A stretch of DNA of 64,000 nucleotides from Embleya scabrispora (GTDB taxonomy: Bacteria > Actinomycetota > Actinomycetes > Streptomycetales > Streptomycetaceae): positions 310,001-374,000 of the forward strand of contig NZ_MWQN01000001.1 in assembly GCF_002024165.1 (NCBI RefSeq), in the 5' to 3' direction. The number at the start of each line of letters is the position of its first letter. Position 1 is the first letter of the stretch. Of this stretch, positions 1-64,000 are shown one piece after another. The notes beneath the pieces are model-generated. The model made no database searches, had not been told where the DNA came from, and saw only the letters and a list, made by a program, of their open reading frames with translations. Both the position numbers and the translations under genes were made by a program.

Positions 1-195
1 GACCTCCTTGACGTCCGCGTGCCGGGTGACCAGCCAGTAGCCGTCGTCGCCGAAGTTGGACACCTCGGGCGTCTGCGGGACCCACACCACCGGGGACGTC
101 TTGCGCAGCAGCGCGAACTCGTCGAGCGGGATGCGCGTGGTGTACAGGTCGGGGTCGGTGGGGTCGAAGCCGTGGTCGAGGACCGGACACGTCAT
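1..195 (-). CDS. Cytochrome P450, CYP125/CYP142-like, N-terminal part (cut by window edge)
   Basis: Only the first 65 residues lie in the window; the gene runs off the left edge. The translation begins MTCPVLDHGFDPTDPD and contains LYTTRIPLDEFALLRKTSPV and a later GYWLVTRHADVKEV. This FDPTDPDLY / R-P-EFA-LR / W-VTRHADVKEV pattern is the usual N-terminus of bacterial P450s, closest in my memory to the CYP125/CYP142 group that hydroxylates steroid or other lipid side chains. The heme Cys and oxygen-binding helix are not visible, so substrate class is inference. The ATG at 195 has a GGGAG ribosome site about 6 bases upstream. A TetR gene lies 167 bp upstream on the same strand and may control it. 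Confidence 0.85.
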   Translation of the reverse strand, partial: MTCPVLDHGFDPTDPDLYTTRIPLDEFALLRKTSPVVWVPQTPEVSNFGDDGYWLVTRHADVKEV

Positions 196-332
196 GGTGG
201 AACTCCCGTTGCCGGAGGGTGTGCGAGGTCGCCGCGGGATCCGGCCGGGGACGGGTGCCGAACGTCGCGGTGGTGCGGTGGTGCGGTGAACTGTCGTGCT
301 GGTATCGAGCCCGCGGAGGTCTTGCGGGAGGC

Positions 333-351
333 GGGGCGGGGCGGGGCGGGG
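333..351 (+). repeat. Four GGGG tracts with single-C loops (G-quadruplex-type motif)
   Basis: Four runs of GGGG at 333-336, 338-341, 343-346 and 348-351 are separated by one C each, an uninterrupted CGGGG tandem repeat. Single-nucleotide loops give the most stable class of predicted G-quadruplex. It sits between the stop of the TetR gene (363) and the start of the P450 gene (195), on the strand opposite their mRNA. Folding is inferred, not shown. Confidence 0.75.
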
Positions 352-362
352 CGCGTGCTCGG

Positions 363-941
363 TCAGACCCCGGCGACCGTGCCCGGCGCCCTGCGGCGCG
401 GGCCCAGGAGCTTGCGGACCACACCGCGCAGGATGCGACCCAGCTCGTCGTCGGGCAGTTCGGGGAAGGCGGCGACGGCGGAGTAGATGCCACCCATCGC
501 CACCGCCGTCGACACGCGGTAGTCGATCGAGTCGTCGACGTCGTCGAGGACCTCGCGCACCCGCGCGGTGATCGAGGCGAGTCGGGGCTGAATGGCGGGG
601 TGGCGGCCTATCGCGACGTCTCGGTCGAGGATGACGGCGAGGGTGCGATACCGGATGAGGAAGTCGACGTAGCCCTCGAACAGCAGGCGTTGGCGAGCGG
701 TGGTGCCGCGCCTGCTCTCGGCGACCTCCAACACCCGGTCCAGATCGTTCAGGGCCGGGCGCAGCAGGGCGTCGAGCAGTTCGTCCTTGGTCCGGAAGTG
801 GTAGTACAGCGCCGCCTTGGTCACTCCGACGCGGTCGGCGATGGCCTGCAACGACGTGCCGGCGAAGCCGTGTTCGCCGAACAGTTCCTCTGCCGCCAGG
901 AGCACCCGGTCGTAGGTGTCCTCCGGTGCCGGAATCGCCAC
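363..941 (-). CDS. TetR/AcrR family transcriptional regulator
   Basis: A 192-residue protein of normal TetR size. Residues about 8-55 form the N-terminal helix-turn-helix: LLAAEELFGEHGFAGTSLQA is followed by a recognition helix in VTKAALYYHFRTKDELL. The C-terminal two thirds is helical and variable and would bind an unknown ligand. The GTG start at 941 follows a GGAAGGGGGA ribosome site. It shares strand with the downstream P450 gene, so local control of that oxidase is plausible. An inverted repeat at 973-992, just upstream of the start, is a candidate autoregulatory operator. The ligand cannot be deduced. Confidence 0.93.
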   Translation of the reverse strand: MAIPAPEDTYDRVLLAAEELFGEHGFAGTSLQAIADRVGVTKAALYYHFRTKDELLDALLRPALNDLDRVLEVAESRRGTTARQRLLFEGYVDFLIRYRTLAVILDRDVAIGRHPAIQPRLASITARVREVLDDVDDSIDYRVSTAVAMGGIYSAVAAFPELPDDELGRILRGVVRKLLGPRRRAPGTVAGV

Positions 942-972
942 GGGTCCCCCTTCCTGTTGGCCATGAACATAC

Positions 973-992
973 GTCGACCTTTGCCAATCGAC
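973..992. promoter_or_regulatory. Candidate TetR operator
   Basis: GTCGA at 973-977 and TCGAC at 988-992 form a 5-bp inverted repeat with a 10-bp centre, about 30 bp upstream of the TetR start at 941. Position and shape suit a TetR dimer site, but arms this short occur by chance in GC-rich DNA. Confidence 0.35.
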
Positions 993-1184
993 AAGGCTGA
1001 TGGGCCGTCAATTTTGCTCCGGGAACGGTTGTTCGCAAGGAAACCGGCTTGCCGCTCGGCCAGGGAGCAGACCCCGATGCGCTGACGATCGGGCCGGGCC
1101 GGTGAGCGCATCCGAACCGCGCCCCGAGCACGCCGGCCCGCCCGAACCGGCCCACCGCCCGCAAGGCGCCGGTAGGTTGCCGCC

Positions 1185-1772
1185 ATGAGCGACTTCGAGG
1201 CCCGCATCGAGGCCGAGCGCCGGCGGTCGGCCGGCTCGACCCCGGCCGCGCGTCGACCCGCCGACTGGGCCGCGATCGCCGAGCGCGTCGAGGCGCTTCT
1301 GACCGCGACGGCGGCGGAGTTCGACCGCCGGGGCATCGCGGCACTGCCCGTACTCGGCTACCCGCCGCCCGGAGTGCGGTCGCGGCTCACCGGCCGTCGA
1401 CCGACCGTCGTGGCGCACCGCAGACCGGTCCCGGGTCTGTTCTCGCTCGACCACGCGGGTCGCCCGTTCCTGGAGCGCGACCCGTTCCCGGCCCGGCAGA
1501 TCTGGCTGCGCACGTCGCATCCGGGCCGGGCCAGGACCCTGGAGGCAGCCGTACTGCGCGCCGGCCTGACCCCGGACACCCTGATCCTCGACGAGGGCCC
1601 ACCCATCCCCCTCGACCCGGACGAGGCCGCCCGCAACGGCCGACTGGGCGGCCGCTTCGACATCACGGCCGACGGCACCCTGCTGGTGTACCCGGCGGCG
1701 GACGCCCCGCCCATCCCGCTGGTCGAAGCGCTGACGGCGGCCGTGACTGGCGGCGGCGGCACGCACCCTTAG
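1185..1772 (+). CDS. Conserved hypothetical protein (195 aa)
   Basis: I do not recognise a family. The 195-residue product has a basic, Glu/Arg-rich N-terminal helix (residues 1-45), a central part with several Pro-Gly pairs and RRPVPGLFSLDHAGRPFLER near residues 83-102, and a C-terminal segment with DEGPPIPLDPDEAARNGRLG. No signal peptide or membrane segment is visible, so it is probably cytoplasmic. G/C is near universal at third codon positions, which supports coding. It is divergent from the TetR gene, with a 243-bp gap that holds the presumed promoters, and is followed convergently by a Nudix gene. Confidence 0.7.
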   Translation: MSDFEARIEAERRRSAGSTPAARRPADWAAIAERVEALLTATAAEFDRRGIAALPVLGYPPPGVRSRLTGRRPTVVAHRRPVPGLFSLDHAGRPFLERDPFPARQIWLRTSHPGRARTLEAAVLRAGLTPDTLILDEGPPIPLDPDEAARNGRLGGRFDITADGTLLVYPAADAPPIPLVEALTAAVTGGGGTHP

Positions 1773-1788
1773 CCCGCGCTCGCCCCAT

Positions 1789-2271
1789 TCACTCCACGCC
1801 CTCCACGTACATCCCCCCGCCACCCGCCCGCGCCCGCAGCGCCGCTCGCAGTCGTGCGGCCCGTTCCGCCGGCATCGCCGCCGCGCCCTGATCCGGCGTC
1901 AGCAGGTGCCACGCCCGCAACTCGTCGGCCTGGAGCCGGATTTGCCCGATTCGCTCGGCCGTCAACACGCCTCCGTCGAACAGCCAGCGCATACCGCCGC
2001 GATGCCCGCCGGTCGGTGCCACCCACTGCGCCACGAGCAGGTTCGGCGCACCGTCGAGCACGATCCCCAACTCCTCCCGCACCTCCCGGACGCAGCCCTC
2101 CCACGGCGACTCCCCCGGCTCCAGGATCCCCCCGGGAAACTCCAACCCCGGCTTGTAGTCCGGCTCGACCAGCAGCACCCGCCCCTCGGCATCGAAGAAC
2201 AACGCCCCCGCGGCGCCGGTGATCCGCACGTCCGCCGCCTCTTCCGCACACCCATTCGCCTGGCTGTCCAT
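1789..2271 (-). CDS. Nudix hydrolase
   Basis: A 160-residue protein with a full Nudix box at about residues 48-70: GGILEPGESPWEGCVREVRE followed by ELGI, matching G-x5-E-x7-RE-U-x-EE-x-G-U. Such enzymes cleave nucleoside diphosphates linked to another moiety using Mg2+ bound by the box glutamates. The upstream strand ALFFDAEGRVLLVEPDYKPG is typical of the fold. The C-terminal region (residues 125-160) is Ala/Arg-rich. The substrate cannot be told from sequence. It follows the TetR gene at 2327-2893 on the same strand after a 55-bp gap and may be co-transcribed with it. Confidence 0.92.
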   Translation of the reverse strand: MDSQANGCAEEAADVRITGAAGALFFDAEGRVLLVEPDYKPGLEFPGGILEPGESPWEGCVREVREELGIVLDGAPNLLVAQWVAPTGGHRGGMRWLFDGGVLTAERIGQIRLQADELRAWHLLTPDQGAAAMPAERAARLRAALRARAGGGGMYVEGVE

Positions 2272-2326
2272 GCCCGCAGTCTGGACGAGCCGACCGCACG
2301 CACGCCGAGCGGGTCACGGCGCGTAC

Positions 2327-2893
2327 TCAGCCGCGCGTCGCCAGCCCGAAGACCACCACGTCGAGCAGCCGGGGCAACCGCTCCGGATCGTCCACCCCAC
2401 GCTGCTCGTGCGCCCACGCGATCCCGTGCGCGAGGGTGAACAACCCGTCCGTGTCGATGTCGGCGCGCACCTCCCCCACCGCCTGCGCGCGGGTGAGCAG
2501 ATCGGCGCCGGCCTCGCGCATCGCATGGCAGGAGGCGTACAACTCCGACGTCTCGTCGGCGAGCGTGGCCATCAGCGTCGTGCTCATCCCCTGGAACGTA
2601 CCGGCCCCCTCGATCAGCAGCCGCAGCCACGTGGCCAGCGCGTCGCGCGCGGATTCGGCGTCGCGCAACGCCTCGGCCCGCGCGGTGAGACCGTCGTACC
2701 GATCCCGCACCACCGCCTCGACCAGCGCGTCGCGGGTCGGGAAATGCCGGTACAGCGTCCCGATCCCGACCCCGGCCCGCCGGGCCAACTCCTCGAGCGA
2801 CGCGTCGACCCCCTGCTCGCCGAACACCACCCGGGCCTCGGCGAGCAGGCGCTCGTAGTTGCGCCGCGCATCGGCGCGCATCGGCCGGCTCAT
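2327..2893 (-). CDS. TetR family transcriptional regulator
   Basis: A 188-residue regulator. The start was placed at the ATG at 2893 (MSRPMRADARRNYERLLAEA), preceded by a GGGAG ribosome site; the frame stays open upstream but that extension reads through the divergent promoter. The HTH spans about residues 10-55, with EELARRAGVGIGTLYRHFPT as its core; the recognition helix GIGTLYRHF is characteristic. The C-terminal domain resembles those of TetR proteins flanking oxidoreductases. It is divergent from the F420-type oxidoreductase at 3076, and the shared 182-bp region contains an inverted repeat at 2940-2963, so repression of that gene is likely. Confidence 0.93.
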   Translation of the reverse strand: MSRPMRADARRNYERLLAEARVVFGEQGVDASLEELARRAGVGIGTLYRHFPTRDALVEAVVRDRYDGLTARAEALRDAESARDALATWLRLLIEGAGTFQGMSTTLMATLADETSELYASCHAMREAGADLLTRAQAVGEVRADIDTDGLFTLAHGIAWAHEQRGVDDPERLPRLLDVVVFGLATRG

Positions 2894-2939
2894 CGGCGGC
2901 ACTCCCTCACGAACGACTCCATGATTGTCAAACGGAGCC

Positions 2940-2963
2940 TGCCTCCATATGGTGGCGGAGGCA
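2940..2963. promoter_or_regulatory. Candidate operator in TetR / oxidoreductase divergent region
   Basis: TGCCTCC at 2940-2946 and GGAGGCA at 2957-2963 are perfect inverted arms with a 10-bp spacer containing ATATGG. It lies 47 bp before the TetR start and 113 bp before the oxidoreductase start, where a repressor of both promoters would bind. Binding is inferred. Confidence 0.45.
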
Positions 2964-3075
2964 AACCGGAGGACCCCTCCGGAACACCGGGCGGAGCCCT
3001 GCCCGTCGGCGGAGCCGTGCCCGCGGCGCACCGCCGGCCCCACCCGCACACCCCGACGAACCGAAACGGAACCCG

Positions 3076-3990
3076 ATGACGCACGACAAGACCGCCCTCG
3101 GCCGACTCGGCCTGTGGACCTTCGCGTTCGACGGTCGACCCGCCGGCGCGGTACGCGACGCGGCGGCCGAGATCGAGGCCCTCGGCTACGGCGGCCTGTG
3201 GATCGGCGAGGGCATCGGCCGCGAGGCCACCACGCATGCCCAACTCCTGCTGTCGGCGACGCGTACGCTCCCGGTCGCCACCGGCATCGCGATCATGTCC
3301 GAGCGCACCCCGCGCCTGATGGCCGCCGCGGAGGCCACGCTCAACGAGGCGTATCCGGGCCGCTTCGTGCTGGGCCTGGGCGGCCACCGCGCGGCCGGGC
3401 AGGCGGACATCCCCGGCATGCCCAAGGCGAACACCGCCCCCGCCGTCGCGGGCGTCGGCGCGTACCTCGACGAGATGGACGCCGCCGTACTCGTCGGCGA
3501 CCCGCCCGAGCGCCCCGGCCGCCGAGTGCTCGCCGCCCTCGGCCCCGGGATGCTCGCCCTCGCCGGCCGCCGGACCTGGGGCGCACACACCTACCTGGTG
3601 ACGGTGGACCACACCGCGCTCGCCCGGGAGACGATGGGCCCGGACCCGTACCTGTCCGTGGCGCTGACCGTGGTCCCCTCCCCGGCCGCCGATCGGCCCC
3701 GGGCCCTGGAGGTGGCGCGCGGCTTCGTGGCCGGCTACCAGGCCGCCCGACACCAGGTGAACAACCTGCGCCGACTCGGCTTCAGCCAGGCCGAACTCGA
3801 CGGCGAGGGCACGCGCCTGGTCGACTCCCTGTTCGCGATCGGCGACACCGAGACCATCGCGAAGCGCGTCCGCGAACACCTCGACGCGGGCGCCGACCAC
3901 GTCTGCCTCCAGGTCCTCACCCCGGACCAGGGCCGCATCCCGCTCGACGAATGGCGCGAACTGGCGGCTTTGATACCGGAGTTCGCCTGA
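3076..3990 (+). CDS. LLM-class F420-dependent oxidoreductase
   Basis: A 304-residue luciferase-like monooxygenase-fold protein. The opening GRLGLWTFAFDG, then EIEALGYGGLWIGEGIGREA and ATGIAIMSERTPRLMAAAEA are hallmarks of the probable F420-dependent subgroup (TIGR03620 type). Residues 85-105 (YPGRFVLGLGGHRAAG) form the conserved Gly-rich strand-turn. The C-terminal DTETIAKRVREHLDAGADHV and VCLQVL segment closes the barrel. F420 rather than FMN use is inferred from subgroup resemblance; the substrate is unknown. The adjacent divergent TetR gene and the inverted repeat between them suggest ligand-inducible expression. Confidence 0.9.
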   Translation: MTHDKTALGRLGLWTFAFDGRPAGAVRDAAAEIEALGYGGLWIGEGIGREATTHAQLLLSATRTLPVATGIAIMSERTPRLMAAAEATLNEAYPGRFVLGLGGHRAAGQADIPGMPKANTAPAVAGVGAYLDEMDAAVLVGDPPERPGRRVLAALGPGMLALAGRRTWGAHTYLVTVDHTALARETMGPDPYLSVALTVVPSPAADRPRALEVARGFVAGYQAARHQVNNLRRLGFSQAELDGEGTRLVDSLFAIGDTETIAKRVREHLDAGADHVCLQVLTPDQGRIPLDEWRELAALIPEFA

Positions 3991-4020
3991 GAAGGCAGCC
4001 GGGCGCCGGGCGAATCGCCC

Positions 4021-4536
4021 CTACCGGGCGGCGTAGACCACGTGCTCGAAGGGCCACCGGGCGGCGAGCCACGCGGACACCTCGGAATGGAGCGGAGCAT
4101 CGAGGTCGGCCCGGTCGGCCCGCACCCACGAGCGCACGGTGGTGATCGACGGATCGTCTCGATCGGGGTAGATGTAGACGCACCCGATGACGTCCTCGAC
4201 CTTCTCGACCCCCTCGACGCCCCCGGCGTCTTCGGCACTCCCGGCGTTCTCGCCGCCCCCGGCGGCAAGCACCGTATAGGTGAAGCCCACCCGCCGAGTG
4301 AAGTCGTCCGCGTGCTTGACCAGATCGCGCAGGTTGTCCGCCGGGGCCATGCCCTCCGGCGGCGGCCAGTGGCGTCCGGCGAAACCCGGTGTGGCGCGGA
4401 TGTGGTCGATGCTCGACGTCCACGCGGCGAGGTCGGCCTCGTTGTGCCGGGCCGCCAGGGGCTCCAGCCGGAAGGACGGCGTGCTCGGCGGCGAGGGGAT
4501 GACGAAGTCGTCGGGGACGAAAGCGCGTTCAGCCAT
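4021..4536 (-). CDS. GNAT-type N-acetyltransferase family protein
   Basis: A 171-residue protein with a GNAT-like layout: an N-terminal strand PSFRLEPLAARHNEADLAAW, a helix region DNLRDLVKHADDFTRRVGFT and strands VIGCVYIYPDRDD and TTVRSWVRADRADLD, the last resembling actinobacterial acetyltransferases with an R-x-W-V-R-A pattern. Residues about 93-115 form an unusual acidic Gly/Glu/Val-rich loop (GGGENAGSAEDAGGVEGVEK) produced by a GC-rich imperfect DNA repeat. The usual pyrophosphate-binding R/Q-x-x-G-x-A is not obvious, so catalytic ability is uncertain. It lies just downstream of the frameshifted Ada-like gene on the same strand. Confidence 0.72.
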   Translation of the reverse strand: MAERAFVPDDFVIPSPPSTPSFRLEPLAARHNEADLAAWTSSIDHIRATPGFAGRHWPPPEGMAPADNLRDLVKHADDFTRRVGFTYTVLAAGGGENAGSAEDAGGVEGVEKVEDVIGCVYIYPDRDDPSITTVRSWVRADRADLDAPLHSEVSAWLAARWPFEHVVYAAR

Positions 4537-4572
4537 GATCGGAGCGTACGACGCGAAGCCGGTGGTCGCGCC

Positions 4573-5213
4573 CTACTCCTCTCCCGCGTCCCCGATCGCA
4601 TCCGCCAACGACGCGAACCCGTACGTGCGTTCCGGATCCCAATCGGTGCTCCGCAACAACCGCTCCCGCATCCCCGCCCACCCCGCGCCGCGCCCGCCAC
4701 CACCCAGGCGTCCGGCGCCTGGGCGGTCAGCCGCAGTGCCGGGCGCAGCCACGAGGCGGCCTGCTCGGGCCAGGAGACGACGCTGACCACCTCGCCCGGC
4801 CAGGCCGCCGCGAGCGCGTGCGCGGCGGCGGTGGACGCGCGGTCCCGGCCGTGTCCGATCGCCAGCGTGCGCCGACCGGCCAACTTCCGCAGCAGGTCGG
4901 CCAGTTCCGCGTCGGTGTGCGGCGCGGGCGGGCAGCCCTTCCAGCGGGCGTACTCGGCCGGCAGGCACACCGCGCAGGGCCGGAACCCCGCCGCCACCGC
5001 GTCCGCCTCGGTCGCGAAGAAGACCCGGCTCGCCACGTAGCCGCCGCGCGCGATCGCCCGCAACGCGCTGCGGCAGTCCAGCCGCCCGTACAGCCGGCCG
5101 TTCGTGGTCCCGCCCAGGGTGCCGGGGGTCCCGCTGCGGTAGGGCCGCCCGTCCGGCCCGATCAGCGTGTACCCGTCACCCGCGCCACCGGCGCCGCCGT
5201 TCACGACACCCAT
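4573..5213 (-). pseudogene. Ada-type zinc-binding domain protein with apparent 1-nt frameshift
   Basis: From the ATG at 5213 the frame encodes YTLIGPDGRPYRSGTPG, LYGRLDCRSALRAIARGGYV, RVFFATEADAVAAGF and RPCAVCLPAEYARWK. This is the Ada metal-binding fold, with the single Cys in LDCRS and the C-x-x-C in CAVC as zinc ligands. A second part follows (LRKLAGRRTLAIGHGRD). Near 4681-4684, in a GGGG run on the coding strand, sense jumps to another frame that ends MRERLLRSTDWDPERTYGFA and then DAGEE-stop at 4573. Total length is 641 nt, one short of a multiple of three; reading straight on would run through the GNAT gene. Either a real 1-nt deletion or a sequencing error. It closes the repair-like set with the 2OG oxygenase 14 bp upstream. 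Confidence 0.72.
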
Positions 5214-5227
5214 GTCACCCACGTCAC

Positions 5228-5944
5228 TCACGCCGCGTCGTGGAAGACGAGGCCGAGGGTGCGGCGCCGGCCGGAGTGGACCGTGCTGACCCCGTGCCGG
5301 ATCGGGGCGGCCGACCAGCCCCGCGCCGAGCGGATCGGCCGGTCCCGGGTGGTGAAGACCAGCCCGTGCCCCTGCGGCAGGCTGATCGCGGTCCCGCGCG
5401 ACTGCGCCCGGAACCGCTGTTCGGCCAGCAGGAATTCGCCGCCCGTGTAGTCGACGCCGGGCTCGTCGAGGCCGATCACCACCTGGAGCGGGAAGACCAG
5501 GTCGCCGTACAGGTCGCGGTGCAACGCGTTCCAGTCCCCCGGCCCGTAGCGCAGCAGGATCGGCGTGGGCCGGGTCTGGCCCGCCGCATGACACATCGTC
5601 AGCCATTCGTCCAGGGTGTCCGGCCAGGGCGCCGGACGGCCCAGCCGCTCCGCCCACGCGCGGGCGATCGGCAGCAGGTGCGGGTAGCAGGACGCGCGCA
5701 GCGCCGCGATCGGCTCCGGGACGGGAGCGGCGAAGTAGCGGTACTGCCCGGCGCCGAACCGGTGGCGGGCCATGTCGATCGTGGCTCGGAACAGTTCGGG
5801 TCGGTCGTACAGGTCCGCGATCTCGCGGCAGGTGTCCGGGTCCAGGATCCGGTGGGTCAGCGCGTGGCCGTGCTCGTCGAGACGCGCGGCGAGGTCGGCG
5901 CCGGTCGCCGGTTCGGCGGCGAAGAGGGTGTCCACGGCGCTCAC
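5228..5944 (-). CDS. 2OG-Fe(II) oxygenase family protein
   Basis: A 238-residue non-heme iron dioxygenase. Numbered from the GTG at 5944, the iron ligands are H142-R-D144 (NALHRDLYGD) with a distal His, probably H217 (PIRHGVSTVHSG), and an Arg in GRRRTLGLVF that would bind 2-oxoglutarate. The region LLRYGPGDWNALHRDLYGD followed by FPLQVVIGLDEPGVDYTGGE is typical of prolyl-hydroxylase-like oxygenases. The start was chosen because GTG overlaps the TGA of the methyltransferase gene (GTGA at 5941-5944), indicating translational coupling. Coupling to an O6-alkylguanine methyltransferase and an Ada-type zinc protein suggests, by analogy with ada-alkB, oxidative reversal of alkyl damage; that role is inference. 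Confidence 0.86.
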   Translation of the reverse strand: MSAVDTLFAAEPATGADLAARLDEHGHALTHRILDPDTCREIADLYDRPELFRATIDMARHRFGAGQYRYFAAPVPEPIAALRASCYPHLLPIARAWAERLGRPAPWPDTLDEWLTMCHAAGQTRPTPILLRYGPGDWNALHRDLYGDLVFPLQVVIGLDEPGVDYTGGEFLLAEQRFRAQSRGTAISLPQGHGLVFTTRDRPIRSARGWSAAPIRHGVSTVHSGRRRTLGLVFHDAA

Positions 5945-6450
5945 CCCAGCCGCGCGGGCAGCGCGCCCTCGTGGTCGAGCAGGTACTCCTTGCGGTCGAG
6001 CCCGCCGGCGTAGCCGCGCAGCGCGCCGTCCGCGCCGATCACCCGGTGGCACGGGCGGATCAGCAGCAGCGGGTTGGCGCCGATCGCGGTGCCCACCGCG
6101 CGCACACCCGCCCGCGAGGTGCCCACCCGTTGGGCGATCGCGCCGTACGTGGTCGTGGTGCCGTACGGGATCGCGTCGACCGCGGCCCAGATCCGCTCCT
6201 GGAAAGCCGAGCCGCGCGGGGCCAAGGGGAGGTCGAAGTCACGCAGTTCGCCCGCGAAGTAGGCGCCGAGTTGGCGCACCGGCTCGGCGAACACGGTCGC
6301 GTCGGCACGCGAGTCGGCGGGCACCCGGGCCCCGCCATTTTGACCCGGTACGGACAGCGAGGTCAGCGCGACCGTGCCGTCGGGGCGCTCCTCGCCGATC
6401 AGCAGCAGCTCGCCGAGCGGGCTGTCGAGGGTGGTGTGGACGGTCATCAT
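5941..6450 (-). CDS. ogt: Methylated-DNA--[protein]-cysteine S-methyltransferase
   Basis: A 169-residue single-domain O6-alkylguanine-DNA alkyltransferase that moves the alkyl group to its own cysteine and is consumed. The active-site motif PCHRV places the acceptor at C134, within AIGANPLLLIRPCHRVIGAD. The preceding GTTTTYGAIAQRVGTSRAGV is the DNA-binding helix with the Arg finger region RAVG. The N-terminal domain begins MMTVHTTLDSPLGELLLIGE; the start at 6450 follows AAAGG. It is the first gene of a minus-strand set with a 2OG oxygenase (4-bp overlap) and an Ada-like zinc protein, and is divergent from a GNAT gene. Confidence 0.95.
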   Translation of the reverse strand: MMTVHTTLDSPLGELLLIGEERPDGTVALTSLSVPGQNGGARVPADSRADATVFAEPVRQLGAYFAGELRDFDLPLAPRGSAFQERIWAAVDAIPYGTTTTYGAIAQRVGTSRAGVRAVGTAIGANPLLLIRPCHRVIGADGALRGYAGGLDRKEYLLDHEGALPARLG

Positions 6451-6718
6451 GGCACCTTTCGCCAAGTCCGCGACCGCAGGCCGCGAGTACCGATCCCGGT
6501 ACGACACCGGGGCTTCCACCACCCACTGTGCGCGATCCGCGGCGCACCGTCCGGCGGGAATCGGACATGGCGTTGACGGCCGAAGGGATGTCGCGCCGAG
6601 GGCCGAAGGCACGTCGCGTCGAGGGCCGAGGGAACATCGCGCGGCGGGCCGGTCCGGCCGCGTGCGGACCCGAAAACGGCACTCCCCGACCTGTCGTCGG
6701 ATCATGCACGATGGTTCC

Positions 6719-7270
6719 ATGATCGAAACCGACCGCCTCCTGCTCCGCCGCTGGCACGACGACGACCTGCCCGCCCTCACCGCGATGTACGCCGACCCCG
6801 AGGTGATGCGCTACGTCGGCGACGGGCTGCCGCGTACCTCCGAAGAGAGCGCCGCGGCTCTGGCCGGCTACGAACGCGACTGGGAGGCACGCGGGTTCGG
6901 CCTGTTCGCGATCGAACTGCGCACGTCCGACCCGGGTCCGGTCGGCACGGTCGCCGGCTGGGCGGGCCTGGCCGTACCGGAGTTCCTGCCGGAGATCCTG
7001 CCCGCCGTCGAGATCGGCTGGCGACTGGCCCGGCCGTACTGGGGTCACGGCATCGCCACCGAGGCCGCCGTCGAGGTGCTGCGCTTCGCGTTCGAGTACG
7101 CCCGCGTCCCGCGCCTGGTGAGCGTGTGCCACGTCGACAACGCCGCCTCGGCCAACGTCATGACGAAACTCGGCATGACCGAGGAGCGCCGCACCGTCGT
7201 CCCGGGCCGCGACAAACCGGTCATCGTCACCGAACTCTCCCGGGGCCGCTACCTGCGCGGCCGGACCTGA
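6719..7270 (+). CDS. GNAT family N-acetyltransferase (RimJ/RimL-like)
   Basis: A 183-residue acetyltransferase of the RimJ/RimL type. The opening MIETDRLLLRRWHDDDLPAL is the signature start of this group, followed by YADPEVMRYVGDG. The acetyl-CoA pyrophosphate loop is seen in WRLARPYWGHGIATEAAVEV (R-x-x-W-G-x-G-x-A-T-E). The substrate-side strand LVSVCHVDNAASANVMTKLG carries the N-x-A-S family motif. Such enzymes acetylate alpha-amino groups of proteins or small amines; the substrate here is unknown. Divergent from the alkyltransferase gene; the 268-bp gap carries both promoters. Confidence 0.93.
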   Translation: MIETDRLLLRRWHDDDLPALTAMYADPEVMRYVGDGLPRTSEESAAALAGYERDWEARGFGLFAIELRTSDPGPVGTVAGWAGLAVPEFLPEILPAVEIGWRLARPYWGHGIATEAAVEVLRFAFEYARVPRLVSVCHVDNAASANVMTKLGMTEERRTVVPGRDKPVIVTELSRGRYLRGRT

Positions 7271-7383
7271 CCGCCCGCCGCCCACGCCGCCCGGCCGCGG
7301 CGGTGTGGCACGCGAGCCACGCGGGCCGCCGTGCCGGGCCGGGCGTGCGCTTGGGCCAGGGCTGAAGCCGGGCGCCGCCGCGC

Positions 7384-7719
7384 CTACCCCGAGACGCAGA
7401 ACTCGTTGCCGTCCGGGTCCTGCATGGTGGTCCAATGCAGCCCGGGCGCGCTGCGATCCCCCACCACCGTGGCGCCGAGCCCGACCAGCCGCTCGACCGC
7501 CGTGACACGATCGGGGGCGGAGAAGTCGATGTGCAGCCGGTTCTTGCCGACCCGCGGCTCCGGCACCTGCTGGAAGCCGAGGACCAGCGGCTCGGCCGCG
7601 ACCATGACGAACTCGCCGAAGTCCTGAGCGATCTCCACGCCCAGCGCGTCCGCCCACCAGGCGGCGAGCCGGCCCGCGTCGGCGCAGTCGATCGTGATCA
7701 TGTGAGGTGTCAGTTCCAT
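7384..7719 (-). CDS. VOC (glyoxalase/bleomycin-resistance fold) family protein
   Basis: A 111-residue single-module VOC protein. It begins MELTPHMITIDCADAGRLAA, with the typical WWADALGVEI helix and ends LHWTTMQDPDGNEFCVSG, the conserved DP-x-GNEFC tail that supplies a metal ligand. RLHIDFSAPDR holds the middle His. Actinomycetes carry dozens of these and function ranges from drug binding to isomerases, so none is assigned. The ATG at 7719 was chosen because it starts directly on the first beta strand. It faces away from the downstream gap at 7720-8205. Confidence 0.88.
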   Translation of the reverse strand: MELTPHMITIDCADAGRLAAWWADALGVEIAQDFGEFVMVAAEPLVLGFQQVPEPRVGKNRLHIDFSAPDRVTAVERLVGLGATVVGDRSAPGLHWTTMQDPDGNEFCVSG

Positions 7720-8205
7720 GCGCGCACGATATGAGCCCGGTCCGACATCGCGGGCGCACCTCCGCTGCCCGGAGTGTCGCAGCCCGCGCCGACATCGGGT
7801 GCGGGCGGTGCTCGCGGCGCATTCGGCCGCGATGGCCGACACGGGGGTGTGGCGCCGGGTGACGATCGGCGCCGCGCCGGTGGGCCCGACGCCGTCCGAG
7901 GACTCGATCGCCGTCCGCAGGGGCCTGACCCCGATCCTGCGCTCGATGCTCGAGGACGTTTATACCGACCGGGCGGCGATGGAGGCCGAACTCGCCCGCA
8001 GCGACACCGACCGGACCGCGACGCGACCACCGAAGCCGACCGAGGCGGCCGCCGATACTCGCGGTCGTCGACGCCCCCCGCGATGTACCGCCAACCGGTC
8101 GGCACCGCGTACCGACCACGCGCACGCGCGTCCCGAGGGTGGGACCGCCCGGCGGCGGGGTACACGGGGGCATCCGGCACCGACCCCCATCCGGAGGCAG
8201 CTCCC
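7720..8205. other. 486-bp gap with a possible decayed + strand gene fragment
   Basis: No intact gene is supported. On the + strand from ATG 7832 about 65 codons have strong G/C third-position bias and read MADTGVWRRVTIGAAPVGPT then SEDSIAVRRGLTPILRSMLE and DVYTDRAAMEAELARSDTDR. After about 8025 the bias vanishes, the translation becomes Arg/Pro-rich, and the frame stays open through the start of the next gene. This looks like the front of a degraded or truncated gene; I cannot name its family. The rest shows nothing recognisable. Confidence 0.35.
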
Positions 8206-8589
8206 ATGGCCCACCGCACCATGGCCGGCGGACCCACCATCGGCGTCCGCCGCGTCTACGACCCCGTCGACCCGGACGACGGCCTGCGCGTGCTGGTCGA
8301 CCGCCTGTGGCCGCGCGGCATCACCAAGGCCGACGCCCGTCTCGACGACTGGGCCAAGGAGTTGACCCCGTCCACCGAGCTGCGCCGCGCCCTGCACGGC
8401 GGCACCCTCACCGAGGCCGAGTTCCGCACCCGCTACCGGGCCGAACTCGACTCCCCGACCGCCGAATCCGCCCGCACCGCGCTACTGGCCCGGGCCGGCA
8501 CCGGGCGGGTGACCCTGCTCACCGCCGTCCGCGACCCATCCCACAGCCACGTCCCGATCCTGATCGCATACCTGACCGAAAAGACCTAG
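8206..8589 (+). CDS. DUF488 family protein
   Basis: A 127-residue protein of the DUF488 family. The core VRRVYDPVDPDDGLRVLVDR followed by LWPRGITKADARLDDWAKEL is diagnostic: the D-L-W-P-R-G-x-x-K segment is nearly invariant. The later RVTLLTAVRDPSHSHVPIL strand with its conserved basic and His residues completes the domain. The biochemical role of the family is not established. The ATG at 8206 follows a good GGAGG site. Its TAG stop (8587-8589) lies in the left arm of a hairpin shared with the convergent amidohydrolase gene. Confidence 0.9.
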   Translation: MAHRTMAGGPTIGVRRVYDPVDPDDGLRVLVDRLWPRGITKADARLDDWAKELTPSTELRRALHGGTLTEAEFRTRYRAELDSPTAESARTALLARAGTGRVTLLTAVRDPSHSHVPILIAYLTEKT

Positions 8590-8604
8590 GTGTATTCACC
8601 TAGG
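8585..8604. terminator. Perfect 8-bp palindromic hairpin holding both convergent stop codons
   Basis: CCTAGGTG (8585-8592), loop TATT, CACCTAGG (8597-8604). The TAG of the DUF488 gene is in one arm and the TAG of the amidohydrolase gene (8600-8602 on the minus strand) is in the other, so each transcript ends in the same hairpin. It probably acts as a bidirectional terminator or 3' stabiliser; there is no T tract. Confidence 0.65.
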
Positions 8605-9790
8605 ACAGGTCCGCCCAGGTCCCGCCGACCATGACCGCCGTGACGGCCGTGAGTGCCCCGATGTGCGTGACGGGGTCGCCCTCGCACAGCAGCAGGTCGG
8701 CGTCGTGGCCCGCGCGGAGGCGGCCCTTGCGGGTGCCGAGGCCGACCGCGTCGGCGGCGAGGGAGGTGGCCGATGCGAGGGCGTCGGTCGTGCTGACACC
8801 GCCGCAGACCAGGTCGGCGACGGCCGCCGGCAGGCTTCCGTGCGGTTTGGCGGCGCTGATTCCCGAGTCGGCTCCGGAGACGATGCGGACCCCGGCCCGG
8901 TGTGTGCGGACCACCAGGGCGAGCCGGGCCTCTCGGGTCGCTCCGATGCGTTCCAGCAACTCCCGTGCCGCCGGTGGCGCGGGCGCGTCGGGGTCGGTGC
9001 CGAGCGTGGGGCACACGGGAATGCCCCGTGCCGCGAGCCGGTGCAGCAGGTCGTCGGAGATCCGCACCCCCTGCTCGGTCAGGCACGTGCAGTGCTCGAT
9101 GCCGTCGGCGTGCGCGGCGAGGGCCTGTTCGACGGCGGGCAGGTTGTGGGCGTGCACCGTCACCGGCAAGCCGGCGGCGTGTGCCTCGTCCACGATCAGG
9201 CGCAGCTCCGCCTCGCTGAACTGACAGCTCATCAGATCGGTGCCCGGCGTCATGGTGCCGCCGCTGCCCATCACCTTGACCACGTCCACCCCGCGCTCGG
9301 CCCGCTCCCGCACCGCCGCACGCAGCTGCTCCGGCCCGACGGCCTGGGTGGCGAATCGCCAACAGTGGCCCCCGGCACTGGTGATCGGCGGCCCCGCGGC
9401 CAGGATCGTCGGCACGGGCCGCCCGTCCGGCGCCCGATCGCGCCGCCGCAGCACCGACCAGTCGCGGTCGCCGAGATCGCGCACCACGGTCACCCCCACG
9501 GCCAGTTCGCGCCGCAGCGAGTCGTCGATCACCGCGTCGAGCTCGGCGGCGGAGTACTCGGGCAAGCGGTCCAACGCACCGTCGCGACCGTCGCCGCCGA
9601 GGTGGCTGTGCAGGTCGAACAGGCCGGGGAGGATGGTCGCCGCGGGGTGGTCGGCCACCTGCCAACCGTCCGGCACGTGGGCCTCGCCCGGCTCCACACC
9701 GACGATCCGACCGTCCGCGACGAAGACCGATACCGGCCCGGGCACCGCGTGTTCGCCGTCGAAGGCGCGTGCGGCTCGGATCACCAGCAT
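8600..9790 (-). CDS. Amidohydrolase / imidazolonepropionase-like metal-dependent hydrolase
   Basis: A 396-residue amidohydrolase-superfamily enzyme. It starts MLVIRAARAFDGEHAVPGPV, then TILPGLFDLHSHLGGDG with the H-S-H metal pair, followed by VDVVKVMGSGGTMTPGTDL, where the Lys would be the bridging residue. Further metal His residues appear in VTVHAHNLPAVEQAL and DGIEHCTCL, and the catalytic Asp in IVSGADSGIS. The C-terminal composite domain ends DADLLLCEGDPVTHIGALTA. These enzymes hydrolyse amide or ester bonds, often in dipeptides; substrate unknown. The ATG at 9790 is preferred; a GTG at 9799 sits too close to its AAGGGA site. Convergent with the DUF488 gene through a shared hairpin. Confidence 0.92.
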   Translation of the reverse strand: MLVIRAARAFDGEHAVPGPVSVFVADGRIVGVEPGEAHVPDGWQVADHPAATILPGLFDLHSHLGGDGRDGALDRLPEYSAAELDAVIDDSLRRELAVGVTVVRDLGDRDWSVLRRRDRAPDGRPVPTILAAGPPITSAGGHCWRFATQAVGPEQLRAAVRERAERGVDVVKVMGSGGTMTPGTDLMSCQFSEAELRLIVDEAHAAGLPVTVHAHNLPAVEQALAAHADGIEHCTCLTEQGVRISDDLLHRLAARGIPVCPTLGTDPDAPAPPAARELLERIGATREARLALVVRTHRAGVRIVSGADSGISAAKPHGSLPAAVADLVCGGVSTTDALASATSLAADAVGLGTRKGRLRAGHDADLLLCEGDPVTHIGALTAVTAVMVGGTWADLS

Positions 9791-9893
9791 GTCGTTCACG
9801 TCCCTTCGGGCCGGTCCCTGACACCGCAAACCCTAGCCGGGACACGGCCGGAAGAGACCGGAACGGCGACCCTGAAGGAACGAAACGGTCGCA

Positions 9894-10523
9894 CTACCCG
9901 TGGGCGTTCTCCGGCAGCGGCAACATCGTCCTCGGGTCCTGGCCCGCGAACCACATGCCGATCACGATCGCCGCGGTCGCCTCCAGGTAGCCCGCGCGGT
10001 CCAGACCGCCGACCGGCAGCGGTACCGATCCGATGTCGGCGACCAGGGTGTGTGCCGCGGCCAGCGCCGTCGGGTCGTCACCGCACAGCGGTACGCCGAG
10101 GCCGTCGGCGTGCGGGCCCGCCCACACCTCGGCCGCGCCCAGGTGGAACGCCTTGACCACGTGCGCCCCGGGAGCCGCCGCCGCGAGCGCCGCGGCCGCC
10201 GCCGGGCCGCCGTCCGTGGTCAACATCAGGCCGCCCGGCCCCGGCACGATGGGGTTCGAGCAGTCGAGGAGGACCTTGCCGGCCAGGCTCGGCGCCAGCG
10301 GCGGGACCACCTCCCCGACCGCCGCGTGCCCGACCGCCACCAGCACCGCCTCCCCGTGCCCGGCGGCCTCGGCGAACGTGCCCGCCCGCGCCCCGATCCG
10401 CTCGGCGAGCGCCGCGGCCCGCTCCGCCGACCGGGCCCCGATCAGCACGTCGTGTCCGGCCCCGACCCACTTGGCCCCCAGCGCCGCCGCCATGTTGCCC
10501 GCGCCCAATATTCCGATTCGCAT
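9894..10523 (-). CDS. NADPH-dependent F420 reductase-like Rossmann oxidoreductase
   Basis: A 209-residue NAD(P)-binding protein starting MRIGILGAGNMAAALGAKWV, the Rossmann dinucleotide fingerprint G-x-G-x-M/x-A. The middle has AEAAGHGEAVLVAVGHAAVG and VLLDCSNPIVPG, and the C-terminal helix VKAFHLGAAEVWAG occupies the position of the conserved K-A-F-N stretch of F420H2:NADP oxidoreductase relatives. The arrangement fits the short NADPH-dependent F420 reductase family (COG2085). Whether it really uses F420 is inference. It is divergent from a HxlR regulator; five exact 7-bp repeats sit just upstream of its start. Confidence 0.9.
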   Translation of the reverse strand: MRIGILGAGNMAAALGAKWVGAGHDVLIGARSAERAAALAERIGARAGTFAEAAGHGEAVLVAVGHAAVGEVVPPLAPSLAGKVLLDCSNPIVPGPGGLMLTTDGGPAAAAALAAAAPGAHVVKAFHLGAAEVWAGPHADGLGVPLCGDDPTALAAAHTLVADIGSVPLPVGGLDRAGYLEATAAIVIGMWFAGQDPRTMLPLPENAHG

Positions 10524-10535
10524 CGCGCTTCTCCC

Positions 10536-10570
10536 CATACGACATACGACATACGACATACGACATACGA
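10536..10570. repeat. Five tandem copies of a 7-bp repeat in a divergent promoter
   Basis: The heptamer CATACGA is repeated five times without interruption, starting 13 bp upstream of the reductase start (10523) and ending 81 bp before the HxlR start (10652). At 43 percent G+C it contrasts sharply with the surroundings. A perfect short tandem repeat at this position could hold the minus-strand 5' UTR or a regulator site, and could change copy number by slippage. Confidence 0.9.
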
Positions 10571-10651
10571 CGTGTGTCTTTCCGACGCCACGACGCTAGG
10601 CGCGTCGATCCGCACCGTTCGGTAAGTAACGGCCGGGCGAGAATGGGTGCC

Positions 10652-11023
10652 ATGACCGAGCACGAAGGCGAATACGTCGCCGACTGCCGCGCCCGCGTCG
10701 CCTTCGACCTGCTCACCAACCGCTGGAACAGCGTGGTCGTCTACGCGCTGGCCGACGGCCCGATGCGGCCGGGCGCCCTGGCCGCGCGCATCGGCGGGAT
10801 CAGCGCGAAGGTCCTTACCGAGACGCTGCGCCGACTCGAACACCACGGCCTGGTCGACCGCCGTACCTACGCCGAGGCGCCACCGCGCGTCGAGTACGCG
10901 CTGACCGACCTGGGCGAATCCCTCCTGGTCCCGTTCCGGGCGCTGGGCGAGTGGTCGCTCGAATACGGCCACCGCGTCCTGGCCGCCCAGGACGCGGCGG
11001 AGGCCGCGGCGAACACCGGATGA
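10652..11023 (+). CDS. HxlR family transcriptional regulator
   Basis: A 123-residue winged-helix regulator of the HxlR/DUF24 group. DLLTNRWNSVVVYALADGPM is the canonical opening (x-W-x-x-x-x-L-x-x-G-P), then LAARIGGISAKVLTETLRRL is the recognition helix and VEYALTDLGESLLVPFRALG is the wing and tail helix. A Cys at residue 12 (VADCRARV) matches the conserved redox-sensing Cys of many family members, so thiol or electrophile sensing is possible. The ATG at 10652 is preferred because the domain starts immediately. It is divergent from the F420-reductase-like gene, its probable target. Confidence 0.94.
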   Translation: MTEHEGEYVADCRARVAFDLLTNRWNSVVVYALADGPMRPGALAARIGGISAKVLTETLRRLEHHGLVDRRTYAEAPPRVEYALTDLGESLLVPFRALGEWSLEYGHRVLAAQDAAEAAANTG

Positions 11024-11088
11024 CACCCGCCACTTGAGCTTGAGCGCGTCGACGCACACCGAGGGGCACCCCCGCGACCCCCCGACCC

Positions 11089-12465
11089 TCACCGACGCAG
11101 TCGCGCCGCCGGCACGGTGGTGAGCAACACCGTCGCCGCGATCCACAGCGCCGTCACCTCGCCCGCGTGGTGGAAGTCGCCACCGACCGACAGGTACAGC
11201 GTGCCGAACACGGCCACCCCGAGCACCTGCCCGAGTTGGATCATCGTCACCATCAGGCCGGACGCGTCCGACACCTGCGGCAGCGGCACCCGACGCAGCG
11301 CCAGCGTCATCACCGGGCTGTACGCCACACCCAGCCCGAAGCTGCCCGCCGCCATCGTGGCGAGCAGCACCGGCAGCGGCTGCCCGGTGCGAAACGTCCA
11401 CGCGTTGGCCGCGAAGCCGAGCGCACCGATCGGCATCCCGATCATCGGCAACCGCGGATGCCACGCGGCGGGCAACACCTGCCAGCGCAGCGACACCGTC
11501 GCGAACACCAGCGAGGCCGGGATGAAGGTCAACCCCGCCTCCAGCGCCGAGTAGCCCAGGCCGCCCTGGACGTACAGCGCGGTGGAGAACATCAGCCCGC
11601 CGAACGCCGTCATCGCCAGCAGCAGCGTCACCGCCCCCGGCAGCACCCCGGGCACCCGCAACAACGCCGCCGGGATCAGCGGGTGCGACGCGCGCCGTTC
11701 GACGAACCCGAACAGCACGAACAACACGACACATCCGGCCAGGCTCACCCACCCCCAGGTCGGCCAGTCCAACTCGTGCCCCATCACCAGCGGGACGACC
11801 AGGGCCAGAAGGGCGGGGGCGAGCAGGGCCAGACCGGGCAGGTCCAGGCCGCGCGCCGAGGGGACCCCGCCGTCGGGCAACACCCGGCGGGCGAGCACGT
11901 ACAGCACGATCCCGACCGGGAGGTTGATCAGGAACACCGGCCGCCAGGAAAGCCCGAACAGGTCGGCGCTGACCAGGAGTCCGCCGAGTACCTGCCCGGC
12001 GACCATGCCGCCGGCGATGGTCGCGGCGTAGCGCCCCATCGCCCGGGCCCGGTCGGCGCCGGCGTAGGTCGCCTGGATCAGATTGAGCACCTGGGGCACC
12101 ATCAGCGCGGCGCCGCCGCCCTGGACGGCGCGGGCCGCGATCAGCGACGTCTCGTCCCAGGCGAGCCCGCACGCCAGCGACGCGGCGGTGAAGACGACCA
12201 GTCCGACGCCGAAGATCCGCCGGAAACCGTGCCGCCCGCCGAGCCGGGAGCCGGTGACGATGAGCATCGCGTAGACGATGGTGTAGCCGGAGACGACCAG
12301 TTGCAGACCCGCGCCGCCGGTGTCCAGATCGGTGCGGATGGTGGGGCCGGCGACGTTGACGACCGACGTGTCGAGCAGGGCCATGAACTGTGCGGTCAGC
12401 AACGCCGTCAGCAGGAGCGGATGGGCGCGCCGCGCCGTGGCCGGCGCGGCTGTTGTCGTGGTCAT
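11089..12465 (-). CDS. MFS transporter, DHA2 (EmrB/QacA-like) family
   Basis: A 458-residue integral membrane protein with at least twelve hydrophobic helices. LLTALLTAQFMALLDTSVVN at residues 18-37 is the DHA2 motif-D1 segment, and SRLGGRHGFRRIFGVGLVVF is motif A. ARAVQGGGAALMVPQVLNLI is the conserved R-x-x-Q-G-x-G-A-A segment of proton-drug antiporters, and GRYAATIAGGMVAGQVLGGL is motif C. It likely exports a drug or metabolite using proton motive force. It is divergent from the MmyB-type regulator, with two near-identical 19-bp direct repeats between them, indicating regulation by that neighbour. Confidence 0.94.
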   Translation of the reverse strand: MTTTTAAPATARRAHPLLLTALLTAQFMALLDTSVVNVAGPTIRTDLDTGGAGLQLVVSGYTIVYAMLIVTGSRLGGRHGFRRIFGVGLVVFTAASLACGLAWDETSLIAARAVQGGGAALMVPQVLNLIQATYAGADRARAMGRYAATIAGGMVAGQVLGGLLVSADLFGLSWRPVFLINLPVGIVLYVLARRVLPDGGVPSARGLDLPGLALLAPALLALVVPLVMGHELDWPTWGWVSLAGCVVLFVLFGFVERRASHPLIPAALLRVPGVLPGAVTLLLAMTAFGGLMFSTALYVQGGLGYSALEAGLTFIPASLVFATVSLRWQVLPAAWHPRLPMIGMPIGALGFAANAWTFRTGQPLPVLLATMAAGSFGLGVAYSPVMTLALRRVPLPQVSDASGLMVTMIQLGQVLGVAVFGTLYLSVGGDFHHAGEVTALWIAATVLLTTVPAARLRR

Positions 12466-12486
12466 GCGAGGAGCGTGCGGGGCCGG

Positions 12487-12528
12487 CGATCCTGTTGCCG
12501 AGAGCCTGTCGATCCTGGTACCGAGAGC
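12487..12528. promoter_or_regulatory. Two 19-bp direct repeats in MFS / MmyB-type divergent region
   Basis: Copies at 12487-12505 and 12510-12528 read CGATCCTG-T/G-T-G/A-CCGAGAGC, with 17 of 19 matching. The period is 23 bp, about two helical turns, so bound proteins would face the same side. They lie 22 bp upstream of the MFS start (12465) and 39 bp upstream of the regulator start (12567). Probable binding sites for the adjacent regulator. Confidence 0.7.
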
Positions 12529-12566
12529 ACCTGGCAGCCCGGCGGGAGAGCGGCGAGGATGGCCGC

Positions 12567-13523
12567 ATGAGCACCAACACCGCCAGCCGGCGCACCGAGT
12601 TGGGCGCGTTCCTGCGCAGTCGGCGCGAGCGCCGCACTCCGGAGGAGGTCGGCCTGCCCCCGGGCCTGCGCCGACGTACGCCGGGACTGCGCCGCGAGGA
12701 GGTGGCGCTGCTCGCCGGGGTGGGGGTGACCTGGTACACCTGGCTCGAACAGGGTCGGCCGATCAACGCGAGCATCCAGGTGCTGGACGCGGTCGCGCGC
12801 ACCCTGGGCCTGGATCCGGCCGAGCGCGCCCATCTGTACCGCCTCGCGCAGGTGCCCTGGGAGGTCGCTTCGCCTCCGGGGGCGACGCTGCCGGCGGAGA
12901 TCCAGGAGATCCTGGACACGCTGGTCCCGCATCCGGCGGCGGTGTACAACGCCCGCTACGACGTGTTGGCGTGGAACGGCGCGTACTCCAGGTTGTTTCC
13001 GAGCCTGGCCGACATGCCGATCGAGGAACGCAACGCGATCTGGGCCACGTTCACGTCGCGCGAGACGTGCAATCCGTTCATCGACCGGGCCTATGAGGAA
13101 CCGCGCATGGTCGCCGAGTTGCAGACCGCGTTCGCCCGGCACGTCGGTGAGCCGGAGTGGGAGTCGTTCGTGAGCCGACTGACCGACGCCAGCCCGGAGT
13201 TCGCCCGGCTGTGGGCCCGCCGCGAGGTCGCTTCGGGCAGTCGGCACATCAAACGGCTCCTGCACGTCACGGTGGGCCGGCTGGACCTCACGGCCACCCG
13301 GTTGCAGTTGAACGTCCCGGAGACCCGGATGATGGTCTACACCCCGGCCGACGACACGACCCGCGCCCGGATGGCCGAGTTGATGGCGATGCCCGCCACT
13401 CCATGGTGCTGCGACGAATGCCATACGAAGGCCATGCGGCGGCGCCGCGCGACGCTGCACGGCACGCCGAACGCACCCGGCACGGACTCCGGCCCGATTC
13501 CGGAGCCGGCCCGGATGTCATAG
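12567..13523 (+). CDS. Helix-turn-helix regulator with MmyB-like ligand-binding domain
   Basis: A 318-residue regulator. Residues 10-85 are an XRE-type HTH: LGAFLRSRRERRTPEEVGLP, TPGLRREEVALLAGVGVTWY, then TWLEQGR. The sequence GLRREEVALLAGV is diagnostic for the actinobacterial MmyB-like group. Residues about 105-280 form the MmyB ligand-binding domain, with VYNARYDVLAWNGAYSRLFP and the later LRLAR-like RRFHH-equivalent region GSRHIKRLLHVTVG. The tail ends with a Cys-rich segment (PWCCDECHTKAMRRRR) that is unusual for the family. It is divergent from the MFS exporter, a frequent arrangement, and is probably its regulator; the ligand is unknown. Confidence 0.92.
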   Translation: MSTNTASRRTELGAFLRSRRERRTPEEVGLPPGLRRRTPGLRREEVALLAGVGVTWYTWLEQGRPINASIQVLDAVARTLGLDPAERAHLYRLAQVPWEVASPPGATLPAEIQEILDTLVPHPAAVYNARYDVLAWNGAYSRLFPSLADMPIEERNAIWATFTSRETCNPFIDRAYEEPRMVAELQTAFARHVGEPEWESFVSRLTDASPEFARLWARREVASGSRHIKRLLHVTVGRLDLTATRLQLNVPETRMMVYTPADDTTRARMAELMAMPATPWCCDECHTKAMRRRRATLHGTPNAPGTDSGPIPEPARMS

Positions 13524-13586
13524 GGCCGCCCCCGCGCGGACACCGTGGAGCCGGCCCGCGCGGACACCGCGGGGACCCGCCCCCGC

Positions 13587-14384
13587 TCAGATGTCGTACG
13601 TCACCGTCACCGGCGCGTGATCGGACCAGCGCGTGTCGTAGCTGTCCGCACGCTCGGTCACCGCCGTGAGCGCGACGTCGGCCAGTTCCGGGGTCGCGAC
13701 GTGGTAGTCGATCCGCCAGCCGGCGTCGGTGTCGAACGCCTTGCCCCGATACGACCACCACGAGTACGGACCGGGGCCTTCGGGGTGGATCCGGCGGACC
13801 ACGTCGTGCCAGTCGGCCGCGCCGAACAGGTCGGTGAGCCAGGCCCGCTCCTCGGGCAGGAACCCGGACTTCTTGACGTTGCCCTTCCAGTTCTTGATGT
13901 CGTGCTCGGTGTGCGCGATGTTCCAGTCCCCGCACACCAGCGACTCGCGCCCGCCGATCGCGGCCGTCGCGCGCATCACCTTCAGGTGCGCGAGCAGGTC
14001 GGCCATGAACCGGTTCTTCTCCTCCTGCTTGGGCGTCTCCGCCTCGCCGGTGGGCAGGTACAGGCTGGCCACGGTCACCTTGGGGAGGTCGACCTCGATC
14101 CACCGCCCGGCCGCGTCGAACTCGGCCGACCCGAAGCCGATCCGGACCGCGCTCGGCCGGATCCGGCTGTACACCGCGACGCCGGCTCGGCCCTTGGCGG
14201 TGGCGGGGGCGTAGTAGGCGTACCAGCCCTCGGGGTCGCGGACCTCGTCGCTGAGCTGGTCGGGCGTGGCCCGTACCTCCTGGAGGCACACCACGTCGGC
14301 CTCGGTGGCGCCCAGCCACTCGGTGAAGCCCTTGCCGGCCGCGGCCCGCAGCCCGTTCACGTTGGCGGTGGAGACGGTGATCAT
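13587..14384 (-). CDS. xthA: Exodeoxyribonuclease III
   Basis: A 265-residue AP endonuclease / 3'-5' exonuclease of the exo III family, usual length. It begins MITVSTANVNGLRAAAGKGF with the metal-binding Asn. The catalytic Glu is in DVVCLQEVRA, the Tyr/Asp/Asn region in LVCGDWNIAHTEHDIKNWKG, and the terminal SDHAPVTVTYDI carries the Asp-His pair. DTDAGWRIDYHVATPEL holds the R-I-D-Y motif. It acts in base excision repair on abasic sites. The ATG at 14384 begins right at the first strand. It stands alone, facing the MmyB-type regulator convergently. Confidence 0.97.
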   Translation of the reverse strand: MITVSTANVNGLRAAAGKGFTEWLGATEADVVCLQEVRATPDQLSDEVRDPEGWYAYYAPATAKGRAGVAVYSRIRPSAVRIGFGSAEFDAAGRWIEVDLPKVTVASLYLPTGEAETPKQEEKNRFMADLLAHLKVMRATAAIGGRESLVCGDWNIAHTEHDIKNWKGNVKKSGFLPEERAWLTDLFGAADWHDVVRRIHPEGPGPYSWWSYRGKAFDTDAGWRIDYHVATPELADVALTAVTERADSYDTRWSDHAPVTVTYDI

Positions 14385-14497
14385 CGGTGCAGATTAGCCC
14401 GTTTCGGTCCGGCGGTGCGGCGGGGGGTGGGCGGGCCCGACCGTGGGACGCGGCGCGGTGGTGGGCCCATCTCGACCGTCGCGCGCAGCCGCCCCGG

Positions 14498-15013
14498 TCA
14501 GCCGACCAACGTCGCGTGCAGCGGCAGCCAGGCGGCGCCCGGACACCGGGCGGCGACCTCGGCCGGCCCGACCCACTCGGCCGCCCCGCACTCCGAGCCC
14601 GGCTCGGGGCGGGAGGGCGTACCCGGGTCCGGCAGGCGCACGGCGTGGAAGGCCTGAAACGCCCGGGCCGGATACCGGTAGCCGGCCGGCGGCGGGTCCG
14701 ACAGCGTGATGCGCTGGCCGCCGAGCAGCGTCAACCGGCCGGCGTCCAAGCGCAGCCCCGTCTCCTCGGCCAGCTCCCGCGCGGCCGCCACGGCCGGCGT
14801 CTCGCCCGGATCCAGGTGCCCACCCGGCACCTCCCAGCCGCGCCCCGGCCGATCCACCCGGGTGAGCAACGTACGCCCCAGCGCGTCCACGGCGAACACG
14901 AATCCGGTGGTCACGGTGTAGCCGGCGGGCACCTCGTCGCAACGCAGCAGCTCCATGCGATGCGCGACGGGGATCCATCCCACGGTGAGCGATGCCAACA
15001 CGATCGACGCCAT
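14498..15013 (-). CDS. Nudix hydrolase
   Basis: A 171-residue Nudix protein. The catalytic box GGHLDPGETPAVAAARELAE followed by ETGL fits G-x5-E-x7-RE-U-x-EE-x-G. Upstream, GFVFAVDALGRTLLTRVDRP and GRGWEVPGG are the normal strands before the box, and the later AAEWVGPAEVAARCP matches the C-terminal helix. The start at 15013 is supported by an AGGATGG site; the ATG at 14956 is possible and would remove 19 residues with little loss. Substrate unknown. It is divergent from the TerD-vWA gene with 114 bp between. Confidence 0.92.
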   Translation of the reverse strand: MASIVLASLTVGWIPVAHRMELLRCDEVPAGYTVTTGFVFAVDALGRTLLTRVDRPGRGWEVPGGHLDPGETPAVAAARELAEETGLRLDAGRLTLLGGQRITLSDPPPAGYRYPARAFQAFHAVRLPDPGTPSRPEPGSECGAAEWVGPAEVAARCPGAAWLPLHATLVG

Positions 15014-15127
15014 GGCCCCATCCTGGCGGACCGCCTTTCGCCCGAGGCCGGCGGCACGGCTCCGGTCCGTCCGTACCGAACTCGCCCGAACCGCACCGCG
15101 GCTCGGGAGCTGTGGCACGGTGAGGGG

Positions 15128-16429
15128 ATGACGAAGCTCGCCAAGGGCGCGAACGTCCCGCTGTCGACCGGGAATCTGCACGCCACCCTCACCTGGCGAC
15201 CGGGTCCGGGCGTGCCGGACGTCGACGTGTCGGCACTGCTCCTGAACGGCGAGCGCCGGGTGGGCGGCGACGCGGACATGGTCTTCTACAACCAGCCGGA
15301 CCACCCCTCCGGCGCGGTCGGCCACCGGGGCAAGCGGCCCGGCTCCGACACCGTGGCCCTCGACCTGGACGGGCCGCCCGACGACCTGGCGGCGGTGGTT
15401 CTGGCGGCCTCGGCGGACGGCGGCGCGTTCGGCCGGGTACCGGAACTGCGGCTGGAGTTGACCGACGCGGCCACCGGCGCCCCGGTGGTCTCGTTCGACA
15501 TCGACGACGCCACGACGGAGACCGCTTTCGTATTCGGCGAGGTGTACCGCCGGTCCGGCGGGTGGCGGTTTCGCGCGGTCGGGCAGGGCTACGACTCCGG
15601 ACTGGCGGGCCTGGCCACGGACTTCGGGATCAGCGTGGCCGCGGAGGAGTCCGCGCCTTCGGCGCCCGTGGTCGGCCCCGAGAAGCAGCGGCTGATCTCG
15701 ATGGAGAAACGGCTCGCCCGCGACGGCCACGACACACTGCTCGCGCTGACCAGGAAGGCCGCGATCGGTCTGGAGAAGCACGGTCTGGCCGAGCACACCG
15801 CGCGCGTCGCGCTGGTCTTGGACATGTCCATCTCGATGGACGAGATGTACGAAAGCGGCCGGGTGCAGGCGCTGGCCGAGCGGGTGTTGTCGCTGGCGCT
15901 GCGCTTCGACGACGACGGCGAGGTGGACGTGTTCCCGTTCGCTGCCTTCGCCCGGCGGTTCGGCGGCATGGACCCGGACAACTATCGCGGGCGGGTGGCG
16001 ACGGTGTACGCCGAGGCCGACGTGGGCCCGTGGACCGACTACGGCGAGGCGATGCGCGCGGTGCGGGAGTACTACTTCGGCTCCGGCGACCCACGATCGA
16101 CGCCGCTGCCCGCGGCCGTGCCGCCCGAGCCGCCGGTGTTCGTGATGTTCGTGACCGACGGCGCGACGAGCGAGGAGGACGCGGCCCGCGAGCACATCCG
16201 CTCCTCCGGATACGAGCCGGTGTTCTGGCAGTTCATGGCCATCGGCGAACCGGACGAGTTCGAGTTCCTGGCCGAGTTGGACGACCTGTCCGGCCGCTTC
16301 CTCGACAACACGGCCTATTTCACCGTCGCCGACCTGAACAGCCTCGGCGACGACGAACTCTTCGAGCGACTCGTGGGCCAGTACCCGCAATGGCTCGCCG
16401 CGGCCCGGAACCGGGGCCTCGTCCGCTGA
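15128..16429 (+). CDS. TerD-domain protein with C-terminal von Willebrand A domain
   Basis: A 433-residue two-domain protein. Residues 1-170 are a TerD-type calcium-binding domain: MTKLAKGANVPL, the D/N-rich DVSALLLNGERRV, DADMVFYNQPDHPSGAVGH and IDDATTETAFVFGEVYRRSG are all family hallmarks. Residues about 225-430 are a vWA domain with an intact MIDAS D232-M-S234-I-S236 (VALVLDMSISMDEMYESGRV), a downstream conserved Thr/Asp (GPWTDYGEAM) and FVMFVTDGATSEEDA. TerD and vWA proteins occur in tellurite/stress gene sets thought to form membrane-linked metal-dependent complexes; no other ter gene is nearby here. Cytoplasmic by sequence. Confidence 0.92.
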   Translation: MTKLAKGANVPLSTGNLHATLTWRPGPGVPDVDVSALLLNGERRVGGDADMVFYNQPDHPSGAVGHRGKRPGSDTVALDLDGPPDDLAAVVLAASADGGAFGRVPELRLELTDAATGAPVVSFDIDDATTETAFVFGEVYRRSGGWRFRAVGQGYDSGLAGLATDFGISVAAEESAPSAPVVGPEKQRLISMEKRLARDGHDTLLALTRKAAIGLEKHGLAEHTARVALVLDMSISMDEMYESGRVQALAERVLSLALRFDDDGEVDVFPFAAFARRFGGMDPDNYRGRVATVYAEADVGPWTDYGEAMRAVREYYFGSGDPRSTPLPAAVPPEPPVFVMFVTDGATSEEDAAREHIRSSGYEPVFWQFMAIGEPDEFEFLAELDDLSGRFLDNTAYFTVADLNSLGDDELFERLVGQYPQWLAAARNRGLVR

Positions 16430-16540
16430 CTCCGGCCGAGAATCTTGCCCGCCTCGCGTTTGCCCAGGTCGGGGCGTCGTCGCGGGTTCCTCGACGGGCC
16501 CGCCTCAGTGGGCCTCAGAAGATCTTGGACCGCCTTACGG

Positions 16541-16569
16541 CGGCTTAGGCCGACTCCGAACGGCTTAGG
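16541..16569. repeat. Direct repeat CGGCTTAGG x2, 20-bp period
   Basis: CGGCTTAGG occurs at 16541-16549 and 16561-16569, and the first copy is the tail of a small hairpin CCGCC-TTAC-GGCGG (16530-16543). They lie about 125 bp upstream of the small basic protein gene in an otherwise featureless 264-bp leader. Spacing of two helical turns suggests a regulatory site; unproven. Confidence 0.5.
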
Positions 16570-16693
16570 TACCCGTAGGGCGACGGATCCCCGGATAGAT
16601 GCGGCATCCGCCTCATGCCCCGACCCCCACTGGGGCGCGAAGCTGTTACCACGAGCCGGGGAGACCGGGTCGAAGTAGCAGAAGGTGGACACA

Positions 16694-16900
16694 GTGATCG
16701 AGTACGAGCTTTACAAGAACCGTCAGCAGGAGCTTCTCACCGTCGCCCGTCGGGACCGGATGGTCGTGGCGGCCCTGCGCAGTCGGCGCGCCGCCGCCAA
16801 GGCCCGTCGGGTCGAGCGGGTGCGGCAGGAGGCGGTACAGAGCGCCGCGGCGATCGAGTCGCTGCGCATGCGTCGGAACCTGCAACTGCTCACCCGGTGA
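16694..16900 (+). CDS. Small conserved basic protein (68 aa)
   Basis: A 68-residue product starting at GTG 16694, chosen because AAGGTGG lies 5 bases upstream; a GTG three codons earlier lacks a ribosome site. The N-terminus MIEYELYKNRQQELLTVARR resembles a widespread family of small Streptomyces proteins beginning with Y-E-x-x-L-x-x-x-R-x-x-E-L. Residues 25-60 are highly basic and predicted to be a single long helix (VAALRSRRAAAKARRVERVR). No function is known to me. A strong terminator at 17002-17034 follows, so it is probably its own transcription unit. Confidence 0.75.
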   Translation: MIEYELYKNRQQELLTVARRDRMVVAALRSRRAAAKARRVERVRQEAVQSAAAIESLRMRRNLQLLTR

Positions 16901-17001
16901 CGGCGGCGATGACCCCCGACCCGCAGGCCGGTCCGACCGCACGATGTCGAATCCGGCCCGACGAACGGCACCGTCGCACGACGGCACCGAAAAGCGCCTG
17001 G

Positions 17002-17034
17002 CGACCCCGAGTGGACATACGTCCCTCGGGGTCG
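17002..17034 (+). terminator. Rho-independent terminator
   Basis: A perfect 10-bp stem, CGACCCCGAG (17002-17011) and CTCGGGGTCG (17025-17034), with a 13-nt loop and TTT following. It is about 100 bp after the small basic protein gene and before the asparaginase gene, isolating the two. Confidence 0.8.
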
Positions 17035-17174
17035 TTTCACGTGTGCCCTCGATCGCCGAGACCTCCGCCGACGGGTGGTCCGGCGGTGCCGTGCCGTGCG
17101 GGCGGGGCGGGTCCTCGGATCGGGCGGATACCGTGTCCGGGTCCATCGCAGTGATCCACGGGAAGGTCCGACCG

Positions 17175-18167
17175 ATGCACGTCGCGCTGTTCACGCTCGG
17201 GGGCACGATCGCCATGGCGGGCAGCGACGGGTCCGCCACCGGCCCGGTGGTGAACCGGCTCACCGGCGCCGACCTGACGGCCGCAGTCCCCGGCCTGACC
17301 GAGTCGGGCGTGCGGTTGCGCGTACAGGACGTCCGGGCCGTACCAAGCGCGGACCTGACCTTCGCCCGGATCCTCGACGTGGTCGCCGCCGGATCGCGCG
17401 CGGTCGCCGAGGGCGCTGCGGGCGTCGTGGTCACCCAGGGCACCGACACCCTGGAGGAGACCGCCTACCTGGTCGACCTCGTGTGGCCGCACCCGGAGCC
17501 GTTCGTCCTCACCGGGGCGATGCGCAACCCGACCCTGGCGGGCCCCGACGGGCCGGCGAACCTGCTCGCCGCGGTGCGGGTCGCGGCGGCCGAACCGGCG
17601 CGCGGGCTCGGCGCGTTGGTGGTCCTGGGCGACGAGATCCACGCCGCGCGCCGGGTCCGCAAGACGCACAGCAGCAGCACGAGCGCGTTCGCCTCGCCCG
17701 ACACCGGGCCGCTGGGCCGGGTGGTCGAGGAGCGGGTCCGGATCCTGACCGCTCCCCCGCGACACACCCCGCTGCCGACGCCCTCGACCGCCGCACTGGC
17801 CGAGGCCCGAGTGGCGCTGTATCCGGCCACGTTCGACGACGATGGCGCGCTGCTCGCGGGCCTCCCGGGCGGCCATCGGGGGCTGGTGGTGGCCGGGTTC
17901 GGCGTCGGCCACGTCTCGTCGGCGCTCGCCCCGACCCTGGGTGCGCTCGCCGAACGCATCCCGGTCGTGCTGACCTCGCGCACGGGGGCCGGACCCGTGC
18001 TGCGCCACACCTACGGCGCGATCGGTTCGGAAACCGACCTGCAACGCCGCGGCCTGCTGGGCGGCGGCCTGCTCGACCCGTACAAGGCCCGCGTACTGCT
18101 GCGCCTGCTCCTCGCGTCGGGCGCGGACCGCGCGACGATCACGGCGGCCTTCGCCGAACACGGGTGA
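17175..18167 (+). CDS. L-asparaginase family protein
   Basis: A 330-residue type I/II asparaginase-fold enzyme that would hydrolyse asparagine to aspartate and ammonia. The nucleophile motif is LFTLGGTIAM with T11; the second catalytic block is VVTQGTDTLEETAYLVDL with T90-D91. The conserved TGAMRNPTLAGPDGPANLLA (normally TGAMR-x-x-x-x-x-S-x-D-G-x-x-N) and the RVRKTHSSSTSAFASPD stretch follow. No signal peptide is present, so it is cytoplasmic. The ATG at 17175 starts one residue before the first strand. It stands alone between a terminator and a convergent DUF6228-like gene. Confidence 0.93.
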   Translation: MHVALFTLGGTIAMAGSDGSATGPVVNRLTGADLTAAVPGLTESGVRLRVQDVRAVPSADLTFARILDVVAAGSRAVAEGAAGVVVTQGTDTLEETAYLVDLVWPHPEPFVLTGAMRNPTLAGPDGPANLLAAVRVAAAEPARGLGALVVLGDEIHAARRVRKTHSSSTSAFASPDTGPLGRVVEERVRILTAPPRHTPLPTPSTAALAEARVALYPATFDDDGALLAGLPGGHRGLVVAGFGVGHVSSALAPTLGALAERIPVVLTSRTGAGPVLRHTYGAIGSETDLQRRGLLGGGLLDPYKARVLLRLLLASGADRATITAAFAEHG

Positions 18168-18223
18168 GCGGGGCGGGCGGGCACGGCGGTGCGTTCGGCG
18201 CGGGCGCGGCAGGCGCGGCGCCG

Positions 18224-18739
18224 TCACCCTTCCGCGCCGGCGAGGAAGTGCCTGACATCGGCCGCCAGCACCGACAACTGCTCCCCCGCCGCCAACACCG
18301 TCGTCGCCGAGGCGGTCCACCGGCCGTCGGCGGTACGCCACGGCCGCAGTTCCCAGGTGAGTTCGACCCGGCCCCCCGACCGGAACACCGCCTTGACGGT
18401 CAGGTCCCGATCGTCCGTACGCCAGGTCCGCTCACCGTCCCACCCGCCGAAGTCCCGGGCGAGGTCCGTCAAGAAGCCGTCGATCTCGGTCGCCTCACCG
18501 CTCCAGCCCACCACCCGATCCAGGCGCGCGGCCAGCCCGCGCCCGCACAACTCGACCGTGTAGTTCACCAGTCGCGACGCCGGGGAGTGCGCGACGGCGA
18601 CCTCGTCGTCCGGACTGAACGCGTCCCGAAGACATATTCGGGTATCCCGGTCGTCGGCACACCGAACAACCACGTCGCGCGCGGCGCTCGACTCGTCCGG
18701 CTCGTTCGTTTCATTCGCCGCGTCGAAGTGGGGATGCAT
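18224..18739 (-). CDS. DUF6228-like protein
   Basis: A 171-residue soluble protein. NYTVELCGRGLAARLDRVVG followed by DGFLTDLARDFGGWDGERTW and VELTWELRPW resembles the actinobacterial DUF6228 family, whose members share the A-D-F-x-G-W-x-G-x-R-x-W and L-T-W-x-L-R-P motifs. I rely on memory of the pattern, so the family name is moderately certain; function is unknown. The C-terminus has VLAAGEQLSVLAADVRHFL. The N-terminal 35 residues are charged and variable. Convergent with asparaginase. Confidence 0.7.
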   Translation of the reverse strand: MHPHFDAANETNEPDESSAARDVVVRCADDRDTRICLRDAFSPDDEVAVAHSPASRLVNYTVELCGRGLAARLDRVVGWSGEATEIDGFLTDLARDFGGWDGERTWRTDDRDLTVKAVFRSGGRVELTWELRPWRTADGRWTASATTVLAAGEQLSVLAADVRHFLAGAEG

Positions 18740-18872
18740 CCGCCGAACCGTAGGGCAGAGCAGCCTCCCCCGTCATTCCGGTTACCCCGAAGCCCGCCCC
18801 GGGCGGGGGACCTCACCGCCGTGCCGCGTGGGCGCGGCGGCCCCGACGAGCGGACCGCCGCGCCCACGCGGA

Positions 18873-19451
18873 TTACCGGGGTTGTGCATCACCTGCCGAC
18901 GTGGGGCCAGGGGTCCCGGGCAACGTCAGTGCGACGCGGCGACGGACCGGGTCCATGTCCAGGATCTCGACCCGCAACACGTCGCCTTCGCGACGGATGG
19001 AATCCGGCGCATCGGCCGCGTGTTCCGGGAGTTCCACGTTGTGCAGCAGACCCTCGATGCCGTCGGCGATGCGGACGAACGCGCCGAACGGGACCACCTT
19101 GGTCACCAACCCCGACAGGGTCCGGCCTCGGGTATGGGTTGCCGCGAACTCTTGCCATGGATCGGGCAGGAGTGCCTTCAGCGACAGGGAGACGCGTTGC
19201 CGGTCGAGGTCGACGTCCAGGATTTCGACGCTGAGTTCGTCGCCGACCGAGGCGATCTCCGAGGGATGGGAAACGTGTTTCCAGGTGAGTTCGGCGACGC
19301 TGATCACGCCGTCCACTCCGCCGATGTCGACGAAGACGCCGAAGTTCACGATCGCGGAAACGATGCCGGTCCTGATCTCGCCCCGGCGCAGACCGCGCAG
19401 GACGTGGAGCCGGGTTGCCTCACTGATTTCTTCTCGGTTGTGGCCCGTCAT
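18873..19451 (-). CDS. Two-domain S1 RNA-binding protein
   Basis: A 192-residue protein made of two S1 (OB-fold) domains. Domain 1 (residues about 24-92) has GEIRTGIVSAIVNFGVFVDI, GGVDGVISVAELTWKHVSHP and RQRVSLSLKALLPDPW. Domain 2 (about 105-180) has GRTLSGLVTKVVPFGAFVRI, DGIEGLLHNVEL and RRRVALTLPG. The layout matches internal repeats of ribosomal protein S1, but the protein is far shorter than RpsA, so it is an auxiliary S1 protein that may bind mRNA or ribosomes. Short S1 proteins are common in Streptomyces. It lies downstream of an ABC-F gene, also a translation factor family. Confidence 0.9.
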   Translation of the reverse strand: MTGHNREEISEATRLHVLRGLRRGEIRTGIVSAIVNFGVFVDIGGVDGVISVAELTWKHVSHPSEIASVGDELSVEILDVDLDRQRVSLSLKALLPDPWQEFAATHTRGRTLSGLVTKVVPFGAFVRIADGIEGLLHNVELPEHAADAPDSIRREGDVLRVEILDMDPVRRRVALTLPGTPGPTSAGDAQPR

Positions 19452-19576
19452 CTACCGGGCTCGCAGGGAATCATCACGTCGGGGACCGTACCCCGAGCAG
19501 TCACGATTCGTCCACCGTCGACCGGGGCGGGCCGGCAACTCCGTTGCCCGCCCCGGGACTTGGCATATCCGTCGGC

Positions 19577-21262
19577 TCAGGTTCGGGCGCGGTCCACTCG
19601 GCCCTCGTCCCATACCGGGCCGTCCGTTTCGCGGACGTGGCCGTCCTGGCCGAAGACCATGAAGCGGTCGAACGACGAGGCGAACCAGCGGTCGTGGGTG
19701 ACTGCCAGGACCGTGCCGTCGAAGGCCTCCAGCGCGTCCTGAAGGGCCTCCGCCGAGACCAGGTCCAGGTTGTCCGTCGGCTCGTCGAGCAGCAGTAGGT
19801 TGGCGCCGGAGAGTTCGAGCAACAGCACCTGGAATCGGGCCTGTTGGCCGCCGGACAGGGTGTCGAACGGCTGCTCCGCGCCGTAGGCCAGCTCGTACCG
19901 GTCGAGCACCCTGGCCGCACCCTCCCGGCCCAGGCCGCTGCGATGTTCGTCGCCCCGGCCGAGGATGTCGACCAGGGTCTTGCCCGCGAACTCCGGATGG
20001 TCGTGCGTCTGCGCGAACCACCCGGGCCGCACCCGCGCGCCGAGCCGGGCCCGGCCCGTGTGCGCGACCGGCGCGATCACCGTGTCGCCGACCGGCTCGT
20101 GCTCGGCCTCGGGATCCGTGCCGCCGGCCGCCAGCAGCCGCAGGAAGTGCGACTTGCCCGAGCCGTTGGAGCCCAGCACCGCCACCCGGTCGCCGTACCA
20201 GATCTCCGTGTCGAACGGCTTCATCAGACCGCTCAGTTCCAGCGCTTCCGCGACCACCGCCCGCTTGCCGGTGCGCGACCCGCGCAACCGCATCTTCACG
20301 TCCTGCTCACGCGGGATGTTCTGCGGCGGGCCGATCTCCTCGAACTTGCGCAGTCGGGTCCGGGCGGCCTGCAACCGCGAGGCCAGGCCGTCGTTGTACG
20401 CCGCCTTGGTCTTGTACATCAGGACCAAGGCCTTGAGCTTGGCGTGCTCTTCGTCCCACCGGCGGCCCAACTCCTCGAAGCGCTCGAACCGCGCGCGCCG
20501 GGCCTCGTGGTAGGTGGCGAACGAACCCCCGTGGATCCAGACCGTATTGCCCGCCGCGCCGAGTTCGATCGTGACGATGCGGTCGGCCGCGCGCGCGAGC
20601 AGTTCGCGGTCGTGCGAGACCAGCAGGACCGACTTCTGGCTCTCCCGCAGCGACTGCTCCAACCAGCGTTTGCCGGGTACGTCGAGGTAGTTGTCCGGCT
20701 CGTCGAGGATCAGCACCTCGTCCGGCCCGCGCAGCAGCGCCTCCAGGGCCAGCCGCTTCTGCTCGCCGCCGGACAGCGTGCGCACCTCGCGCCACTTGGC
20801 GATGTCGTAGGTGGTGCCGAGCGCCGCCTGGCAACACTGGTCCCACGCCGGCTCGATGTCGTAGCCGCCGGCATCCCCGAACTCGGCCAGCGCACCGGCG
20901 TAGCGCATCTGGTGCTTCTCGTCGTCGTGCTCCATCAGCGCGAGTTCGGCGTCGTCGACCGCGCGCATCGCGTCGCGGATCCGCGGCGGGGCCAGCGAGA
21001 CCAGCAGGTCGCGCACGGTGGACGCGTCCCGGATCCGGCCGACGAACTGCGGCATGATGCCGAGCCCGCCCGTGCGGGCCACCGCGCCGCTGTCCGGTTT
21101 CAACTCGCCCGTGATGATCCGCAGCAGCGTGGTCTTGCCCGCGCCGTTCGCGCCGATCAGCGCCACGGTACTGCCGTCACCGACCCGAAAGCTCACGTCA
21201 TCGAGCAACAAACGTCCATCCGGCAGGGTCAATGAGATGGCGTTGACATCGATGTAGCCCAT
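19577..21262 (-). CDS. ABC-F family ATPase
   Basis: A 561-residue soluble protein with two ATP-binding cassettes and no membrane span, the ABC-F plan. Cassette 1: Walker A GANGAGKTT at 37-45, signature LSGGEQKRL, Walker B VLILDEPDNYLD. The linker (about 255-330) is helical and charged, including HAKLKALVLMYKTKAAYNDG. Cassette 2: Walker A GSNGSGKSH, signature LSGGQQARF, Walker B LLLLDEPTDNLD. ABC-F proteins act on the ribosome, clearing antibiotics or helping translation. DEPDNYLD instead of DEPTNHLD in cassette 1 places it in an actinobacterial subgroup of unknown role. The 337-bp upstream gap might contain a regulatory leader, though I see no clear leader peptide. Confidence 0.94.
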   Translation of the reverse strand: MGYIDVNAISLTLPDGRLLLDDVSFRVGDGSTVALIGANGAGKTTLLRIITGELKPDSGAVARTGGLGIMPQFVGRIRDASTVRDLLVSLAPPRIRDAMRAVDDAELALMEHDDEKHQMRYAGALAEFGDAGGYDIEPAWDQCCQAALGTTYDIAKWREVRTLSGGEQKRLALEALLRGPDEVLILDEPDNYLDVPGKRWLEQSLRESQKSVLLVSHDRELLARAADRIVTIELGAAGNTVWIHGGSFATYHEARRARFERFEELGRRWDEEHAKLKALVLMYKTKAAYNDGLASRLQAARTRLRKFEEIGPPQNIPREQDVKMRLRGSRTGKRAVVAEALELSGLMKPFDTEIWYGDRVAVLGSNGSGKSHFLRLLAAGGTDPEAEHEPVGDTVIAPVAHTGRARLGARVRPGWFAQTHDHPEFAGKTLVDILGRGDEHRSGLGREGAARVLDRYELAYGAEQPFDTLSGGQQARFQVLLLELSGANLLLLDEPTDNLDLVSAEALQDALEAFDGTVLAVTHDRWFASSFDRFMVFGQDGHVRETDGPVWDEGRVDRART

Positions 21263-21599
21263 GGTGTGCGCGCGTCCTTCGTCCTGCGGTCGGGGTGGAG
21301 CGATCGGAGGTGAGCGGTCGGGAGTGGATCCGAGGGTGACATCCCTTACTACCGGCTCGGCGCCGGACGGGCCAACATATTTCGGGCTCCGTCACCACCG
21401 TGGCGCCTCGATGCCGCGCTCCGTACCCGATCGAGCGACCCGCCCGCCCGCCGACCGACCCCGCCAACCGGCGGCCGACCCACGACACCCCTTTTCGCAT
21501 AGTGCGTCTCTTGCTTCGCGCATCGCGCCATGGAACGTTGACGGCCGATCGGTTTCCGGCCGGTCGTCCGCTCCCATGCCGTCCCATCAAGGAGTCGCA
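21263..21599. other. 337-bp divergent intergenic region
   Basis: Lies between the ABC-F and luciferase-like genes, which diverge. It contains a locally less GC-rich stretch around 21490-21545 and an AAGGAG ribosome site just before GTG 21600. Several short inverted GC-rich arms are present (for example CGGCTCGGCGCCGG near 21355), but none clearly forms an attenuator. No coding signal. Confidence 0.5.
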
Positions 21600-22811
21600 G
21601 TGGCGCACACGGAAGCGCAGCACATCGCCCGGCAGGTGGCCCTCGGCGAGCGCGATCCGCTGAGGTTCGGGGTGTTCCTGGCCCCGTTCCATCAGGCGGG
21701 GCGCAATCCGACCCTGCTGCTCGAACAGGACCTCGCCCTGGTCGAACATCTGGACCGGCTCGGCTACGCCGAGGCGTGGATCGGCGAGCACCACTCGGGC
21801 GGCTGGGAGATCGTCGCCTCCCCCGAACTGTTCATCGCGAGCGCCGCGGCCCGAACCCGGCACATCCGCCTCGGCACCGGCGTGGTCTCGCTGCCGTACC
21901 ATCACCCGCTGCACGTCGCGGACCGCATGGTCCTGCTCGACCACCTCACCCGCGGCCGGGTCATGCTCGGCGTCGGCCCGGGCCAACTCGCCTCCGACGC
22001 GCACATGCTCGGCATCGACACCGCGCGCCAGCGGGCCATGATGGAGGAATCCCTCGAAGCGATCGTGGCCCTGCTCGCGGGCCGCGAGCCGGTGACCAGG
22101 GAGAGCGACTGGTTCACCCTGCGCGACGCCCGGCTACAACTGCGGCCCTATACACACCCGTCGTTCGAGATCGCCGTCGCCGCGACCTTCTCCCCCGCCG
22201 GACCGCGCACCGCCGGCCGGTTCGGCGCCGGCATGCTCTCGATCGCCGCGAGCCAGGAGGGCGGCTTCGACGCACTCGGTTCGCACTGGGGCATCGCGAA
22301 CGAGGTGGCCGCGCGCCACGGGCGGACCATGGACCGGTCCGCGTGGCGGCTGATGGGCATGATGCACATCGCCGAGACCGAGGAGCAGGCGCGCCGCGAG
22401 GTCGCGTACGGCCTCGAAGGCATCCAGAACTATCAGGCGAAGGTGCTGCCGATCCCGCTCGACGCGGACGCCCCGCTCGCGCAGCGCATCGATCGGGGCA
22501 ATGCGACCGGTTCGTTCATCTGCGGCACGCCGGAGATGGCGATTCGACAGATCGAGCGGTTGTGGCAGAAGTCCGGCGGTTTCGGCACCTACCTGTTCAT
22601 GGGTGCCGACTTCGCCGATCCGGCGGCTACCAGGCGGTCGTACGAACTGATCGCGCGCGAGGTGATCCCGTACTTCACCGGCGCCGCACACGGCCCGATC
22701 GCGTCCCAGGACTGGCAGGTCGGCCTGTCCGAGACCTGGCGGGACCGGACCGCGCAGGCGGTCGGCGGGGCCGTGAAGGACTACGAGAGCACGAAGGGGG
22801 CCTCGACGTGA
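21600..22811 (+). CDS. LLM-class flavin-dependent oxidoreductase (limonene-monooxygenase-like)
   Basis: A 403-residue luciferase-fold enzyme. RFGVFLAPFHQAGRNPTLLL, LVEHLDRLGYAEAWIGEHHS, then GGWEIVASPELFIASAAART and RIRLGTG-type GTGVVSLPYHHPLHVADRMV are the classical motifs; GRVMLGVGPGQLASDAHMLG is the Gly-rich strand. This E-H-H-S-G-G-W pattern is that of limonene/alkanal monooxygenase-like members using FMNH2. The GTG at 21600 has AAGGAG six bases upstream and was preferred over in-frame ATGs upstream. Its TGA overlaps the GTG of the SDR gene, so the two are translationally coupled and probably act in one oxidation path; substrate unknown. Confidence 0.93.
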   Translation: MAHTEAQHIARQVALGERDPLRFGVFLAPFHQAGRNPTLLLEQDLALVEHLDRLGYAEAWIGEHHSGGWEIVASPELFIASAAARTRHIRLGTGVVSLPYHHPLHVADRMVLLDHLTRGRVMLGVGPGQLASDAHMLGIDTARQRAMMEESLEAIVALLAGREPVTRESDWFTLRDARLQLRPYTHPSFEIAVAATFSPAGPRTAGRFGAGMLSIAASQEGGFDALGSHWGIANEVAARHGRTMDRSAWRLMGMMHIAETEEQARREVAYGLEGIQNYQAKVLPIPLDADAPLAQRIDRGNATGSFICGTPEMAIRQIERLWQKSGGFGTYLFMGADFADPAATRRSYELIAREVIPYFTGAAHGPIASQDWQVGLSETWRDRTAQAVGGAVKDYESTKGAST

Positions 22812-23641
22812 GCGGGCGGGCGAACGCGGCCGGGTCGGCCGGTGCGGGTCGGATCGAGGGCAGGGTCGCGCTGGTGACCGGCGCCGCGGCGGGCATCGGG
22901 CGTGCCGTCGCGCGCCGGTTCGTGACCGAGGGCGCCGTGGTGGTGGCCGGGGACGTGGATGCGGACGGACTGGCCGCGCTCGCCGAGGAGTTGGGCCCGG
23001 AGCGCTGCCGCACCCGGTTGTGCGACGTGACGGTCGAGGACGACGTGGCCGCGCTGGTACGGGCCGCCGTGGACGACTTCGGCGGCCTGGACATCGCCGT
23101 GGCCAACGCGGGCGGCGGCACCGCGGCCGAACTGGCCGACCACGACTACGCGGCCTGGCGCCGGGTCGTCGACCTGTGCCTGAACGGCGCGTTCCTGACC
23201 GTCAAGCACGCCGGCCGCGCGATGCGCGCGCGGCCTGACGGGGGCGGCTCGATCGTCACCATGGCCTCGCTCAACGCGGTCCAGCCCGGTCGGGGTATGG
23301 CCGCGTACTGCGCGGCCAAGGCCGGCGTGGTCGCGCTGACCGAGGTGGCGGCGCTGGAGTTGGGGCCGGCGGGCATCCGGGTGAACGCGGTGGCGCCGGG
23401 CCTGGTCCGCACGCAGGCCACCGCCGGCATGTGGCATGTCCCGGGCGTGGTCGAGGAGTACGTGGCCAACGCCCCGCTGGGCCGCTTCGCCGAACCGGAG
23501 GAGGTGGCCGCCGTGGTCCTGTTCCTGGCCTCCGACGAGGCGGGCTTCGTCTCGGGCAGCACGTACGGGGTGGACGGCGGCGCCCGGACCCGCCGCTACC
23601 CGGACCTGATCGCGGCATTGGAGCGGCTGTCGGGGACGTGA
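22808..23641 (+). CDS. SDR family NAD(P)-dependent oxidoreductase
   Basis: A 277-residue classical short-chain dehydrogenase. The cofactor motif TGAAAGIGRAVARRF is near residue 24, NAGGG is the second, and the catalytic set is S in MASLNAV with Y-x-x-x-K in AAYCAAKAGVVAL. Note that the usual Y is followed by C-A-A-K, an intact YxxxK. The C-terminal SGSTYGVDGGARTRR is a typical ending. Asp after the second strand (AGDVDADGL) indicates preference for NAD+ over NADP+. Start GTG overlaps the upstream stop by 4 bp. It probably oxidises or reduces the product of the coupled luciferase-like enzyme. Confidence 0.94.
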   Translation: MSGRANAAGSAGAGRIEGRVALVTGAAAGIGRAVARRFVTEGAVVVAGDVDADGLAALAEELGPERCRTRLCDVTVEDDVAALVRAAVDDFGGLDIAVANAGGGTAAELADHDYAAWRRVVDLCLNGAFLTVKHAGRAMRARPDGGGSIVTMASLNAVQPGRGMAAYCAAKAGVVALTEVAALELGPAGIRVNAVAPGLVRTQATAGMWHVPGVVEEYVANAPLGRFAEPEEVAAVVLFLASDEAGFVSGSTYGVDGGARTRRYPDLIAALERLSGT

Positions 23642-24091
23642 GCCGGGACGAGGGCGGGCCGAGGACCGGCCCAGGCCGAGCGAGCGCCGACCGGGCGCCC
23701 ATGGAGGGCGATCCGACCGGCGCGCACCCTCCCCGCCGTTCCGTGATCAAGCGGCTGATCAGGGATGAAACGAATCCCGGGGTTCCCGTTCCGGTTGCTG
23801 ACGCAGCGTCAAGTTTCTGATCGGTAATGGCGCTATCGCCTTCGAATGGTCGTCCGCGCGATCGGTTGGCGGCCTGGTCCGGCCGGGTTCGACCTCTTCG
23901 ATCGGAGGCGGTTTTCCGGCCTCGAACCCGGGCAACCCATGGGCACCGAACGGGAACGGGAGGGGACCTGACACCCCCGATGCGCGACGGCGCACCCCCC
24001 ATCCCGTGGGTATGAAGGGCGCCGACGGCCGGGTCCACTCCCCCGTGCCCGGCCGTCGGCCGCCGGCTCTCGACGAAACGCCCACGCGGCG
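23642..24091. other. 450-bp intergenic region with inverted TGATCA pair
   Basis: Between the SDR and MFS genes, which converge. TGATCA occurs at 23744-23749 and again at 23756-23761, forming a palindromic pair CGTGATCAAGCGGCTGATCA that could be an operator or part of a terminator. A patch near 23762-23840 has lower GC (GATGAAACG, AAGTTTCTGATCGGTAATGG). I find no coding pattern on either strand. Confidence 0.5.
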
Positions 24092-25585
24092 TCACGGCCC
24101 CGACGATTCGGTCCGCGTGGCGGTCGGCACACGGCCGGTCACCGCTACCGTCCGGGAGCCGGCCGCGCCGCGCCGACGATGCAGGGCGGCGAGCACGGCG
24201 ACCCCCAGGCCGAACAGCACCAGGACCCCGACGCTCCCGCGGAAGGCGATCTCCCAACGGGCGTCCGCCCGTTCGTCGCCGAGCAGGGCGAAGAAGACCG
24301 AGGTCGCGGACGCACCGCCGAGCACGCCGCCCATCTCCTGCGCCGTACCGATCACCCCGGACGCGGCGGCCACCCGCCCCGGACCGACTCCCACGAGTAC
24401 CGCCGAGGTCAACGGAGCCAACACCAGGCCCATCCCGGCACCGGCGACCAGCAGGCCCATCGACAACACCGCGACCGTCCCCGTCGCGGTCGCGCACCCG
24501 GCGGCCCCGATCCCCGCCGCCAGCAACAGCGCCCCGGCGGTCGGCAGTCGATCGCCGAACCGGCCACAGCACCGCCCGGTCCCGGCCGCCGCGCCCAAAA
24601 AGCCGACGTTGATCGACGCGGCCACCGCACCGGATGCCAACGGCCCGTATCCACACCCGAGTTGGAGGTACAGCGGCAGGATCGTGGACAACGCCGCCGA
24701 AGTCCCGAACAACAACCCGAGCGCGGCCACCCCCGCCGGAAACCCCCGCTGCCGAAACACCGTCGGGTCCACCAGTGGCCGCCGCCCCGCCCGTACCCGC
24801 CCCCGCTGCTGTCGCGCCAAAACCACCGCCGCACCGATCGCCCCCAGGATGCACGGCAGTTGCCCCGACACCGCGCCGCCGCGCAGCAACGCCCAAGCGG
24901 CGCAACCCAGTCCCACCGCGATCAGCAACGCACCCACGGGGTCGAGCGCCCCTCGACTGCGGACGGCCGGCCCCGGCGCCGGAACCGAACGCGGCGTCGA
25001 CACCAGAGCCGCCACCCCGAGCGGCAGATTGACCAGGAAGCAGGCCCGCCACCCGAGTCCGACCGGATCGGCGGCGATCAGCAGCCCGCCCACCACCTGA
25101 CCGCTGACCCCCGCCAGCCCGACGGTCGCCCCGTATCTCCCGAACGCCCGCGCCCGTTCGGCGCCCGCCGGGTACAACACACCGATCAGCACCAGCACCT
25201 GGGGCGCCATCAACGCCGCCGCCCCACCCTGCGCAACCCGGAAGCCGACCAGCCACGCCGCGTCCGCGGCCAGCCCACAACCCGCCGAGGCGGCCGTGAA
25301 CAGGGCCACGCCGACCAGGAACACCCGCCGCTGACCGTAGAGTTCGCCCAGTCGCGCGGCGGTGATCAGCCCGGCGGCGTAGGCCAGTCCGTACCCGGCG
25401 ACGACCATCCTCAGCGCACCGGCCCCCGCGTCGAGGTCGCGTTCGATCGCGGGCAGCGCCGCGTTCACCACGAAGAAGTCGAGCGTGGTGACGAGTACCG
25501 CGCTCAGCAGCACCGGCAGCGCCCACCGCGAACGCCCCGGCGCAGGCGGATGAGGGTTCCCCGGGCCGGGGACGACGGTAGACAC
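24092..25585 (-). CDS. MFS transporter, DHA2 family
   Basis: A 497-residue polytopic membrane protein, about 14 helices. LLSAVLVTTLDFFVVNAALP is the D1 motif, ARLGELYGQRRVFLVGVALF is motif A, FRVAQGGAAALMAPQVLVLI is the R-x-x-Q-G-x-x-A-A segment and GLAGVSGQVVGGLLIAADPV is motif C. This set defines EmrB/QacA-type drug exporters. The start is GTG 25585 (VSTVVPGPG), six bases after GGAG. The protein is paralogous to the exporter at 11089. It has no adjacent regulator on the same side; the upstream neighbour is a phosphatase gene on the same strand. Confidence 0.93.
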   Translation of the reverse strand: MSTVVPGPGNPHPPAPGRSRWALPVLLSAVLVTTLDFFVVNAALPAIERDLDAGAGALRMVVAGYGLAYAAGLITAARLGELYGQRRVFLVGVALFTAASAGCGLAADAAWLVGFRVAQGGAAALMAPQVLVLIGVLYPAGAERARAFGRYGATVGLAGVSGQVVGGLLIAADPVGLGWRACFLVNLPLGVAALVSTPRSVPAPGPAVRSRGALDPVGALLIAVGLGCAAWALLRGGAVSGQLPCILGAIGAAVVLARQQRGRVRAGRRPLVDPTVFRQRGFPAGVAALGLLFGTSAALSTILPLYLQLGCGYGPLASGAVAASINVGFLGAAAGTGRCCGRFGDRLPTAGALLLAAGIGAAGCATATGTVAVLSMGLLVAGAGMGLVLAPLTSAVLVGVGPGRVAAASGVIGTAQEMGGVLGGASATSVFFALLGDERADARWEIAFRGSVGVLVLFGLGVAVLAALHRRRGAAGSRTVAVTGRVPTATRTESSGP

Positions 25586-25791
25586 GAGAGGCTCCACTTT
25601 CGACGTGCACGCACGGCACGAGCGACACCGGCTGCACGGGCGGTAGGACGACGGCGATCGCGTGACGCAACCGCGCACCTCGATGCAACCGCTCGGCACG
25701 CCCCCGTGCCGGCGCATATCGGCCATCACGTTGCCACCCCGGCCGATCCGGCCCGACCCCCCGAACTCCGGGCCTCGCCGCCCGACCGCCC

Positions 25792-26622
25792 TCAGTGCAC
25801 GTCGATCCCCCGGAGGTGCCGCATGTCGTTGTAGCGGATCCCCCGCAGCCGCCCGTCCCGGACCCGCCAGCGGGAAATGGACGCGTTGCCCACCGGGTCG
25901 GTCCGCACCAGCCGGTCGACGTCGGTCTCGGTCAGCCCCTCCAGGACATAACGCAACATCAGGACGGTCGCGTCGTGCCCCACGATCAGCACATGCGCAC
26001 CCGGCGCCTCGTGCCGGAGGTCGGTCAGCAGCGTGCGCAGCCGCAGCGCGACATCGGCCAACGATTCGCCGCCGGGCGGACGGTAGTAGAGGTCGCCGAC
26101 GCGCCGCCGCCGCTCGGCCTCCTCCGGGTACAGCCGTTCGATGGCGGCGGCCGTACGCAGTTCCAGCACGCCCATCTCCCGGTCGCGCAACCGCTCGTCG
26201 CGTCGGGGTGGGGGCAACAGCAGGCCCATCCGGGCGGCTTCGCGGGCGATGATCCGCATCGTCGAACGGGCCCGGCGGTACGGCGAGACCAGGACCACGT
26301 CCGGGGTCTCCCCCCTGAGCGCCAGCCGCCGCCCGACCGCGCCGGCCTGATCCTCGCCGCGCGCGCTGAGCGCGATGTCGGCGTCGCGGCCGACCACCGA
26401 CGGATCGAACTCGCCGGCCCCGTCCGGCTCCTCCGCCTCCCACCCGTCCACCGAATCCGCCGCGCCGCCGCCGGACCCGGCGGCGGCGGAGCGGGCGGCG
26501 GCGGAGCGGGCGGCGGAGCGGGCCGCCGCCGCGGCGAAGGCGGCGTTCGCCGTGCTTTCACCGTGACGTACGGCGACGATTTCGGCCGGCCCGAAGGGCG
26601 CGGTGTCCGATGTGCCGACCAC
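25792..26622 (-). CDS. Histidine phosphatase family protein with Ala-rich insert
   Basis: A 276-residue phosphoglycerate-mutase-fold phosphatase. The catalytic R19-H20-G21 is in VAVRHGESTAN, the second phosphate Arg in VLVSPYRRARSTMRI, the Glu in RDREMGVLELRT and the second catalytic His in VLIVGHDATVLMLRYVLEGL. Residues 27-56 form an Ala/Ser/Arg low-complexity insert directly after the RHG loop, encoded by repeats of GCGGCGGAGCGG-type units; most relatives lack it. Such enzymes dephosphorylate small metabolites. The GTG start at 26622 follows AGGGGG. Function beyond phosphatase is not deducible. Confidence 0.9.
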   Translation of the reverse strand: MVGTSDTAPFGPAEIVAVRHGESTANAAFAAAAARSAARSAAARSAAAGSGGGAADSVDGWEAEEPDGAGEFDPSVVGRDADIALSARGEDQAGAVGRRLALRGETPDVVLVSPYRRARSTMRIIAREAARMGLLLPPPRRDERLRDREMGVLELRTAAAIERLYPEEAERRRRVGDLYYRPPGGESLADVALRLRTLLTDLRHEAPGAHVLIVGHDATVLMLRYVLEGLTETDVDRLVRTDPVGNASISRWRVRDGRLRGIRYNDMRHLRGIDVH

Positions 26623-26829
26623 GGTGCCCCCTGAGCCTCGTCCCTGTCATCGTTCTCACCGCCGGGGCGGCCCCGAAACGCGCCGGCCCGTCAAACGACC
26701 ACGCCGCGGGGCCGATCACCCCCGACTCCCGCTCCCATCCGCCCCGACCGCACGCCCGGTCGGGTCATCCCATGTGACACCGCCCGACTTATGTGATCAT
26801 CAATCCGGGTGTCCGGATAATCTGACGCC

Positions 26830-27705
26830 ATGATCGAACCCCGCGTCGCCCTCGTCACCTGCGCCGAGCTGCCCGATCTCGACCCGGACGACCGTCTGCT
26901 CATCGCCCCGCTGGCCGCGCACGGCATCCGCGCCGAGAGCGCCGTATGGAGCGACCCGGCGGTGGACTGGGACGCGTACGACCTCGTGGTGCTGCGCTCG
27001 GTGTGGGACTACCCGCCGCACCGCAAGGAGTTCGTCGAGTGGGCCGCGCGTGTGCCGCGCCTGGCCAACCCGGCGGCGATCGTGACCTGGAACACCGACA
27101 AGACCTACCTGCGCGACCTCACCCGGGCCGGCCTGCCCGTGGTCGAGACGATGTGGCTGGAGCCCGACTCGACCGTGACGCTCCCCACCTCCGGGGTGCA
27201 CGTGGTCAAGCCGGCCATAAGCGCCGGGTCGCGCGACACCGAGCGGTACGACCTGGCCTCCCCCGAGGAACGCGCGCTCGCCGCCGGGCACGCCACCGCC
27301 CTGCTCGCCGACGGCCGCACCGTCATGGTCCAGCCGTACCTGGAGGCCGTCGACACCGTCGGGGAGACCGCGCTCGTCTACTTCGACGGCGTCTTCAGCC
27401 ATGCCGTCCGCAAGGGCCCCATCCTCGACGGCACCGGCGAGTTGATCGACGGCCTGTACAGGGCGGAGACGATCGAGCCGCGCGAGCCCTCCGCCGCCGA
27501 ACTCGCGGTCGGGGCCCGGGTCCTGACCGAGATCCCGATCTCCCCGCCGCTCTACGCGCGCGTCGACCTGATCCCCGCCGCCGACGGCACGCCGACCCTG
27601 CTGGAACTGGAGTTGACCGAGCCGTCGCTGTTCCTGTCCCACGCCGAGGGTGCCGCCGACCGCCTGGCCGCCGCGATCGTGGCCGCGCTGCACACAGACG
27701 CGTAG
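26830..27705 (+). CDS. ATP-grasp domain protein, cycloserine-ligase/STM4014-like
   Basis: A 291-residue ATP-grasp protein. It begins MIEPRVALVTCAELPDLDPD, then YDLVVLRSVWDYPPHRKEFV, the R-S-x-W-D-Y motif found in the DcsG (D-cycloserine ligase) and related family. NTDKTYLRDLTRAGLPVVET supplies the first ATP-binding Lys, VVKPAISAGSRDTERYD the K-P-x-x-x-x-G-S loop, VMVQPYLEAV the adenine hinge and LLELELTEPSLFL the metal-binding E-x-E/N terminus. It would make an amide or similar bond from a carboxylate via acyl phosphate; no cycloserine genes are nearby, so the substrate is unknown. A terminator follows at 27729. Confidence 0.88.
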   Translation: MIEPRVALVTCAELPDLDPDDRLLIAPLAAHGIRAESAVWSDPAVDWDAYDLVVLRSVWDYPPHRKEFVEWAARVPRLANPAAIVTWNTDKTYLRDLTRAGLPVVETMWLEPDSTVTLPTSGVHVVKPAISAGSRDTERYDLASPEERALAAGHATALLADGRTVMVQPYLEAVDTVGETALVYFDGVFSHAVRKGPILDGTGELIDGLYRAETIEPREPSAAELAVGARVLTEIPISPPLYARVDLIPAADGTPTLLELELTEPSLFLSHAEGAADRLAAAIVAALHTDA

Positions 27706-27728
27706 CCCCGCACCGGCCGCACGTACCC

Positions 27729-27757
27729 GCGGGCCCGATCACGCCGGTCGGGCCCGC
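27729..27757 (+). terminator. Hairpin terminator after ATP-grasp gene
   Basis: A perfect 10-bp stem, GCGGGCCCGA (27729-27738) and TCGGGCCCGC (27748-27757), 23 bp after the stop at 27705. It is followed by CGAAAATCC rather than a T tract, so termination may be partial. Confidence 0.65.
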
Positions 27758-27858
27758 CGAAAATCCGTCGCCGCCCGCCCCCGACCTGCGTAGCGTCGGG
27801 ATCGGCGGTCGAGGTCACCGCCCGAAACCGACGTACGCGGCGACGGAAAGGCGACGTG

Positions 27859-28233
27859 ATGGATCGGCGGACTCCGCAGGAGCGCAAGCGCCTGAGCTAT
27901 CTCAAGGACCGGCGCAACAGCTACGGCGAGAACGACAAAAGCTCCCGCCGCAACATCCGCCGCAACAAGGCGGCGGTCCACAGCGCCAACCGCCGCCACG
28001 AACACCTGGTGCTCGCCGCCCTGGTCGGCGCACGCGACACCGGCGGGGCCGAGGCCATCGCGGATCGCCTCTACGTCAAGCGCCCCAAGCGGTGGAGCAA
28101 GGCGGCGGACCAACCACTCGCCGAGGCCGTCGAGTACGTCCTGGAACGCCGCGTCCGCCTCGGCATCGACGACGCCGCCCGGGCCCGGCAGCGCATCCAC
28201 CGCATCCACCGCCGCCTGACCCGCCCGCACTGA
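27859..28233 (+). CDS. Conserved basic hypothetical protein (124 aa)
   Basis: A 124-residue, strongly basic protein starting MDRRTPQERKRLSYLKDRRN, with SYGENDKSSRRNIRRNKAAV at about 21-40 and KRPKRWSKAADQPLAEAVEY at about 75-95. The K-x-x-R-R-N-x-Y-G-E-N-x-K-S-S-R segment is shared, to my recollection, with small uncharacterised Streptomyces proteins. Two predicted helices in a charged, probably nucleic-acid-binding protein; that is inference. The ATG at 27859 was preferred over the adjoining GTG at 27856; AAGG lies 8 bases upstream. It is downstream of a terminator and probably has its own promoter. Confidence 0.7.
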   Translation: MDRRTPQERKRLSYLKDRRNSYGENDKSSRRNIRRNKAAVHSANRRHEHLVLAALVGARDTGGAEAIADRLYVKRPKRWSKAADQPLAEAVEYVLERRVRLGIDDAARARQRIHRIHRRLTRPH

Positions 28234-28315
28234 GCAGAACCCCGGACCGCGCAGCCGCGCCGTCCCCGGCCTGTCGAAACCGGTACGCCCGCGTCGGCCG
28301 AGGGACGATGGGGCC

Positions 28316-29137
28316 ATGAAGCACGACATTTCCCTTGAATGGGACAGTGACCCGCGCGCCGACCTGCGGGCCGCGACCGAGGTGTACGCCGCCGTCGGCC
28401 TCCCGGCCCCGACGGCGTCCGCCGATGCCGCCACCCCCGCCGATCCCGGCCACCGCATCGGCACGGTCCGCGCCCGCCGCGACGGGCGGCTGCTCGGCTG
28501 GGTGAGCCTGTACGGGAACGGCGAGGCGGGTGTCACCGCCCAGGGCGAGCGCGCGGACCGGCTCGCCCGCCGCCTGGTCCACGGCTCCTACGGCGCGAAT
28601 CCCGGCGTCACCACCGAGGAGCGGGCCGCATTCGTGTCGATGTACCGGCGAGCCGCCGAGCGGGCCCGCGCCGGCGGCGCGTCCATGCTGCACTGGAGCG
28701 GTACCGACACCGGCCCGGAAGGCGACGCCGCCCGCGCCCTCGGAGCCCGCGCCACCGGCGAGATCGCCCGGATCTGGACCGTGGACCCGCGCGGCTGGTG
28801 GGCCCCGGGCGGCCTGCCCGCGATCCGCGTCCGCACCCTCTCGCCGCCGCTCGTGGGGCTGATCGGCGAGGGCGCCGAACTCACCGTCGACGTCGCCGAC
28901 GACCTGGCCTATCTCAACGCCGGCGAGGCGATCACCGCCCCCGGCGTCGCCCCCGACATCCTCGGCGCACTGGTGGCCGCGCTGGTGGACCTGCTGCGCC
29001 GGGAGCGGCCCGACGTCCGCGAGTTGGCCGTGTTCGAATTCGACGGCGACACCGAGGGCGCGGTCCGCCTGGCCCTGCCCCTCGCCGGCCTGCGCATCGC
29101 GCACCGCGTGGTGGACTTCGAACTCCCGCTCACGTAG
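28316..29137 (+). CDS. Hypothetical protein, GNAT-like (273 aa)
   Basis: A 273-residue soluble protein. GTVRARRDGRLLGWVSLYGN and the helix RADRLARRLVHGSYGAN resemble a degenerate GNAT domain, as does the tandem arrangement with a second half LVALVDLLRRERPDVRELAV and FEFDGDTEGAVRLALPLAGL, but I see no clear acetyl-CoA loop. A Trp-rich turn TVDPRGWWAPGG marks the middle. Strong third-position G/C bias supports coding. No membrane segment or signal peptide. Function not assigned. Confidence 0.65.
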   Translation: MKHDISLEWDSDPRADLRAATEVYAAVGLPAPTASADAATPADPGHRIGTVRARRDGRLLGWVSLYGNGEAGVTAQGERADRLARRLVHGSYGANPGVTTEERAAFVSMYRRAAERARAGGASMLHWSGTDTGPEGDAARALGARATGEIARIWTVDPRGWWAPGGLPAIRVRTLSPPLVGLIGEGAELTVDVADDLAYLNAGEAITAPGVAPDILGALVAALVDLLRRERPDVRELAVFEFDGDTEGAVRLALPLAGLRIAHRVVDFELPLT

Positions 29138-29182
29138 CTCCCGTCCGCCCGAGGATCGAACCGCGCCCGGCCGCCTCCACCG

Positions 29183-29761
29183 TCACGTGCGACGGTACGT
29201 CGCCACCGACGTCCCTCCGGCAAGCACCGTCCCACCCGTGTGGGTGAACGCGTGTGCCCCGAACACACCCGACATCATGGGGATTCCACTGCCGATCAGG
29301 ACCGGGTAGGTCTTGATCACCAACTCGTCGATCTCGTCGATCAGGCTGCCCGCCAGACGCCCCCCGCCGGCCAGCCAGATGCCCTTGCCGCCCGGTTCGG
29401 CCTTCAACTCGCGCACCTTGGCGATCGGGTCGCCGGCGATCAGGGTCACCGCGGGGTCGGGGCTTTCGGTGATCGTCTCGGTGACCACATAGCTCCGGAG
29501 ATGGCCGTACGGGTTGGCGAAGCCCTCCCGCATGCCCGGCTCGTAGGTGGCCCGACCCATCACGACCGTGTCGAAGTGCCGGAACTCCGTGTCCGGGCCG
29601 ACCCCCATGTGCGGAGCGAGGTGCGTCGGCAACGTCTCCGGATATTCGGCGACCAGGTGTGCCACCACATCCTCCCCGACCGGGAAGAAGTCGTAGCCGC
29701 CGTCCCGGTCGGCGATGAAGCCGTCGATGGTGGCGCCGATGAAGTAGGTGAGCTTTCGCAT
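29183..29761 (-). CDS. Dihydrofolate reductase family protein (RibD C-terminal-like)
   Basis: A 192-residue protein of the DHFR/RibD-C fold. It starts MRKLTYFIGATIDGFIADRD, the typical opening with D-G-F-I-A, then FDTVVMGRATYEPGM (the MGR-x-T-Y motif), VRELKAEPGGKGIWLAGGGR and LIDEIDELVIKTYPVLIGSG. These small reductases use NAD(P)H on unknown substrates and are distinct from FolA. The ATG at 29761 was chosen because GAAAGAG precedes it; an in-frame ATG at 29776 is possible. An AT-rich inverted repeat with promoter character lies 50-80 bp upstream. Confidence 0.9.
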   Translation of the reverse strand: MRKLTYFIGATIDGFIADRDGGYDFFPVGEDVVAHLVAEYPETLPTHLAPHMGVGPDTEFRHFDTVVMGRATYEPGMREGFANPYGHLRSYVVTETITESPDPAVTLIAGDPIAKVRELKAEPGGKGIWLAGGGRLAGSLIDEIDELVIKTYPVLIGSGIPMMSGVFGAHAFTHTGGTVLAGGTSVATYRRT

Positions 29762-29812
29762 GCGGTCTCTTTCCATGGTGCGTTCCGAGCCGGGCGACGG
29801 CTCAGCAAGATG

Positions 29813-29840
29813 ACTACAGTTATAGTACTTCACCTGTAGT
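29813..29840. promoter_or_regulatory. AT-rich promoter/operator of the DHFR-family gene
   Basis: ACTACAG (29813-29819) and CTGTAGT (29834-29840) are a perfect 7-bp inverted repeat around TTATAGTACTTCAC. On the minus strand it contains TATAAC, a plausible -10 for the gene starting at 29761. Its low GC in this genome is striking; the pattern resembles HxlR/MarR operators that often sit by these genes, though no regulator is adjacent. Confidence 0.6.
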
Positions 29841-29869
29841 GGTGCAACCCTCGAGCCGGGAAAGTTCTC

Positions 29870-30913
29870 TCACCAGGGGCGTGAGTCCGGCCCCGGCAGC
29901 GGACGCAGTCCCGGCCAGGACGCCAGCAGACGTCCGCGCAACTCCCGTGCCAAAAGCCCCAGTTCGTGCAACGGCTCGGTCGCGGTGTCGGCGACCACGC
30001 CGAGCCGGTGCACCAGCCGCTCACGGGCCGAGATGTAGCCCCACTCGAAGTCCTGCACCGGCACCCGGTCCAGGTGGTCCACGCTGTCCCGGTGCGCCCG
30101 CTCGACCAGCGCGTCGCCCCGGATCAGCCAGCCCGCGCAGGCATCGGCGACGGACGCCCGCGGGTCGAGGTCGCGGCCGGTCTGCGCCCGCCAGGTCGCC
30201 GCGTAGACCGCCTCCGCCTCGGCCGACTGCGGTCCGGGCAGCGACATCGCACACCAACAGGTGGGGAATCCGATCCGCAGATAGGCCAATTCGATCAACC
30301 CGTCGCCCAGGGCGGCCTGCTCGAAGTCGACGAACCGCACCCCGTCGCCGGTCCGCAGGTCGTTGCCCGGACACGGATCGCCGTGCAACAGCGCGTACGA
30401 GCCGGCCGGGTCGAGCCGGGTCAGCAGGGCGGCCAACTCGGCGGCCACGCCCGCCGGGATCGGTACCTCCAAGGTCGCGGCCAACCGCAGGAACGACTCG
30501 GCGTCGGCGGCGGTCGGCGCCCGCCAGGCCGGCAGCGCGTCCGCGTCCTCCGGCCCGGTGAGCGCATGCAGCCGGGCCAACGACTCCGCGTAGCCGGGCA
30601 ACCAGTCGTCGGTGGGCCCGAGATCGTCCAGATACTCCAGCACCATCACGCACGCGTCGGGATCGGCGGCCAGTACCCGAGGTCCCAGCGGCCCCCGCTC
30701 GGCCAACCGCAACCCGGCCACCTCACGGGCGAAGCGCTCCGACGCGCCGTCCCGGTTGTCGCCTCCGTCGGTGATCCGCTTGACGATCGCCCGCTCGCCG
30801 CCGAACTCCACCCGCCACACCCGCGAACGCGGGCTGCTGTCCAACAACTTCACCCGCTTCGGCGCACCCAGGCTCGCCCGCAATTCGTCACCGATCGGCA
30901 CCCTGAATCTCAT
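29870..30913 (-). CDS. Aminoglycoside phosphotransferase (APH) family protein
   Basis: A 347-residue protein-kinase-like phosphotransferase. The N-lobe has VWRVEFGGERAIVKRI with the nucleotide-binding Lys, and ACVMVLEYLDDLG is the hinge. The Brenner motif is seen in YALLHGDPCPGNDLRTGDGV (H-G-D-x-x-P-G-N) and the metal-binding FVDFEQAALGDGLIEL. Family members phosphorylate aminoglycosides, choline, homoserine and many other alcohols, so resistance should not be assumed. The C-terminal helix WGYISARERLVHRLGVVA is specific to this subgroup. It is upstream of the DHFR-family gene on the same strand but separated by its promoter. Confidence 0.88.
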   Translation of the reverse strand: MRFRVPIGDELRASLGAPKRVKLLDSSPRSRVWRVEFGGERAIVKRITDGGDNRDGASERFAREVAGLRLAERGPLGPRVLAADPDACVMVLEYLDDLGPTDDWLPGYAESLARLHALTGPEDADALPAWRAPTAADAESFLRLAATLEVPIPAGVAAELAALLTRLDPAGSYALLHGDPCPGNDLRTGDGVRFVDFEQAALGDGLIELAYLRIGFPTCWCAMSLPGPQSAEAEAVYAATWRAQTGRDLDPRASVADACAGWLIRGDALVERAHRDSVDHLDRVPVQDFEWGYISARERLVHRLGVVADTATEPLHELGLLARELRGRLLASWPGLRPLPGPDSRPW

Positions 30914-30975
30914 GAGTCACACCCTTACCCAGGCAACACCCCACCTCACCCGACCCGACCGAGGGGCCGGCGCCC

Positions 30976-31470
30976 TCACGGGTAGTCGAAGAACCGGATC
31001 CACCAGGTCGGCGCGTCCTCGACCGTGTAGTGGTCGGCGAGCCGGCTCGCCCCGTCGTACGTGGTCCGCAGCAGGTCCTCCGGCACGACGGTGTAGCCGA
31101 GGTCGTCGAGCGCGGCGGCGACCCGTTCCGTCTCCTCCGGCGCCACGTACGCGGGCGCCGCGCCGACGGGGTGGTCGTCCGGCGCGTCGACCCCGATCAC
31201 CGCCAGGTCGCCGAAGTTGCTCACCACCAGGGTGATCCGCCCGGTGCCGGACAGCGCCGCCGCGGGCACCACGATCGCCCCGTGCCGACTCGCCGCCCCC
31301 GCCTCGCCCTCGACCGGACACCGGCAATCGAAGTCCGCGTCCAGACGCGCCACGAGCCGGTCGAACCGCTCGCGCGCGGCGTCGGGGTCGTAGTCCGCCG
31401 GGGCGGTCAGGTGGTCCGGGTCGTCCAGGGCACGCAACAGCGCCCAGGCGTGCTCGTCGTCCAGTGTCAT
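30976..31470 (-). CDS. Hypothetical protein (164 aa)
   Basis: A 164-residue acidic, soluble protein that I do not recognise. It starts MTLDDEHAWALLRALDDPDH, contains a Cys pair in FDCRCPVEGEAG near residues 47-51 that might bind metal, strands HGAIVVPAAALSGTGRITLV and VSNFGDLAVIGVD, and ends YTVEDAPTWWIRFFDYP. Alternation of strands and helices suggests an alpha/beta fold of the kind seen in small bacterial immunity-like or uncharacterised proteins; this is only a resemblance. The ATG at 31470 was preferred to upstream starts because the N-terminal extension is Arg/Gly-rich and non-coding in character. It is divergent from an MFS gene. Confidence 0.6.
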   Translation of the reverse strand: MTLDDEHAWALLRALDDPDHLTAPADYDPDAARERFDRLVARLDADFDCRCPVEGEAGAASRHGAIVVPAAALSGTGRITLVVSNFGDLAVIGVDAPDDHPVGAAPAYVAPEETERVAAALDDLGYTVVPEDLLRTTYDGASRLADHYTVEDAPTWWIRFFDYP

Positions 31471-31724
31471 CCTCAGCCGATCCGTATCCGATGCGCGGCG
31501 CCTGCCCGTACCCGACTCCCGGATCCCGCACACCCGGGCCCGTCCGACCGCTCGGTCGCCGCCCATACCCACGCGGGAGCGCCGGTGCGATGATCTTCCT
31601 CCGCAGCGGTATACACCCCGCCCGAACCGGTTCGCGAGCGCCCTGCCCGGGGCGGGCCGGGCTCGTGCGGCACGCTGTGGGTCCGTGCACCTCGTCCGCT
31701 CTCCGATCTGGTGGTGAATCCGGC

Positions 31725-33020
31725 ATGACCGCCCTGGACCCGGCCATACCCGAGTCGGCCGGCCCCGAGTCCGCCGACCCCGCGCGAGTCGACCGCTCGG
31801 ATCTGCAACGGCGGACCGTTCGTACCCTGATCGCCGCGCAGGTCGTCGGCGGCGTGGGCATGGGTTCGGCGCTGACCGTCGGCGGACTGCTGGCCGAGGA
31901 CCTGTCCGGGTCCAAGAGTTGGTCCGGCGTGGCCACCACCGCGATCACCCTGGGCGCGGCGTTGTTCGCGCTGCCGATGTCGCGCGCCGCGACCCGGTAC
32001 GGACGTCGCTTCGCGCTCACCGCCGGCTGGGCGGTCGCGGCGATCGCGGCCGGCGGGGTGATCCTGGCGGCGGTGCTCGGGTGGTTCCCGCTGCTGATCG
32101 CCGCGCTGCTCGTGTTCGGCGCCGGGACCGCCGCCAACCTCCAGTCGCGCTACGCCGCGACCGACCTCGCCGACGACGCCGGCCGGGCGCGGGCACTGTC
32201 GGTCGTGGTCTGGTCGACCACCGTCGGCGCGGTCCTGGGCCCCAACCTGAACGAGCCGGGCGCCGTGGTCGGCCGCGCCCTCGGCCTGCCGGAGTTGGCC
32301 GGTCCGTTCCTGTTCTCGATCGCCTCGTTCGCCGGTGCCGGGATCATCCTGTGGGTGGCGCTGCGCCCGGACCCGCTGCTCGTCGCGCGCGCCGACCTGG
32401 GCGACCGGGTGCCGCCCCGGGCCGGCCTGCGCGGGGCGTTCGCGGTGATCCGCCGGGCGCCGCGCGCGCTGCTCGGCCTGGCGACTGTGGCGTTCGGACA
32501 CGTGGTGATGGTGTCGGTGATGGCGATGACACCCGTACACATGAAGGACCACGGCACCGCGTTGACCCTGGTCGGGCTGACCATCAGTCTGCACATCGCG
32601 GGGATGTACGCGCTGTCCCCCGTGGTCGGCTGGGCGGCCGACCGGTTCGGCCGGATCCCGGTGATCCTGGGCGGCCAGCTCGTGCTGCTGCTCGCGGTGT
32701 TCACGGCCGGTACCTCGGGCCACTCCACGTGGCGCACCATGGTCGGCCTGGTCCTGCTCGGCCTCGGCTGGTCGTGCTGCCTGGTCGCCGGCTCGGCGCT
32801 GCTCGCCGAGTCGGTGCCGGCGGGTGAGCGGCCCGGCGTGCAGGGAGTGTCGGACCTGCTGATGAACCTGGCCGGCGCGGCGGGCGGCGCGGTCTCCGGA
32901 TCGGTCCTGGGCATGGCCGGCTACGGCGGCCTCAACCTGGTCGCGGGCCTGCTCACCGCCCCGGTCCTGTGTGTCGCGGCCGGCTTCGCGCTCGGTCGCG
33001 GTCGCCGCCGAACCGCCTGA
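31725..33020 (+). CDS. MFS transporter
   Basis: A 431-residue membrane protein with about 12 helices. After a hydrophilic 25-residue start, TLIAAQVVGGVGMGSALTVG is helix 1, LPMSRAATRYGRRFALTAGW is the motif A loop, and VGWAADRFGRIPVILGGQLV is the second-half repeat of motif A. LQSRYAATDLADDAGRARAL lies in the helix 4-5 region. It lacks the D1 motif of DHA2 exporters and is of the 12-helix type; transported substrate unknown. The ATG at 31725 has only a weak GGTGG site. It is divergent from the 164-aa hypothetical gene and precedes the NADH dehydrogenase gene on the same strand. Confidence 0.9.
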   Translation: MTALDPAIPESAGPESADPARVDRSDLQRRTVRTLIAAQVVGGVGMGSALTVGGLLAEDLSGSKSWSGVATTAITLGAALFALPMSRAATRYGRRFALTAGWAVAAIAAGGVILAAVLGWFPLLIAALLVFGAGTAANLQSRYAATDLADDAGRARALSVVVWSTTVGAVLGPNLNEPGAVVGRALGLPELAGPFLFSIASFAGAGIILWVALRPDPLLVARADLGDRVPPRAGLRGAFAVIRRAPRALLGLATVAFGHVVMVSVMAMTPVHMKDHGTALTLVGLTISLHIAGMYALSPVVGWAADRFGRIPVILGGQLVLLLAVFTAGTSGHSTWRTMVGLVLLGLGWSCCLVAGSALLAESVPAGERPGVQGVSDLLMNLAGAAGGAVSGSVLGMAGYGGLNLVAGLLTAPVLCVAAGFALGRGRRRTA

Positions 33021-33199
33021 GCCCGCATCCGCCCGAGGCCACACCCGCCGGCGCCCGCCGGCGCTCTCGCGCACCCGCCGCTGTTCCGCCCCCGGATGGC
33101 CCGTCCCGCTCGTGGCCTCCCCCGCTCGGCCATATGTTTGGACAAAATGTGCCAAATGGTCGCGGGTTTCCTGCCCGGGCCTTCCCGGAAGGGGCAGCC

Positions 33200-34555
33200 A
33201 TGGTGCAGCGGGTGGTGGTCGTCGGAGCAGGGTTCGCGGGGTTCGAGACGGTGCGCAGGTTGGAACGGTCCCTCGGTCCCCGCGAGGCCGAGCTGGTGCT
33301 GGTCAGTCCGATGGACTACATGGTGTACCGCCCGCTGCTGCCGCAGGTCGCGGCCGGGGTGTTGTCCTCGCGCACGACGGCGGTGCCGCTGCACCGGATG
33401 TTCGACCGCACGCACGTGCTCCCCGGTGGCGTGATCGGCGTGGACCTGGCCGCGAAGGTCTGCGTGGTGCGCAAGATCTCCGGCGACATCGGCAACGAGC
33501 ACTACGACAAGCTGGTCCTGGCCCCGGGCAGCGTCACCCGCACCTTCGACATCCCCGGCCTGACCACCTACGGCCACGGAATGAAGAACCTGGCCGAGGC
33601 GGTGTACCTGCGCGACCACGTGATCGCCCAGTTGGAGATCGCCAACTCCAGCACCGATCCGGCCGAGCGCGCCTCGCGCTGCCAGTTCATCGTGGTCGGC
33701 GGCGGCTACGCGGGCGTGGAGACCGCCGCGTGCCTGGAGATGTTGACCACCAAGGCGCTGCGGCACTTCCCGCGCCTGGACCCGGCGCAGGTGCGCTGGA
33801 TGATCGTCGACATCGCGCCGCGCCTGCTGCCCGAACTCGGCGAGAACCTGGGCAAGGCCACCTTGCAGATGCTGGCCAAGCGCGGCGTGGACGTACGGCT
33901 CGGGGTCAGCGTGCAGGAGATCACCGAGGACTCGGTCACCCTGACCACCGGCGAGAAGTTGCCGTGCCGCACCCTGGTCTGGACGGCGGGCGTCACCGCG
34001 AGCCCGCTGGTCGGCACGCTGGGCACCGAGTTGGTGCGCGGCCGGTTGGCGGTCGCCGCCGATCTGGCCGTACCCGGGCATCCCGACGTGTTCGCGCTCG
34101 GCGACGCCGCGGCGGTACCGGACCTGGCCAAGGGCGACGGCGCGATCTGCCCGCCCACCGCGCAGTACGCGCACCGCCAGGCGAAGGTCGCCGCCGCCAA
34201 CGTGGTGGCCGCGCTGCGCGGCCAACCGCTGAGCCCGTTCCGGCACAAGGACCTGGGCCTGGTCGTCGACCTCGGGGGCACCCAGGCGGTGGCCCGCCCG
34301 CTCGGTTACGAGATGCGCGGCCTGCCCGCCCAGGCCATCACGCGCGGCTACCACCTGCTGACGGTGCCGTCGATCCGGGCCCGCACCCGGGTGTTGTCCA
34401 ACTGGATCCAGCACGCCTTCGCCGGCGACGACCTGGTCCGGCTCGGCTTCATGTCGGACCAGGACGGCCGGATGGGCAATCTGGAGAAGACCGACGCGTA
34501 TCTGTCCGGCGACGAGATCACCGCCCGCACCGGCTCCCGCGCCGCGCACCCGTAG
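33200..34555 (+). CDS. ndh: NAD(P)/FAD-dependent oxidoreductase, type II NADH dehydrogenase-like
   Basis: A 451-residue two-dinucleotide-binding flavoprotein. The FAD motif VVVVGAGFAGFETVRRL is at residue 5, the NAD(H) motif FIVVGGGYAGVETAACLEML in the middle, and the second FAD-binding block in DVFALGDAAAVPD. TLVWTAGVTASPLV is the A-T-G/T-A-G element. The C-terminal HAFAGDDLVRLGF stretch is probably the amphipathic membrane-anchoring helix of NDH-2, lacking true transmembrane spans. It would pass electrons from NADH to menaquinone without proton pumping. The ATG at 33200 follows GGAAGGGG. A convergent hairpin at 34558-34589 separates it from the SRPBCC gene. Confidence 0.9.
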   Translation: MVQRVVVVGAGFAGFETVRRLERSLGPREAELVLVSPMDYMVYRPLLPQVAAGVLSSRTTAVPLHRMFDRTHVLPGGVIGVDLAAKVCVVRKISGDIGNEHYDKLVLAPGSVTRTFDIPGLTTYGHGMKNLAEAVYLRDHVIAQLEIANSSTDPAERASRCQFIVVGGGYAGVETAACLEMLTTKALRHFPRLDPAQVRWMIVDIAPRLLPELGENLGKATLQMLAKRGVDVRLGVSVQEITEDSVTLTTGEKLPCRTLVWTAGVTASPLVGTLGTELVRGRLAVAADLAVPGHPDVFALGDAAAVPDLAKGDGAICPPTAQYAHRQAKVAAANVVAALRGQPLSPFRHKDLGLVVDLGGTQAVARPLGYEMRGLPAQAITRGYHLLTVPSIRARTRVLSNWIQHAFAGDDLVRLGFMSDQDGRMGNLEKTDAYLSGDEITARTGSRAAHP

Positions 34556-34557
34556 GC

Positions 34558-34589
34558 GGGGCGCGGCAGGCGGCGCCCGCCGCGGCCCC
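34558..34589. terminator. Probable bidirectional terminator between convergent genes
   Basis: GGGGCGCGGC pairs with GCCGCGGCCCC around a GC-rich loop: about ten paired bases with one bulge, then a mismatch and two more pairs. It fills the 36-bp space between the stops of the NADH dehydrogenase gene (34555) and the SRPBCC gene (34592). There is no T tract. Confidence 0.55.
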
Positions 34590-34591
34590 GG

Positions 34592-35011
34592 TCAGGTGTC
34601 GCGTTCGGCCCGCTCCTTCAGACCCTCCGCCTCCATCCGCAGATAGCGCCGGGTCAGATTGCCCGCGACCAGGCCGATCAGCGGAGTGAGCAGGCCGCTC
34701 TGGCGCAGGATCAGCTCCACCGTGACGCCCTCGTCGACCCGGATGCGGTGGTCGGCGAGGGACGTCACCCCGCCGCCGCGCGACGTCCAGGTGAACGATC
34801 GTCCCGGTTCGCATTCGGTGACCACCCATTGCGTGGTGGGCAGCCGGGGCTGCTTGACCCGGACCCGGCTGCCGACGCCGAACGGCTCCCGGTCCAGCCG
34901 GCGCACCTCGCTCATGGACGCGGTCCAAGTGGGCCAGCGCTCGACGTCCGTCAGGATCTCCCAGATCCGCTCGGCCGTCGCCTCGATGCGAATGCTCTCG
35001 TGGTACGTCAC
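34592..35011 (-). CDS. SRPBCC (polyketide cyclase/START-like) family protein
   Basis: A 139-residue helix-grip-fold protein. MTYHESIRIEATAERIWEIL starts with the standard beta strand and helix, then TDVERWPTWTASMSEVRRLD (the W-P-x-W motif), GVGSRVRVKQPRLPTTQWVV and ECEPGRSFTWTSRGGG. It ends with the long C-terminal helix NLTRRYLRMEAEGLKERAER. The fold binds hydrophobic ligands; roles include cyclases and carriers, but no biosynthetic cluster surrounds it. The GTG start at 35011 follows GGGGAC. It is divergent from the isoaspartyl methyltransferase. Confidence 0.88.
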   Translation of the reverse strand: MTYHESIRIEATAERIWEILTDVERWPTWTASMSEVRRLDREPFGVGSRVRVKQPRLPTTQWVVTECEPGRSFTWTSRGGGVTSLADHRIRVDEGVTVELILRQSGLLTPLIGLVAGNLTRRYLRMEAEGLKERAERDT

Positions 35012-35177
35012 CGTGTCCCCATTCCGCCGGCGAACGCGCCGGTCACCGTCGGCCCATGGTCCCCACGAGGGGGAGGTGGGACAAGAGGGAGGCGTGTGGC
35101 TTCGAAGGGGGCGCGCATCGAGCGGACCGGGCACCGTGCGGGGTGCCGAGGGGTGCCGAGGTGGGTACACGGGGGCC

Positions 35178-36314
35178 ATGAACGACGAGCGCACGGCGGC
35201 CCGGCTGCGCAACGCGCTGGTGGAGCGATTGCGGCTGGGCGGGAGTGTCCGCACCGAGGCGGTCGCGAGTGCGATGGCCGAGGTGCCGCGCGAGGTGTTC
35301 ATGCCCGGCGGCACCTCGTCGGCGCGTGCGTACGAGGACCGGGTGGTGGTGTTGTCCATCGACGCGCGCGGGTTGCCGGACAGTACGGTCAGCCAGCCGG
35401 CGATGATCGCGCTGATGCTCGAACAGCTGGCCGTGCGGCCCGGGATGCGGGTGCTGGAGATCGGCACGGGCAGCGGCTACAACGCGGCGCTGCTGGCGCA
35501 TCTGGTCGGGGCGACGGGCGAGGTGGTCAGCGTCGAGGTGTCCGCCGAGTTGGCGAGCGCGGCGGCGCGGCGGTTGGCCGGGCTCGGCACGCATGTGGAC
35601 GTGCGGGCCGGGGACGGCTGGGCCGGCGTCGCGGACCGGGCGCCGTTCGACCGGATCGAGGCCACGGTGGGTGTGCCGGATCTGCCACCGGCGTGGGTGG
35701 AGCAGTTGGCCCCGGGCGGGGTGCTGGTCGCGCCGATGTGGTTGCGGCCCGGGTTGGAGTTGGCGGTCGCCTGGGAGCGGACCGAGGGTGCGGTGCTGAC
35801 CAGCGTGTCGGTCGCGCGCTGCGGATTCCTGCAGTTGCGCGGACCGCACGCCGGGCCGGGGCGCACCCACGCGCTGACCGGCGATCTCGCGGTGATCGGC
35901 GAGGATCTGCCGCCGGCCGCGTTGGACGTGTTGCGCGACCTGATCGATCACGGCGCGGTGGACGCGGGTCCGGTGCTCGGCCCGGTGGACTCGCGGCTGA
36001 CCGGGTTCGCGCTGGCGGAGCCGCGCTCGGTGTTGTTCCTGGGGCATCCGGGTGACGGCACGACGTGGGGGCTGTTCGACCCGGATCGGCCGGCGCTGGC
36101 CGTGTTGGTGCGCGATCGCATTCTGGTCTACGGCGATCGGGACGCGGCGGTCGAGTTGTACTACGGGGTGGCGGGCGCGCCGGTGGTGGACGCCGAGCGA
36201 CTGCGGATCGAGGCGGTTCCGGCGGGTACCGCCTTCCCGCCCGCACCGCACCCGGACGGGCGGTCGTGGACGGTGGAGCGGGAGCGGTACCACTATCGGC
36301 TGACCGAGGTGTAG
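35178..36314 (+). CDS. Protein-L-isoaspartate O-methyltransferase family protein
   Basis: A 378-residue methyltransferase. The catalytic domain occupies residues about 10-200: VPREVFMPGGTSSARAYED, then STVSQPAMIALMLEQLAV, which carries the S-Q-P motif that recognises isoaspartate, and the SAM motif RVLEIGTGSGYNAALLAHLV at 91-110. VEQLAPGGVLVAPM is the later motif III. Residues 200-378 form an extra C-terminal domain as in actinobacterial PCMT-like proteins, including those of lanthipeptide pathways; no such cluster is seen. It would repair isoaspartate in damaged proteins. It stands alone. Confidence 0.9.
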   Translation: MNDERTAARLRNALVERLRLGGSVRTEAVASAMAEVPREVFMPGGTSSARAYEDRVVVLSIDARGLPDSTVSQPAMIALMLEQLAVRPGMRVLEIGTGSGYNAALLAHLVGATGEVVSVEVSAELASAAARRLAGLGTHVDVRAGDGWAGVADRAPFDRIEATVGVPDLPPAWVEQLAPGGVLVAPMWLRPGLELAVAWERTEGAVLTSVSVARCGFLQLRGPHAGPGRTHALTGDLAVIGEDLPPAALDVLRDLIDHGAVDAGPVLGPVDSRLTGFALAEPRSVLFLGHPGDGTTWGLFDPDRPALAVLVRDRILVYGDRDAAVELYYGVAGAPVVDAERLRIEAVPAGTAFPPAPHPDGRSWTVERERYHYRLTEV

Positions 36315-36349
36315 GCCCGCGCGCCGGGCGGCACGGGCGATGTGCGCGG

Positions 36350-37048
36350 CTACTGCTGCGGAAGCGCGCGAACGACCTGGCCGAAGCGGGCGGATCCGGT
36401 CAGGCTCGCGTGTTCGGGGCCCTTCCACTCGACCTCGAGTTCTTCCAGGATGCCCTCGTGCCACCAGAACATCCCGGCGGACAGGGGCTGTTGGTCCCGG
36501 GTCAGGGCCTGGGCGGTCTTCAGTACGAATCCGGCCATGCCCACCGTGCGCTGCGAGTTGAGCGGCAGCGCGAGCAGACAGTTGTCCACCGGCGCGCACA
36601 CCAGGGCGCCGGCGCGCAGCGGGTCGCCGATCGCCTCGCCGAGGCGGAACAGTTGCGACGAGCCGGGCCAGCTCTGGCCGAGCAGCGAGTGCAGCGTGGC
36701 GCCCGGGGAGATCTCCATCGGCGTGCCGCCGAAGCCCTCCATGCGCAGGTTGGTCGCGGCCTGGAGCCACACGTCCTCGAGGGCCATCCCCCACTGCTGC
36801 AGCATCGGCGTCTCGATCGTGACCGCGGTGTCGTCCGGTCCCTTCACGCACGCCACGGCGACGATCTCGCCGCGCACACCCAGCGGCCACACCACGCTCC
36901 GCGCATCGAGGTGCGGGCCGGGGCGGCCGATCATCAGCCGCAGATTCTGCCTGATCCGCTCCGGCGGCGTGCTCATCAGGACACCGCGCACATCCTGTCC
37001 CCAGGCGGTGTTCTGCTGGCTGCGCGACTGGCGACGAAACAACGCCAC
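36350..37048 (-). CDS. Hypothetical protein (232 aa)
   Basis: A 232-residue soluble protein that I cannot place. It begins MALFRRQSRSQQNTAWGQDV, with a basic N-terminus, and shows alternating strands VVWPLGVRGEIVAVACVKG, CAPVDNCLLALPLNSQRTVG and helices RIRQNLRLMIGRPGPHLDAR. Regions like ALVCAPVDNCLLALPLN and GMFWWHEGILEELEVEWKG could belong to a DUF1444- or suppressor-of-fused-like fold, but I cannot confirm either. The GTG start is fixed by AGGAG 7 bases upstream. No signal peptide. Convergent with the methyltransferase gene. Confidence 0.65.
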   Translation of the reverse strand: MALFRRQSRSQQNTAWGQDVRGVLMSTPPERIRQNLRLMIGRPGPHLDARSVVWPLGVRGEIVAVACVKGPDDTAVTIETPMLQQWGMALEDVWLQAATNLRMEGFGGTPMEISPGATLHSLLGQSWPGSSQLFRLGEAIGDPLRAGALVCAPVDNCLLALPLNSQRTVGMAGFVLKTAQALTRDQQPLSAGMFWWHEGILEELEVEWKGPEHASLTGSARFGQVVRALPQQ

Positions 37049-37294
37049 GAAAAACTCCTAGCAAGGGGGTGCCGACCGGCCCTGACAAGTCATAGTCAAC
37101 ACCCGCCCCTCGACGCAACATCACCCGCACGCCCCCGCCTGTCGGCCATCGGCCCTGTACAGGGGACGCGACGGGTGACGGCCGGCCTACGGGGTGGGCG
37201 GCGCGCGGCGGGCGGCGGCGTGGCGGCGGCCGGTGGCCGGGCGGCGTGGCCGTGGTGTTGCCCGCGAGGCGGGTGGGGCGTGGGGGCCGGTGGG

Positions 37295-38062
37295 TCAGGC
37301 CTGGTGGGTGGGGAGGATGACCAGGTGGCGCAGGTTGACGTGGCGGGGGCGGGAGGTGGTGTAGACGATCAGGTCGGCCACGTCGGTCGGGGACAGGGCG
37401 CCGATCGTGTCGAACATGGTGCCGAGTTGGCCGGCCTCGCCCAGGGCGGCGTTGTCGATGTGCGAGCCGAGTTCGGTGTCGGTCAGTCCGGGCTCGATGT
37501 TGGTGACCCGGACGTCGCGCGGGCCCAGTTCGCTGCGCAGGGACGCCGACAGGTGGGTGAGCGCGGCCTTGGTCGCGCCGTAGACGGCGTAGTTCGGGAA
37601 GGTCACGTGCGCGCCGATCGAGGACACGTCGACCAGGTCCGCGGTGCCGCCGGCGGCCGCCGCGGCGACCAGGTCGGCGGTGAACGCCCGGATGATCCGC
37701 AGCGCGCCGGTGACGTTGGTGTCGATCATCCGGGTCCATTCGTCGATCCGGCCGTCGTCGAGCGGGTTGGGCAACATCACCCCGGCCGCGTTGACGACCA
37801 GGTCGACGCGGCCCAGCTCGGCCCGGATCCGGGCCGCGCCGGCGTCCACCGAGTCCTGGTCGGTGACGTCGACCGCGACGGCGAGCGCCGTACCGCCGCC
37901 GGCCTCGATCTCGGCGGCGAGGTCCTTCAACCGGTCCGCTCGGCGGGCGAGCAGGGCGACCCGCGCGCCGTTCGCGGCGAGCCGCCGGGCGGTCTCGGCG
38001 CCGATGCCGCTGGCGGCCCCGGTGACGACGGCGGTGCGGCCGGTGAGTGCGGTGTGGTTCAT
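37295..38062 (-). CDS. SDR family oxidoreductase
   Basis: A 255-residue classical SDR. TGAASGIGAETARRL is the cofactor motif, VNAAGVM the N-A-A-G turn, and the catalytic triad is S in DVSSIGAHV with YGATK (Y-x-x-x-K). ALLARRADRLKDLAAEIE after strand 2 has the Arg pair typical of NADPH use. Actinomycete relatives with this DVSSIGA / YGATKAAL pattern are clavulanate-dehydrogenase-like SDRs of broad specificity. It is divergent from the MmyB-type regulator at 38226, a pairing seen often, and is probably repressed or activated by it. Confidence 0.93.
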   Translation of the reverse strand: MNHTALTGRTAVVTGAASGIGAETARRLAANGARVALLARRADRLKDLAAEIEAGGGTALAVAVDVTDQDSVDAGAARIRAELGRVDLVVNAAGVMLPNPLDDGRIDEWTRMIDTNVTGALRIIRAFTADLVAAAAAGGTADLVDVSSIGAHVTFPNYAVYGATKAALTHLSASLRSELGPRDVRVTNIEPGLTDTELGSHIDNAALGEAGQLGTMFDTIGALSPTDVADLIVYTTSRPRHVNLRHLVILPTHQA

Positions 38063-38136
38063 GAGGGGGTCTCCCGGGTTGATCCGTACTGCGTGACCTG
38101 CTGACTCGGACCACTGTGCCGCCGGCCCGCACGCAC

Positions 38137-38161
38137 ACCCAGAGCACTCGTTTACCTGGGT
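38137..38161. promoter_or_regulatory. Inverted repeat in SDR / MmyB-type divergent region
   Basis: ACCCAG (38137-38142) and CTGGGT (38156-38161) flank GAGCACTCGTTTAC, an interval with lower GC. It is 65 bp before the regulator start and 75 bp before the SDR start. Likely control site for both; the TTTAC element could also be part of a -10 box. Confidence 0.45.
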
Positions 38162-38225
38162 CCGGCCGTACCACCTTCGCGCCCGGTCGCCGCGTCGGCC
38201 GAGGGCCCGGCAGTAGAGTCCGATC

Positions 38226-39068
38226 ATGAACGCCACGTCCACCGACACGTCCTTCGAGCAGCTGGGCGGGTTTCTGCGTGCCTGCCGCGCCCGGGTCGGG
38301 CCCGAGGAGGTCGGCCTGCCCGTGTTCGGCCGCAAGCGCCGGGTCGCGGGCCTGCGGCGCGAGGAGGTGGCGCAGCTCGCCGGTGTGAGCGTGGACTACT
38401 ACGTGCGCCTGGAACAGGGCCGCGGACAGCACGTCTCGGACGCCGTGCTGGACGCGATCGGGCGGGTGCTGCGGCTGGATCCGACCGAGTACGCGCACAT
38501 GTGGGATCTGGCCCGGCCGACCCGGGTGAGCGTGCGCCGGCCCGCGCCCTCGACCGCGCGGCCGGGCGTACAGGTGCTCCTGGACCGGATCGACGCGCCG
38601 ACGTTCGTACTGGGCCGCTGCATGGACGTGGTGGCGTGGAACGCGCTCGCCGACGCGTTGATGGGGTTGAGCGCGATGGCACCGCACGCGCGCAACATGG
38701 CGCGGCACGCGTTCCTGGCCCCCGACGCGCACACCTTCTACCCCGAGTGGGAGGAGGTCGCCGCCGACACCGTCGGGTATCTGCGGCTGGACGCCGCGCG
38801 GCATCCCGGGGACACCCGAATGGCCGCCTTCGTCGAGGAGTTGTCCGCCGGCAACCCGCGTTTCCGCCCACTGTGGGACGCCCATCAGGTGGCCGAGAAG
38901 ACGCACGGCACCAAGCGCCTGCGCCCCGCCGGCGGCGACCCCGTGGACATCACCTACGAGACGTTGTCCCTGCCCGGGGATCCGGATCTGCTGCTCGTCG
39001 TCTACACCACCGGGCCGCGCGCCGAGCCGGTCCACGCGAAGGCCGGCGCGGCGCTCGGGCGGGTCTGA
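38226..39068 (+). CDS. Helix-turn-helix regulator with MmyB-like domain
   Basis: A 280-residue regulator paralogous to that at 12567. The HTH (residues 10-85) reads LGGFLRACRARVGPEEVGLP, then VAGLRREEVAQLAGVSVDYY and VRLEQGRGQHVSDAVLDAIG. The C-terminal MmyB ligand-binding domain has VLGRCMDVVAWNALADALMG, FYPEWEEVAADTVGYLRLDA and the concluding L-P-G-D-P motif in LSLPGDPDLLLVVYTTGP. Such proteins are thought to bind a fatty-acid-like ligand. Divergent from an SDR gene and probably controlling it. The 3' intergenic space contains four GGCCCC units. Confidence 0.93.
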   Translation: MNATSTDTSFEQLGGFLRACRARVGPEEVGLPVFGRKRRVAGLRREEVAQLAGVSVDYYVRLEQGRGQHVSDAVLDAIGRVLRLDPTEYAHMWDLARPTRVSVRRPAPSTARPGVQVLLDRIDAPTFVLGRCMDVVAWNALADALMGLSAMAPHARNMARHAFLAPDAHTFYPEWEEVAADTVGYLRLDAARHPGDTRMAAFVEELSAGNPRFRPLWDAHQVAEKTHGTKRLRPAGGDPVDITYETLSLPGDPDLLLVVYTTGPRAEPVHAKAGAALGRV

Positions 39069-39073
39069 CCGCC

Positions 39074-39097
39074 GGCCCCGGCCCCGGCCCCGGCCCC
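39074..39097. repeat. GGCCCC hexanucleotide x4
   Basis: Four exact tandem GGCCCC units in the 46-bp space between the convergent regulator and HTH_42 genes. On the complementary strand this is GGGGCC x4, able in principle to form a four-tract G-quadruplex, and might aid transcription stopping. Confidence 0.85.
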
Positions 39098-39114
39098 GCC
39101 CGCCTCGGCGCGAC

Positions 39115-40284
39115 CTACGCGCTCAATGCGCGATCCAGCGGGACGCGGAACCTCGGGGTGATGTGGGTGCCCTCCAACCACGAGGCGTGCCGGGCCACTT
39201 CCGCCTCGATCGCCTTGGTCGCCTCCGGGTCGAGGTCGACCAGGGCACGCCAGGCGAGGTCGCCGTCGGGGCGGGTGGACCAGCCGCCCACCACGCGGCC
39301 GTTCCACCAGACGGTCGGGCCGATGTTGCCCATGCGGTCGAACAGGTGCTCGCGCAGGGCGGGGGTGATGTACCAGTCGCGGGCCTTCCAGCCCATGGGG
39401 GTGGAGTCGAGTGCGGGCAGCAGGGCCGCCCAGGGCTCCGGGGCCGGTTCGGGCTCCTCGTCGCCGGGCAGCACCCAGCCGGTCGTGCCGTCGTCGAGCC
39501 CCACCTCGACGGCTCGGACCGCGGCCAGGGCATGCCGTACGTCGGCGGCCGTCCAACCCGTCCACCATTTGAGGTCGTCGGCCGTGCCGGGCCCGAACAC
39601 GGCCAGCCAGCCGCGCACCAACTCGGCCTTCGCCTCGGTTTTTCCGATCTCGGGCAGCGGCGGCATGGTCGTGTAGCGGAAGCGGCTGGAGAGCCACGAT
39701 CCCTGCGGCTCGGCCCGGACGATCCGGCCCTCGCAGGAGAGGGTGAACAACAACCGCGTGGACACCCCCTGGTTCGCCTCGTACGGCTTGCCCACCGCGA
39801 CCCGGATCTGGGTGCGCAACAGCGGTACGCGCGCGCCCATTTCGATCGCCGTGGCCTCTCCCGCCTCGGCCAGCGCGGCCACCGTGTCCGCCTCGACCCG
39901 CTCCAGCCACGCCTCGTCGTAGCCGCCGGACGCGAGGAATTGCAGCAGCACCCGGCGCTGTGTGACCGCGACCGCGTCGGTGCTGGAGCGCTGGACCACG
40001 TGGACGAGTTCGCGCGGGACCACATAGACGGTGCGCCGCATGCCGGGCATCCGCACCAGGCTGCGGTCGGTGTACAACGCCCGCCGGACCTCGGCGACGG
40101 ACGGTTCGGCCAGGCGCGCACAGGTGGACACGTACACCGTCGCCGGGTCGGTGGCGTGCAGCAGGAGCACGGACCGGACCGCGTCCTCCGCGTGCGCGGC
40201 GCGCGCGCCGGCCGCCAGTCGGTGCCGAGTGCCCAAACGCGCTCGTCGCTGGTCGTCGGTGATCCGTGGCAACGCAGAGGTCAT
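39115..40284 (-). CDS. Winged-helix DNA-binding domain protein (HTH_42, AlkX/AlkZ superfamily)
   Basis: A 389-residue member of the HTH_42 (PF06224) superfamily, which includes AlkZ/YcaQ DNA glycosylases that unhook crosslinks and protect toxin producers. The conserved start RITDDQRRARLGTRHRLAAG and AEDAVRSVLLLHATDPATVY, the RRTVYVVPRELVHVVQ segment, and WGWVL-like TGWVLPGDEE are present. The glycosylases have a catalytic Q-x-Q in the LLGLQAQ position; here it is H-A-T (LLLHATD), placing the protein in another subfamily whose enzymatic activity is unproven. C-terminal GPTVWWNGRVVGGWSTR is well conserved. DNA binding is likely. Confidence 0.87.
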   Translation of the reverse strand: MTSALPRITDDQRRARLGTRHRLAAGARAAHAEDAVRSVLLLHATDPATVYVSTCARLAEPSVAEVRRALYTDRSLVRMPGMRRTVYVVPRELVHVVQRSSTDAVAVTQRRVLLQFLASGGYDEAWLERVEADTVAALAEAGEATAIEMGARVPLLRTQIRVAVGKPYEANQGVSTRLLFTLSCEGRIVRAEPQGSWLSSRFRYTTMPPLPEIGKTEAKAELVRGWLAVFGPGTADDLKWWTGWTAADVRHALAAVRAVEVGLDDGTTGWVLPGDEEPEPAPEPWAALLPALDSTPMGWKARDWYITPALREHLFDRMGNIGPTVWWNGRVVGGWSTRPDGDLAWRALVDLDPEATKAIEAEVARHASWLEGTHITPRFRVPLDRALSA

Positions 40285-40434
40285 GCGCCGACCATAGGGG
40301 TCCGGCATGACATGTGGCCGGGAATCGTACGGCGCGGCGATTCCCGATCGCCTTACCGTGACGGGGTCGGGACACGAAAGAATCAGGCGTCGAGTTTTTC
40401 CGGTATCACCGCACGTCCGTGTGAAGGAGTCACC

Positions 40435-40980
40435 ATGCCGTCTGCGGGGTCGTCCCGATTCGATTGGCGTCGTCTGACGCTCGCCCGTCGGGCATCGAGC
40501 GCGGGAGGTCCGCCCCCACCGAAATCCGGGAACGGTCTGGTGATCGGGGCGGTGATCGTCGGGGTGATCGTGATCCTGGTGTGGTGGGTGGTCTCCAGCG
40601 GCGGCGACGACAAGAACGACAAGAAGAAGAACGCGTCGAGCACCGTGTCGCCCGGCGCGTCCGGGTCGGCGAACCCGTCGGCGAGCGGGACTGCCGTGCC
40701 CTCGCCCACCTCGACGGTGAAGATGGCGGTGATCGCGCGCCAGGCGATCGGGCTGGAAATACGCGAGAGGCCGGGCAAGGGCAAGACCGTCACCGAGGTG
40801 ACCGCCGGCACCCAACTGACCGCGACCTGCCGGGCCAAGGGCGTGGCCACCGTCTACGGCTGGCGCGGTGGCAAGAGCGACCAGTGGGTGCTGGTGACCA
40901 CGAGCCAGGGCGCGGGTTACGCGCCCGAGGCGTGGTTGGAGACCACGGGGTCGGTGAAGGACCTGCTGCCCATGTGCTGA
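40435..40980 (+). CDS. Membrane-anchored SH3-like domain protein
   Basis: A 181-residue type II-oriented membrane protein. Residues 1-32 are cytoplasmic and basic, residues about 33-54 (NGLVIGAVIVGVIVILVWWV) are one transmembrane helix, 55-95 a Ser/Thr/Pro/Gly linker (ASSTVSPGASGSANPSASGT), and 95-181 an extracellular bacterial-SH3-like beta domain: IGLEIRERPGKGKTVTEVTA, GTQLTATCRAKGVATVYGWR, then DQWVLVTTSQGAGYAPEAWL. Such domains bind cell-wall or protein ligands. GAAGGAG precedes the ATG at 40435. The 3' end overlaps the convergent acyltransferase gene by 64 bp. Confidence 0.85.
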   Translation: MPSAGSSRFDWRRLTLARRASSAGGPPPPKSGNGLVIGAVIVGVIVILVWWVVSSGGDDKNDKKKNASSTVSPGASGSANPSASGTAVPSPTSTVKMAVIARQAIGLEIRERPGKGKTVTEVTAGTQLTATCRAKGVATVYGWRGGKSDQWVLVTTSQGAGYAPEAWLETTGSVKDLLPMC

Positions 40981-42290
40981 CCGTCGGGGCGCCGGTGTGG
41001 GCCGGCCGGTGTCGACCGCCGTATGGTCACCGATGCCGGCCGGCCACCGCGCATACGCTCGCGGCCGATCACCCAGGGGGCGACCGGGGTTCGCGCGACC
41101 AGCCAGGCGAACCCGGCCGACCCGGTGGCGACCACCGCCACGAGCACGATGGTGTCCACCGCCGGCGACCACGGCAACGCGGCGGCGAATCCGCTCAGTT
41201 CCAGCAGTCGCAGGATCATCGGGTGCGCGAGGTAGACGCCGAAGGCCAGTTGCGCCCCCAGCGCGGCGGCCCGACGGCCGGGCACGGGTCGGCGGGCCCG
41301 TTCCCAGCGGGTGGCCAGGGCGTACAGCGCGATCACCGCGACCGGGCCCCACAGCAGGCTCACCGGCTGGGTGGCCATCGACGCGGTCGCGGTGTCCCGG
41401 CCGCCGGCGACGGTGTGCCGGTACCACAGCCAGGTCAGGGCGAGCATGCCGAGCGTGCCGGCCCAGACCGTCCGGGTGTGCCCGACGATCCACGCGTGGA
41501 AGGCGTCCGGGTGCACCGCGGCCAGCGCGCCGGACAGGACGAAGAACCCGTAGGTCGGCAGCATCATCCCGCCGTGCGTCCGGTACCACTCCAGCGGACC
41601 GCTCAGCGGCGTGGGATGGAACAGCACCACCAGCGCCGCGAGTTGCACCGCGGCGGCGACCACGAGCAGCGGCAGGTGCCGGCCGGCGGTGACGCGGACC
41701 AGCTTGAGGAGGAGCGGGAACAGCACCGCGATCTGGAGCGAGACGAGCAGGAAGTACAGGTGGTACCAGGACCCGCCCCAGACGATGCCGCCGCGCAGAT
41801 CGCCCAGCGCGCCGGGCAGGTCGTCGCGGATCCGCGCGTGGTCGCCCAGCGCCCAGTAGGCGGTGGACCACAGCAGATACGGCACGCCGAGCAGCTTGAA
41901 CCGCCGGCGGAGGAAGGCGCCCACGCGCAGCGGCCGGTGGTACGCGCTGTGGAAGAGCACAAAGGTGCTGACGAAGAAGAACACCGCGCGGGTCGCGTGC
42001 AGGACCAGTTGGGTGAAGGCGGGGCCCTCGCCGGGGAACGGGTAGGTCACGCCGATGACATGCACCACGATCACGCACAGGAAGGCGATGTCGCGGATCA
42101 GGTCGACCCGGTGCAGGTGGGGTCGGCGGCCGGTCGCGGGGGCCTCGGTCGGGCCGGCCGGGTCGGCTGCCGGCCGCGCGTCCGGAGTCGGGCGGTCCGG
42201 GGTCGGGTGGTCCGGGGTCGGGTGGTCCGGGACGCACGTCGGCCGGGCGGGTCGGGTGCGCTTGTCGAAGGTGCCGAAGGAGACCGACAT
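40917..42290 (-). CDS. Acyltransferase 3 family membrane protein
   Basis: A 457-residue integral membrane acyltransferase. After a 55-residue Pro/Thr/Asp-rich N-terminal tail, HLHRVDLIRDIAFLCVIVVH contains the R-x-x-x-L-R-x-I/A-x-x-x-x-V-V-x-x-H start of the family with its catalytic His. About ten transmembrane helices follow (VFFFVSTFVLFHSAYH, WYHLYFLLVSLQIAVLFPLL and so on) and the hydrophilic C-terminus is basic. The family O-acylates sugars, lipids or natural products. The tail is coded by three 15-bp repeats at 42181-42225. It lies 299 bp downstream of the terpene pair on the same strand, so tailoring of a terpenoid is possible but unproven. Start ATG 42290 (MSVSFGTF). Confidence 0.86.
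   Translation of the reverse strand: MSVSFGTFDKRTRPARPTCVPDHPTPDHPTPDRPTPDARPAADPAGPTEAPATGRRPHLHRVDLIRDIAFLCVIVVHVIGVTYPFPGEGPAFTQLVLHATRAVFFFVSTFVLFHSAYHRPLRVGAFLRRRFKLLGVPYLLWSTAYWALGDHARIRDDLPGALGDLRGGIVWGGSWYHLYFLLVSLQIAVLFPLLLKLVRVTAGRHLPLLVVAAAVQLAALVVLFHPTPLSGPLEWYRTHGGMMLPTYGFFVLSGALAAVHPDAFHAWIVGHTRTVWAGTLGMLALTWLWYRHTVAGGRDTATASMATQPVSLLWGPVAVIALYALATRWERARRPVPGRRAAALGAQLAFGVYLAHPMILRLLELSGFAAALPWSPAVDTIVLVAVVATGSAGFAWLVARTPVAPWVIGRERMRGGRPASVTIRRSTPAGPHRRPDGQHMGSRSFTDPVVSNHASGA
42181..42225 (-). repeat. Three 15-bp tandem repeats in acyltransferase N-terminus
   Basis: Three units of TCCGGGGTCGGGTGG (first copy with two changes) encode a repeated P-D-H-P-T amino acid unit in the disordered cytoplasmic tail. 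In-frame 15-bp units let copy number change without frameshift. Confidence 0.8.
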
Positions 42291-42589
42291 CACCGGACAC
42301 CCGCCCCGACCACGCCCATCCGCTCACCGCCTGCCCGACGTTTGCCCCGGGGCGCGACCGGCGGTCGCGCCCTCCCCACCGGGTGCGAGCCGGATCGAAC
42401 CGCAGGACGCGGGGTGCCACTACGCGGAAAGTCCATGTAGGCAGCATGGACGTGCTTCATGAGTGAATGATTAAAGCCGTCCGAGGGCGGCCTTGACTTT
42501 GCGTCAGGTTCGGGCAAAGCCGCCGACGCGCCGCGAGGACGATCCGCGGCGCGCCGGGATACTCGGCGATGCGTTCGGGCCGTCTCCGG

Positions 42590-43639
42590 TCAACCGCCCG
42601 GGGTCGGATCCGGGACGAACACGGCCCGGTCCCGGTGGAAGGTCATGGTGCCGGCGGTGGAGCCGTCCCAGCCCAGGCCGCCGGGTTCGTAGCGCTTGCT
42701 GACGGTGGCCCACCACAGGTTGGACGTCATCACGTGCCCGACCTCGTCGAGATACGCGCGCATCCCCGGCTCCCCGCCGTGCGGGCCGGCCATGATCCGG
42801 TCGCGCAGGTCGAGGAACTTGCGTTCGGTGGCGTCGATCAGGCCGCAGATCTTGTTCATCGCCCCTTCGAGATCGAGCCCTTCGGCCTCGCCGAGGTAGT
42901 AGACCAGGTTCACCCGGTCGTCCATGACCAGTTCCTTGCGATAGGAGACCAGGTCGTTGATCAGCGTGTAGCCGTCGATCGCGGTGTCGTGGATGGCCAC
43001 CATGTCGGCGGTCCGGAACGCCTCCTGGGACAGCGCCACGCCGGGCACGCCCTCCTCGGCAAAGCCGAACAACCAGCGCACTCCCAGGCTGTGCCGGCGG
43101 TCGTCCATGTACGTGTCGTAGTCGGATATCCCGGCGTCGCGCCAGTTCTCCAACTCGGTGGTGAACCCGTGTGCGAAGTCCTCCATGTAGGAGACGAATC
43201 GGATCCAACGCGCGGGCGGCATGCGCTCGCGCAACCAGGAGAAGTCCTCGCGCAGGGGGGTCGAGCCGTCCCCCCAGCCGAGCAGGTCGGCCATGAAGCG
43301 GCCGAAGACGTTGCGGGTCGCGAACGAACTGCCGCCCAGGCCCGCCTTGTCCACGAGGCTGTTCTCGATGCCGATCAGATAGTTCATCACCTTGGCGGTG
43401 GTCAACGCGAGTTCGTAGTCGGCGTGCGGAACGGACAACGACACCAGCAGTGTTCCGTCCACGTTCTTGTCGATCCGGGCGGCGTCGCCCGCGTATGCGA
43501 AGCCGAGGTGGCGGTGGGCCCACCAGCGGGACTCGCGCATCAGCCGGTCCGTTTCCGGATGGAACGTCATCGGCAACAGGTTCGCGAGCTTCGGCAGGTG
43601 GAAGCTGATCGGGAGGTCGACGACGGTCGGTGTGCTCAC
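42590..43639 (-). CDS. Class I terpene synthase, degenerate aspartate-rich motif
   Basis: A 349-residue terpene synthase of the bacterial class I fold. The NSE metal motif is intact, N228-D-L-V-S232-Y-R-K235-E236 in GYTLINDLVSYRKEL, and the C-terminal R-Y pair is seen in VSKRYEPGG. In the helix where D-D-x-x-D normally sits (residues 83-98) the sequence is NYLIGIENSLVDKAG: E92-N93 and D97 stand in for the Asp cluster. WLFGFAEEGVPG and HDTAIDGYTLINDL are also family-like. GTG 43639 follows AAAGGAG and overlaps the stop of the class II cyclase (GTGA), so the two are translationally coupled. Predicted to ionise a cyclised diphosphate and complete the diterpene skeleton; product unknown. Confidence 0.86.
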   Translation of the reverse strand: MSTPTVVDLPISFHLPKLANLLPMTFHPETDRLMRESRWWAHRHLGFAYAGDAARIDKNVDGTLLVSLSVPHADYELALTTAKVMNYLIGIENSLVDKAGLGGSSFATRNVFGRFMADLLGWGDGSTPLREDFSWLRERMPPARWIRFVSYMEDFAHGFTTELENWRDAGISDYDTYMDDRRHSLGVRWLFGFAEEGVPGVALSQEAFRTADMVAIHDTAIDGYTLINDLVSYRKELVMDDRVNLVYYLGEAEGLDLEGAMNKICGLIDATERKFLDLRDRIMAGPHGGEPGMRAYLDEVGHVMTSNLWWATVSKRYEPGGLGWDGSTAGTMTFHRDRAVFVPDPTPGG

Positions 43640-45330
43640 GCCGGGCTCCTTTCGCCGGACTGCGTCGGGGTGTTCCTGCCCCCACCGCGCGATCCGGTGG
43701 AACCGGGCGCGGGGGCACGCAGGGCTGAGGGGTACGCCGACCGCGCGCCGGGGGCCCGCGGGCCGCTCGGGCGGCGCGTCCGGGCGGCCAGCCGATTGCC
43801 CAGGTGGCCGAGGGCGAGCAGGGTGAAGTGATCGGCCAGGCTGGGGATCACGTACAGGAACGGCCGGGTGCCCAGCATGTCCGGCACCGAGTCGATCCCG
43901 CCGTCGGCGCGTTGTGCGCTCAGCAGATACTCGAGGCCACGCGCCGCGGGGCGGGGGTCGCCCTGGCGGCACAGCGCCATCAGCGCGTACGCGGTGCTGA
44001 TCGCGTCGCTGGGGTCGCCGGGTTGTTGGCCCCAGCCGCCGTCGCGGTTCTGCCCCTCGCGCACCGCGGTCAGTGCCCGCTTGACGGTGGCCCGGTAGGC
44101 GTCGGGGCCGCACGCGTCGGTGGCGAGCAGGGCGCGGAAGATCGCGTGGTAGCGGCTGCGGCTCCAGTCCGGGTCGAAGGTGCCGTCGACGTGCTGCGCG
44201 GAGGCCAGGAATCGGCGTGCGGCGGTGATGCGTTGCACGTGCCGGGGCGCGCGTACGCTCAGCGCGTTGACCGCGGCCGCGGTCATGCACGCCTCCGAGG
44301 GCGCACCCGCGATGTACGTGGGGAACCCGCCGTCGGCACCCTGGTAGGACCACAGGGCGCGTAGGCCGCAGTCGATCGTGCGCCGGTAGCGCAGCGGGTC
44401 GGTGGCGTGCAGGAACTCGATCGCCACCGAGGTGTCGTCGACGTCGGCGAGCGCCGCGGCGTCGGTGTACGACCAGCCGCCGTCCATCCCTTGGCGGGCC
44501 GCGAGGTGGTCGCCGATGCGGCGGCGGACCTCCATCGGGGCGCCCGACGCGTCCAGCGCGACGCCCGCGGTGACCGCGCACCAGGTGTCCGTGTCGGTCA
44601 CGAACGGCACCCCGCCGTCCACTCGTTGGTGGGCCAGCGCCTTGGCCACGCCGTTGACCAGCACACCGTCCAGGTGCGGCCGACCGACCAGCGCGTGCAG
44701 CACCAGGAGGTGCACGAGCAGATTGCCCTCCCAGACCCCCGACGCCTGCTGGGTGTCCACCAGCATGCCCACCTCGGACGCGTCGATCTTGTCGCCGTGA
44801 CCGGTCAGATCGGCCGACGCGACCTTGAGCGCGATGGTCTGTACGTGTGCCCACGGGTGCAGGTTCCCGGTGTCGAACGCGCTCGGATCGAACGGACGCC
44901 GGAGCGCGCGCCGGGGCGGCCCGAGCAGAGCCAGCACCGTTTCGAGCAGGACCCGCTTGCGCGCGTTCAGGAACGCCGGCGCCTGCTGCAGGAAACGGTC
45001 GAGCAGGACGCCCGTATCGTGTTCGGCAACGTCGTCGGGGTGGCGTAAAGCGATCGTCGCGAGCAGCCGATCGAGCGGTTCGGCGCGATCGAGGCGATCG
45101 GCGAGGAACCGGGCGACCCGGCGGTGGTGGTCGGATTCGATCCCGGTGCGCTCCAGCAGGCGCAGCAGCAGCGCCGATTCGAGCACGCGGCTGCGGCACG
45201 GGCTGCGCACCGCCCCGTCGGGTTGCACCGACTCCGCGACCCTGCGACGCAGCCGCGCGGTGGCCACGGGGAGCTCCGGCACGAACATGTCCGCAGGCCA
45301 GCCCGGCATCCGGGTATCTCGCACGCGCAT
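43636..45330 (-). CDS. Class II (DxDD) terpene cyclase, diterpene-type
   Basis: A 564-residue protein of the squalene-hopene/oxidosqualene-like beta-gamma barrel family. The acid motif DVDDTS is at 296-301 (LADVDDTSVAIEFLHATDPL); several Q-x-x-D-G-G-W repeats occur (QGMDGGWSYTD, EGQNRDGGWGQQ, SAQRADGGID). Bacterial copalyl-diphosphate synthases have this length and a single DxDD, so protonation-initiated cyclisation of GGPP is predicted. Residues 530-564 are a Pro/Arg/Ser tail. ATG 45330 has GGAGG nine bases upstream; ATGs at 45309 and 45288 are alternatives. No GGPP synthase lies nearby, so C20 precursor must come from elsewhere. An AT-richer 266-bp upstream region holds the promoter. Confidence 0.88.
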   Translation of the reverse strand: MRVRDTRMPGWPADMFVPELPVATARLRRRVAESVQPDGAVRSPCRSRVLESALLLRLLERTGIESDHHRRVARFLADRLDRAEPLDRLLATIALRHPDDVAEHDTGVLLDRFLQQAPAFLNARKRVLLETVLALLGPPRRALRRPFDPSAFDTGNLHPWAHVQTIALKVASADLTGHGDKIDASEVGMLVDTQQASGVWEGNLLVHLLVLHALVGRPHLDGVLVNGVAKALAHQRVDGGVPFVTDTDTWCAVTAGVALDASGAPMEVRRRIGDHLAARQGMDGGWSYTDAAALADVDDTSVAIEFLHATDPLRYRRTIDCGLRALWSYQGADGGFPTYIAGAPSEACMTAAAVNALSVRAPRHVQRITAARRFLASAQHVDGTFDPDWSRSRYHAIFRALLATDACGPDAYRATVKRALTAVREGQNRDGGWGQQPGDPSDAISTAYALMALCRQGDPRPAARGLEYLLSAQRADGGIDSVPDMLGTRPFLYVIPSLADHFTLLALGHLGNRLAARTRRPSGPRAPGARSAYPSALRAPAPGSTGSRGGGRNTPTQSGERSPA

Positions 45331-45596
45331 CGGTCAGCGCCTCCCCCATACGTCCTGTCGCAAGCTGTGCCGTTGTGTCGGTAGGGCGCCGAGCGGGGGT
45401 TGGGGTGACGCGATCGGGGTACTCGGCGCGGAATGCACGCCCCGGCGGATGAGCGCCCCCCATCGCCCGGTCCGGGTGTGTTCCCAACACGAAATCACCC
45501 GAAGGTGTGAATGCGGAAGCCTGTACTCGTTTGTTGTCTGAATTGGTGAGTAATCGCCATCAAATGTGCTGGAAATGAACGGGTATTGACGGCACT

Positions 45597-45890
45597 TCAG
45601 GTGGCCGGGAGCAGTCCCTCGAGCCCGGGAGCGGTCCGGGAGGGTGCGAATTCGACAACGTCGTAGCCGGCCGCGCCCGCCTTGTGGAACGGGTCCTCCG
45701 CGAGCACCGCGTCGAGCGCGGCCCGGTCGTCGGCGCGGGCCAGGATCACCCCGCCGGTGCGCGGGACGCGGCGCCCGGAGGCGAGCAGGGTGCCGTCCGC
45801 GTAGTACCGGTCGAGCCATTCGAGGTGGCCGGGCATGAGCGCGTCGATGTCCTCGACGGGGACGACGTAGGTCAGCGTGATCACGAACAT
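45597..45890 (-). CDS. YciI family protein
   Basis: A 97-residue YCII-domain protein: MFVITLTYVVPVEDIDALMP, the catalytic-His helix GHLEWLDRYYADGTLLASGR (H24 by position), then TGGVILARADDRAALDAVLA and DPFHKAGAAGYDVVEFAPSR with the F-x-x-A/K-G tail. It is a dimeric ferredoxin-like fold; one family member has dehydrochlorinase/hydrolase activity but most are uncharacterised. The ATG at 45890 is at the first strand. It lies downstream of, and opposite to, the structured intergenic region. Confidence 0.9.
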   Translation of the reverse strand: MFVITLTYVVPVEDIDALMPGHLEWLDRYYADGTLLASGRRVPRTGGVILARADDRAALDAVLAEDPFHKAGAAGYDVVEFAPSRTAPGLEGLLPAT

Positions 45891-46107
45891 GGCTCGATCG
45901 TAGGGCGTGGCGAGAGGCCGGGTGCGGGCTACCGCGGAAGAGGGTGGCGCGGGATTCGAACGGACGCGGGAGGGGATGTCGGGGCGAGGAGGGGCATATT
46001 GCGGGCCATTCCGGGGTGTTTCGACACGGTGGCACCGACTCGGGACGCGGGGTGGAAGTTCCGCGCGGGGAAGGGAATGCCGGGCGGGGGGCGCGGGTTG
46101 TAGGGGG

Positions 46108-46254
46108 CGGTCGGTGAGATCGGTGCCCCCGGGCCCACTCATAGCCACTGCGGACTACCGTTCGGCTGGAGCCGCAGTGAGCCTTTCGCCGCGAGGCGGC
46201 CCGTCTCACCGACCGTTGACGCGAGGGCCCCCGTCGGCGTACCGACGGGGGCCC
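46108..46254 (+). ncRNA. Candidate structured RNA (closed multi-stem fold plus terminator)
   Basis: A perfect 12-bp stem, CGGTCGGTGAGA (46108-46119) with TCTCACCGACCG (46204-46215), encloses 84 nt containing a hairpin ACTGCGG (46147-46153) / CCGCAGT (46172-46178) and a second hairpin CGCC-GCGA-GGCG (46187-46198) with a GNRA tetraloop. Ten bases after the closing stem comes a strong terminator (46225-46254). The GNRA loop occurs on the + strand, fixing orientation. Aptamer-plus-terminator spacing resembles a riboswitch for the gene at 46418; a stand-alone small RNA is equally possible. I could not match it to a known class. Confidence 0.55.
46225..46254 (+). terminator. Strong GC-rich terminator hairpin
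   Basis: GGGCCCCCGTCGG (46225-46237), loop CGTA, CCGACGGGGGCCC (46242-46254): a perfect 13-bp stem, followed by GGGTGTGTTTTCC, which includes a short T tract 10 bases on. It lies at the 3' end of the structured RNA candidate and 163 bp before the small membrane protein gene. Confidence 0.8.
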
Positions 46255-46417
46255 GGGTGTGTTTTCCGGGGCGGTCGACGGGGGCGCACTCGAACTCGGA
46301 TCCGGGCTCCGGTTCGGTCGGCGCGACGAAGGTCGCGGCCCTCGGCGCCCGGGGCTCGACTTTGGTCGATCGGGATTGGCCGCTCGGCCGTTTCGAAGAT
46401 CAGGAGGCGTCGATAAT

Positions 46418-46699
46418 GTGACGGTCATGCGCAAGTTCCTGGACATTTTCGGATTGTTCCTGGTCCTCCAGGGCGTCGGTGGGATCGTTCACCACTTCGT
46501 CGGTTGGTTCCGGGCCTGGGGGCTACTCGCCCGGCAAGCCTTTTTGCACGGCTATCAGTTGCCGGCGAGCTTCGCCCTGATCGTGCTCGGGTTCGTGGTG
46601 TGGGTGCTCGGTGAAACGCTTTTGCCCACCGAGAAGGAGAAGCAGAAAAAGGCATCCTCGAAATCCGCCGTCACGGATGTAGGGCGGAAGAAGGACTGA
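46418..46699 (+). CDS. Small two-helix membrane protein (93 aa)
   Basis: A 93-residue protein with two hydrophobic helices, residues about 6-24 (FLDIFGLFLVLQGVGGIVHH) and about 48-68 (LPASFALIVLGFVVWVLGET), and a charged Lys/Glu-rich C-terminus (PTEKEKQKKASSKSAVTDVG). GTG 46418 was preferred because GGAGG lies 10 bases upstream; an ATG at 46427 would start MRKFLDIFG. I know of similar unnamed small membrane proteins in actinomycetes but no function. If the upstream fold is a riboswitch, this is the gene it controls. Confidence 0.75.
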   Translation: MTVMRKFLDIFGLFLVLQGVGGIVHHFVGWFRAWGLLARQAFLHGYQLPASFALIVLGFVVWVLGETLLPTEKEKQKKASSKSAVTDVGRKKD

Positions 46700-46830
46700 T
46701 AAAGGGATCGACTCGCGGGGCGGGTGTGATGCGGTGGGCCGGATGCGGCGGTGTGCGCCGAGGTCGCGGGCGCGGGGACTTCGGGGGAAACGCCTTGTTG
46801 GGGCGGGGGTGCGTGGGCCATCCTCGGCGC

Positions 46831-47364
46831 ATGATCATTCCCGAGACCAAGAGTTGGACGTGGGTACTGGACACGTCCTGTCCCGACTGCGGCCTGGACA
46901 CCCCGGCCGTTCCGCTCGCCCGGATCCCCGCGCTCACCCGCGCGAACGCCGCCGCGTGGCACGAAGTGCTCGTCTCCGGCGGCGACGAGCTGCGGAGCCG
47001 GCCGAATCCGGACACATGGTCCCCGCTCGAATACGCGTGCCACGTCCGCGACGTCTTCGTCCTGTTCGACGAGCGGCTGCGGCTGATGTTGACCCGGGAC
47101 GCCCCGGACTTCGCGAACTGGGACCAGGACGCGACGGCGGTCGAGTCGCGCTACGCCGAGCAGGACCCCGTACGGGTGGCGGCCGATCTCGCGGCGGCGG
47201 GCGGCACCTTGGCCGACGCGTTCGCGGCGGTGGCCGACGACCAGTGGTCGCGTACCGGCAACCGCAGCGACGGCACCGTCTTCACGGTGGAGTCCTTCGC
47301 CCGCTACTTCATCCACGACCCGGTGCATCACCTGTGGGACGTCACGGGCGTGCGGGCGGATTGA
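46831..47364 (+). CDS. DinB family protein
   Basis: A 177-residue four-helix DinB/mycothiol-maleylpyruvate-isomerase-like protein. It starts MIIPETKSWTWVLDTSCPDC, with a C-x-x-C near residues 16-19, then PDTWSPLEYACHVRDVFVLF where the H supplies a metal ligand, and ESFARYFIHDPVHHLWDVTG with the H-x-x-x-H pair. The three-His metal site is thus complete. Actinobacterial members of this subgroup have no fixed substrate but may use mycothiol. Its stop overlaps the convergent lipB gene by 23 bp. Confidence 0.88.
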   Translation: MIIPETKSWTWVLDTSCPDCGLDTPAVPLARIPALTRANAAAWHEVLVSGGDELRSRPNPDTWSPLEYACHVRDVFVLFDERLRLMLTRDAPDFANWDQDATAVESRYAEQDPVRVAADLAAAGGTLADAFAAVADDQWSRTGNRSDGTVFTVESFARYFIHDPVHHLWDVTGVRAD

Positions 47365-48124
47365 GCGGCCGCTGTCCGCGCGGGCTGTCCGCCTGCGTGC
47401 GCGGGGTGGACGGGTTCGCGGGGAGTCGGCGGGTGAGTTCGCGGAGCAGGGCGTCGGCCACCGCGTCGCGGACCGCCGCCTCGGTCGGGGCGGGGCGACC
47501 GGCCTCGGCGGCGAGTCGGGCCAGTGAGGTCATCGTCGTGTCCGGGAGCGCACACGCCGTGAAGGTGGTGAACGCGCTCAGGTCGGGGTCGATGTTGAGC
47601 GCGAAGCCGTGGCTGCTGACGCCCCGTCGGATCCGCATGCCGATCGACGCGATCTTGCGGTGGTCCGGCGTCCAGATCCCGACCAGGCTCGGCGCACCCG
47701 CCGGGGTCTCGCGCCGCACCGCCGGGAAGCCCAGCGCGTCGAGCGCGGCGAGCAGGCCGTTCTCCACCCGGCGCACCAGGTCGCCCGGGCCCAGCGCGCG
47801 CACGTTCACCACCAGGTAGCCGATCAGCTGGCCCGGCCCGTGGTAGGTGGCGTGTCCGCCCCGGTCCACCTCGACCAGCGGAATCGGCGAGGCCGAATCC
47901 GGCAGGTCCGCGGCGGGGGTGCGGGCGCCGTAGGTGATCACCGGCGGGTGGGTGAGCAGGAACAGCCGGTCCGGCGCGGCGCCCCGCTGCCGCTCGGCGA
48001 CCCAGCGCGCCATCTCGGTCTGCGCGAACGGGTAGGCGAGTCGACCCAGGTCGACGCGCACCGGTGCGCCGTCCTCGTGTGCCTGCGGCGACGTCGGCAT
48101 GCGATCCGCCGTATCGATCGACAT
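47342..48124 (-). CDS. lipB: Lipoyl(octanoyl) transferase
   Basis: A 260-residue octanoyl-ACP:protein transferase that loads octanoate onto lipoyl domains. The family motif DRGGHATYHGPGQLIGYLVV is at 88-107, the catalytic Lys is K157 in DHRKIASIGMRIRRGVSSHG, and the acyl-accepting Cys is C191 in FTTFTACALPDT (most LipB have P-C-G-L; here A-C-A-L). HGFALNIDPDLSAF is the conserved turn. The C-terminal 35 residues are Pro/Arg-rich and extend past the usual end into the DinB overlap. lipA is not nearby. ATG 48124 used; M9 at 48100 is an alternative. Confidence 0.92.
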   Translation of the reverse strand: MSIDTADRMPTSPQAHEDGAPVRVDLGRLAYPFAQTEMARWVAERQRGAAPDRLFLLTHPPVITYGARTPAADLPDSASPIPLVEVDRGGHATYHGPGQLIGYLVVNVRALGPGDLVRRVENGLLAALDALGFPAVRRETPAGAPSLVGIWTPDHRKIASIGMRIRRGVSSHGFALNIDPDLSAFTTFTACALPDTTMTSLARLAAEAGRPAPTEAAVRDAVADALLRELTRRLPANPSTPRTQADSPRGQRPLNPPARP

Positions 48125-48140
48125 CCGTGGTCTCCGATCG

Positions 48141-48923
48141 TTACCGGGTGTGGGCGGGCCGGTCGTCGGCCCGCCGGCGCCAGCGCATCGCGGTCGCGTC
48201 GGCCAGGTCGATGAAGTCGGCGTCCGGGAAGACCTCGGTGTAGCGGGCGCGGTACTGCGCGCGGGTGAGGTAGTGGTCGGACATCAGGTGGTCCAGCCAG
48301 GCCCTGCCGGTGCGGAAGCGGTACAGCCACCAGGCGTCCCGGACGCGCAGCCGGCGCAGGTCCCGGGCCAGTTCGCGGACCGCGAAGAGCACGTGCTGCC
48401 GGCGCGTCGCGGCCGGCTCGGTGGCCACGTCGTCGACCAGGACGAGTTCGCCGCCGGGTCGGACCAGCGACCCGAGATGGGTGAGCGCGGCGGTCAGGTC
48501 CGGAAGATGGTGCAGTGTGCCGATGCTCAGGACCAGGTCGAAGCCCTCGGTGTGGTGTACGTCCAGCAGCGAGGCGACTTCGTAGCGGACCCGCTCGTGC
48601 GGCCGGCGGACCCGCGCGACCTCGATCAGCGGCGCGCTGACATCGGCGGCCACCACCTCGGTGTAGGAGCCGGCCAGGGCGAGCGCGTGCCGGCCGGAGC
48701 CGCACCCGGCGTCCAGGGCACGCTCTCCGGCGAGTTCGAGATCGGCCAGCCACTCGCCGAGGGGGTCGCACAATCCGGCATATCGGTCGTAGTCGCCCGC
48801 GAACGCGTCGAACGACCGGGGGTCGGCCTTGAGCAGTTTCGTTGACTTGGTCAAGAATGGCTTGCGTGTCCCGAACCACGTACGGGTTCCGAACCATCCG
48901 TGGGCCCCGATCCGATCGCGCAC
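48141..48923 (-). CDS. Class I SAM-dependent methyltransferase
   Basis: The methyltransferase domain is clear from 48141 to about 48815: ADPRSFDAFAGDYDRYAGLC, GERALDAGCGSGRHALALAG (SAM motif I), VVAADVSAPLIEVARVRRPH (motif II Asp), FDLVLSIGTLHHLPDLTAAL and GSLVRPGGELVLVDD. The end MRWRRRADDRPAHTR is basic. The start is uncertain: there is no good ATG near the domain; GTG 48923 gives 260 residues, while an ATG pair at 49115/49118 would leave only about 20 bp to the divergent crotonase start. The region 48830-48950 contains repeated CCGAACCA units and another frame also looks protein-like. Substrate unknown. Confidence 0.8.
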   Translation of the reverse strand: MRDRIGAHGWFGTRTWFGTRKPFLTKSTKLLKADPRSFDAFAGDYDRYAGLCDPLGEWLADLELAGERALDAGCGSGRHALALAGSYTEVVAADVSAPLIEVARVRRPHERVRYEVASLLDVHHTEGFDLVLSIGTLHHLPDLTAALTHLGSLVRPGGELVLVDDVATEPAATRRQHVLFAVRELARDLRRLRVRDAWWLYRFRTGRAWLDHLMSDHYLTRAQYRARYTEVFPDADFIDLADATAMRWRRRADDRPAHTR

Positions 48924-49136
48924 CGCCGACCGGATCCGCGCCCCGAACCACCGACGCGCCGGCGGACGTTCCTCCGCGACCGGTGGGCGCCCGCCCGCCC
49001 GATCGGCGACCGGACGCGCCACGCCGATCGTCGGCGCCGGAATCGGATCAGCGCTCTCGGCTACCCCGGTCGCCCGGTCGGACGCCGTGCGACTCGCAGT
49101 GCTTCGCCCCTCCATCATGCCGAGGATGACGCCCCC

Positions 49137-49940
49137 ATGTCTTTCGTACTTGTCGACAAGCCCCGCCCCCACGTCACGCTCATCACCCTCAATCGACCGG
49201 ACCGCATGAACGCCATGGCCTTCGACGTCATGGTCCCCTTCCGTGAGGCTCTGGAAGCGGTGAGTTCCGACAACGATACGCGTGTCGTCATATTGACCGG
49301 CGCGGGGAGGGGGTTCTGTTCCGGTGCGGACCTGGAGAATTCCGGACGCATCCCCGGGATCAAGGGTCTGACCCGGACGAGCATCGCGCGCCGCTCGATG
49401 GAGATCCTGGACGACGTGATCCTCGGACTGCGCCGGCTGCACCAGCCCGTGATCGGTGCGATCAACGGCCCCGCGATCGGCGGCGGTTTCTGCCTCGCCA
49501 CCGCCACCGACATCCGAATCGCCTCCGACACGGCGTACTTCAGGGCCGCCGGCATCAACAACGGCCTGACCGCGAGCGAGCTCGGAATCAGCTATTTGCT
49601 CCCCCGGGCGATCGGGTCGTCTCGGGCATTCGAGATCATGTTGTCCGGGCGGGACGTGGACGCGACCGAGGCCGAGCGGATCGGACTGGTGTCGCGCGTG
49701 GTGCCGGGCGAGAAGTTGCTCGACGACGCGTACCGACTCGCCGAGCGCATCATCGGGTTCAGTCGAGTGGGGGTGGAGGTGACGAAACGGTTGCTGTGGT
49801 CGGGCCTGGAGGCCGGCAGCATGCACTCGCACATGGACCACGAGGGGCATGCCCAGTTGTACGTCCGGCTGACGACCGAGAACTTCGAGGAGGCCATCCG
49901 GGCTCGCCGGGACGGACGGCGACCGGAGTACCGGGATTGA
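49137..49940 (+). CDS. Enoyl-CoA hydratase/isomerase family protein
   Basis: A 267-residue crotonase-fold protein. The CoA-binding/oxyanion elements are VVILTGAGRGFCSGADLENS (residues 50-69) and VIGAINGPAIGGGFCLATAT. The usual first catalytic Glu after G-G-G is replaced (GGGFCL, C119), while the second acidic position is present (LTASELGISYLLPRAIG, E148). Such members may be isomerases or thioester hydrolases rather than hydratases. MFEIMLSGRDVDA-like FEIMLSGRDVDATEAERIGL is well conserved. The ATG at 49137 has GAGGATG upstream. It is divergent from the methyltransferase. Confidence 0.9.
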   Translation: MSFVLVDKPRPHVTLITLNRPDRMNAMAFDVMVPFREALEAVSSDNDTRVVILTGAGRGFCSGADLENSGRIPGIKGLTRTSIARRSMEILDDVILGLRRLHQPVIGAINGPAIGGGFCLATATDIRIASDTAYFRAAGINNGLTASELGISYLLPRAIGSSRAFEIMLSGRDVDATEAERIGLVSRVVPGEKLLDDAYRLAERIIGFSRVGVEVTKRLLWSGLEAGSMHSHMDHEGHAQLYVRLTTENFEEAIRARRDGRRPEYRD

Positions 49941-50208
49941 GGCGGGAGTCGAGGCGGGATCGAGCGCCGAAACGGCGATCCAACCGAGAAGTCGGAGGAT
50001 GTTCGGCCCAGCGCGGGCGTGTGGTCGACCCCATGTCGATGTCACATGTCGGTAATTGGATGGTGCGGACTTCACACGTTGAGTGAATGTTGAACATGTG
50101 TTGACCGGGAACGGGCAAGCTCAGGCTCATAGTGCGGCGGCCCGGTCGGATCCGGCGGGGCCGCCGGGCACACCACGGGGGTGTGAGCGAGAAGCGAGGA
50201 GATTTTCC

Positions 50209-53200
50209 GTGCCACACGGAAGGAACGACGAACTGGCCGCCGTCACGGCACTGCTGCAACGGACGCGCGCCGGTGACGGCGGAGCCGTCGTGCTGCGCGG
50301 GGCCGCGGGGACGGGCAAGACGACGCTCCTGGCCGAGGCGGTGTGGGCGGCCAAGGGGATGACCGTTCTGCGTACGAGCGGCCCGCGCGGCGGCGGCGCC
50401 CTCCCCTACACCGGACTGCGCCAACTCCTCGCCACGCTGCACCCGCGCATCGGCCGCCTGCCGCACACCAGGGCCCAGGCGCTGCGCACCGCGCTCGGCC
50501 TGGCCCCCGGCGCCGCCGACCGCACCGTGGTCGCCGCCGCCGCATGCTCCCTGATCGCCATCGCGGCCCGCGAACAACCGATCCTGGTCCTGGTCGACGA
50601 CGCCCACTGGCTCGACACGGCCTCGGCCGCGGTGGTGGCGTACATCGCGGCCCGCGCGGAGGGGCTGCCGATCGCGGTGCTGCGCGCCACGCGGGAAGGG
50701 GCGGGCGCCGCAACGGAGGGTGCCGAGCCGGGTACGGGAGTCGCCGGGGCGGACGATGCCGCGCGGGCCGGGCTCGCCGAAGCGGACGGACAGCGGTCGG
50801 AGCGGGCCGAAGCGGGGGCGCCCGGTGGGGCGTTCCGAATGGGTGCAGCCGAGTGGGTGATCGGCTCGGAGGCACGCGGCGCGGAGAAGGCCGTCGGCGA
50901 CGACCTCGCCACCACACGAGCGGCCGAGCACGTGGCCGCCGCCGAGTCCGCGGCCGGCCCGGCCGATGCGCGGGATGCGAGCACGGACGAGGCGACTCGT
51001 CCGGCCGAGCGGGCGACCGACGACGAATCCACGACCACCCACGACGGGGCCGCCCGGGCCACGTGTGACGCGGGTAGCACGTCCCGAGTGGCGGCGGAGG
51101 CCACCCGGGACGAACTGCGCGAGGACGTTCGGCAGTCGAGCCGGGCGGGGCGGGGCGACAGCGTCGGGGCGCGGACCCGTGACCGGGAGGGTGACGCCGA
51201 GGCGGGGAACGCGGCCCGGGGGCGCGGCGACGTCCTGACGGGCGCGGGCGACGGGGCGGCGGCGGCCACGGATGGTCGACGGGGCGAATCGGCCGAGGCC
51301 GTCGACGGTGATGTGCGGACGGGTCGTCGTACACGGGTCGGGGCCGGCGGTGGGGACGGCGTGTTCGCGGCGTCGTCCGCGCGGCGTACGACGGACGGGT
51401 CCCGTCCGGGTGCCGGCTTCGGGGCGAACGAGGCCGCCGAACGGGAGACTTCGCGCTCGGGTTCCGGCGTCGCCGGCCGGTCGGGGCGGGCCACCGGTAC
51501 CGACGTCTTCTGGGGCGGCGGCCTCGGGGCCGGCACCGACGCGGACGCCCGGAGCACGGGTGGCGGCACCGGTCCCGGGGTCGGGAACGACCACCGGCCC
51601 GATTCCGCGCGGGCCACCCGATCCGGCGGCGACCGCGACCACGATCGCGTGACGGCGGGTACCTCTTCCGGGGCGACTGCCCGCAGCGGCGACCGATCGG
51701 ATGCCGGCCGCGTCGCGAACGGCGGCGGGCCGTCGGCCGGCCTGCCCGAGCAGGCGCGTCGGTTGCTCGCCCTGGCGGCGCTCGAACCGGCCGCCGACCT
51801 CGACCAGTTGGCCGTCGCCGGACGGCGCATCGGTATCGGGCGCGGCGCGCGACTCGCACTCCTGCGGGCCGACCTCGTCGACACCACCGAGCACCGGGTG
51901 CGCTTTCGCAACGCGTCGGCGCGCGAGGAGGTACGCCGTTCGCTCAGCGCGGCCGAGCGCCGCTCCCTGCACGGAGCACTGGTCTACGCCGCGAGCGGCG
52001 CCCTCGCGTACCGGCGGCCCTGGCACCTGGCCGCGCTCGCCACCGGGCCCGACGCCGAGCTCGCCGCGGCTCTGGAGGCCGGCGCGGGCCGTACCCGCCG
52101 CGAACTCGGCGCCGGCGCCGCCGCGGCGACGTGGGAGCAGGCCGCTCGGCTCACCGCCGACCGCCCGACCGCCCGCCGCCGCTTCGTCGCCGCCGCGTAC
52201 GCCGCGTGGGAGGCCGGCTTCCCGGTCCGCGCCCGCACCCTGCTCGACACCGCCGACGCCACCGACGTCGAGGGCGTCGCCGACGAGGGCTCGTCGGCGC
52301 ACTCCTCCGGTACCGCGATCCGGCTCCGCGCGGCCCTGCGGCATGCGGAAGGGCATCGCTCCGAGGCGGGCGCGCTGCTCCTGGACGCGGCCCACGGTCG
52401 CGCCGCGCTTCTGCTCGCCGCCACCGGCGCCGCGTGGGAGGCGGGCGACCGCGCCCGCACCACCGAGGCCCGGACCGCCCTGGCCGCTCTCCCGCTCGCC
52501 TCCGACGACCCGCTGCGCACCGTGGTCGCCGCGCTCGGCGCCGACGGCGTCTCCCCCGCGATGGTCGCCCCGGCCACTCGGGCCCGGCTGTACGGCCTGG
52601 GCATCGCGCTCTGGGAGGTGACCCCGCTCGCGGTCCACGCCGCGGCGACCGACCAGGCGGCGTACGAGGTCCTGCTGGACGAGGCCGCCGTGCTGCGCAC
52701 CCACGGCGCCCGGGGCGCACTCGCCGCGGCGCTGATGCCGCTCGCGGTCGCGGGCGCGCTGTCCGGCCGGGCCGTCGAGGCCGAGACCCACGCCGCCGAG
52801 GGCCTGCGGCTGGCCCGCTCCACCGGCCAGGGCACGCTGGCCGCCTGGTTCCTGGCCGCGCTGTCCATGGCCGCGACCACCCAGGGCCGCATCGCCGAGG
52901 CCCGCGACGGCGCCTGGCAGGCCCTGCGCCTGACCGGCACCCAGGGCCTGACCCCGGTCGGCGCCTACGCCCTGTACGCCCTCGCCGTCGTCGAACGCGC
53001 CGAGGGGCGCACCGAGGCCGCCTGCGAACTCCTGGCCACCGCCCTGGCCGCTCCCGCCGGCGCCCTGATGGAGGTCCGCATCCGGGCCGAGTTGGCCACC
53101 GCCGGTCCCAACCGCACCGGCCTCGCCGCCCTGCCGCCCCGCCCCGCCCACCCCCAGCTCCCGGGCCTGACCCTGACCGGCCGCATCCCCAGAACCCCGC

Positions 53201-53226
53201 AACTGGCCGCCGGCAACGGCGCCTGA
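50209..53226 (+). CDS. Large regulator-like AAA ATPase with a ~345-residue low-complexity insert
   Basis: A 1005-residue protein. Start GTG 50209 (VPHGRNDELAAVTALLQRTR) has AGGAGA upstream; a GTG at 50083 lacks a ribosome site. Residues 10-160 are the ATPase core of LuxR-family/LAL-type regulators: Walker A GAAGTGKTT at 31-39 and Walker B ILVLVDDAHWLD at 125-136. Residues about 163-508 are then a Gly/Ala/Asp/Arg/Thr-rich stretch with no fold, exactly where the lid and sensor-2 part should be. From about 510, LPEQARRLLALAALEPAADL resumes the helical part, continuing as TPR-like repeats to the end. No C-terminal LuxR HTH is present, so DNA binding by this protein is not evident. Confidence 0.82.
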   Translation: MPHGRNDELAAVTALLQRTRAGDGGAVVLRGAAGTGKTTLLAEAVWAAKGMTVLRTSGPRGGGALPYTGLRQLLATLHPRIGRLPHTRAQALRTALGLAPGAADRTVVAAAACSLIAIAAREQPILVLVDDAHWLDTASAAVVAYIAARAEGLPIAVLRATREGAGAATEGAEPGTGVAGADDAARAGLAEADGQRSERAEAGAPGGAFRMGAAEWVIGSEARGAEKAVGDDLATTRAAEHVAAAESAAGPADARDASTDEATRPAERATDDESTTTHDGAARATCDAGSTSRVAAEATRDELREDVRQSSRAGRGDSVGARTRDREGDAEAGNAARGRGDVLTGAGDGAAAATDGRRGESAEAVDGDVRTGRRTRVGAGGGDGVFAASSARRTTDGSRPGAGFGANEAAERETSRSGSGVAGRSGRATGTDVFWGGGLGAGTDADARSTGGGTGPGVGNDHRPDSARATRSGGDRDHDRVTAGTSSGATARSGDRSDAGRVANGGGPSAGLPEQARRLLALAALEPAADLDQLAVAGRRIGIGRGARLALLRADLVDTTEHRVRFRNASAREEVRRSLSAAERRSLHGALVYAASGALAYRRPWHLAALATGPDAELAAALEAGAGRTRRELGAGAAAATWEQAARLTADRPTARRRFVAAAYAAWEAGFPVRARTLLDTADATDVEGVADEGSSAHSSGTAIRLRAALRHAEGHRSEAGALLLDAAHGRAALLLAATGAAWEAGDRARTTEARTALAALPLASDDPLRTVVAALGADGVSPAMVAPATRARLYGLGIALWEVTPLAVHAAATDQAAYEVLLDEAAVLRTHGARGALAAALMPLAVAGALSGRAVEAETHAAEGLRLARSTGQGTLAAWFLAALSMAATTQGRIAEARDGAWQALRLTGTQGLTPVGAYALYALAVVERAEGRTEAACELLATALAAPAGALMEVRIRAELATAGPNRTGLAALPPRPAHPQLPGLTLTGRIPRTPQLAAGNGA

Positions 53227-53825
53227 CCCCGCCCCGAACCCGCCCGGCCACCCGGCGGTTCGGCCGGCTCCCGACGCGGGGCCCGTCTAGAGGTGGGCGC
53301 TCACGGGCACGCACCGCATCGCGGGGGCACCGCCGGCGCGGGTGATCGAGCGGCACCGGCTCCGGGGCCGCCGGCCGGTGCGGATGTGCGCCGAGGCGGC
53401 AGCCCGACCGCGAACAGGGCGCGTCTTCGTCCTCGAAGGCGCTCGGGTCGGCACCCGGAACACCGGCACCGACCGGGCGGGCGGGCGAACGGCCGATGCG
53501 GGTCGTCAAGGGGATCGTCGGTCACCGCGCCGCCCTCGGCGCATCCGGTGCGACCACGGGCCGACCGTCCCGCGGCGGCGCGTCCGATGGGCGACCGCCG
53601 CCGCTCGGCGACCCGCCGCGCCGACCTCCCACCACGCGGGCGATCCGCTCGTAGGGTGGGGGCGCAGCGATTTCGCGCGACCTCGATTGCGCCCGGTCCC
53701 CGAGGAGAGCGAGAACCAGGCATGCGCGACGCGACAGCGACGTCTCGTCGGATTTCGTGGCGAGTTCCGTCCGCCGGGTGCGGCCGGGCGGACTTGTTCG
53801 CCGGCCACGTGGGTAGATCGTCGGC
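53227..53825. other. 599-bp region without a supportable gene
   Basis: Lies between the large ATPase gene and the next + strand gene. Third-position bias does not settle into any frame; all long frames are Arg/Gly/Pro-rich and lack homology-like segments. A CGAGGAGAGCGAG element near 53700 followed by ATG at 53719 gives only a short Arg/Ser-rich peptide. Small GC hairpins (CCGGGGCCGCCGGCCGG near 53362) are present. I see nothing else. Confidence 0.55.
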
Positions 53826-54728
53826 GTGACCGAACGAGGCGCGATCGAGGACTGGGACACCCGGCTGGGTTGGATGAGCGCGCTCGTTTCGGACGACGAG
53901 GTCGCCCATCGCCGCGCACTGGACCGGTATCTGCGCGTGACGCGCGACATGCGCGAGGCGCGCGAGGCCTACGACACCATCGTGTTGCGGGTCCCGCGCT
54001 CGGTCTCCGCCGAGGAGGGCGCGTGGCGGCGATTTCGCGAAGCGTGGCTGCTCACCCCCGACGCCGCGCTGCTCGCCGGGTCGCCCCCGCCGGCCGAGGT
54101 GCCGGACTGGGGCGGGTTGCCGTACGCGCTGACCTATCTCGAATGGGAGGCCCGATTCCCCGCCGAGTGGACCCGGCACGCCAAGGTCTGGAGCACCAAG
54201 CAGCGCTTGATCCGGCTGCTCGCCGTCCCCGGCCACCACGGCCCGGCCCGGGCCCGGCTGCTCGACCTGGTCGAACTCGTCGTCTACCGGCGACACCGCT
54301 GCAAGGACCGCGACTACTCCCGGATCGCCCGCGTGGTCGACGGTGACGACCTCCGCGCCCGACTGGAGAAGGCCCGCGTCTCGGGTGAGTCGTGGACCCG
54401 CGACCAGGCGGGCCACGTGTTGTGGCTGCTGCGCAATCCGCAGGTCCCGATCAACCGGACGAACTGGTTCCGGTGGTTGTCCGCGAAGGCCGGCGCGGGC
54501 GACCCGCTCGACATCGGGGCGGAGGGCTTCATCGGACACCCGGAACAATCGCGGCCCCGCGAACACCCGGAGCACCCCGGACACGCGCAAGGCCCCGAAC
54601 ACCCGGACACCCCGCCCCCGAACGCACCTTCGGACCTCCCGTCGAACACGCCTTCGGACCCGACCACGAACCCGCCCGACGCCCCACCGAATCCCCCGCC
54701 CACCACCCTTCCCCCCACGCACAGCTGA
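53826..54728 (+). CDS. Hypothetical protein with Pro-rich C-terminal tail (300 aa)
   Basis: A 300-residue protein. Residues 1-235 are folded, mostly helical and charged, with conserved-looking aromatics: GLPYALTYLEWEARFPAEWT, LVELVVYRRHRCKDRDYSRI, VLWLLRNPQVPINRTNWFRW. Residues 240-300 are a disordered tail rich in Pro, Glu, His, Asn and Thr (repeated E-H-P and P-x-N/D-x-P units such as SDLPSNTPSDPTTNPPDAPP). I do not recognise a family. The GTG start at 53826 has no clear ribosome site, so an internal start is possible. It follows the large ATPase gene on the same strand after a 599-bp gap. Confidence 0.62.
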   Translation: MTERGAIEDWDTRLGWMSALVSDDEVAHRRALDRYLRVTRDMREAREAYDTIVLRVPRSVSAEEGAWRRFREAWLLTPDAALLAGSPPPAEVPDWGGLPYALTYLEWEARFPAEWTRHAKVWSTKQRLIRLLAVPGHHGPARARLLDLVELVVYRRHRCKDRDYSRIARVVDGDDLRARLEKARVSGESWTRDQAGHVLWLLRNPQVPINRTNWFRWLSAKAGAGDPLDIGAEGFIGHPEQSRPREHPEHPGHAQGPEHPDTPPPNAPSDLPSNTPSDPTTNPPDAPPNPPPTTLPPTHS

Positions 54729-54991
54729 CGAGCCGTCATTCTCGGTACACGGAGCGGCTTCCCGCCATAGGTTGTGCTGCAACATCGGCAACAACCATTC
54801 GGGGGCGACATGGGTCGAGCCGACCCACGCGCGACGCGCCGCGTCGTGATCCACGACGAAGGTGCGTCCACCGAGACCACCGCGCGAACACCGATTCCGG
54901 GCAACCCCCCTTATTCGCACCCGAATTCGTCCCCCCATCCGTACCCGGAGCCCCGCGAATCGGGGACTCCCGAAACGGAGGCCGCGATCCG

Positions 54992-55735
54992 GTGACCGAG
55001 GCTCCCGCAACCCCCACCCCGACCCCCACCCCACCCCACGTCCTGGTCGTCGACGACGACCCCTCCATCCGCCGAGCCCTGGAACGCGGCCTGCGCCTGG
55101 CCGGATATCACGTCACCCTCGCCGCCGACGGCACCCGCGCACTGGACCTGATCGAGCCGGCCGTGCCCGCCGCCGCCCCCCAGGTCGTGGTCCTGGACGT
55201 GGCCATGCCGGGGATCAGCGGCATCGAGGTCTGCGCCGAACTGCGCGCCCGGGGCACCGCGACCCCCGTGCTGATGTTGTCCGCCCGCGACGAGACCGCC
55301 GATCGCATCGCGGGCCTGGAGAGCGGCGCGGACGACTACCTGGTGAAACCCTTCGATCTGCGCGAACTCGACCTGCGGCTGCGGGCGTTGCTGCGGCGCA
55401 GACCCCCCGGTGCGGTGGGCGAGGCGCCGCTGCGGGTCGGTCCGGTCGCGGTGGACGTGTCCGCGCACATCGCCACCTGCGCCGGCGTCCCGCTCGACCT
55501 GACCCGTCGCGAGTTCGCCCTCCTGGAGGTCTTCACCCGCAATCCCGGCCTGGTGCTGACCCGCGATCAACTCCTCGACCGCGTCTGGGGTTACGACTTC
55601 GACGTACGCACCGACGTGGTCGACACCTTCGTCAGCTACCTGCGCCGCAAGCTGGAGGCGGACGGCCGGCCGCGCGTGCTGCACACCGTTCGCGGCGTGG
55701 GCTTCGTCCTGCGGGCCGGCGGCGGTCCCGGATGA
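54992..55735 (+). CDS. OmpR-family response regulator (MprA/PrrA-like)
   Basis: A 247-residue regulator. The receiver domain (residues 16-130) has the acidic pocket VLVVDDDPSIRRALERGLRL, phosphoacceptor D69 (VVVLDVAMPGISGIEV), S/T in VLMLSARDETADRIAGL and K in ADDYLVKPFDLREL. The winged-helix output domain (about 145-245) ends with FALLEVFTRNPGLVLTRDQL, LDRVWGYDFDVRTDVVDTFV and SYLRRKLEADG. Its stop overlaps the start of the histidine kinase gene (ATGA), so they form one two-component system. GTG 54992 follows GGAGG by 10 bases. Target genes are unknown; the small lipoprotein downstream is a candidate. Confidence 0.95.
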   Translation: MTEAPATPTPTPTPPHVLVVDDDPSIRRALERGLRLAGYHVTLAADGTRALDLIEPAVPAAAPQVVVLDVAMPGISGIEVCAELRARGTATPVLMLSARDETADRIAGLESGADDYLVKPFDLRELDLRLRALLRRRPPGAVGEAPLRVGPVAVDVSAHIATCAGVPLDLTRREFALLEVFTRNPGLVLTRDQLLDRVWGYDFDVRTDVVDTFVSYLRRKLEADGRPRVLHTVRGVGFVLRAGGGPG

Positions 55736-57315
55736 AGCTCTCCACGCGCGTCGCACTGTCGGTCGCCGTCCTGGTGCCGCTGCTCGTGCTGGGCGCAGGC
55801 ACCCTCGTGGTGCACTGGGTCCGCGCCGACCTGTTGGCACGTCAGGATCAGCAACTCCAGCAACGTGCCGAGCGGTTGACCCCGCCCGCCCGCGCGCTGC
55901 TGCGGACCGACCTGGATGTGCGCCAACAGGCCCTGCGCACCCGGCAGTACCGCGTGCTCAGCATGGCGCTCGACGTCGGCGTGCGGGTGGACACCCCGGA
56001 CGGGCCGCTGATGGTCGGCCCGCAACCACCGCAGACCACGACGCTGCCCGCCCGCGCGCCGAATCCGGTGACCGTACACGCCGGTCGGCTCTCGTGGCGG
56101 ATGGTCACCCGGCCGCTGCCGACCGGGCCGATGTACGTGTTCCTGCCCTCGGGCGAACCCGAGGCGCAGGCCGCGCTGTTGCGTCGGCGGGTCTATGTGG
56201 TGACGGTGTTCACCGTACCGCTGTCCGCACTCGCCGGGCTGGCCGCCGGGACCGCGGCCACCCGGTCGCTGCGCGCGCTGCGCCGGCGCGCGGCCCGGCT
56301 GGATCCGGACGACGGCACGCACGAGGCGGTACACGTACCGTCGGGCGTGGTCGAGGTGGACGAACTCGGCCGCACCCTCGACGACGTGCTCGGCCGGTAC
56401 GCCGAGCAGACCGCGCGCACCCGTGAAGCCCTGGAGACCGCGCGCTCGTTCGCGGCGACCGTCGACCACGAACTGCGCGGCCCGCTGACCGGGATGCGCA
56501 CCGACCTGGAGGTGCTGACCACCTATCCGGACCTGGCCGCGGCCGAGCGTGAGGACGTGCTCGCCGACCTGTGGGTGGGCCACGAGCGGGTGTTGTCCGT
56601 CCTGGCCGCGCTGCGCGCCCTCGCGCAGGGCGACCTGGCGGACGCGACGGCGTTCGAGGCGGTGGAACTCGGCGAGGTGGCGCACGCGTCCGCCCGGGGC
56701 GCGCCCGCCCACCGGCCCGGCGTCGAACTCCCGGTGGAGATAAGGGTGGAGGCGCCGCACGAGGTGGTCGTGTACGGACTCGCCGCGGGACTGCGGCTGT
56801 TGGTGGACAACCTGGTGTGCAACGCACTGGTGCACGGCGCGAGTCGGGTCCTGGTGAAGGTGCTTCCCGGGCTGGACTGCGGCGTGGTGTGCGTGGACGA
56901 CGACGGGCCCGGGATCGCACCGGAGTTGCGCGACGTCGTGTTCGAGCGTTTCCATCGCGGCCCCGGCAGCGGTGGTGCCGGACTGGGTCTGACCCTGGTC
57001 GCACAACAGGTGGCGCTGCACGGCGGACGGGTCACGGTGGGCGTCCCGCCGACCGGCCGAGGCACCCGGATCGAGGTCGTGCTGCCCCTGCGCGCCGACC
57101 CGGCCGCCGCCCGCGAACGCGCCTGGCTCGGCGTCCTGGGCCGCATGCGCGACGAAAGCCGAACGGCGGACCGGGAGAAACCCGAATCCGCGAGCCCGCC
57201 CCGCGCCGCTCTCACCGCCCCCGCCGTGCCGCAAACCCGATCCGCATCCGCATCCGCCGGAAATTCCCGCTCCCCGACGGCCCGTTCACAGGAAACCCAC
57301 AAGGAACGCCCCTAG
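55732..57315 (+). CDS. Sensor histidine kinase
   Basis: A 527-residue kinase. Transmembrane helix 1 is residues 7-29 (VALSVAVLVPLLVLGAGTLV), an extracellular sensor spans about 30-152, helix 2 is 154-176 (VYVVTVFTVPLSALAGLAAG) followed by a HAMP-like segment. The H box has H246 (FAATVDHELRGPLTGMRTDL), the N box DNLVCNALVHGASRV, G1 CVDDDGPGIAPELRDVVFE and G2 GSGGAGLGLTLVAQQVALHG. Residues 455-527 are a Ser/Ala/Arg/Pro-rich tail of no known function. Coupled to the response regulator by a 4-bp overlap. The signal is unknown. A terminator lies just after the gene. Confidence 0.94.
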   Translation: MKLSTRVALSVAVLVPLLVLGAGTLVVHWVRADLLARQDQQLQQRAERLTPPARALLRTDLDVRQQALRTRQYRVLSMALDVGVRVDTPDGPLMVGPQPPQTTTLPARAPNPVTVHAGRLSWRMVTRPLPTGPMYVFLPSGEPEAQAALLRRRVYVVTVFTVPLSALAGLAAGTAATRSLRALRRRAARLDPDDGTHEAVHVPSGVVEVDELGRTLDDVLGRYAEQTARTREALETARSFAATVDHELRGPLTGMRTDLEVLTTYPDLAAAEREDVLADLWVGHERVLSVLAALRALAQGDLADATAFEAVELGEVAHASARGAPAHRPGVELPVEIRVEAPHEVVVYGLAAGLRLLVDNLVCNALVHGASRVLVKVLPGLDCGVVCVDDDGPGIAPELRDVVFERFHRGPGSGGAGLGLTLVAQQVALHGGRVTVGVPPTGRGTRIEVVLPLRADPAAARERAWLGVLGRMRDESRTADREKPESASPPRAALTAPAVPQTRSASASAGNSRSPTARSQETHKERP

Positions 57316-57325
57316 CCTCCTGCTA

Positions 57326-57359
57326 CGCCGTGCCCGCCCGGGGTGGGGCGGGCCCGGCG
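57326..57359 (+). terminator. Rho-independent-type terminator after the two-component operon
   Basis: CGCCGTGCCCGCCC (57326-57339) pairs with GGGCGGGCCCGGCG (57346-57359), 13 of 14 positions, with a short loop and TTT following. It begins 10 bp after the kinase stop. Confidence 0.75.
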
Positions 57360-57579
57360 TTTCGGGGAGGCCGCGGATGCCTGAACCCCACCGCAGGCGA
57401 GGAACCTTCCTCGCCGCCTCGACAACCTCGGGGGCGTTGTGCACCTCGCCCCCCGCGTATGCGGCAACGCCCGGTGGCGGCGGCCACCGGACGACCGCGC
57501 AGCCCTCGTGGCACCCGTGCGAGACCGACCTCGGGGCGGTCTCGACACGGTGTGCCGAACGAGCGGTGAGTCCGGCCGG

Positions 57580-57825
57580 GTGAGTCGCGGCCTGGCGCTG
57601 CCCGGGACGGCGGCGTGCATGCTCGCGGCAGTGATCCTGACCGTCATCGGACTGACCGCGTGTGGCGACGCGACCAAAGGTGGTCCGGGCACGCTCGAGT
57701 TGGGGACCACGGGGCCCGCGGCCGCCCCCCGATCCGTCCTGCCGTCCACGTTCGCCTCGCTCGTGTCCGGCCCACGGTACGTCGTCCGCCCCGCACCCGC
57801 GGCGGCGGAGATCCCGACGCCCTGA
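57580..57825 (+). CDS. Putative small lipoprotein (81 aa)
   Basis: An 81-residue product with a basic start, a hydrophobic segment TAACMLAAVILTVIGLTACG and a lipobox L-T-A-C, so the mature protein would begin at Cys and be lipid-anchored. The mature part is a short Gly/Thr/Pro-rich chain (TKGGPGTLELGTTGPAAAPR). The GTG at 57580 is chosen because it directly precedes the n-region; ribosome site GGTGAG is only fair. It follows the two-component operon after its terminator, a usual place for a target or accessory of such a system. Coding is plausible but not certain. Confidence 0.5.
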   Translation: MSRGLALPGTAACMLAAVILTVIGLTACGDATKGGPGTLELGTTGPAAAPRSVLPSTFASLVSGPRYVVRPAPAAAEIPTP

Positions 57826-57940
57826 ACCTACGGACGGTCCCGTGGGCCGGTGTGGGAACGCGCGGATCCCGGAGGGGGAGATCCGCCCGTCCCGCACCGG
57901 CCCTGCCCGTCTCAGACCGGCCCTGCCCGTCCGGCGACGG

Positions 57941-58585
57941 TCACAGCTGCAGGTAGCGCAATACCGCCATCACCCTTCGGTGATCGGTGTCCGAGGGCGG
58001 CAGGTCCAGTTTGGTGAAGATGTTCCCGACGTGCTTCTCCACCGCCCGCTCGGTCACCACCAGCTTCTTCGCGATCGCCGCGTTGGTGCGCCCCTCGGCC
58101 ATCAGGCCCAGGACCTCGTGCTCGCGCGGGGTCAGCGTGTTCAGCCCGCCGCTGCGCAGGCCCGCGCCGAACAACTGGGTGACCACCTCGGGGTCGAGCG
58201 CGGTGCCACCGGCCGCGACCCGCTCCAGCGCGTCGGTGAAGTCGCGGGTGTCCACCACCCGTTCCTTGAGCAGATAGCCCACCCCCGCCGCGTTGCCGCC
58301 GAGCAGTTGGGCGGCGTAGCGGGTCTCGATGTACTGCGAGAAGACCAGCACGCCGATTCCGGGATGCTCGCGCCGGATGTCGATCGCGGCCCGCAGTCCC
58401 TCGTCGGTGTGCGTGGGCGGCATCCGGATGTCGACCACGCACACATCGGGTTTGTGCTCGGCCACCGCCGCCCGCAGCGCGTCGGCGTCGGGGACGGCCG
58501 CGGCCACCTCGTGGTCGCGGTCGAGAAGCAGTTGGACGAGGCCGTCCCGCAGGATGGCGGCGTCCTCGGCGATGACGATGCGCAT
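57941..58585 (-). CDS. NarL/FixJ-type response regulator
   Basis: A 214-residue regulator. The receiver has MRIVIAEDAAILRDGLVQLL with its acidic pair, phosphoacceptor D52 in DVCVVDIRMPPTHTDEGLRA and K in GYLLKERVVD. The LuxR-type HTH at about 148-205 is LNTLTPREHEVLGLMAEGRT followed by NAAIAKKLVVTERAVEKHVG. The R-M-P-P-T-H-T-D-E-G-L motif is typical of actinobacterial NarL regulators paired with short sensor kinases. It is the second gene of the operon, 44 bp after the kinase stop. Regulated genes unknown. Confidence 0.95.
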   Translation of the reverse strand: MRIVIAEDAAILRDGLVQLLLDRDHEVAAAVPDADALRAAVAEHKPDVCVVDIRMPPTHTDEGLRAAIDIRREHPGIGVLVFSQYIETRYAAQLLGGNAAGVGYLLKERVVDTRDFTDALERVAAGGTALDPEVVTQLFGAGLRSGGLNTLTPREHEVLGLMAEGRTNAAIAKKLVVTERAVEKHVGNIFTKLDLPPSDTDHRRVMAVLRYLQL

Positions 58586-58629
58586 GGGCTCGATCGTCCC
58601 ATGCCCGGGCCGGTCCTCCGGCGGCCGGC

Positions 58630-59922
58630 TCAGCTGCGGATCGGCAGGTCCACCGTCACCTGGGTCGGCCCGCCGATCGGACTGTCGATGCGCAGTACCC
58701 CGTCCACCGTGCGGGCCCGCTCGACCAGTCCGGTGAGGCCACTGCCCTTGCCCGCGTGCGCGCCGCCGCGCCCGTTGTCGGTGACCGACAACCGCAGCAG
58801 GCCGTCGCGCACACTCACGTCGACGATCGCGGCGGTCGCGCCCGAGTGGTGCGCGACGTTGGTGAGCAGTTCGGCGGCGCAGAAGTACGCGATGGTCTCG
58901 ATCGTGGCGGGCGGCCGGACCGGGATGTCGGTGCGCACCTCCACGGGCACCGCGCTGCACGCCGCCAGGGTGGCCAGCGCGGCGTCCAGGCCCTGGTCGA
59001 GCACCGGCGGGTGGATCCCCCGGGCGAGGTCGCGCAGTTCCACGATCGCCTCCCGGGCGTTGCCGAGCGCGGTGTCCACGAGGGTGCGGGCGCGGTCCAC
59101 GTCCATCGGGCGCTCGGTGTCCTCGGCGTCGAGCTTCTCCCTGGCCAGGCTCAGGTTCATCGCGAGGGCGACGAGTCGGGCCTGGGCGCCGTCGTGCAGG
59201 TCGCGCTCGATCCGGCGCAGCGTGGCGGCCGAGTCGTCGACGGCGATCGCGCGGGTCTCCTCCAGGTCGGCCATGCGCTGGGCGGCCTTGCTGGGTCCGA
59301 GCAGGGCGGGGATGAGCAGGCGGTCGAGCAGTACGACGCCTCGGACCGCCCACGGCGCGAGCAGCAGGATCAGTACGCCCGCCACGGACACGACCAGTTG
59401 CAGCGGCAGGGTGTCGAAGTACAGGTCGTTGATCTGGATCCCCGAGTGGTGCACGACGCCGTCGGAGTCGGTGACGTGCGGGTCGAAGGCGGCCATGAGC
59501 AGCGGATAGACCAGCAGGACCAGCCCGTTGCCCCAGAACATGCCGGTGACCATCACGATGACCACGCCCAGCGGGAGCTTGAGCACGGTGTACGCGACCG
59601 CCCGCCAGCCCTCGGTGTTGCCGAGCGCGGATCCGAGCAGCCCGAGCGGGCCGGGCCGGCGCCGGAAGCGGCGCAGCGGCGGTACCTGGACGCCGAGCAT
59701 GGCCCGGGCCAGGCCGCGGTGCACGCCGCCCCACGCGCGGGCGCCCATCACGAGCAGGGCGAGGAGGGGCAGGCCGATCAGGGTGACGGTCAGGAGGATC
59801 CCGAACGCGGCGAGCATGAAGGCGACGCCGAAACCGAACACCGCGAGCGGGAAGGTGAGGATGGCGTAGCCGAACTCGGCCCATGTTCGTCGGGTGAACG
59901 GGGCCTTCAGGAAGGTGGGCAT
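58630..59922 (-). CDS. Sensor histidine kinase with PspC-like/putative-sensor N-terminal domain
   Basis: A 430-residue NarL-partner kinase. Residues 1-210 are the actinobacterial membrane sensor domain (PF13796-like) with four transmembrane helices, e.g. AEFGYAILTFPLAVFGFGVA and LPLLALLVMGARAWGGVHRG. The HisKA_3 domain has H243 in RIERDLHDGAQARLVALAMN. The ATPase domain shows AELLTNVAHHSGATAAIVDV, SVTDNGRGGAHAGKGSGLTG and LVERARTVDGVLRIDSPIGG. ATG 59922 was preferred because GAGG is six bases upstream; the ATG two codons earlier overlaps that site. It forms a two-component pair with the NarL-type regulator. Confidence 0.94.
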   Translation of the reverse strand: MPTFLKAPFTRRTWAEFGYAILTFPLAVFGFGVAFMLAAFGILLTVTLIGLPLLALLVMGARAWGGVHRGLARAMLGVQVPPLRRFRRRPGPLGLLGSALGNTEGWRAVAYTVLKLPLGVVIVMVTGMFWGNGLVLLVYPLLMAAFDPHVTDSDGVVHHSGIQINDLYFDTLPLQLVVSVAGVLILLLAPWAVRGVVLLDRLLIPALLGPSKAAQRMADLEETRAIAVDDSAATLRRIERDLHDGAQARLVALAMNLSLAREKLDAEDTERPMDVDRARTLVDTALGNAREAIVELRDLARGIHPPVLDQGLDAALATLAACSAVPVEVRTDIPVRPPATIETIAYFCAAELLTNVAHHSGATAAIVDVSVRDGLLRLSVTDNGRGGAHAGKGSGLTGLVERARTVDGVLRIDSPIGGPTQVTVDLPIRS

Positions 59923-60116
59923 CGGCATCCTCGGGGTGCTGCGGACGTGACGGTGGAGTGTGCCCATGCTCTCCGGCACGGGGACGCGGATGCGAGGGTG
60001 ACAGCCCCCGACGTCACGGTTCGGTTTGCCCCACCTCCCATCACGGACATTGTGCCGCGCACTCCGGCGGCGACCGGTCGCCGCGTCCCCGAGGGCCGCG
60101 CCGTGCCGGGTTTCGT

Positions 60117-61424
60117 TCACCGCCCGGCGCGGGCCGCTCCCGTGCGTACCGCCTCGGCGACCGCGTCGGCCAGGGGGCCGGTCTCCTCGGCGGTGAGGGT
60201 GGCCACGGTGATCCGAAGGCCGGGCGGCGAGGTGATCCGGTAGCGCGCGCCGGGGGCCACGACCCACCCTCGGGCGAGCAGGCCGGCGACGGCGGCGGTC
60301 TCGTCCCGGACCTCGATCCACACGTTGAACCCGGTGTCGCCCACCGCCCGCACGCCCCGCTCGCGCAGCGCCTCGATCAGCCCGGTCCGGCGCGTCCGGT
60401 ACGCCTCCCGGGCCGCGCGGATGTGTGCGGCGACCTCGGCGGAGGTCCACGCGTGGGCGACCGCGTGCTGGAGCGCGTGGCTGACCCAGCCGGGGCCGAG
60501 CCGCTGCCGGCCGATGATCCGGTCGATCGTGATCGCGTCGCCGGCCACCGCGGCGCAGCGCAGGTCCGGCCCGTACGCCTTGGAGGCGGAGCGGATGTGC
60601 GCCCAGTGGGTGGTGATGCCGGCGAGGGTGTGCAGGTCGCGGCCGCAGATGTCGTTGCCGTGGTCGTCCTCCAGGAGCACGACTCGCGGGTGCGCGGCCA
60701 GGATCGGGCGCAGCGCGGCGGCGCGTTCGGCGGACACGGAGGTGCCGGTGGGGTTGTGCGCGCGGGCGGTGACCACGAACGCGCGGGCACCGGCGCGCAG
60801 CGCGTCCTCGGTCGCGGCGGGATCGGGCCCCTGGTCGTCGACGGGGATCGGGCGCGGGGTCAGGTTGAGTGCGCCGAGCAGGTCGAGCAGGTTGCCCCAG
60901 CTCGGGTCCTCGACCGCGACCAGGTCGCCGGGGCGCAGGTGTGCGGTGAGCGAACGCTCCATGCCGTCGAGCGCGCCGGAGGTGGCGGCCAGGTGGTCGG
61001 TGGGCACGCCCACCGCGTCGAGCACGGTGCGGGCGGCGTCCTCGAACGGCGGGTACAGCGCGCCGTGGACGTACAGGGGTCGCCAGTGGCCGGGCTCGGG
61101 GAAGACCGGCGAGGGCAGCAGCGCGGGGTCGGGCTCGCCGCTTGCCAGGTCGCGCGCGCCGGGCGGCACGCTCGGGCCCAGGGTGGTGCGCTGCGTGGTG
61201 GCCGGGCGGGCCCGGATGCGGGTGCCGGCTCGGCCGTGGGTCTCCACGATGCCGCGTTCGCGCAGGGTCCGGTAGGCGGCGGCGACGGTGTTGGCGTTCA
61301 CGCCGAGTTCGGCCGCGAGCGTGCGTACGGGTGGCAGCGCGTCGCCGGGGGCGATCTCGCGCGCGTGCAGGTCGCGCTCGACGGATGCGGCGATGTCGGC
61401 GGCGGTACGACCGGTGGTGGCCAT
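60117..61424 (-). CDS. MocR/PdxR-type regulator (GntR HTH fused to aminotransferase domain)
   Basis: A 435-residue fusion. Residues 5-72 are a GntR winged helix: IAASVERDLHAREIAPGDAL, PPVRTLAAELGVNANTVAAA, YRTLRERGIVETHGRAGTRI. Residues 90-435 are a type I aminotransferase fold; K282 (SASKAYGPDLR) is the PLP-binding Lys and RAHNPTGTSVS and LEDDHGNDI are its usual surroundings. MocR proteins sense PLP or related compounds and regulate vitamin B6 or neighbouring genes. It is divergent from a pyridoxamine-oxidase-family gene, with an 8-bp perfect inverted repeat at that gene's promoter. ATG 61424. Confidence 0.94.
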   Translation of the reverse strand: MATTGRTAADIAASVERDLHAREIAPGDALPPVRTLAAELGVNANTVAAAYRTLRERGIVETHGRAGTRIRARPATTQRTTLGPSVPPGARDLASGEPDPALLPSPVFPEPGHWRPLYVHGALYPPFEDAARTVLDAVGVPTDHLAATSGALDGMERSLTAHLRPGDLVAVEDPSWGNLLDLLGALNLTPRPIPVDDQGPDPAATEDALRAGARAFVVTARAHNPTGTSVSAERAAALRPILAAHPRVVLLEDDHGNDICGRDLHTLAGITTHWAHIRSASKAYGPDLRCAAVAGDAITIDRIIGRQRLGPGWVSHALQHAVAHAWTSAEVAAHIRAAREAYRTRRTGLIEALRERGVRAVGDTGFNVWIEVRDETAAVAGLLARGWVVAPGARYRITSPPGLRITVATLTAEETGPLADAVAEAVRTGAARAGR

Positions 61425-61468
61425 GCTTCTCCTGCGTCCTGGGCACATTCCGGGAGGAGGTTATGCCG

Positions 61469-61499
61469 TTGACAGCCTCCCCAGGTCCGGCTTTATTGT
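61469..61499 (+). promoter_or_regulatory. Promoter of the PNPOx-family gene
   Basis: A perfect -35 box TTGACA at 61469-61474 is followed, after a 17-19 bp spacer, by TTTATTGT at 61492-61499, the only AT-rich hexamers in the region (TATTGT at 61494-61499 is the best -10). The left arm of the operator overlaps this -10, so bound regulator would block or position polymerase. Confidence 0.65.
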
Positions 61500-61531
61500 A
61501 CTACTCCAAAGAGGGTTTTGAACTAGTACAA
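61496..61531. promoter_or_regulatory. Perfect inverted-repeat operator, probable MocR site
   Basis: TTGTACTA (61496-61503) and TAGTACAA (61524-61531) are exact inverted arms separated by 20 bp, a distance that suits a dimer with two recognition helices spread over three turns. It overlaps the -10 region and reaches to within 12 bp of the PNPOx-family start, next to its AAAGGA ribosome site. It stands out by low GC. Confidence 0.75.
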
Positions 61532-61543
61532 AGGATCTTCGCG

Positions 61544-62203
61544 ATGGCCGAGTATCCCGTCACCGCCGCCACCTCCCCGAAGCGTCACCGCGACCGCATG
61601 CGCTACGACGCCGACACGGTGCACGCGATCCTGGACGCCGGCTTCATGGCGCACGTCTCGTTCACCGTCGGCGGCCGGCCCCAGTTGATCCCGCTCGCGT
61701 TCGGACGCGACGGGGAGCGCCTGTACCTGCACACCTCCAGCGGCGGGCAACTCGCCCTCGCGGCCCGGGCGAGCGGCGCCGAGGGTGTGCCGGTGGCGAT
61801 CTCGGTCACCCACATCGACTCGGTGGTGCTCTCCCGCTCGGCGATGCACCACTCGGTGGACTACCGCTGCGTGATCGCGCACGGCCCGCTCGTGCACGTC
61901 ACCGACCCCGACGAACAGCTGCACGCCTACCGGGTGATCATCGACCACCTGGTCCCCGGCCGCGCCGACGACGTACGCGCGCCGAGCCCGAAGGAGAACG
62001 CGCAGACCACGGTGTTGCGCCTGGACCTGGACCAGGTGGCCGCGAAGGTCCGCGACCACGGCCTGGCCGAGGACCCCGACGACCTCGACCTCCCGCACTA
62101 CGCGGGCGTGGTCCCCCTCACCACCACCCGGGGCCCCATCCGCCCCGACCGCGCCGACCAGGACGTCCCGCCCTACCTGGCCACCTGGCTCGGAGCCTCC
62201 TGA
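61544..62203 (+). CDS. Pyridoxamine 5'-phosphate oxidase family protein (NimA-like)
   Basis: A 219-residue FMN-binding split-barrel protein. KRHRDRMRYDADTVHAILDA, FMAHVSFTVGGRPQLIPLAF and GRDGERLYLHTSSGGQLALA form the first sheet; VAISVTHIDSVVLSRSAMHH and VDYRCVIAHGPLVHVTDPDE complete it. This pattern is the PF12900 (Pyridox_ox_2/NimA) branch, not the classical PdxH, so conversion of pyridoxamine phosphate is not certain. The ATG at 61544 follows AAAGGA. Its promoter carries the inverted repeat assigned to the divergent MocR regulator, linking the gene to vitamin B6 sensing or to a related PLP-responsive function. Confidence 0.9.
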   Translation: MAEYPVTAATSPKRHRDRMRYDADTVHAILDAGFMAHVSFTVGGRPQLIPLAFGRDGERLYLHTSSGGQLALAARASGAEGVPVAISVTHIDSVVLSRSAMHHSVDYRCVIAHGPLVHVTDPDEQLHAYRVIIDHLVPGRADDVRAPSPKENAQTTVLRLDLDQVAAKVRDHGLAEDPDDLDLPHYAGVVPLTTTRGPIRPDRADQDVPPYLATWLGAS

Positions 62204-62243
62204 CCGGTGCGCGGTGCGGGCCGACGCCGCCGTCGGCGCCCCG

Positions 62244-62921
62244 TCAGTCGTGTTCCACCCGGGCGGCGATGCGGCAGGTCAGGGCGATGGCGACGACGAA
62301 CACACCTGCGGTGACCGCGAGTTGCGTGGTGGGAAGGTCGATCCTGTCGTGGCGGGCGGCGTCGGTGAGCACCTTCAGCACGCGTGCCGCCGGGCTGCCG
62401 GGGGTGACCAGGGCGGCGAGGGTGAGCAGCGCCGCGATCGGGACGGCGTACGCGGCTCGGCGCAGCACCGGACGGTTCGTCAGCGCGCCGATCGCGACGC
62501 CCGCCAGGATGGTGACGAACTGGGCCATCGCGCCGGCGGCGAGCGCCTCGCCCCGGCTGACGCCGTGCGTGGCACGGTTGGCGATGTCGTTGGTGCCGGC
62601 GGCGAGCGCGCCGGTGCAGATCGCGGCGAGCAGGCAGGTCAGGGTCAACGCGACGAGCAGCCCGGCCAGGTGCGCGCGCCCGGGCCCGACCGCCGCCGAG
62701 GCGGTGTGCCGGGCCGCCGCGGGCTCGACCGTGACGGCCACGCGCGTCAGCCACACCGCGACCGGCATGATCGCGGCCGCCGCCCACGCGAACGAGGACA
62801 GCAGCGGATCGCCGCCCGCCACGCCGATGCCCATCACGGCGGCGTAGAGCAGGACCGGCGGCACCCACCGATACGAGAGCAGCAGCAGCGCCGCCTGATA
62901 GCGCACCACGGCGGAGATCAC
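62244..62921 (-). CDS. ABC transporter membrane protein
   Basis: A 225-residue integral membrane protein with about six helices: LLYAAVMGIGVAGGDPLLSS, AAAIMPVAVWLTRVAVTVE, LAGLLVALTLTCLLAAICTG, AMAQFVTILAGVAIGALTNR, AAYAVPIAALLTLAALVTPG and QLAVTAGVFVVAIALTCRIA. Sequence conservation is low, as usual for ABC-2-like permeases. GTG 62921 overlaps the TGA of the ATPase gene (GTGA), so the two are coupled and form one exporter or importer of unknown substrate. Minus-strand gene convergent with the PNPOx-family gene. Confidence 0.85.
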   Translation of the reverse strand: MISAVVRYQAALLLLSYRWVPPVLLYAAVMGIGVAGGDPLLSSFAWAAAAIMPVAVWLTRVAVTVEPAAARHTASAAVGPGRAHLAGLLVALTLTCLLAAICTGALAAGTNDIANRATHGVSRGEALAAGAMAQFVTILAGVAIGALTNRPVLRRAAYAVPIAALLTLAALVTPGSPAARVLKVLTDAARHDRIDLPTTQLAVTAGVFVVAIALTCRIAARVEHD

Positions 62922-63745
62922 GCGCCGTCTCCTTCCCGATGGACCGCCCGGACGCTGATCCCGGGCACGGCGGTGAGCAGATGCCGCAGCAGCGCGTCGG
63001 AGTGCGCGGTACTGCTGTGCAACCGCACCACGCCGGGCCTGCTCTGCTCGCGGACGGGATCGCCCGGGAGTCGGTCCAGTTCGGGGCTCGGCCCGGTGTC
63101 GATGTCGATCAGCACCCGGATCGCCTGGGCCTCGGGAATCGCCGCGACGACCGCGCCCGCCTCGACCCGATAGGTCTCGTACACCTCGTCGGCGAGCCGT
63201 CGGGGGTCGTGGTCGACGAAGACCACGGTGGCGCCCGCTTCGACGCGTTCGACCACGCAGCCGTCCAGGACGTCGCGCGAGGGCTGGTCGAGCCCGGTCC
63301 ACGCCTCGTCCAGGACCAGCAGATCCGGTTCGGCCAGGAACGCCTGAGCCACCGCCACCTTTTGGCAGGTGCCCTTGGACAACCCGCGCAGCGGCGCGCG
63401 TATCTTGTCGGCGAAGCCGAGGCGTTCGGCCCACTCGTCCGCGCGGCGCCGGCTCTCCCGGCCGGTGAGGCCGTGCAGTCGGCCCAGGTGGGTCAGGTAT
63501 CGCCGGGCGGTGAACGGCAGTTCGGGCGGGAAGCGCTCGGGGACGTAGGCGGCCGTGCCGCGTTCGGTGACGCTGCCCGTGGTCGGCTCGCACACGCCGG
63601 CCACCACCCGCAGGAGAGTGGACTTGCCGCCGCCGTTGCCGCCTTCGACCCGGATCAGCGCGCCGCGCGGCAGCTGCAGGTCCACCGCGCGCAACACCCA
63701 CGGGCCGCGCAGGCCGTATCGCTTGCCGACACCCGTCAGGTGCAC
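62918..63745 (-). CDS. ABC transporter ATP-binding protein
   Basis: A 275-residue cassette. Walker A is GGNGGGKST (residues about 35-43), the signature is L-S-K-G-T-C-Q-K-V (degenerate relative to LSGGQ), Walker B LLVLDEAWTGLD and the H-loop VVFVDHDPRRLADEVYETYR. Residues 200-275 form an extra C-terminal domain with DTGPSPELDRLPGDPVREQS that may be regulatory. The LSKG signature is typical of ABC-2-type heavy-duty exporters such as antibiotic and bacteriocin pumps. GTG 63745 follows GAAGGGGGA. Coupled to the membrane partner by a 4-bp overlap. Confidence 0.92.
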   Translation of the reverse strand: MHLTGVGKRYGLRGPWVLRAVDLQLPRGALIRVEGGNGGGKSTLLRVVAGVCEPTTGSVTERGTAAYVPERFPPELPFTARRYLTHLGRLHGLTGRESRRRADEWAERLGFADKIRAPLRGLSKGTCQKVAVAQAFLAEPDLLVLDEAWTGLDQPSRDVLDGCVVERVEAGATVVFVDHDPRRLADEVYETYRVEAGAVVAAIPEAQAIRVLIDIDTGPSPELDRLPGDPVREQSRPGVVRLHSSTAHSDALLRHLLTAVPGISVRAVHREGDGA

Positions 63746-63862
63746 CGCCGTCCCCCTTCGCCGAACCTCGGCAGCAGACCTTACGGCAGCACGGGGGCCG
63801 GCACACCCCGCGGCCGGCCGGGCAAGGGAGCCAACTGCCTTGGCCGGCAGGGGCCGACGCGC

Positions 63863-63896
63863 GAACGGGCCCGTCGCCGAGGCGACGGGCCCGTTC
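63863..63896. terminator. Perfect 16-bp stem terminator hairpin
   Basis: GAACGGGCCCGTCGCC (63863-63878) and GGCGACGGGCCCGTTC (63881-63896) are exact inverted arms. It lies 25 bp beyond the stop (63921) of the minus-strand gene entering from the right and also upstream of the ABC pair, which it isolates from that gene. TTCTGG follows on the + side; on the minus side the stem is followed by GCGCGT, so it acts mainly as a stable 3' hairpin. Confidence 0.85.
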
Positions 63897-63920
63897 TGGT
63901 GAACTCCGGTGCGCGGTGCC

Positions 63921-64000
63921 CTACAGGTCGGTCTTGGAGACCTTCGGGGCCTCCGCCTTCAGCTTGGCCCCGGCCGCGTTGGGGACCGGGTCGGGCTGCT
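63921..64000 (-). CDS. C-terminal end of an unidentified protein (cut by window edge)
   Basis: The last 26 codons of a minus-strand gene, ending with TAG at 63921-63923. The readable C-terminus is QPDPVPNAAGAKLKAEAPKV followed by SKTDL-stop. The Lys/Ala/Pro composition looks like a flexible tail. That is too little to identify the product. It is followed by the strong hairpin at 63863-63896, as expected for a highly expressed gene. Confidence 0.75.
   Translation of the reverse strand, partial: QPDPVPNAAGAKLKAEAPKVSKTDL

Follow-up and report, generated by a model that had tools for sequence, protein, structure and literature searches.

The question raised by this locus is whether a class I terpene synthase whose first metal-binding motif lacks the first aspartate still works, and on what substrate, given that a class II cyclase is encoded directly beside it. 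The pair lies in a window of 64,000 nucleotides (the whole stretch of DNA analyzed) from the 10.96 Mb genome of the soil actinobacterium Embleya scabrispora. A literature search for terpene synthases of Embleya found no paper.

A Class II/Class I Gene Pair with Overlapping Frames

The class II terpene cyclase gene (P0002; positions 43636 to 45330, minus strand, 564 aa, ATG at 45330) precedes the class I terpene synthase gene (P0001, PF19086; 42590 to 43639, minus strand, 349 aa, GTG start at 43639). As the initial annotation had stated, stop and start share the four bases GTGA (43636 to 43639, minus strand). In the junction sequence, AAAGGAGCCCGGCGTGAGC, the string AAAGGAG stands six bases 5' of the class I GTG, an arrangement which suggests that translation of the two genes may be coupled. 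An acyltransferase gene of the Acyl_transf_3 family (PF01757; 40917 to 42290, minus strand) lies 299 bases downstream of the class I gene. A promoter and terminator scan gave nothing above chance.

The expected motifs are present in both proteins. P0002 carries the announced DxDD as DVDD at residues 296–299, invariant in 4/4 rows of the class II alignment, and P0001 keeps its NSE motif as NDLVSYRKE (N228 to E236), encoded at 42932 to 42958 on the minus strand as computed from the residue numbers and the start at 43639. By themselves the motifs are weak evidence, because shuffled proteins also yield them: an NSE-like string appeared in 409 of 20,000 shuffles of P0001, and DxDDT in 239 of 20,000 shuffles of P0002. 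The case for a gene pair beyond chance therefore rests on the Pfam profile and the near-full-length PDB matches. In the Pfam scan, residues 134–273 of P0001 match PF19086 with 82.6 bits (cutoff 23.7; E = 4.2e-23), and P0002 matches PF13243 (7e-15); the best near-full-length PDB matches reach 6.5e-49 for P0001 and 6.7e-79 for P0002.

The First Metal-Binding Motif of the Class I Enzyme

Most of the class I active site is conventional. The NSE motif fits (N/D)Dxx(S/T)xxxE, the PPi-sensor arginine is R181, the RY pair occupies residues 316–317, and position 235 is basic (Lys in P0001, Arg in the homologue from Streptomyces sp. 150FB). At the place of DDxxD, P0001 reads I-E-N-S-L-V-D, just as first noticed. 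The changed motif is E92-N-S-L-V-D97 (codons at 43349 to 43366, minus strand, likewise computed from residue numbers and the start at 43639), within the residues 83–98 singled out earlier. An intact DDxxD elsewhere in the protein had been named as evidence that would speak against this reading; a string search of the whole protein found neither DDxxD nor DDxxx(D/E).

The best PDB matches of P0001 are 9lpb (titled terpene cyclase AriE, E = 6.5e-49) and venezuelaene A synthase, VenA (7y9g, 7y9h), homologous over nearly the full length with E = 1.1e-37. In the HMMER alignments, Glu92 falls on the first D of both VenA DSFVSD and 9lpb DNAMVD. VenA and P0001 both lack the second aspartate, and both have the NSE motif, the PPi-sensor arginine and the RY pair. 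However, VenA has an essential first aspartate, Asp115, together with Gln83, whereas P0001 has Glu92 and Val60. In VenA, Asp115 binds Mg-A and Mg-C, the D115N variant shows that the first aspartate is required, and Ser116 and Gln83 are proposed stand-ins for the missing second aspartate, the Gln83 mutants being insoluble (PMC10325987). The same paper cites earlier work in which the first aspartate alone (Asp94) of the DNAMVD motif is needed in Bnd4, reported as a eunicellane synthase. It describes a VenA/Bnd4 subclass with D(S/T/N)xx(x)D/E and a Gln/Glu about 30 residues upstream, and proposes that this residue, 32 residues upstream, compensates for the lost second aspartate (PMC10325987).

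P0001 has only part of this signature. Its second motif place is Asn93 and its last is Asp97, in keeping with the Ser/Thr/Asn and Asp/Glu of the subclass. The first place is Glu92 instead of aspartate, and the upstream Gln/Glu is missing as well: the place of VenA Gln83, in the stretch RQRNG, is taken by Val60 in P0001 and by Ala in the 150FB homologue, with a one-column alignment gap just before it. Asp61, beside Val60, is invariant in 5/5 rows of alignment A1. The motif of 9lpb has the same six letters as that of Bnd4, while ENSLVD differs from it at three of the six places; Bnd4 has its first aspartate and Glu62 where P0001 has Glu92 and Val60. The earlier remark that unusual class I motifs are already known thus holds for VenA and Bnd4, but in those enzymes the first aspartate is essential, and here it is replaced.

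A change at the first place has a parallel of another kind in the sesterterpene synthase SmTS1, for which Asn is predicted there (NDLTV; PMC10325987); in SmTS1, however, Asn is followed by Asp, and P0001 has Glu. For the eunicellane synthase MicA, by contrast, alanine substitutions within the DDxxE motif are reported as harmful, the second and last acidic residues being indispensable (PMC11250809). In a small open-access sample of the literature on atypical aspartate-rich motifs, seen in part, glutamate at the first place was not reported. Judged by homology, P0001 is a VenA/Bnd4/AriE-like synthase in which Glu naturally replaces the Asp that serves its relatives as first metal ligand; we found no earlier report of such a change in the literature searched.

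Structure prediction, recommended earlier for inspection of the metal site, served in part. The AlphaFold model of P0001 (mean pLDDT 63.1, and 43–51 across residues 91–110, with a five-row alignment as input) is usable for fold comparison, to which we restricted it; the metal site is absent from this weak model. SmTS1 is among its fold matches (29mu), at a low similarity of 17%. The model of P0002 failed (35.6).

Conservation and Origin of Glu92

We compared the first motif place in an alignment of 35 rows, each longer than 250 aa. The rows came from one contig scan and from searches that overlap one another, covering 394, 392 and 394 genomes and mostly scoring five candidates per genome. It is Glu in 6 of the 35 rows (E-type; the window and locus L001 are identical) and Asp in all 29 others. 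The E-type comprises seven loci, all with Glu: the window, L001 to L005, and a locus on a linear plasmid of Streptomyces sp. NBC_01471 (L017, L028 and L082 in our searches). The NBC_01471 gene, 59% identical to P0001, is broken by an in-frame TAG (L082:7226-10077) and likewise reads IENSLVD; the interrupted L017 was dropped from the alignment, and L059, a second piece of this gene, was never in it. In the existing annotation, the pieces appear as a hypothetical protein and as a terpene synthase of reduced length. In the six E-type coding sequences compared, the codon for Glu92 is GAG, and Asn228, Ser232, Glu236, Arg181 and Arg316-Tyr317 are kept in 6/6.

P0001 is 100, 97 and 90% identical to copies in three same-genus genomes. 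We take the window and these three genomes, which we regard as E. hyalina NBRC 13850, E. scabrispora DSM 41855 and Streptomyces sp. SID3343, as one Embleya-type group. Identity is 80% to a second E. hyalina copy and 60% to the 150FB copy. The second gene of E. hyalina NBRC 13850 (L004:10001-11050) is intact, and its contig ends some 11 kb away. When 396 genomes of the phylum were searched with a profile of alignment A1, the genome that contains the window was the only one with a match at E up to 1e-30.

Within the Embleya-type group (the window and L001 to L003), the class I gene with the changed motif is under purifying selection, with dN/dS of 0.00–0.16. The values for the class II gene (0.21–0.35) and the acyltransferase gene (0.31–0.44) are both higher. 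For the class I gene, dN/dS climbs to 0.21–0.28 against L004 and to 0.38–0.49 against L005. Simple decay or a sequencing error is an unlikely source of the glutamate, because it is kept in seven loci, is encoded by GAG in six coding sequences and stands in a gene under purifying selection in the Embleya-type group.

In a tree of 36 rows, the five E-type rows, among which L001 also stands for the identical window, form one group with support 100/100. As its sister (97/97) the tree places a class I gene of E. hyalina that reads DDAMGD and has a class II neighbor; the tree program flagged this row for its long branch. Because this sister branch is a DDAMGD gene adjoining a class II gene, glutamate at the first place is probably derived from aspartate; if the placement is right, the change from DD to EN would have come after the class II and class I genes were paired.

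The Class II Enzyme and the Question of Substrate

The initial annotation had likened the class II enzyme to CPP synthases and read the locus as a diterpene pathway. Homology gives this reading little backing. The ent-CPP synthase chain 5bp8, which we take to be PtmT2, is also a class II cyclase, but it matches P0002 only locally (residues 367–470, E = 0.0014). The nearest characterized relatives are drimenyl-PP (C15) synthases. P0002 matches the PDB chains 7xq4 to 7xra and a 539-aa cyclase (8zg0/8zg1) about equally; no paper was found in a literature search for the latter entry codes. Entry 7XRA is SsDMS (PMC13244436), whose chains match P0002 over residues 25–509. Over 510 alignment columns, P0002 also shares 36.7% identity with the class II protein encoded at locus L088, a protein that we take for CavC of S. 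clavuligerus because of a small gene upstream and a class I-like match nearby. CavC is described as the drimenyl-PP synthase of the cav cluster, and a Nudix hydrolase is encoded upstream of CavC as well as of SsDMS (PMC11035983), a point in which they differ from P0002. The DxDD motif is common to P0002, CavC and SsDMS. On this homology, P0002 is a class II cyclase of the SsDMS/CavC kind.

Searches with P0002 in 61 genomes including its own, in 150FB and in plasmids gave related class II genes with varied company. In L028, L034, L075, L084, L085 and L086 the neighbor is a class I gene; L083 has a weak class I-like match and a P450, L076 has P450s, L078 and L087 have a HAD phosphatase, and in L077 a class I match shares one long open frame with the class II gene. 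Because these partners vary, neither substrate length nor partner is readable from class II homology. On the class I side, too, the diterpene reading is loosened: VenA converts GGPP to a diterpene and accepts FPP and GPP as well (PMC10325987), and 150FB has no good class II match.

Some of these loci have features of their own. The L077 frame (L077:4739-11158) contains class I, class II, FAD-binding, berberine-bridge-like and SDR matches, from genes merged by the caller or from true fusions. The class II genes of L075, L084 and L086 (48–51% identical to P0002) have the acid motif DTDC, not DxDD, and each has a neighboring class I gene from a different subfamily. In L078 (8699-10866) and L087 (5010-7201), class II cyclases with DxDT are followed just downstream by a separate HAD phosphatase gene, an arrangement reminiscent of the fused HAD drimenol synthases divided into two genes.

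Precursor Supply and Tailoring

The window contains 61 genes from a simple gene caller, scanned against Pfam with E limits of 1, 1e-4 or 1e-5 by batch. The reported local absence of a GGPP synthase and a P450 is borne out, with no match to PF00348 (polyprenyl synthase) or PF00067 (P450) in 61/61 called genes, and within the window a six-frame search likewise gave no PF00348 match. Across the genome, the same search, proposed at the outset, located six PF00348 genes, all outside the window; the closest of them is on the contig of the window, at a distance of about 0.94 Mb. One of these polyprenyl synthase genes adjoins that of a 637-aa protein weakly like P0002, which we read tentatively as a squalene-hopene cyclase.

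To call the locus a two-step orphan was too strong, as the Acyl_transf_3 gene follows on the same strand and the E-type class I gene of 150FB is accompanied in its genome by weak matches to P0002 only (best E 2.8e-7). Homologues of the window acyltransferase lie downstream of the class I gene, on the same strand, in L001 to L003. In 150FB an Acyl_transf_3 gene is again downstream on the same strand, the class I frame running on to overlap its called start, and it is unrelated, being not alignable to that of the window (best E 0.52). A PapA_C-type gene follows the class I gene on the same strand in NBC_01471, no gene matching the window acyltransferase lies near the L004 gene, and L075 has a WS/DGAT-type acyltransferase gene two genes after the class II gene. 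Because acyltransferases of different families lie downstream, the product of the pathway may be an acylated terpene alcohol, as these neighborhoods suggest. We do not treat a shared acyltransferase as strong evidence, given the unalignable 150FB gene and the collinearity of the four Embleya-type loci well beyond the class II, class I and acyltransferase genes, which weakens arguments from shared neighbors.

Proposed Pathway and Alternatives

We lean, with modest confidence, toward a working two-enzyme terpene pathway in which the class II enzyme acts before a class I enzyme with a Glu92 metal site, perhaps toward an acylated product. In the scheme that we propose, the DVDD motif of the class II enzyme would supply the proton that turns a linear prenyl diphosphate, FPP or GGPP, into a bicyclic one. 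The coupled class I enzyme would then ionize this intermediate with a Mg2+ cluster held by Glu92 and by Asn228, Ser232 and Glu236, while Arg181, the basic residue 235 and Arg316-Tyr317 would bind PPi. The product, perhaps an alcohol, might be acylated by the neighboring acyltransferase.

P0001 is probably a functional class I synthase. Its catalysis is open to doubt because the first aspartate is required in VenA (D115N) and Bnd4 (Asp94), and because alanine changes in the DDxxE of MicA were harmful. The proposed pathway is further weakened because a separate actinobacterial clade with deviating motifs is reported to have given low-activity or inactive enzymes (PMC10509563), and because class I dN/dS is higher against L004 and L005 and the NBC_01471 copy is interrupted.

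The two genes might instead merely share an operon, the class I enzyme acting directly on linear GGPP or FPP as VenA does, and the class II enzyme making a separate product; we regard this as possible but rather unlikely. VenA, among the nearest solved relatives, takes all three linear diphosphates (PMC10325987), and the E-type class I genes of L004 and L005 have no class II neighbor; together with the weak 150FB matches, these genes mean that the class I enzyme may use a linear substrate. Moreover, the cav cluster also contains a class I cyclase, CavF, and its authors suspect that the class II and class I cyclases belong to two pathways (PMC11035983). Separate products sit poorly, however, with the four-base overlap in the window and with the adjacency of class II and E-type class I genes in five loci (the window, L001, L002, L003 and L028). 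One of these, L028, is outside the Embleya group, and its class II gene is only 44% identical to P0002; the class I gene of the sister branch also lies beside a class II gene.

That P0001 has lost its ionization chemistry and serves otherwise, assisting the class II enzyme or surviving as a remnant that binds PPi, is improbable: the first Asp, the second Asp and the compensating Gln/Glu are all gone, a class I copy is interrupted in NBC_01471 and inactive enzymes occur in the motif-deviant clade (PMC10509563), but the NSE motif, the PPi-sensor arginine and the RY pair are kept under the low dN/dS of the Embleya-type group, and the same residues persist in the L004 and L005 copies without a class II neighbor.

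Significance

Returning to the two-enzyme pathway, the fullest form of the proposal would be a class I lineage that builds its Mg2+ cluster on glutamate in place of the first aspartate, without the second aspartate or a compensating Gln/Glu, that arose on a bicyclic diphosphate from a drimenyl-PP-synthase-like partner, and that feeds an acyltransferase. We put this forward as a speculative and, taken whole, doubtful extension. Motif mining that demands the first aspartate would overlook such enzymes, and the E-type lineage is a natural experiment on the ligand requirement of the trinuclear Mg cluster. The locus also offers an uncharacterized class II/class I pair in which the class II enzyme is closer to the C15 (drimane) enzymes than to those that make CPP.
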